From a bacterium (GTDB lineage Bacteria > UBA9089 > CG2-30-40-21 > SBAY01): 14,629 nucleotides of DNA. A program made the position numbers and the translations under genes. The stretch spans positions 1 through 14,629 of the forward strand of contig JBFLYA010000091.1 of the NCBI GenBank assembly GCA_040757115.1, given 5' to 3'. The notes below the pieces were generated by a model. It worked only from the letters and a program-made list of their open reading frames with translations, was not told the DNA's origin and made no database searches. Positions 1-14,629 of this stretch are shown piece after piece; the stretch's first letter is position 1, and every line of letters begins with the position of its first letter.

Positions 1-145
1 AATATATCGTTCCTACGGAACTGATTGATTTGTCTATCTATTCCTACCGATATTATGTTCCTAACGGAACGATTATTCTCATGCCTTATTTATGGGTATT
101 ATCCTATGTAAACTTCCAGTTAATAACGGCTACATTTTTATCTAT
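1..145. repeat. Hairpin-containing intergenic repeat, two units, cut by window start
   Basis: Two near-copies of a short palindrome occur 48 bp apart: GTTCC-TAC-GGAAC at 9-21 and GTTCC-TAAC-GGAAC at 57-70. Each follows an AT-rich stretch (AATATATC or ATATTAT). The unit resembles dispersed GTTCCTAACGGAAC repeats seen in other repeat-rich uncultured bacteria, but this is recall, not a search. The stretch lies directly downstream of the minus-strand helicase gene. A hairpin there could help end transcription, but there is no U-run to support intrinsic termination. A 61-codon open frame across it has no RBS or family resemblance and is not counted as a gene. Confidence 0.6.
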
Positions 146-2148
146 ACCTGAACGGTTACTAAAAAGTCAATCTGCTTTTTTGCCTGATAAAATTTCCTTA
201 CCTGTTCTAAATTAAAAGCAATCTGGCATTTAGGGAGTGAATTCAGGAATAATCTACCGTAGCCTTTTGTTTTAACTCTTGGGTCAAGGATAGCCACGAC
301 GCCAATGTCATTTTTTCTGCGAATAAGTCTGCCAAAACCCTGTCTGGTTTGAATGATTGCCTGTGGGACCTGATATGCCCAGAATGGGTCAATTCCTTTT
401 TCCCGTAAATATTCCATTTTTGCCTCGATAATGGGGTCATCCGGGACGGCAAAGGGCAATTTTGTAATCACCACACATTCTAAATCCTGACCCGGCACAT
501 CCACACCTTCCCAGAAGGTATTAGTTCCCCAGAGCACTGAGTTTTCATTTGATTTGAACTCTTCAATCATCCGTTGAGATGAGAATTCACCTTGCTTAAG
601 ATGACTAAAATCAGCAAATTTCTGCTCAATCTCATCAGATATTTTCCTTAACATCGCATAACTGGTAAAAAGCACAAATGTCCTACCTTGCATAATCTCC
701 AAAAGCCCCTCGATTATTTTCCCTACATCATTATGATATTGAGCAGGTTCCAACTTCGGGTCCGCAATACCTGCGGGTAAGAAAAGAAGGACTTGCGATT
801 GGAAGTTAAAAGGGGACGAAAGTTGTAACTCATCACATTTATCACACCCTAATCGACTTTTGATAAACTCAAATGAATTGTTTGTAGTTAGAGTAGCCGA
901 TGTTAGAACTACTGTTCCAATGGAATCGAAGACAGCGTCTTTTAAACTTTCAGCAATATTAATCGGATTGGCGTGAAGGACTATTTTTATAAATCTATGT
1001 TTTTGAACAAGTTCGAGCCAATAGACATAATCTTTGGCTTGTTGACCAATAATAAGTTCTAATGCATCTTTTATTGCCTGGACTCGGGTTTGAAAGGCAA
1101 AAATCTCTAATTGGACTTCCGCATCCGTGATTTTCTCCTTTAATTTACCGAGATTGTAGATTAAAGATTCTAAAGGTTGGGTTAAAGGATTATCAATAAA
1201 ATTTGCCTGCCTCAGCCTGGTAACGAAGTTCAGTTCCTGCGAAGGAAATTTCAATAATATATTTGAGAAGAATTCATCCGCCGCATTTTTGACCTCAATC
1301 AGAGTTCTTTCTATCTTTTCTTTTGTCTGGTCATTACCTTTGATTCGGGTTAAAATTCCCTTCCCCGTCGAGGGATTATAAATAGAATCAAGCAAGAATT
1401 TAATTTGAGAATTTGAGACTTCGGCACCTAAGTAATTTGTGGCGACATCTTCTAAGTTATGTGCCTCATCAAACACAACGGCATCAAACTGCGGTAAAAC
1501 CTGGTCGGCTGAGGCTATATTCGCAAAGAATAAATGGTGGTTGACAACCAGGATTTGAGAAGAGTATTGTTTTTTTCTGGCTTTATAATAATAACAATCA
1601 TTAAAATGAAGACATTTTTTGCCCAGACACAGGTCAGGTTCCCGGCAAAGTTTATTCCAGATTGCCGGGCTGGGTTCAAAAATCAACTCGGATTTTAACC
1701 CGGTTTGGGTTTTCTTTTGCCACTCAGATATCTTTTTAAATTCTTTGACCTCTTCTTTAGTTTCAAACAATCCCTGAGTTTGGGTCTGGAAGGCACGACG
1801 AAGGCAGAGGTAATTATTGCTTCCAACACACAAGGCAAAGGAAAAATTGACGGTTAATATCTTTTTTAAAAAAGGTAAGTCATGAGTGATGAGTTGTTGC
1901 TGAAGGGTTTTTGTGTAAGTAGAAATAACAATTCGTTTATCCTCAGCAGTTGCCCAATAAATAAAAGGGACTAAATAGGCTAAACTTTTACCTGTGCCGG
2001 TTCCCGCCTCAACAAACAGATGATTTTTGTTAGAAATAGCGGAGTCAATTCTTTTGCTCATCTCGATTTGTTGAGGTCGGTATTCATAGGTTTTAAGTTG
2101 ATTAGCCATTATTCCATTTTGTCCAAATATTTTACTATAATCTTGCAT
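142..2148 (-). CDS. dinG: DinG/XPD-family Fe-S ATP-dependent DNA helicase
   Basis: Superfamily 2 5'-3' helicase of the XPD/DinG/YoaA group, expected to unwind damaged, R-loop or otherwise structured DNA in the cytoplasm. Visible motifs are Walker A AGTGTGKS (residues 48-55), a four-cysteine Fe-S cluster set (C115, C174, C179, C185; the 5- and 6-residue steps match those I recall for E. coli DinG), VVNHHLFF (201-208), DEAH box (227-230) and motif VI QGFGRLIRR (603-611). The length of 668 aa is normal. The start is uncertain: the ATG at 2148 has no Shine-Dalgarno, and the in-frame ATG at 2109 (residue 14) has only a weak GGA nearby. The last five residues (VTVQV) are encoded by a repeat-element tip. 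It is transcribed away from the bS22-like ORF and stands alone on its strand here. The family call is firm; the exact cellular substrate is inferred. Confidence 0.95.
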   Translation of the reverse strand: MQDYSKIFGQNGIMANQLKTYEYRPQQIEMSKRIDSAISNKNHLFVEAGTGTGKSLAYLVPFIYWATAEDKRIVISTYTKTLQQQLITHDLPFLKKILTVNFSFALCVGSNNYLCLRRAFQTQTQGLFETKEEVKEFKKISEWQKKTQTGLKSELIFEPSPAIWNKLCREPDLCLGKKCLHFNDCYYYKARKKQYSSQILVVNHHLFFANIASADQVLPQFDAVVFDEAHNLEDVATNYLGAEVSNSQIKFLLDSIYNPSTGKGILTRIKGNDQTKEKIERTLIEVKNAADEFFSNILLKFPSQELNFVTRLRQANFIDNPLTQPLESLIYNLGKLKEKITDAEVQLEIFAFQTRVQAIKDALELIIGQQAKDYVYWLELVQKHRFIKIVLHANPINIAESLKDAVFDSIGTVVLTSATLTTNNSFEFIKSRLGCDKCDELQLSSPFNFQSQVLLFLPAGIADPKLEPAQYHNDVGKIIEGLLEIMQGRTFVLFTSYAMLRKISDEIEQKFADFSHLKQGEFSSQRMIEEFKSNENSVLWGTNTFWEGVDVPGQDLECVVITKLPFAVPDDPIIEAKMEYLREKGIDPFWAYQVPQAIIQTRQGFGRLIRRKNDIGVVAILDPRVKTKGYGRLFLNSLPKCQIAFNLEQVRKFYQAKKQIDFLVTVQV
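146..159 (-). repeat. Solo tip of the GTAACCGTTCAGG repeat inside the dinG 3' end
   Basis: On the minus strand, GTAACCGTTCAGGT is identical to the first 14 bases of the gene-start arm of the elements at 3933-4186 and 6953-7228. It supplies the last codons of dinG (V-T-V-Q and part of the final V). No CCGCAGAGAC arm follows, so this is a bare tip. Confidence 0.6.
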
Positions 2149-2170
2149 TTCGTTAATAACTACTTAAGCG

Positions 2171-2202
2171 TTCAGCCACAGAGGCACAGAGTTCACAGAG
2201 AA
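2171..2202. repeat. CAGCCACAGAGGCACAGAG half-repeat
   Basis: TTCAGCCACAGAGGCACAG followed by AGTTCACAGAGAA resembles one arm of the CAGCCAC-type repeats (compare 9457-9470). It is preceded by a degenerate tip (ATAACTACTTAAGCG instead of GTAACTA). No opposite arm is visible in the divergent dinG/bS22-like spacer. The rest of that spacer (2203-2302) shows nothing recognisable. Confidence 0.5.
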
Positions 2203-2302
2203 TTAAGGAAATTAGTCACATAAGGATACGAATTAACTATCATAAATGTAGTGCGAACCTTTAGACTTTTCACCGAGAATTGCTGTTTCCTGCAAAAGTT
2301 TG

Positions 2303-2331
2303 TTGACAAATTCTTAAAAATATGATAATAT
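2303..2331 (+). promoter_or_regulatory. Sigma70-type promoter for the bS22-like ORF
   Basis: TTGACA (2303-2308), a 17-bp spacer and TAATAT (2326-2331). The predicted start near 2338 leaves a leader of about 33 nt before the ATG at 2371. The match to consensus in a short spacer supports the tiny downstream ORF being a real, strongly expressed gene. Confidence 0.8.
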
Positions 2332-2370
2332 TTATTATTCTAAACTAAAACCTTTGAAAGGATGTCAGGA

Positions 2371-2463
2371 ATGGGTAGTGTTGTAAAAAAACGAAGGAAA
2401 AAAATACGAAAACATAAGTATAAAAAATTACTCAAGAGAACAAAACATATACGAAAAAAGTAA
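2371..2463 (+). CDS. bS22-like / AURKAIP1-COX24 domain small ribosomal protein (30 aa)
   Basis: A 30-codon ORF starting MGSVVKKRRKK and ending KRTKHIRKK; 20 of its 30 residues are Lys, Arg or His. The N-terminal MGSV(V/I)KKRRK(K/R) and the internal K-x-LL-(K/R)RT match, from memory, mycobacterial bS22 and the bacterial AURKAIP1/COX24 family, which sit on the small ribosomal subunit. GAAAGGA (2356-2362) is a good RBS at 8 nt spacing. An in-frame ATG at 2362 would add three residues (MSG), but the family usually begins at MGSV. A strong promoter lies just upstream. The stop (2461-2463) is one base from the stop of the convergent deacetylase gene. ORF callers with length cut-offs would miss it. 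Confidence 0.85.
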   Translation: MGSVVKKRRKKIRKHKYKKLLKRTKHIRKK

Positions 2464-2464
2464 G

Positions 2465-3154
2465 TTAATCTATTATTTCACGGATTAGCATAAAACATTC
2501 TACTGCCCGTTTACCTACTTCTAACCCACGTTTTTGGGCATAGGTAGTGACGGCTTCGATTGAGCGGGGGTGTGGAAATTGGCGTAACTCACTTTTGTAT
2601 GCCTTCATCGCCTGGATTTTAAGATGCAAAACATCTGAAATATCAACAAATACATTAGGTAAAAATTGGTTTGTAAGAATAGGTGCATTCCATTCTGAAG
2701 AAGAAGGTGTTTCGTAAATAAACACTTTCTTGATGGAACTTTTTAGCCCAGGGCGAACCGCAACCATAGTTGATTCAAATACTAACCGATGGTCTTTATT
2801 CACATCCCCCCAATGATGTGTATAGATAATTTCAGGAGAAAGTCTGACAATACATTCCTCAATAGGTTGATTTATCTCCGGGTGGGCAATGGTATCTAAT
2901 CTCATATCCGGTAGGTTAAAGAAAAATATCTCTTTGATTCCTAAAATCTTAGCCGCTTTTAAACTTTCCTTTTTCTTCTGTTCGATTAATTTAGCTGATG
3001 AGATTTTATCCATCGTATGACGGTATTGAGTTGTTACCCCTTCAGTAAGCATACAGACATACACCTCATCCCCCCTCATCGCATGTTTGAGCATTGTTCC
3101 ACCAACGCCATATACTTCATCATCCGGATGTGCCGCAATAACCAATACCTTCAA
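2465..3154 (-). CDS. PIG-L/LmbE family zinc N-deacetylase
   Basis: Zinc-dependent deacetylase of the PIG-L/LmbE/BshB/MshB family, which removes acetyl groups from N-acetylglucosamine-type sugars in glycolipid, bacillithiol or mycothiol precursors. From the TTG start used here (229 aa), the N-terminal VLVIAAHPDDE carries zinc ligands H9 and D12 and general base D11. HHWGDVNKDH (113-122) supplies H122 as the third ligand. I chose TTG at 3154 because GGGGGG lies 6 nt upstream and the family starts directly with this beta strand; a longer TTG start at 3187 would overlap the antitoxin gene and has no clear RBS. It is the last gene of the minus-strand cluster behind the PIN/RHH pair, probably by position rather than function. 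The substrate cannot be read from sequence. Confidence 0.93.
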   Translation of the reverse strand: MKVLVIAAHPDDEVYGVGGTMLKHAMRGDEVYVCMLTEGVTTQYRHTMDKISSAKLIEQKKKESLKAAKILGIKEIFFFNLPDMRLDTIAHPEINQPIEECIVRLSPEIIYTHHWGDVNKDHRLVFESTMVAVRPGLKSSIKKVFIYETPSSSEWNAPILTNQFLPNVFVDISDVLHLKIQAMKAYKSELRQFPHPRSIEAVTTYAQKRGLEVGKRAVECFMLIREIID

Positions 3155-3171
3155 AATTAACCCCCCTAACT

Positions 3172-3429
3172 CTACTTTAAATCCCAATCAGGAACTCTTC
3201 TGCTGGGAATTTTATTTAAAATCTGATTCACTCTCGCCTTTAATGCCGATATTGATTTTCTTTTTAATCTTAATTCAAGCGAAGAAATCAGTTCCATTTG
3301 AGTTAGTTGAACATTTAGCAAATAATTCGTTAATTGATTTAATGAAACTCCTTGATATTTAGATTCCCTTTCCAATCTTTTTTTCATCTCTACTGGTATT
3401 CTTATTGTAACAACCTGTGTTTTATTCAT
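3172..3429 (-). CDS. Ribbon-helix-helix (CopG/Arc-like) antitoxin
   Basis: Small DNA-binding protein of 85 aa. The N-terminus TQVVTIRIPVEMKKRLE followed by GVSLNQLTNYLL fits a ribbon-helix-helix fold: one beta strand (residues 4-10) and two helices (about 12-22 and 28-42). The basic C-terminal half (LRLKRKS, ARVNQILNKIP) would be the toxin-binding or flexible part. ATG at 3429 has a very good GGAGG 7 nt upstream, inside the toxin gene. Its start overlaps the PIN gene stop by 8 nt, so the two are translationally linked. Expected role: neutralise the PIN nuclease and repress the shared promoter. Function is inferred from fold plus context. Confidence 0.8.
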   Translation of the reverse strand: MNKTQVVTIRIPVEMKKRLERESKYQGVSLNQLTNYLLNVQLTQMELISSLELRLKRKSISALKARVNQILNKIPSRRVPDWDLK

Positions 3430-3856
3430 GATTTATCCTCCATTGTTTATAAAATTCATTTGGTGTAACAATTTTAAACCTAAATCCTTTTAACTCTCCT
3501 TTCTTGAAATCTTTAACATTTGAAGTAATCAAATAATCGCTATTACTTGCAAAGGCACATTCCATAAAAATATTATCCTTTTCGTCTATCAGGTTTGGTC
3601 TGAGTAAAAAATAAATAGAATGTTTTTGAGATAATGCAGCTAATAAATCTAAAGTATCTTCTACTTCAGACACTGTTAAATTCAGTACTTTTAGATTTTT
3701 TTCTCTTGTAAGCACATCATAATATTCCAAATAGGTTTGTAGTGATAAGGCTAATTTTATTTCTTCTTGTAAAATAAGTTGTAGAATATAATTAGATGCA
3801 CCTGATTTACTATACAGAGCTGAGTAAATTACATTTGTATCAACCGTTATTATCAT
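3422..3856 (-). CDS. PIN-domain toxin ribonuclease (COG1569-like)
   Basis: Putative RNase toxin of the PIN superfamily, 144 aa from the start used. MIITVDTNVIYSAL has the first catalytic Asp (D5, in VDTN). The second acidic position is E35 or E44 (in EEIKLALS or LEYYDVL). LIDEKDNIFMECAFASNSDYLITSNVKDF carries the D-x-D-N and E...D...(T/S)-x-(N/D)-x-D-F pattern typical of COG1569 toxins. I chose ATG 3856 over the upstream ATG 3910 because the extra 18 residues are unlike the family and the promoter at 3863-3891 lies inside that extension. The gene precedes its antitoxin, the reverse of the usual VapBC order. The leader appears to be nearly absent. Confidence 0.87.
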   Translation of the reverse strand: MIITVDTNVIYSALYSKSGASNYILQLILQEEIKLALSLQTYLEYYDVLTREKNLKVLNLTVSEVEDTLDLLAALSQKHSIYFLLRPNLIDEKDNIFMECAFASNSDYLITSNVKDFKKGELKGFRFKIVTPNEFYKQWRINHE

Positions 3857-3862
3857 ATGGTA

Positions 3863-3891
3863 ATAATAGTATATTTGAATACAAAAGTCAA
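3863..3891 (-). promoter_or_regulatory. Promoter of the PIN/RHH pair, possibly leaderless
   Basis: On the minus strand: TTGACT (3891-3886), 17-bp spacer, TATTAT (3868-3863). The ATG of the PIN gene begins 6 nt after the -10 box, so the expected transcription start falls at or next to the start codon. No Shine-Dalgarno fits between. Confidence 0.6.
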
Positions 3892-3932
3892 ATAATAATT
3901 TTTTGGGCATCCATCTTACCCTAACGAAATTA

Positions 3933-4186
3933 GTAACCGTTCACCGCAGAGACACAGAGACGCAGAGAAAAAATTAAAAACTATTTACCAGACGCAGAAT
4001 TCCATCACGGATTTTCATCAGTGCAAGCTTTTGAGGACCGACATATCATGATTGATTAACAAATTTGGTTTTGATGTCCTATGTAGGACAATGATTGCAT
4101 CAATAATCTTTTCTGTTATCTGATTTATTTCCATGTCTTCTCTGTTCCTCTGCGTCTCTGCGGTAAATTACCACCTGAACGGTTAC
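3933..4186 (-). mobile_element. MITE-like element A (GTAAC-ended, GxxExxY-cassette derivative)
   Basis: 254-bp unit bounded by GTAACCGTTCA at 3933 and its inverse TGAACGGTTAC ending at 4186. Inside these tips lie inverted arms containing CCGCAGAGAC...GCAGAG. The arms differ in a fixed way. The gene-start arm (right end, minus strand) has a 12-nt insert GGTGGTAATTTA between tip and CCGCAGAG. The gene-end arm has CACAGAGACGCAGAG followed by an A-rich run. The same asymmetry is present in the elements at 6574 and 6953. Flanks extend the inverted repeat imperfectly (ACGAAATTA before, AATTCGT after). No target duplication is evident. Confidence 0.75.
3974..4134 (-). pseudogene. Internally deleted GxxExxY-family gene remnant in element A
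   Basis: From ATG 4134 the minus strand reads MEINQITEKIIDAI, then VLHRTSKPN, then LLINHDMSVLKSLH and a stop. The first part matches the typical GxxExxY N-terminus (M-x-(I/L)-N-x-I-T-x-KII-x-A-x-I-x-VH-R). LLIN...V.VLK matches the segment near the C-terminus (LLINFNV..LK). The conserved middle, including the GxxExxY motif, is missing. In another frame the end continues MKIRDGILRLVNSF and TAA (3974-3976), which looks like the family C-terminus after a frameshift. About 160 bp remain of an expected ~375-400 bp. The family assignment is from memory of its consensus. Confidence 0.6.
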
Positions 4187-4316
4187 AATTCGTGAACCGG
4201 GTTCGGGAGCCGTGTCCCTAAATTAGGCTGAAGGGTTTTTCTCCTGTTGTCCTCTGCCTTCTGCCCTCTGCTACTTATCTGTGCTAATCCGTGTTAATCA
4301 GTGGCTGAATAGTTAC
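4187..4316. repeat. CAGCCAC-type repeat, one-ended copy
   Basis: Ends in GTGGCTGAATAGTTAC (4301-4316), identical in its last 15 bases to the right end of the 9453-9869 element. The preceding CTCTGCCTTCTGCCCTCTGC and GCTAATCCGTGTTAATC also match that element, as does TTAGGCTGAAGGGTT near 4225. The left tip is missing: the copy abuts element A directly. There is no gene here. Confidence 0.65.
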
Positions 4317-4379
4317 TTTATTTCTATGTCTTCTCTGTTTCTCTGCGTCTCTGCGGTAAAGGATTACCTGAACGGTTAC
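4317..4379 (-). repeat. Half-element D: gene-start arm of the GxxExxY-type element
   Basis: The minus strand from 4379 reads GTAACCGTTCAGGTAATCC, then ACCGCAGAGACGCAGAG, then AAACAGAGAAGACATAGAAATAAA (in part). It is the gene-start arm of element A continued to the third or fourth codon of the cargo gene, but with ATG changed to ATA. It stops exactly at the GTTAC tip of the CAGCCAC-type repeat. It lies 6 bp beyond the stop of the response regulator gene. Confidence 0.65.
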
Positions 4380-4385
4380 CCTTCC

Positions 4386-4754
4386 TTATAACTCTTCACT
4401 GTTCACTATCTTCTTTATCCTTGCATTTAAGTTTTTAAGTTCAAATGGCTTAAGTATGAATGCCGCCGCATCTAAATCTATAACCGGGGATTCATCAGCC
4501 GCGACACTTAAAATAACAATGGGTATTTCTTTATATCTGTTTCTTATCTGGCTAAATAACTCTAAGCCATATTCTAATAAGGGAAGTTTCATATCATGGA
4601 TGATGAGGTCATATTTTTGTTGGGCTAATGTTTCTAAAGCCTTCTCTGCTTCCTTAACCACAGTTATTAAATAACCCTGTTTTTCAAAATTGTATTTTAA
4701 AATCCTGGCTATCGGTGGGTCATCTTCAATAACTAAAATCTTTTTTTTATCCAT
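4386..4754 (-). CDS. Stand-alone receiver-domain response regulator
   Basis: CheY-like phosphoacceptor protein, 122 aa, single REC domain without an output domain. Acidic pair D11/D12, phosphoacceptor D54 (LIIHDMKLP), S83 as the conserved Ser/Thr and K102 (FILKPFE) are in place, so it should be phosphorylatable. The start ATG 4754 has AAAGGAG 10 nt upstream. It follows the histidine kinase gene on the same strand after 71 bp and is the obvious partner; output is presumably by protein contact or a phosphorelay. The last residues (IVNSEEL) are encoded by GTGAACAGTGAAGAG, which echoes GTGAACAG repeats in the 4772-4800 spacer. The cognate signal is unknown. Confidence 0.93.
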   Translation of the reverse strand: MDKKKILVIEDDPPIARILKYNFEKQGYLITVVKEAEKALETLAQQKYDLIIHDMKLPLLEYGLELFSQIRNRYKEIPIVILSVAADESPVIDLDAAAFILKPFELKNLNARIKKIVNSEEL

Positions 4755-4825
4755 AGTTATTTTACTCCTTTGTGAACAGTGGGGACTGAAAAGTGAACAG
4801 GAAACAACTCTTCATTCTTCAGTGA

Positions 4826-6487
4826 CTACTCTTTCGGTAATGTAAAAATAAAGGAACTCCCTTTTCCGGGCTCACTCTCTACCCAAATCTTACCTCCATG
4901 TGTCTCGATTATATGTTTTACCAGAGTTAAACCTAATCCCATACCTTTTGTTTCTCTGGTCATTGGGGATTCTAATTGATAAAATGGGGTGAAAATTTCA
5001 TCTAATTTATCTCTGGAAATTCCCTGCCCAGTATCACTCACACAAACTTTAATTTCATCTCCACTTCTTTCTGCGGCTATCTTTACCTCTCCACCAGCTG
5101 GCGTAAATTTAATTCCATTTTCTATCAGATGTTCTACCGCAGTCTTAATTTTATGATAATCTCCAAATATCTGTGGTAAATCCTTCGGAATATTAACAAT
5201 TAATTTTATCTTCTTATCCTTTGCTATCTTTTCTAATCTGGTTTGCTCTTCTGGTTTTAAATGGTCAATTAACTCTGCGACTAATTGAGACAAGTTAATT
5301 GCTCTCTTTCTCAAAGGAATATGTTTAATATCCAGCTCACTCAGCATAAGTATCTGGTTAATTTCTCGAGTTAAGGCATCACTCTCTGAATTAATTATTT
5401 CTAAAAACTCTTTTTCCTCCTCTGGGGTTTCCTCACCATCTAATAATGTTTCTGTGTATGCCTTGATAGAAGAAAGTGGTGTTCTCAATTCATGGCTAAT
5501 TAAGGATAAAAAGTTACTCCTCATACGGGCAAGCAATTCTTCAGAAGTTACATCTCTGGAAACAATCACGACACCCATTACTTTATTATGACTATTTTTT
5601 AAAGAGGTCATTTTTAATGTTAAAATTTCTTTTTTATGAGTAGCCGGATTAGTTATTTCTATTTCTTCTTCGGTAAGATGATTTTCTATGATTGCCTCTT
5701 TCAGTAGCGTTGGCAGTTTTTCATCCTGAATAAATTCAATTATTGATTTATTTAGCATCTCACCATCAGTATGTCCTAACATCTGTTGTGCGACGGAATT
5801 AACCATCTGTATTTTTAAGTCAACATCCGTGACAATTAAACCATCAGCCATATTATTTATGATATTCTCAAGAAAATCTTTAGTAAATTTTTCTCTGGAC
5901 TTACTTTTATCCAGTTCACTAATCTTTTCCCTGATTACTTTGCCCAGATAACCGCTAATAAATACGGTAACATAGAAAAAGGCACTATTCAGTCCTAATA
6001 AACAAAATGTATAAAAATTACTATCATAAATACAACCGACAATAGGGACGACATGGCGATGAGGAATAATCCCTAAATATTCTAAGAGGATAAAGAAGGT
6101 GTAGGAGAAAATAATGATGGTCGTGATTACCATAGTTACTCTTAATCCTGAAACAATTCCACAGGCAAGGATGTAAAAAAATACCAGAGGCGTAAGGAAA
6201 CTTTCTATACCTCCTGTGACATAGATACATGCTAATATCAGAAAGAAATCAAATATCCTTGATAGATATAGGAGTAACAATAAGACTCTTTCGTATTTTA
6301 TCAGGAAGATACAAATGATACCTCCTATATAGGATATCAGGGTGAGAATCATTATTGGTCTTACCGGGAAGGCTATCCAAAAATAGTTAATGATGATGGT
6401 TATACCCAGAACTAATGTAGTAATAATGAGGCGGTGTCGATTGTATGCCTTAAGAATTTTTATCATTTGAGTATTATCTAATTTCAT
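4826..6487 (-). CDS. Membrane-bound PAS sensor histidine kinase
   Basis: Inner-membrane hybrid-free histidine kinase, 553 aa. About six hydrophobic segments lie between residues 18 and 183 (for example 20-38, 44-63, 67-90, 100-117, 118-138, 158-182). After a short linker comes a PAS domain (about 205-315; NNMADGLIVTDVDLKIQMVN), then HisKA with phosphoacceptor H332 in SHELRTPLSSIKAYTETLL. The ATPase domain has N457 (N box), DTGQGI (485-490) and GMGLGL (515-520). All catalytic motifs are intact. Start ATG 6487 has AGAGGA 6 nt upstream and a good promoter (6507-6535). It is followed by its likely partner, a receiver-only protein. There is no periplasmic sensor domain; the six-TM module or PAS pocket is the likely input. 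Confidence 0.95.
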   Translation of the reverse strand: MKLDNTQMIKILKAYNRHRLIITTLVLGITIIINYFWIAFPVRPIMILTLISYIGGIICIFLIKYERVLLLLLYLSRIFDFFLILACIYVTGGIESFLTPLVFFYILACGIVSGLRVTMVITTIIIFSYTFFILLEYLGIIPHRHVVPIVGCIYDSNFYTFCLLGLNSAFFYVTVFISGYLGKVIREKISELDKSKSREKFTKDFLENIINNMADGLIVTDVDLKIQMVNSVAQQMLGHTDGEMLNKSIIEFIQDEKLPTLLKEAIIENHLTEEEIEITNPATHKKEILTLKMTSLKNSHNKVMGVVIVSRDVTSEELLARMRSNFLSLISHELRTPLSSIKAYTETLLDGEETPEEEKEFLEIINSESDALTREINQILMLSELDIKHIPLRKRAINLSQLVAELIDHLKPEEQTRLEKIAKDKKIKLIVNIPKDLPQIFGDYHKIKTAVEHLIENGIKFTPAGGEVKIAAERSGDEIKVCVSDTGQGISRDKLDEIFTPFYQLESPMTRETKGMGLGLTLVKHIIETHGGKIWVESEPGKGSSFIFTLPKE

Positions 6488-6506
6488 TTTTTATCCTCTA
6501 ATAAAT

Positions 6507-6535
6507 ATTATATCAAATAATTATTCTAAATGCAA
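6507..6535 (-). promoter_or_regulatory. Promoter of the histidine kinase / response regulator pair
   Basis: On the minus strand: TTGCAT (6535-6530), 17-bp spacer, TATAAT (6512-6507), leaving a leader of about 13-19 nt. Immediately upstream (6536-6553) is CACAGGTGGAAAAATTTT, an A/T-tailed motif shared with two other promoters in the window. Confidence 0.75.
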
Positions 6536-6573
6536 CAAAATTTTTCCACCTGTGCGGTTAGGGTGAGAAAAAG

Positions 6574-6810
6574 GTAACTGTTCAGATAGTAATTCACCGC
6601 AGAGACGCAGAGAAACAGAGAGGAAAATATCTTTTTTTTTCGTGTTTTTCGGTGTTTAAAAAAGTTTAAAAACAGTTAGGTGAAAGTAAGTATTAAAAGA
6701 TTAATAAACAACGAAAGACCCGAAATGCACAAAAAAAGGAAATTTCTGTCTCTGGTGAATAGATTTTAATTTTTTCTCTGCGTCTCTGTGTCTCTGCGGT
6801 GAACGGTTAC
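6574..6810 (+). mobile_element. MITE-like element B (GTAAC-ended)
   Basis: 237-bp unit from GTAACTGTTCAG to TGAACGGTTAC. The left arm AATTCACCGCAGAGACGCAG and the right arm (inverse of CCGCAGAGACACAGAGACG) match elements A and C. The interior is largely unrelated A-rich sequence, but just before the right arm the plus strand reads K-F-L-S-L-V-N-R-F and TAA (6740-6769). This aligns base for base with the cargo-gene end of element A. The flanks are inverted: GAAAAAG before and CTTTTTC after, which extends the palindrome. No target duplication is visible. Confidence 0.7.
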
Positions 6811-6909
6811 CTTTTTCCGCTAAATCCGTTAAATCCGCTTACAAAATCCACCCGCTTACTATTAAAATCTGCTTCCTTAATTTTCTACCTGCACAGGTCG
6901 AAATTTTTC

Positions 6910-6937
6910 TTGACTTTTTTGTATATAATGATAAAAT
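6910..6937 (+). promoter_or_regulatory. Candidate promoter of the glycosyltransferase operon
   Basis: TTGACT (6910-6915), 16-bp spacer, TAAAAT (6932-6937). It is separated from the first gene (7250) by element C, which starts only 15 bp downstream of the -10 box. The motif CACAGGTCGAAATTTTT (6894-6910) abuts the -35 box. Confidence 0.5.
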
Positions 6938-6952
6938 GAATAAGAATTATGG

Positions 6953-7228
6953 GTAACCGTTCAGGTGGTAATTTACCGCAGAGACGCAGAGGAACAGAGA
7001 AGATATGGAAATAAATCAGATAACATAAAAGATTATTGAGGCAGATATGGAAATACATCGGACCTGCTTGCCGAATGTTCAGCAGGCAAGCCAGATTGGT
7101 TAATCAATTTTAATGTTGCTGAACTCAAGAGCTTACCCTGATGAAAATCAGGGAGGGAATTGTTGCCTCTCGTCCATAGATTTTAATTTTTTTCTCTGCG
7201 TCTCTGTGTCTCTGCGGTGAACGGTTAC
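6953..7228 (+). mobile_element. MITE-like element C (GTAAC-ended, GxxExxY-cassette derivative)
   Basis: 276-bp unit from GTAACCGTTCAGG (6953) to TGAACGGTTAC (ends 7228). Its gene-start arm is identical to that of element A over the first 51 bases. Its gene-end arm shares TTCTCTGCGTCTCTGTGTCT and the following CTGCGGTGAACGGTTAC with elements A and B. It sits between the -10 box at 6932 and the GGAGG at 7231 of the glycosyltransferase operon, so it lies inside the 5' leader if that promoter is used. The interior holds a hairpin (GCTTGCC at 7067-7073 with GGCAAGC at 7085-7091). Confidence 0.75.
7005..7186 (+). pseudogene. Internally deleted GxxExxY-family gene remnant in element C
   Basis: From ATG 7005: MEINQIT, stop, KIIEADMEIHRT, the first ~20 codons of a GxxExxY-type protein with a TAA in place of codon 8 (GAA in element A). 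A deletion follows. Further on, another frame reads LINFNVAELKSLP and stop, the near-C-terminal segment of the family. The 3' end (MKIREGIVASR, then TAA at 7184-7186) aligns with element A. Both A and C lose the frame at the same place after the LK codons, so they may descend from one already broken copy. Confidence 0.6.
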
Positions 7229-7249
7229 ACGGAGGTTTATTGAGAAGAT

Positions 7250-8371
7250 ATGAGAAGACTTAATATCTTACAAATTAGTTCTTCTTTGGGCTGGGGTGGA
7301 CGCGAGATGTATCCAATTACCTTATCACAAAAATTATTGGAAAGGGGACATAACCTTAATCTCATTGCTCATCCTGAAGGCAATATTTTGAAAAGAGCCG
7401 TCCCGGCTAAAATCCCAACCATACCGATGAATATCCACAAATATATTGATATTAAATCTATCTTTACCTTAGCCAGAATTATAAAAAGAGAAAACATAGA
7501 AATCATTCATTCTCACTTTGCTACAGACCTGTGGATAATAGTGCCAGCGGCTATTCTCTCTAGCATAAATCCAGCGGTCATCTTAACCAGACATATGAAG
7601 TCCCATCGAAGTAAAAAGGATATTGGACATCGATTAATCTATAATTATGTTAGTAAGGTAATTGCTAACTCAGAATTAGTAAAAGAGTGTCTTCTTGAAA
7701 GTCATCCATTAACTCAGGAGAAAATACCAGTTATTTATTATGGATTAGATTTGACAAAATATGACCCGAGGCGATATAATGGTATGCAGATAAAACAGGA
7801 ATTTAATATTGATAATAAAACTAAAGTAGTTGGTATTGTTGGGCGATTAGAGCCGGGTAAAGGACAGGAGTATTTTTTACAATCGGCAAAACTAATTCTT
7901 AAGTCCTATCCAGAGGTTATACTATTAATTGTAGGCGAGGATATAGGAGCTAAAGGATATAAAAGTTATCTGATTAATCTGGCACAAGAGTTAGGTATTT
8001 CTGAAAAGGTTATATTTACTGGTCAAAGAGATGATATTCCAGAAGTAATGGCGGCACTGGATGTATTTGTCTTTACATCTAAAGCCGAGGCGTTTGGGTT
8101 AGTGTTAATTGAAGCAATGGCGATGTGTAAGCCAATTGTCGGTTTTCGGACAGGGGCAATAGAGGAAATAATCGAAGATGGGATAAATGGGATATTAATT
8201 CCTTTTGGAGATGTTACAGCATTAGCGAATAAAATTCTTAATTTGCTTATGGATACTCAAAAAGCAACAAATATGGGCAAAGAAGGAAGAAGGATAACTG
8301 AGGAAAAATTTGATTTAGACCATGCAGTTACACTGACAATAAAACTTTATGAGGAGGTGCTAAGTGATTGA
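7250..8371 (+). CDS. GT4-family glycosyltransferase
   Basis: Retaining GT-B glycosyltransferase of CAZy family GT4, 373 aa, cytoplasmic and probably membrane-associated. It would transfer a sugar from a nucleotide sugar to a lipid-linked or surface glycan acceptor. The N-terminal Rossmann half has GWGGRE (14-19) and HSHF (87-90). The C-terminal half has VGRLEPGKG (197-205) with K204, then the E-x7-E signature in EAFGLVLIE (E280, E288). ATG 7250 is the only sensible start; GGAGG lies 14 nt upstream, a rather long gap. It overlaps the next gene by 8 nt, so the two form an operon, likely for lipopolysaccharide core or another envelope glycan. Donor and acceptor cannot be told from sequence. Confidence 0.95.
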   Translation: MRRLNILQISSSLGWGGREMYPITLSQKLLERGHNLNLIAHPEGNILKRAVPAKIPTIPMNIHKYIDIKSIFTLARIIKRENIEIIHSHFATDLWIIVPAAILSSINPAVILTRHMKSHRSKKDIGHRLIYNYVSKVIANSELVKECLLESHPLTQEKIPVIYYGLDLTKYDPRRYNGMQIKQEFNIDNKTKVVGIVGRLEPGKGQEYFLQSAKLILKSYPEVILLIVGEDIGAKGYKSYLINLAQELGISEKVIFTGQRDDIPEVMAALDVFVFTSKAEAFGLVLIEAMAMCKPIVGFRTGAIEEIIEDGINGILIPFGDVTALANKILNLLMDTQKATNMGKEGRRITEEKFDLDHAVTLTIKLYEEVLSD

Positions 8372-9440
8372 GCGGGTATTAATTATTAATTTTGGCGGAC
8401 TGGGGGATATGGTTTATACCACCCCTATTTTTAGAGAGCTCAAAAGAAATCTACCAGATTGCTATCTTATCTTTTTGACCGAACCACCTTATGCCGAGGT
8501 ATTTATTAATAACCCCTATATTGATGAATTAATTCTTTTTAATAAAAAGGACTACCGCCTGCGTGATGCCCTCAAATTCTATCGAAAATTAAAGAGGAAA
8601 AACTTAGACCTGGTTATAGACCTGACTAAAGGTGCTCGGGGCGCCTTTATTACCTGGATGACAGGTGCTGAAAAACGCGTCGGATTCAAACATAAAGGCA
8701 GAGAATTATTTGCTTATAATGTCTGGGTAACAAGAGATAATACAAAGACCATTTGCCCTAATTCAAAATATGTTGTTGAATTCTTTTTAGATACATTACG
8801 GGCATTAGGGATGAAGGTAGAAGATTTGAGTTTGAGATTATATCCGGGTAAAAAGGATTGGAGTGTGGTCAGGGATTTTTTAATAAATAAAAAAATAGAT
8901 TGGACAAAACCAATTATTGGCTTAAATCCTAATGTCAGTATCAAATTACGGGAGTGGCAGCCAGAGGGATTTGCCGAAACAGGAGATAGATTAGTTGAGC
9001 AATATGGTGCAAATATTATACTTATACAAGCACCTAATCAGGAAAAGATGGTCTCATCAATAATTAAAAAAATGCACACATCTCCCTTTATTGCCTCTGG
9101 GTTTACTATCAAGCAATTGACTTTATTGATTTCTAAATTTTCACTATTGATTACGGTTGATACGGGAATAAAACCTCTTGCCGTAGCAATGGATGTGCCA
9201 ACGATTACCTTATTTGGTCCAACTAATTATATTAATTATACCCCAACTTCTGGCAAACATCTTGTTGTCAGAAAAGACCTGCCTTGCAGTCCTTGTGGCA
9301 AATTCCATTGTGATAATCCAGAGTGTATGACATTGATTACACCTGAAAATGTATTAAGTAAAGTAGAGGAGATATTGGTAAGCGGAGTAAATTACAAAAT
9401 TCCAAATCACAAATTCCAAAATACAAATAAATTCCAATAA
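8364..9440 (+). CDS. GT9-family glycosyltransferase (heptosyltransferase-like)
   Basis: Inverting GT-B enzyme of CAZy family GT9, related to ADP-heptose:LPS heptosyltransferases, 358 aa. It starts at GTG 8364 with GAGGAGG 5 nt upstream; the start overlaps the GT4 stop by 8 nt. The N-terminal FGGLGDMVYTTP (10-21) carries the likely catalytic D15. The nucleotide-sugar site is ITVDTGIKPLA...LFGPT (263-287). The usual His of DTG-x-x-H is Pro271 here. A four-Cys cluster follows (C308, C311, C316, C321), as in many GT9 members. The last ~16 residues (from N343, including KIPNHKFQNT) come from an AATTCCAAAT-type repeat and are not family sequence. With the GT4 gene it implies assembly of an LPS-like surface glycan; the sugar is not known. 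Confidence 0.93.
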   Translation: MIERVLIINFGGLGDMVYTTPIFRELKRNLPDCYLIFLTEPPYAEVFINNPYIDELILFNKKDYRLRDALKFYRKLKRKNLDLVIDLTKGARGAFITWMTGAEKRVGFKHKGRELFAYNVWVTRDNTKTICPNSKYVVEFFLDTLRALGMKVEDLSLRLYPGKKDWSVVRDFLINKKIDWTKPIIGLNPNVSIKLREWQPEGFAETGDRLVEQYGANIILIQAPNQEKMVSSIIKKMHTSPFIASGFTIKQLTLLISKFSLLITVDTGIKPLAVAMDVPTITLFGPTNYINYTPTSGKHLVVRKDLPCSPCGKFHCDNPECMTLITPENVLSKVEEILVSGVNYKIPNHKFQNTNKFQ

Positions 9441-9452
9441 CCAAAATTCAAA
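9390..9452. repeat. AATTCCAAAT-type repeat fused to the GT9 3' end
   Basis: Low-complexity units AAATTCCAAA, CAAATCACAAA, AAATTCCAATAACC and AAAATTCAAA in tandem. The repeat begins inside the last codons of the GT9 gene, provides its stop (9438-9440) and runs up to the GTAAC tip of the next element. Confidence 0.6.
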
Positions 9453-9869
9453 GTAACTATTCAGCCACAGATGGACACGGATGAAACACTGAAAATTCGT
9501 AATCTGTGTCCGTTTTCCGTGTCCGTAATTAGGCTGAAGGGTTCTTCTGAAAATCGGGACTCGGGACTCGGGGTTCGGGACTCGGGAAGGCTGGTAGGCG
9601 CACGACCCATGCTCTGCATGGGTGCCCCGAGCCTGATTTCATCTGTGTCAGTGGAGGAAATTTCTACCCCCTAACCCCCGCCAGCGGGGGATAATCGATT
9701 CTGAAATATTCACCAAATGAGGTAGTCATCCCTAACCCCCGCCAGCGGGGGATAATCCGCCTCTGACCTCTGTCTTCTGTCTCCTCTGCCCTCTGCCTTC
9801 TGCCCTCTGCCTTCTGCCCTTTGCTATTTATCCGTGTCAATCTGTGTTAATCCGTGGCTGAATAGTTAC
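9453..9869. mobile_element. Element E: GTAACTATTCAGCCAC-ended mosaic repeat (417 bp)
   Basis: Bounded by GTAACTATTCAGCCAC (9453-9468) and its exact inverse GTGGCTGAATAGTTAC (9854-9869). Inside are several different repeat types: GATGGACACGGATGAA and ATCCGTG...TGTGTTAATCC near the ends; a GGGACTC tandem (9555-9587); a perfect hairpin ACCCATGC-TCT-GCATGGGT (9605-9623); two copies of a C-rich palindrome (9669-9757); and a CTCTGCC/TTCTGCC tandem (about 9762-9824). No gene is supported: the longest open frame is made of repeat sequence. It separates the convergent GT9 and leuC-type genes. Confidence 0.7.
9669..9757. repeat. Two copies of a CCCCTAACCCCCGCC hairpin repeat
   Basis: A 28-bp unit (CCCTAACCCCCGCCAGCGGG and the following GGATAATC) occurs at 9669-9696 and 9730-9757. 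Each forms a stem CCCCCG/CGGGGG with loop CCAG. A related form with CCCCCTT-TATT-AAGGGGG lies at 11177-11194. Confidence 0.75.
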
Positions 9870-9871
9870 AA

Positions 9872-11116
9872 TTAGGATTTTCTGGGGTCAACAATATAGC
9901 CATTGATAGCCGAAGCGGCCGCAGTTGCTGGAGAGGATAAATAGATAAATCCTTCTGGATTACCCATTCTGCCTTTGAAATTTCTGTTTTGAGTTGATAA
10001 ACATACCTCGCCATCCCCTAATATTCCTTGATGGACACCAACGCACGGTCCACATCCTGGCGGATTTATTACTCCCCCGGCTTCAATAAATGTTTCGATT
10101 AATCCTTCTTGAATCGCCTGAAGAAAAATTTTTCTCGAGGCAGGTGTAATTAATAATCTTGATTTTATTTTTTTACCTTTCAATATCTTTGCCGCAATCC
10201 GTAAATCCTCTATTCGACCATTAGTGCAGGTGCCAATGAGCACCTGGCTCACCTTAACATCCTTCAATTCCTCAACTGCTTTGACATTATCTACGGTATG
10301 TGGCAAAGAGACCATTGGCTTAAGTGTTGAGACATCAATTTTAATCTCTTTTTCATATTTTGCATCTTCATCCGCGTAAATTTCCTTAAATCCAGTATCA
10401 CGATTATGTTCTTTCAGAAATTTATATGTTTTTTCATCCGAAGCAATTAATCCTACTTTTGCACCAGCCTCAACAGCCATATTGGCTAAGGTTAATCTAT
10501 CGTTCATCTCCATATCTTTGATAGCCTGGCCTGAGAATTCTAAAGCCTTATAAGTGGCTCCATCAGCCCCAAGTAGCCCAATTATGTATAAAATCACATC
10601 TTTAGCAAAAACCCCAGGGGGAAATTTTCCTTCGAGTTGAATTTTAAAGGTCTGCGGGACTTTAAACCAGGTTTTACCAAGGGCAATACCAACTGCGACA
10701 TCCGTAGAGCCCATACCTGTGGCAAAGGCACAAAGTGCACCACCTGTGCAAGTATGTGAATCCGCACCAATTAAGATGTCCCCTGGATTGAGATAATCCT
10801 CAATAACTATCTGGTGGCAAACACCTTCTCCGACATCTGAGAGTTGAATTCCTGTTTTTTTAGCAAAATCGCGAAGAAAGTTATGGTCATTGGACAATTC
10901 TTTTTTCGGACTGGGTGCGGCGTGGTCGATAAAGAAAATTGTCTTTTTGGGATTTGCAACCTTTTCTAATCCTATTTTTTGGAGTTGACGGACGGCTAAA
11001 GGACCTGTCCCATCTTGAGTTAGACACAGGTTGACATTTACAACCACAAATTCCCCTGCCTTTATCTGTTGACCAACATTTAAAGAAATGATTTTTTCAG
11101 CTAAAGTTTGTCCCAT
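9872..11116 (-). CDS. leuC: 3-isopropylmalate dehydratase large subunit (LeuC/HacA type)
   Basis: Aconitase-superfamily [4Fe-4S] hydro-lyase large subunit, 414 aa, of the shorter archaeal/LeuC2-HACN type. It would isomerise 2- to 3-isopropylmalate in leucine synthesis, or act as homoaconitase. Cluster cysteines are C297 (GTCTNG), C355 and C358 (NPPGCGPCVG). Substrate-site signatures are ADSHTCTGGALCAFATGMGSTD (in part, from about 118) and the C-terminal NRNFKGRMG. ATG 11116 is preferred, with AGGAGG 8 nt upstream; a GTG one codon earlier is possible. No small subunit (LeuD) lies on either side: the downstream neighbour is element E. It follows recA on the same strand after 184 bp. LeuC versus homoaconitase cannot be decided here. 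Confidence 0.92.
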   Translation of the reverse strand: MGQTLAEKIISLNVGQQIKAGEFVVVNVNLCLTQDGTGPLAVRQLQKIGLEKVANPKKTIFFIDHAAPSPKKELSNDHNFLRDFAKKTGIQLSDVGEGVCHQIVIEDYLNPGDILIGADSHTCTGGALCAFATGMGSTDVAVGIALGKTWFKVPQTFKIQLEGKFPPGVFAKDVILYIIGLLGADGATYKALEFSGQAIKDMEMNDRLTLANMAVEAGAKVGLIASDEKTYKFLKEHNRDTGFKEIYADEDAKYEKEIKIDVSTLKPMVSLPHTVDNVKAVEELKDVKVSQVLIGTCTNGRIEDLRIAAKILKGKKIKSRLLITPASRKIFLQAIQEGLIETFIEAGGVINPPGCGPCVGVHQGILGDGEVCLSTQNRNFKGRMGNPEGFIYLSSPATAAASAINGYIVDPRKS

Positions 11117-11300
11117 CACTACATCCTCCTCTGCTAAGTCGGAATTGGAAGTTCGGGAATAAAAGAATTCCCCTAACCCCCTTTATTAAGGGGGAATATC
11201 TGTTCTACACCATAGGATACGAGTCTGTGGATACTATACTAATTCGCTAATCTCTAATTCACTAATTCGCTATTTTCAGAGGAAATAGTAACTTGTTCTC
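11117..11300. repeat. recA-leuC spacer with two repeat types
   Basis: The spacer holds a hairpin repeat, CCCCTAACCCCC then TTTATTAAGGGGG (11171-11194; stem CCCCCTT/AAGGGGG, loop TATT), and a CTAATTCGC / CTAATTCAC / CTAATTCGC array (11239-11270). No clear promoter for the leuC-type gene is seen, so readthrough from recA is possible. Confidence 0.55.
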
Positions 11301-12314
11301 TTATTTCCCGGACGGTAGGAATCCAAACTTTTCCTTAATCTTTTTCTCAATTTCATCTGCGATTTGCTTATTTTCTTCTAAGTATTTACGGGCATTGTCT
11401 TTGCCCTGTCCCAATTTTGTATCACCGTAAGAAAACCAGGTGCCGCTTTGTTGAATAATTTTTTCCTCTGCTCCAACCTCTAATAAACTTCCTTCATAGG
11501 ATATTCCGCGGTCATACATAATGTCAAATTCAGCCGTTCTAAAAGGTGGTGCAACCTTATTTTTAACTACCTTTACCTTTGCTCGACTACCAATGACTTC
11601 TTCGCCTTTAAGAATTGGTTGAGTTTTTCGCATTTCCAATCTAACTGAGGAATAAAACTTTAATGCCCGACCACCTGGTGTTGTTTCAGGACTGCCAAAC
11701 ATAACACCAATCTTTTCGCGGATTTGATTGATGAAAATAGCGGTTGTCTTTGATTTACTGATGGTCGAAGTCAACTTTCTTAATGCTTGAGACATAAGTC
11801 TTGCCTGTAAACCAATATGTTGGTCACCCATTTCACCTTCTATCTCTGCTTTGGGAACTAAAGCCGCTACAGAATCAACGATGATTATATCTACCGCGCC
11901 AGACCTGACTAAAGTATCGGCAATTTCTAATGCTTGTTCACCGGTATCCGGTTGAGAGATATAAAGATTATCTACATCTACGCCTATTTTTTTAGCATAT
12001 TCTGGGTCAAGGGCATGTTCGGCATCAATAAATGCGGCTATGCCGCCATTTCTTTGAGCCTGGGCGGCAATACTTAGACTTAAAGTTGTCTTACCCGATG
12101 ATTCTTGTCCGAATATCTCTACCACCCTGCCTCTTGGCATACCACCTACACCTAAGGCAATATCCACGGCAATTGAACCCGTCGGGATAGCGGGAACCTT
12201 TTCTTTTGCCTGTTCTTCTCCCAGTCGCATAATTGCCCCGCGACCAAAGTGCCGCTCAATTTGAGTTAAGGCTAATTCTAACGCCTTTTGCTTTTCACTT
12301 ATTTCTTGTGCCAT
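11301..12314 (-). CDS. recA: RecA recombinase
   Basis: DNA strand-exchange ATPase for homologous recombination and repair, and co-protease for LexA-type repressors where present; 337 aa. Walker A is GQESSGKTT (69-77), Walker [11 protein letters not shown] (143-152), with [11 protein letters not shown] (154-164), the L2-region [20 protein letters not shown] (194-213) and GGRALKFY just after. ATG 12314 is chosen because [16 protein letters not shown] is the family N-terminus and AAGGAGGT lies about 9 nt upstream; the open frame further upstream is leader. The C-terminus ([11 protein letters not shown]) is short and lacks the long acidic tail of E. coli RecA. It has its own consensus promoter. 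No canonical LexA box is visible. Confidence 0.98.
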
Positions 12315-12353
12315 CTCTTTAAAACCTCCTTTTTTTTGGTAATTGATTAGATG

Positions 12354-12373
12354 GTAACCGGTTAAATAGTTAC
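12354..12373. repeat. Joined element tips in the recA leader
   Basis: GTAACCGGTTAAATAGTTAC has GTAACCG (start of the GxxExxY-type tips) joined almost directly to AATAGTTAC-like sequence (end of the CAGCCAC-type tips). It contains the perfect 10-bp palindrome TAACCGGTTA (12355-12364) and lies just downstream of the recA -10 box. It may be a minimal deletion scar of an element, or an operator. Confidence 0.4.
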
Positions 12374-12377
12374 TTTT

Positions 12378-12406
12378 ATTATACAACATAAAAATTTGTA
12401 TGTCAA
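12378..12406 (-). promoter_or_regulatory. recA promoter
   Basis: On the minus strand: perfect TTGACA (12406-12401), 17-bp spacer and perfect TATAAT (12383-12378). Predicted leader of about 55-57 nt, containing the TAACCGGTTA palindrome near the start point and a strong AAGGAGGT. Confidence 0.88.
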
Positions 12407-12410
12407 TCAA

Positions 12411-12644
12411 AAAAGTTTCGTTTCAGTTCTGAAGAGTAAATTTTCATGATTTTTATTTTTAAGATACACTTCGGGGACAAGATGGTAGGGGACATTAAAA
12501 AGGACAGTTCTCTCCTGTGTCTCCTGATATATCAAAATATTGGAGTCAAAAAAAAGATTGTTAATATGATAAAAATATGATATGATATGATATGGATTAA
12601 AGAGGGAAAAAGAGGGGTTGCTGGAACAAAATAAGGTAGCAGTT
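12411..12644. other. Spacer between recA and the transposase remnant; no gene seen
   Basis: No ORF with support, RNA gene or terminal inverted repeat is recognised here. It contains two GGGGACA words (12474-12510 region; GGGGACAAGATGGTAGGGGACA), a short tandem repeat of TATGA (about 12576-12594, more than three units) and A-rich sequence. The downstream end of the IS-like unit should lie here, but I cannot place it. Confidence 0.5.
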
Positions 12645-14028
12645 CTAAGAAGAATCCAGGCGGATTTGGTAAGGTTGAGACAGGTTTTTCAGGATATTAT
12701 CTACCTCAATCAGTTGTCTGGTAAAGGCAAACAATAATCCCCTGGTGAAGTTCTTAAAACTACCAAAAACCTTGACAATGTTTTTAAGTCCATTGCCTTT
12801 GATCATTAGTTGTCTAATGGTATGAGCAATTTGCAGGAGAAGATGAAAACATTTGATCGCATTATAGTTTTGGCTATAAGCGTGTTCCAGCTCAAACCCC
12901 TCTTTTTTCTGAGCTTTAAATCCTTGATTTTCAATTTTCCATCGGCTTCGACCTCCTTGATTAGCTAAATGTTTGTAATTTGTCTTTGTAATCTTTGTCT
13001 TGCATATCCAGGTAAAAAAGGTCTTCTCCTCACCTTTCTTTCCTGAGGTTGTCTCTTGACATTCGAGGATATGAAGTTTATGCCCTTCGTATTCAATATC
13101 ATTAACCCAGTGAAAGTCCTGGCTGGTATTAGCATTGACTTGATGTGTCCCTTTATTTTCCGGACTAAGCTGGAGCAAATTCTGAAATTCCTTGTAAACA
13201 CTGGGCATACTACCTTCTTTAAATCGAATGATGTAAATCCAGCCATTTTTCTCTACTAAATCAAATACGGGTTTCCCTGCATACAAGCTGTCAAATAACA
13301 AACAAAATTTGGTGCGAGGAAAATGTCCTTTCAACCTTTGAGCTAAACGATAAAAAGCCTTTAATTCACAATCTTGCCTATCTAGATCTTGTGATTCATT
13401 TTCGACAAACTCAGTCAGGACTGGAATCGCAAAACCATCAGGAGTGACCAATTTTGCTTCTAAAACATAGTAGTAATATTCATAATGGGTTTGCCCATTT
13501 TCATCCTGGCTAATCTTTTTTCTTAAACAATGTTTGTATTTATCCGGATCTTTCTTATACTGGTCTTCAGTAATGGTTATAGTTTTGGTACCATCAATAG
13601 CTATTAATATAGTATTGGTTTAACAACCGATACCTTTCTAATACCCTTTGTCGGATTAAACGTCGAATCATTTCTATACAGATTTTCTCTAAGTCGGTTG
13701 GAGACAATTTAACCAGAAGGTCAATTAATGTCCCGTGATGAGGCATCCTTTCCAGGCTATAGTCTTGAATACTTAAGAGAGGAAATAATGCTTTGAAATT
13801 AGCTAAGAATTCCTTCCCAAAGGTATAATCAATATTACGGCTGGAACCTAACTGAAACAGAAACAAAAACAAGCCTTCCCAGAATAAGATGCCTAACTCA
13901 TAATCAGTCATATTTACCGAACGATGATCATGAATTTGCAAAACCTATTTTCCTATCTTAGGAAAGAAATGATGAATCGTCTTGGCAAATATCTCGGGTA
14001 TTTTTTCGATTTGCTCTTCGTCCTTCAT
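12645..14028 (-). pseudogene. IS4-like DDE transposase, broken by one stop and one frameshift
   Basis: The minus strand starts at ATG 14028 (GGAGG 7 nt upstream): MKDEEQIEKIPEIF...HHFFPKIGK, then TAG (13947-13945), then in the same frame VLQIHDHRSVNMTDYELGIL and on to NQYYINSY and TGA (13596-13594). The TAG stands where the family usually has Trp, so one G-to-A change explains it. Between about 13612 and 13602 the frame shifts by +1; the new frame reads ILIAIDGT with the first catalytic Asp at 13595-13593, then runs open to 12645. It contains LLFDSLYAGKPVF (second Asp) and RWKIENQGFKAQKK (the Glu region, like the IS4 Y-R-E-K signature). Two lesions make it inactive unless recoded. The family level is a fair call; the exact IS group is not determined. 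Confidence 0.85.
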
Positions 14029-14401
14029 TAACTTTCCTCCTTCCTATTAATATTTCTCTATATTGGTTAAAGAGGGTATCTATTTTCCCATAGATTTTCC
14101 TCAAAGCAGAGAGTTTATCCTGGTATTGCATATAAGCTCTAACTTTTTTAACCGTAGCCTCATCGCTCTTCTTGCCTACATACCGTTGTTTTAACTTTCC
14201 ATTGACCTTTTGGCTTAGGTACAAGAAAGGACCGTGTTTTTCACCCCGTGTACACTTGCAATTACCTTTTCGACAAGCAGTATAAATTTGGAACAATGAA
14301 CCTGCCTCCATTCTGGATCGGATTTGCATTAGACTGTTTTCCAAAAAACCCCTTTCTTTTTGCAATAGAGAGATTTTCTTCCTTATTTCTGATAAATCCA
14401 T
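13958..14401 (-). CDS. DUF6788-like small ORF of the IS unit
   Basis: 147-aa protein with an N-terminal coiled-coil-like helix (residues 1-35), then YTACRKGNCKCTRGEKHGPF (40-59) and YLSQKVNGK. The Cys pattern C43, C48, C50 plus HGP..YLS is typical, from memory, of DUF6788 proteins encoded next to transposases. Its role is unknown; DNA or transposase binding is a guess. The start ATG 14401 has AAAGGAGG about 8 nt upstream and a promoter at 14457-14485. Its 3' end overlaps the transposase start by 71 nt. The last ~25 residues are rich in Arg, Asn and Asp and look like out-of-frame transposase sequence, so an earlier natural stop may have been lost. There is no internal break. Confidence 0.75.
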   Translation of the reverse strand: MDLSEIRKKISLLQKERGFLENSLMQIRSRMEAGSLFQIYTACRKGNCKCTRGEKHGPFLYLSQKVNGKLKQRYVGKKSDEATVKKVRAYMQYQDKLSALRKIYGKIDTLFNQYREILIGRRKVNEGRRANRKNTRDICQDDSSFLS

Positions 14402-14422
14402 ACCAATTCCTCCTTTCTAATA

Positions 14423-14459
14423 AATCATAATAGTATATATATTATATACTATTATGATT
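14423..14459. repeat. Perfect 17-bp-arm palindrome at the IS promoter
   Basis: Left arm 14423-14439 (AATCATAATAGTATATA), centre TAT (14440-14442), right arm 14443-14459, the exact reverse complement. It overlaps the downstream edge of the -10 box and covers the expected transcription start and leader of the DUF6788-like ORF. It could be an operator, or an mRNA hairpin limiting translation. Confidence 0.8.
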
Positions 14460-14485
14460 ATACCATAAAAAGTGTAAAAATACAA
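14457..14485 (-). promoter_or_regulatory. Promoter of the IS-like unit
   Basis: On the minus strand: TTGTAT (14485-14480), 17-bp spacer, TATAAT (14462-14457). Upstream at 14503-14519 lies CACAGGTCGAAATTTTT, as also found ahead of the glycosyltransferase promoter. Confidence 0.7.
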
Positions 14486-14609
14486 ATATTTTTTTAAAAA
14501 AATTTCGACCTGTGAAATAGGTTTTAAAGGAAAATGGAAAAACCTCCGATAATATATATATCCAGTAAAAACAAAGACTGGCTATGTAAAAAAGAGGGGG
14601 TTAGGTAAA

Positions 14610-14629
14610 ATGAGAAACAAAATGAAGAT
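14610..14629 (+). CDS. Possible start of a gene running off the window
   Basis: ATG at 14610 followed by R-N-K-M-K, preceded by AGAGGGGG (14593-14600) at 9 nt spacing. The 14520-14609 stretch before it holds a small hairpin (CCAGT...ACTGG, 14562-14581). Only six codons are visible, so no product can be named and the ORF may not be real. Confidence 0.25.

Follow-up and report, generated by a model that had tools for sequence, protein, structure and literature searches.

A 14,629-nt stretch of bacterial DNA (hereafter the window, meaning the whole stretch analysed) carries three short related elements, designated A, B, and C, and the question that this locus raises is what they derive from and what moved them. 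A first-pass annotation read them as remains of a cassette with a GxxExxY gene. The GTAAC tips and asymmetric CCGCAGAGAC arms that it described are present in all three elements, and its placement of A, B, and C was correct, except that the strand of A has been changed to minus. The relevant features of the window are as follows.

3933..4186, minus strand: element A, an IS66-tipped, internally deleted derivative of a GxxExxY cassette, with N-terminal codons at the 4186 side and C-terminal codons at the 3933 side
3933..3943, plus strand: outer tip of A, GTAACCGTTCA, an IS66-type end
4176..4186, minus strand: outer tip at the opposite end of A
4321..4378, minus strand: one end, truncated, of a further element with CAGAG arms and a GTAAC tip
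6574..6810, plus strand: element B, with IS66 tips, CAGAG arms, the last GxxExxY codons, and an unrelated interior
6953..7228, plus strand: element C, an IS66-tipped, internally deleted derivative of a GxxExxY cassette
6953..6963, plus strand: outer tip of C, GTAACCGTTCA
6976..7000, plus strand: inner arm of C on the 5′ side of the gene, with CRCRRAG units
7006..7066, plus strand: N-terminal codons of the GxxExxY gene left in C (MEINQIT...), containing a stop codon
7192..7217, minus strand: inner arm of C on the 3′ side of the gene
7218..7228, minus strand: outer tip at the opposite end of C
9453..9869, no strand assigned: another GTAAC-tipped element with CCACAGATGGACACGGATG arms, of the same tip family as A, B, and C and with a different interior

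In the genome, CCGCAGAGACGCAGAG is present in 359 copies (≤1 mismatch), compared with 11 for the reversed control, and GTAACCGTTCAGG in 360 exact copies, compared with 1 for its control. Other repeats and gene remnants were also noted in the window. A stretch of TCTGCC repeats with a GTAAC tip at its end (CCTCTGCCTTCTGCC..AATAGTTAC) is present twice, at positions 4243–4316 and 9796–9869, the two copies being 86% identical. Positions 8–132 belong to a further multicopy repeat, which at 99% identity matches the right flank of the S23 locus L063 as well as numerous other sites in this genome and in G005. On the minus strand, adjacent HicB-like and PIN-domain genes, a possible toxin–antitoxin pair, lie beside element A (3172–3910), and a fragmented DDE_Tnp_1-type transposase, probably a decayed IS, adjoins a DUF6788 gene (12645–14401). 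No Rfam family was found in the window.

The 472-bp GxxExxY element of locus L003 served as the reference for aligning the remnants. The reverse complement of A shows 92% identity to this element over positions 1–113 and 87% over 398–472, and C shows 92% over 1–106 and 97% over 414–472; both retain the two ends of the L003 element without its middle, and the region of the catalytic D, E, and K residues is missing from both remnants. Element B matches the reference solely over 1–51 (88%) and 420–472 (96%), i.e. the arms and the last codons, in agreement with the original reading, and its interior is unrelated filler that recurs beside L003 and L017. When the remnants in A and C were compared with a home-made profile, they scored 12.8 and 10.1 bits, respectively, whereas the best of 600 shuffled frames scored 6.3 bits. 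The claim that the arms of A and C enclose both ends of one GxxExxY gene is borne out by these identities and scores. Full-length GxxExxY genes between the same arms, which the annotation had suggested searching for, were found at L001, L002, L003, and L005, although those of L003 and L005 contain internal stops. In total, 65 matches to PF13366 (the GxxExxY family, TIGR04256/PF13366) were identified in the 4.3-Mb assembly, ∼20 of them nearly complete and many others covering only the N or C terminus. Many of these matches lie above the curated cut-off, and intact copies, both here and in other genomes, exceed it by far, with scores of 138.7–141.1 bits against a cut-off of 35. A and C are thus very probably internal-deletion derivatives of ∼470-bp GxxExxY-bearing elements that are still present elsewhere in the genome, as judged from these alignments.

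The outer tips do not belong to the cassette itself. A resident IS66-family transposon, now decayed (PF03050 transposase; L197:893-2455), has ends that are identical to the first 13 bp of the GTAAC..TTCA tips; it starts with GTAACCGTTCAGG and ends with its complement. IS66 elements, as grouped among the ISfinder families, have GTAA ends and generate 8-bp duplications. Among 147 paired GTAA..TTCA tips, counted over 1.47 Mb of the 4.32-Mb genome, 50 are bordered by an exact 8-bp direct repeat (∼0.01 expected) and none by a 9-bp repeat. Because the tips match the resident IS66 ends and the 8-bp duplications are present, the tipped elements are IS66-type MITEs, and an ordinary DDE transposase acting in trans is enough to explain movement in this genome. 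The earlier proposal of a mobile cassette yielding MITE-like copies therefore stands with respect to the GxxExxY cargo and the gutted copies, but not with respect to the GTAAC tips, which are IS66-type rather than the cassette's own; similarly, movement in trans was retained, while the proposed movement through the nuclease fold is not needed here and stays a leading guess for the tipless cassettes of other genomes only. The window elements were probably moved by an IS66 transposase acting in trans and subsequently lost internal sequence. None of A, B, and C has an 8-bp target duplication of its own. The sole sizeable IS66 transposase found in the assembly contains two internal stops, and an active source of transposase was thus not seen. 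This IS66 layer is ordinary MITE biology. The window elements resemble IS66-family MITEs in that their tips match the resident transposon and the family shows 8-bp duplications, but differ from them in their interior, a GxxExxY or S23 cassette that is also present elsewhere without such tips. At L004, L007, L009, and L010, inverted tips of other kinds (ACCTGTGCAA, CGACCTGTGAAATAGG) enclose GxxExxY cassettes, which look like captures by additional element ends.

The inner arms are associated with the GxxExxY gene itself. GxxExxY genes from >15 phyla are enclosed by inverted arms composed of degenerate 8–10-nt units, with no IS66 tips, and inverted CRCRRAG-type arms without GTAAC tips often flank the gene in 80 loci from named genomes of many phyla, including archaea. 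Flanking inverted repeats exceeded the 99th percentile of controls for 62% of the 118 GxxExxY genes sampled from other genomes, and approximately one-third of the GxxExxY genes have no detectable arms. The controls were 273 neighbour genes from the same loci, preferred because shared arms confound a control of mismatched pairs. Further GxxExxY lineages of this genome bear other arms (AAGGAGATA, GGAGAAATGG, CACGAATTA, and GCAAAGGACGCAAAG). Arm similarity tracks protein identity (Mantel r of 0.48, with permutations giving ≤0.19, for GxxExxY; 0.35 for S23, see below), and same-genome GxxExxY pairs are no more alike in their arms than cross-genome pairs in the better-sampled 35–60% identity bins. 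By these measures, the arms go with the protein lineage rather than with the host. Distant cassettes, which occupy unrelated sites, share homology only as far as the vicinity of their arms. The GxxExxY protein tree, in which many forks are poorly resolved, disagrees with the phyla: Mariprofundus is placed with Stieleria, and this genome has two copies among Nitrospinota/Thermodesulfobacteriota and Bacteroidota rows. Copy number is low in most genomes. No fixed target duplication was found at tipless cassettes, where short matches are only weakly in excess.

The predicted structure of the GxxExxY protein (mean pLDDT 95) has as its nearest folds the Cas4 protein SSO0001 (Foldseek E 5.4e-4) and lambda-type exonucleases; a weak Cas4 match was also obtained with PADLOC (E 3.7e-4), and no solved structure was found by sequence match. 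The PD-(D/E)XK catalytic residues are conserved in nearly all of the 138 aligned rows (D67 in 138, E77 in 137, and K79 in 138). The protein thus shares with Cas4/lambda exonuclease-like nucleases the fold, the catalytic D..ExK residues, and a weak sequence match to Cas4, but differs from them in being a stand-alone protein of ∼125 aa whose gene lies between arms of its own. In the cassettes, no recombinase gene was seen linked to it. The dN/dS values between lineages are mostly 0.05–0.15, and those for recent copies within this genome are about 0.4–1.3, with the exception of the L001/L002 pair (0.085). Judged by these ratios, the GxxExxY lineage is under purifying selection, which is relaxed after local multiplication.

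A separate set of cassettes in the same genome carries the S23 gene (PF05635), with 26 matches, most of them between inverted arms. Judged against the same neighbour genes, 87% of 31 S23 genes from other genomes have flanking inverted repeats beyond the 99th percentile. The S23 arms have a periodicity of 7 nt (identities of 59, 58, and 51% at lags of 7, 14, and 21, respectively, vs. 32–33% for shuffled arms), whereas the GxxExxY arms mostly repeat at 8–10 nt. In arm layout, the S23 family shares the plan of the GxxExxY cassette, with 7-nt units. In the Coxiella 23S rRNA IVS, heptameric GACAGAT repeats precede the S23 gene and a 28-bp stem is formed; the S23 IVS is excised by RNase III and has been called a selfish element (PMC4990558). 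The cassettes described here resemble the 23S rRNA IVS with its S23/IVP gene (PF05635, TIGR02436) in having a single small gene within inverted arms of short repeats. They differ from it in several respects: GxxExxY is an unrelated nuclease, and the window elements derive from its gene rather than from that of the four-helix S23/IVP protein; the arm units are of 8–10 nt rather than 7 nt; the cassette sites were read between protein or tRNA genes and not in a 23S rRNA helix; and the mismatches in the GxxExxY arms give no sign of RNA pairing. Two S23 cassettes whose arms are CTCGGG and GGCAGAG, L061 (G000:C42:6810) and L066 (G000:C7:38447), have copies of a CRISPR-like repeat (GACCTGATGAATAAGGGATTGCGAC) on both sides and appear to sit within an array, and a third, L062 (G000:C301:2923), lies between two apparent cas genes.

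A comparison with empty sites in relatives, also suggested in the annotation, yielded both cassette-free and filled sites at the same gaps (L062, L067, and pheA–hisC). For this purpose, 20 stretches were retrieved from relatives, six cassette loci were compared with a subset of them by BLAST, and selected junctions were examined by eye. The L062 cassette is absent in G015. In the tRNA–gyrA gap (L067), an S23 cassette is present in this genome and another, distinct one in G005; G007 has a solo hairpin at this position, and G006 lacks a cassette. In the gap between dsr genes (L082), the S23 cassette of this genome corresponds to solo CACAGAG arms in G005 and to a GTAAGCGTTCAGG tip in G006. The L078 cassette is gutted in G005. 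A pheA–hisC query matched 39 of the 61 Mariprofundaceae genomes searched, and among the loci read, the cassette is absent from this gap in L440–L443 and L445, carries a full GxxExxY gene in L439 and L449, and is gutted in L448, L450, L453, and L457. Gutting with both arms kept thus recurs beyond this phylum and without IS66 tips.

Many cassettes lie within apparent operons, as in fabD-[S23]-fabG, yceD-[S23]-rpmF, tRNA-[S23]-gyrA, and the dsr genes for S23, and in trpD-[GxxExxY]-trpC and nuoK-[GxxExxY]-nuoL (the names of neighbouring genes were read from sequence and are not database assignments). Among armed tipless cassettes with same-strand neighbours, 67 are co-directional with these neighbours and 8 opposed (GxxExxY and S23 summed), whereas the IS66-tipped CAGAG elements of this genome show an 11:11 orientation (Fisher p 0.0002). 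Co-orientation with the operon can be due to selection or to oriented insertion.

We consider nested mobile DNA, with a gene-borne inner cassette, an IS66-type outer layer, and loss of the interior, to be the main reading (probability about 0.8). The inner cassette is a unit of ∼430–550 bp with a single gene for the ∼125-aa Cas4/lambda-exonuclease-like PD-(D/E)XK protein, located close to inverted arms of two to four degenerate 8–10-nt units (main-lineage consensus CRCRRAG, with the outer edge often TTYACC). Such cassettes are probably exchanged across phylum boundaries and take up positions in the intergenic gaps of operons, for the most part in operon orientation. In the present lineage, IS66-type ends (GTAAC..TTCA) adjoin the arms, so that an IS66-family transposase would move the whole in trans as a MITE, with 8-bp duplications. 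Copies then shed the interior, and A, B, and C represent such gutted copies. For the tipless cassettes, we infer that the encoded nuclease may recognise and process its own arms; that this activity moves them is the first-ranked of several unproven options, and we advance it only tentatively. A broader version, which we regard as rather doubtful, holds that GxxExxY cassettes are minimal autonomous mobile elements of bacteria and archaea, in which the Cas4-like nuclease would recognise the arm units and drive oriented insertion into operons without a DDE, HUH, tyrosine, or serine recombinase, S23 cassettes forming a parallel class with heptad arms.

The alternative that everything here is IS66 MITE biology, with GxxExxY as accidental cargo, accounts for the IS66 tips and the 8-bp duplications but is contradicted by the inner layer, since the same arms flank GxxExxY in many phyla without such tips, and it is hardly credible. 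It is also unlikely, though less so, that the arms are operators or terminators of a host gene spread by ordinary horizontal transfer and recombination. The tipless sites without a fixed target duplication and the few copies in most genomes agree with such a gene; homology that ends near the arms at unrelated sites, solo arms around gutted genes, and the same gap with or without a cassette in related genomes argue against it.

The orientation bias bears on two further alternatives. The arms may act in RNA, pairing in the operon transcript so that RNase III excises the guest gene and renders the insertion harmless. The layout, which is that of the S23 IVS removed by RNase III (PMC4990558), and the strong co-orientation favour this possibility, but RNA pairing should favour G.U over A.C mismatches, and the respective counts are 114 vs. 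106 for GxxExxY and 35 vs. 42 for S23 in other genomes. Selection for RNA hairpins in the arms was rejected on the lack of a G.U excess, and we regard the RNA explanation as a whole as improbable, if slightly less so than a host gene with operators or terminators. Alternatively, insertion is random and co-orientation reflects selection only, antisense copies in operons being lost or the gene needing read-through. This explanation is compatible with nested mobile DNA and competes with oriented insertion. The unbiased 11:11 orientation of the IS66-tipped copies and purifying selection on the gene between lineages support it, nothing decisive speaks against it, and we give it close to an even chance; since the tipped copies are mostly dead, the tipped vs. 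tipless comparison does not separate selection from oriented insertion.

No description of GxxExxY as a mobile cassette was found in the part of the literature covered, where two papers name it in passing and one contains PF13366, and two arm sequences searched in the same partial coverage were not found either. Intact cassettes are present in archaea and in many phyla of bacteria, for the most part within operons; they seem to represent widespread, little-noticed mobile elements. The multicopy GxxExxY family, whose function is unassigned, is now linked to a definite genetic unit, and a variety of unexplained intergenic repeats (CACAGAG, GGCAGAG, TTCCAAA, and similar) may be brought under one explanation as the arms and gutted remains of GxxExxY and S23 cassettes. 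A question dating from the first reports of IVSs, namely whether the small protein encoded by such an element moves the element, thereby becomes testable.
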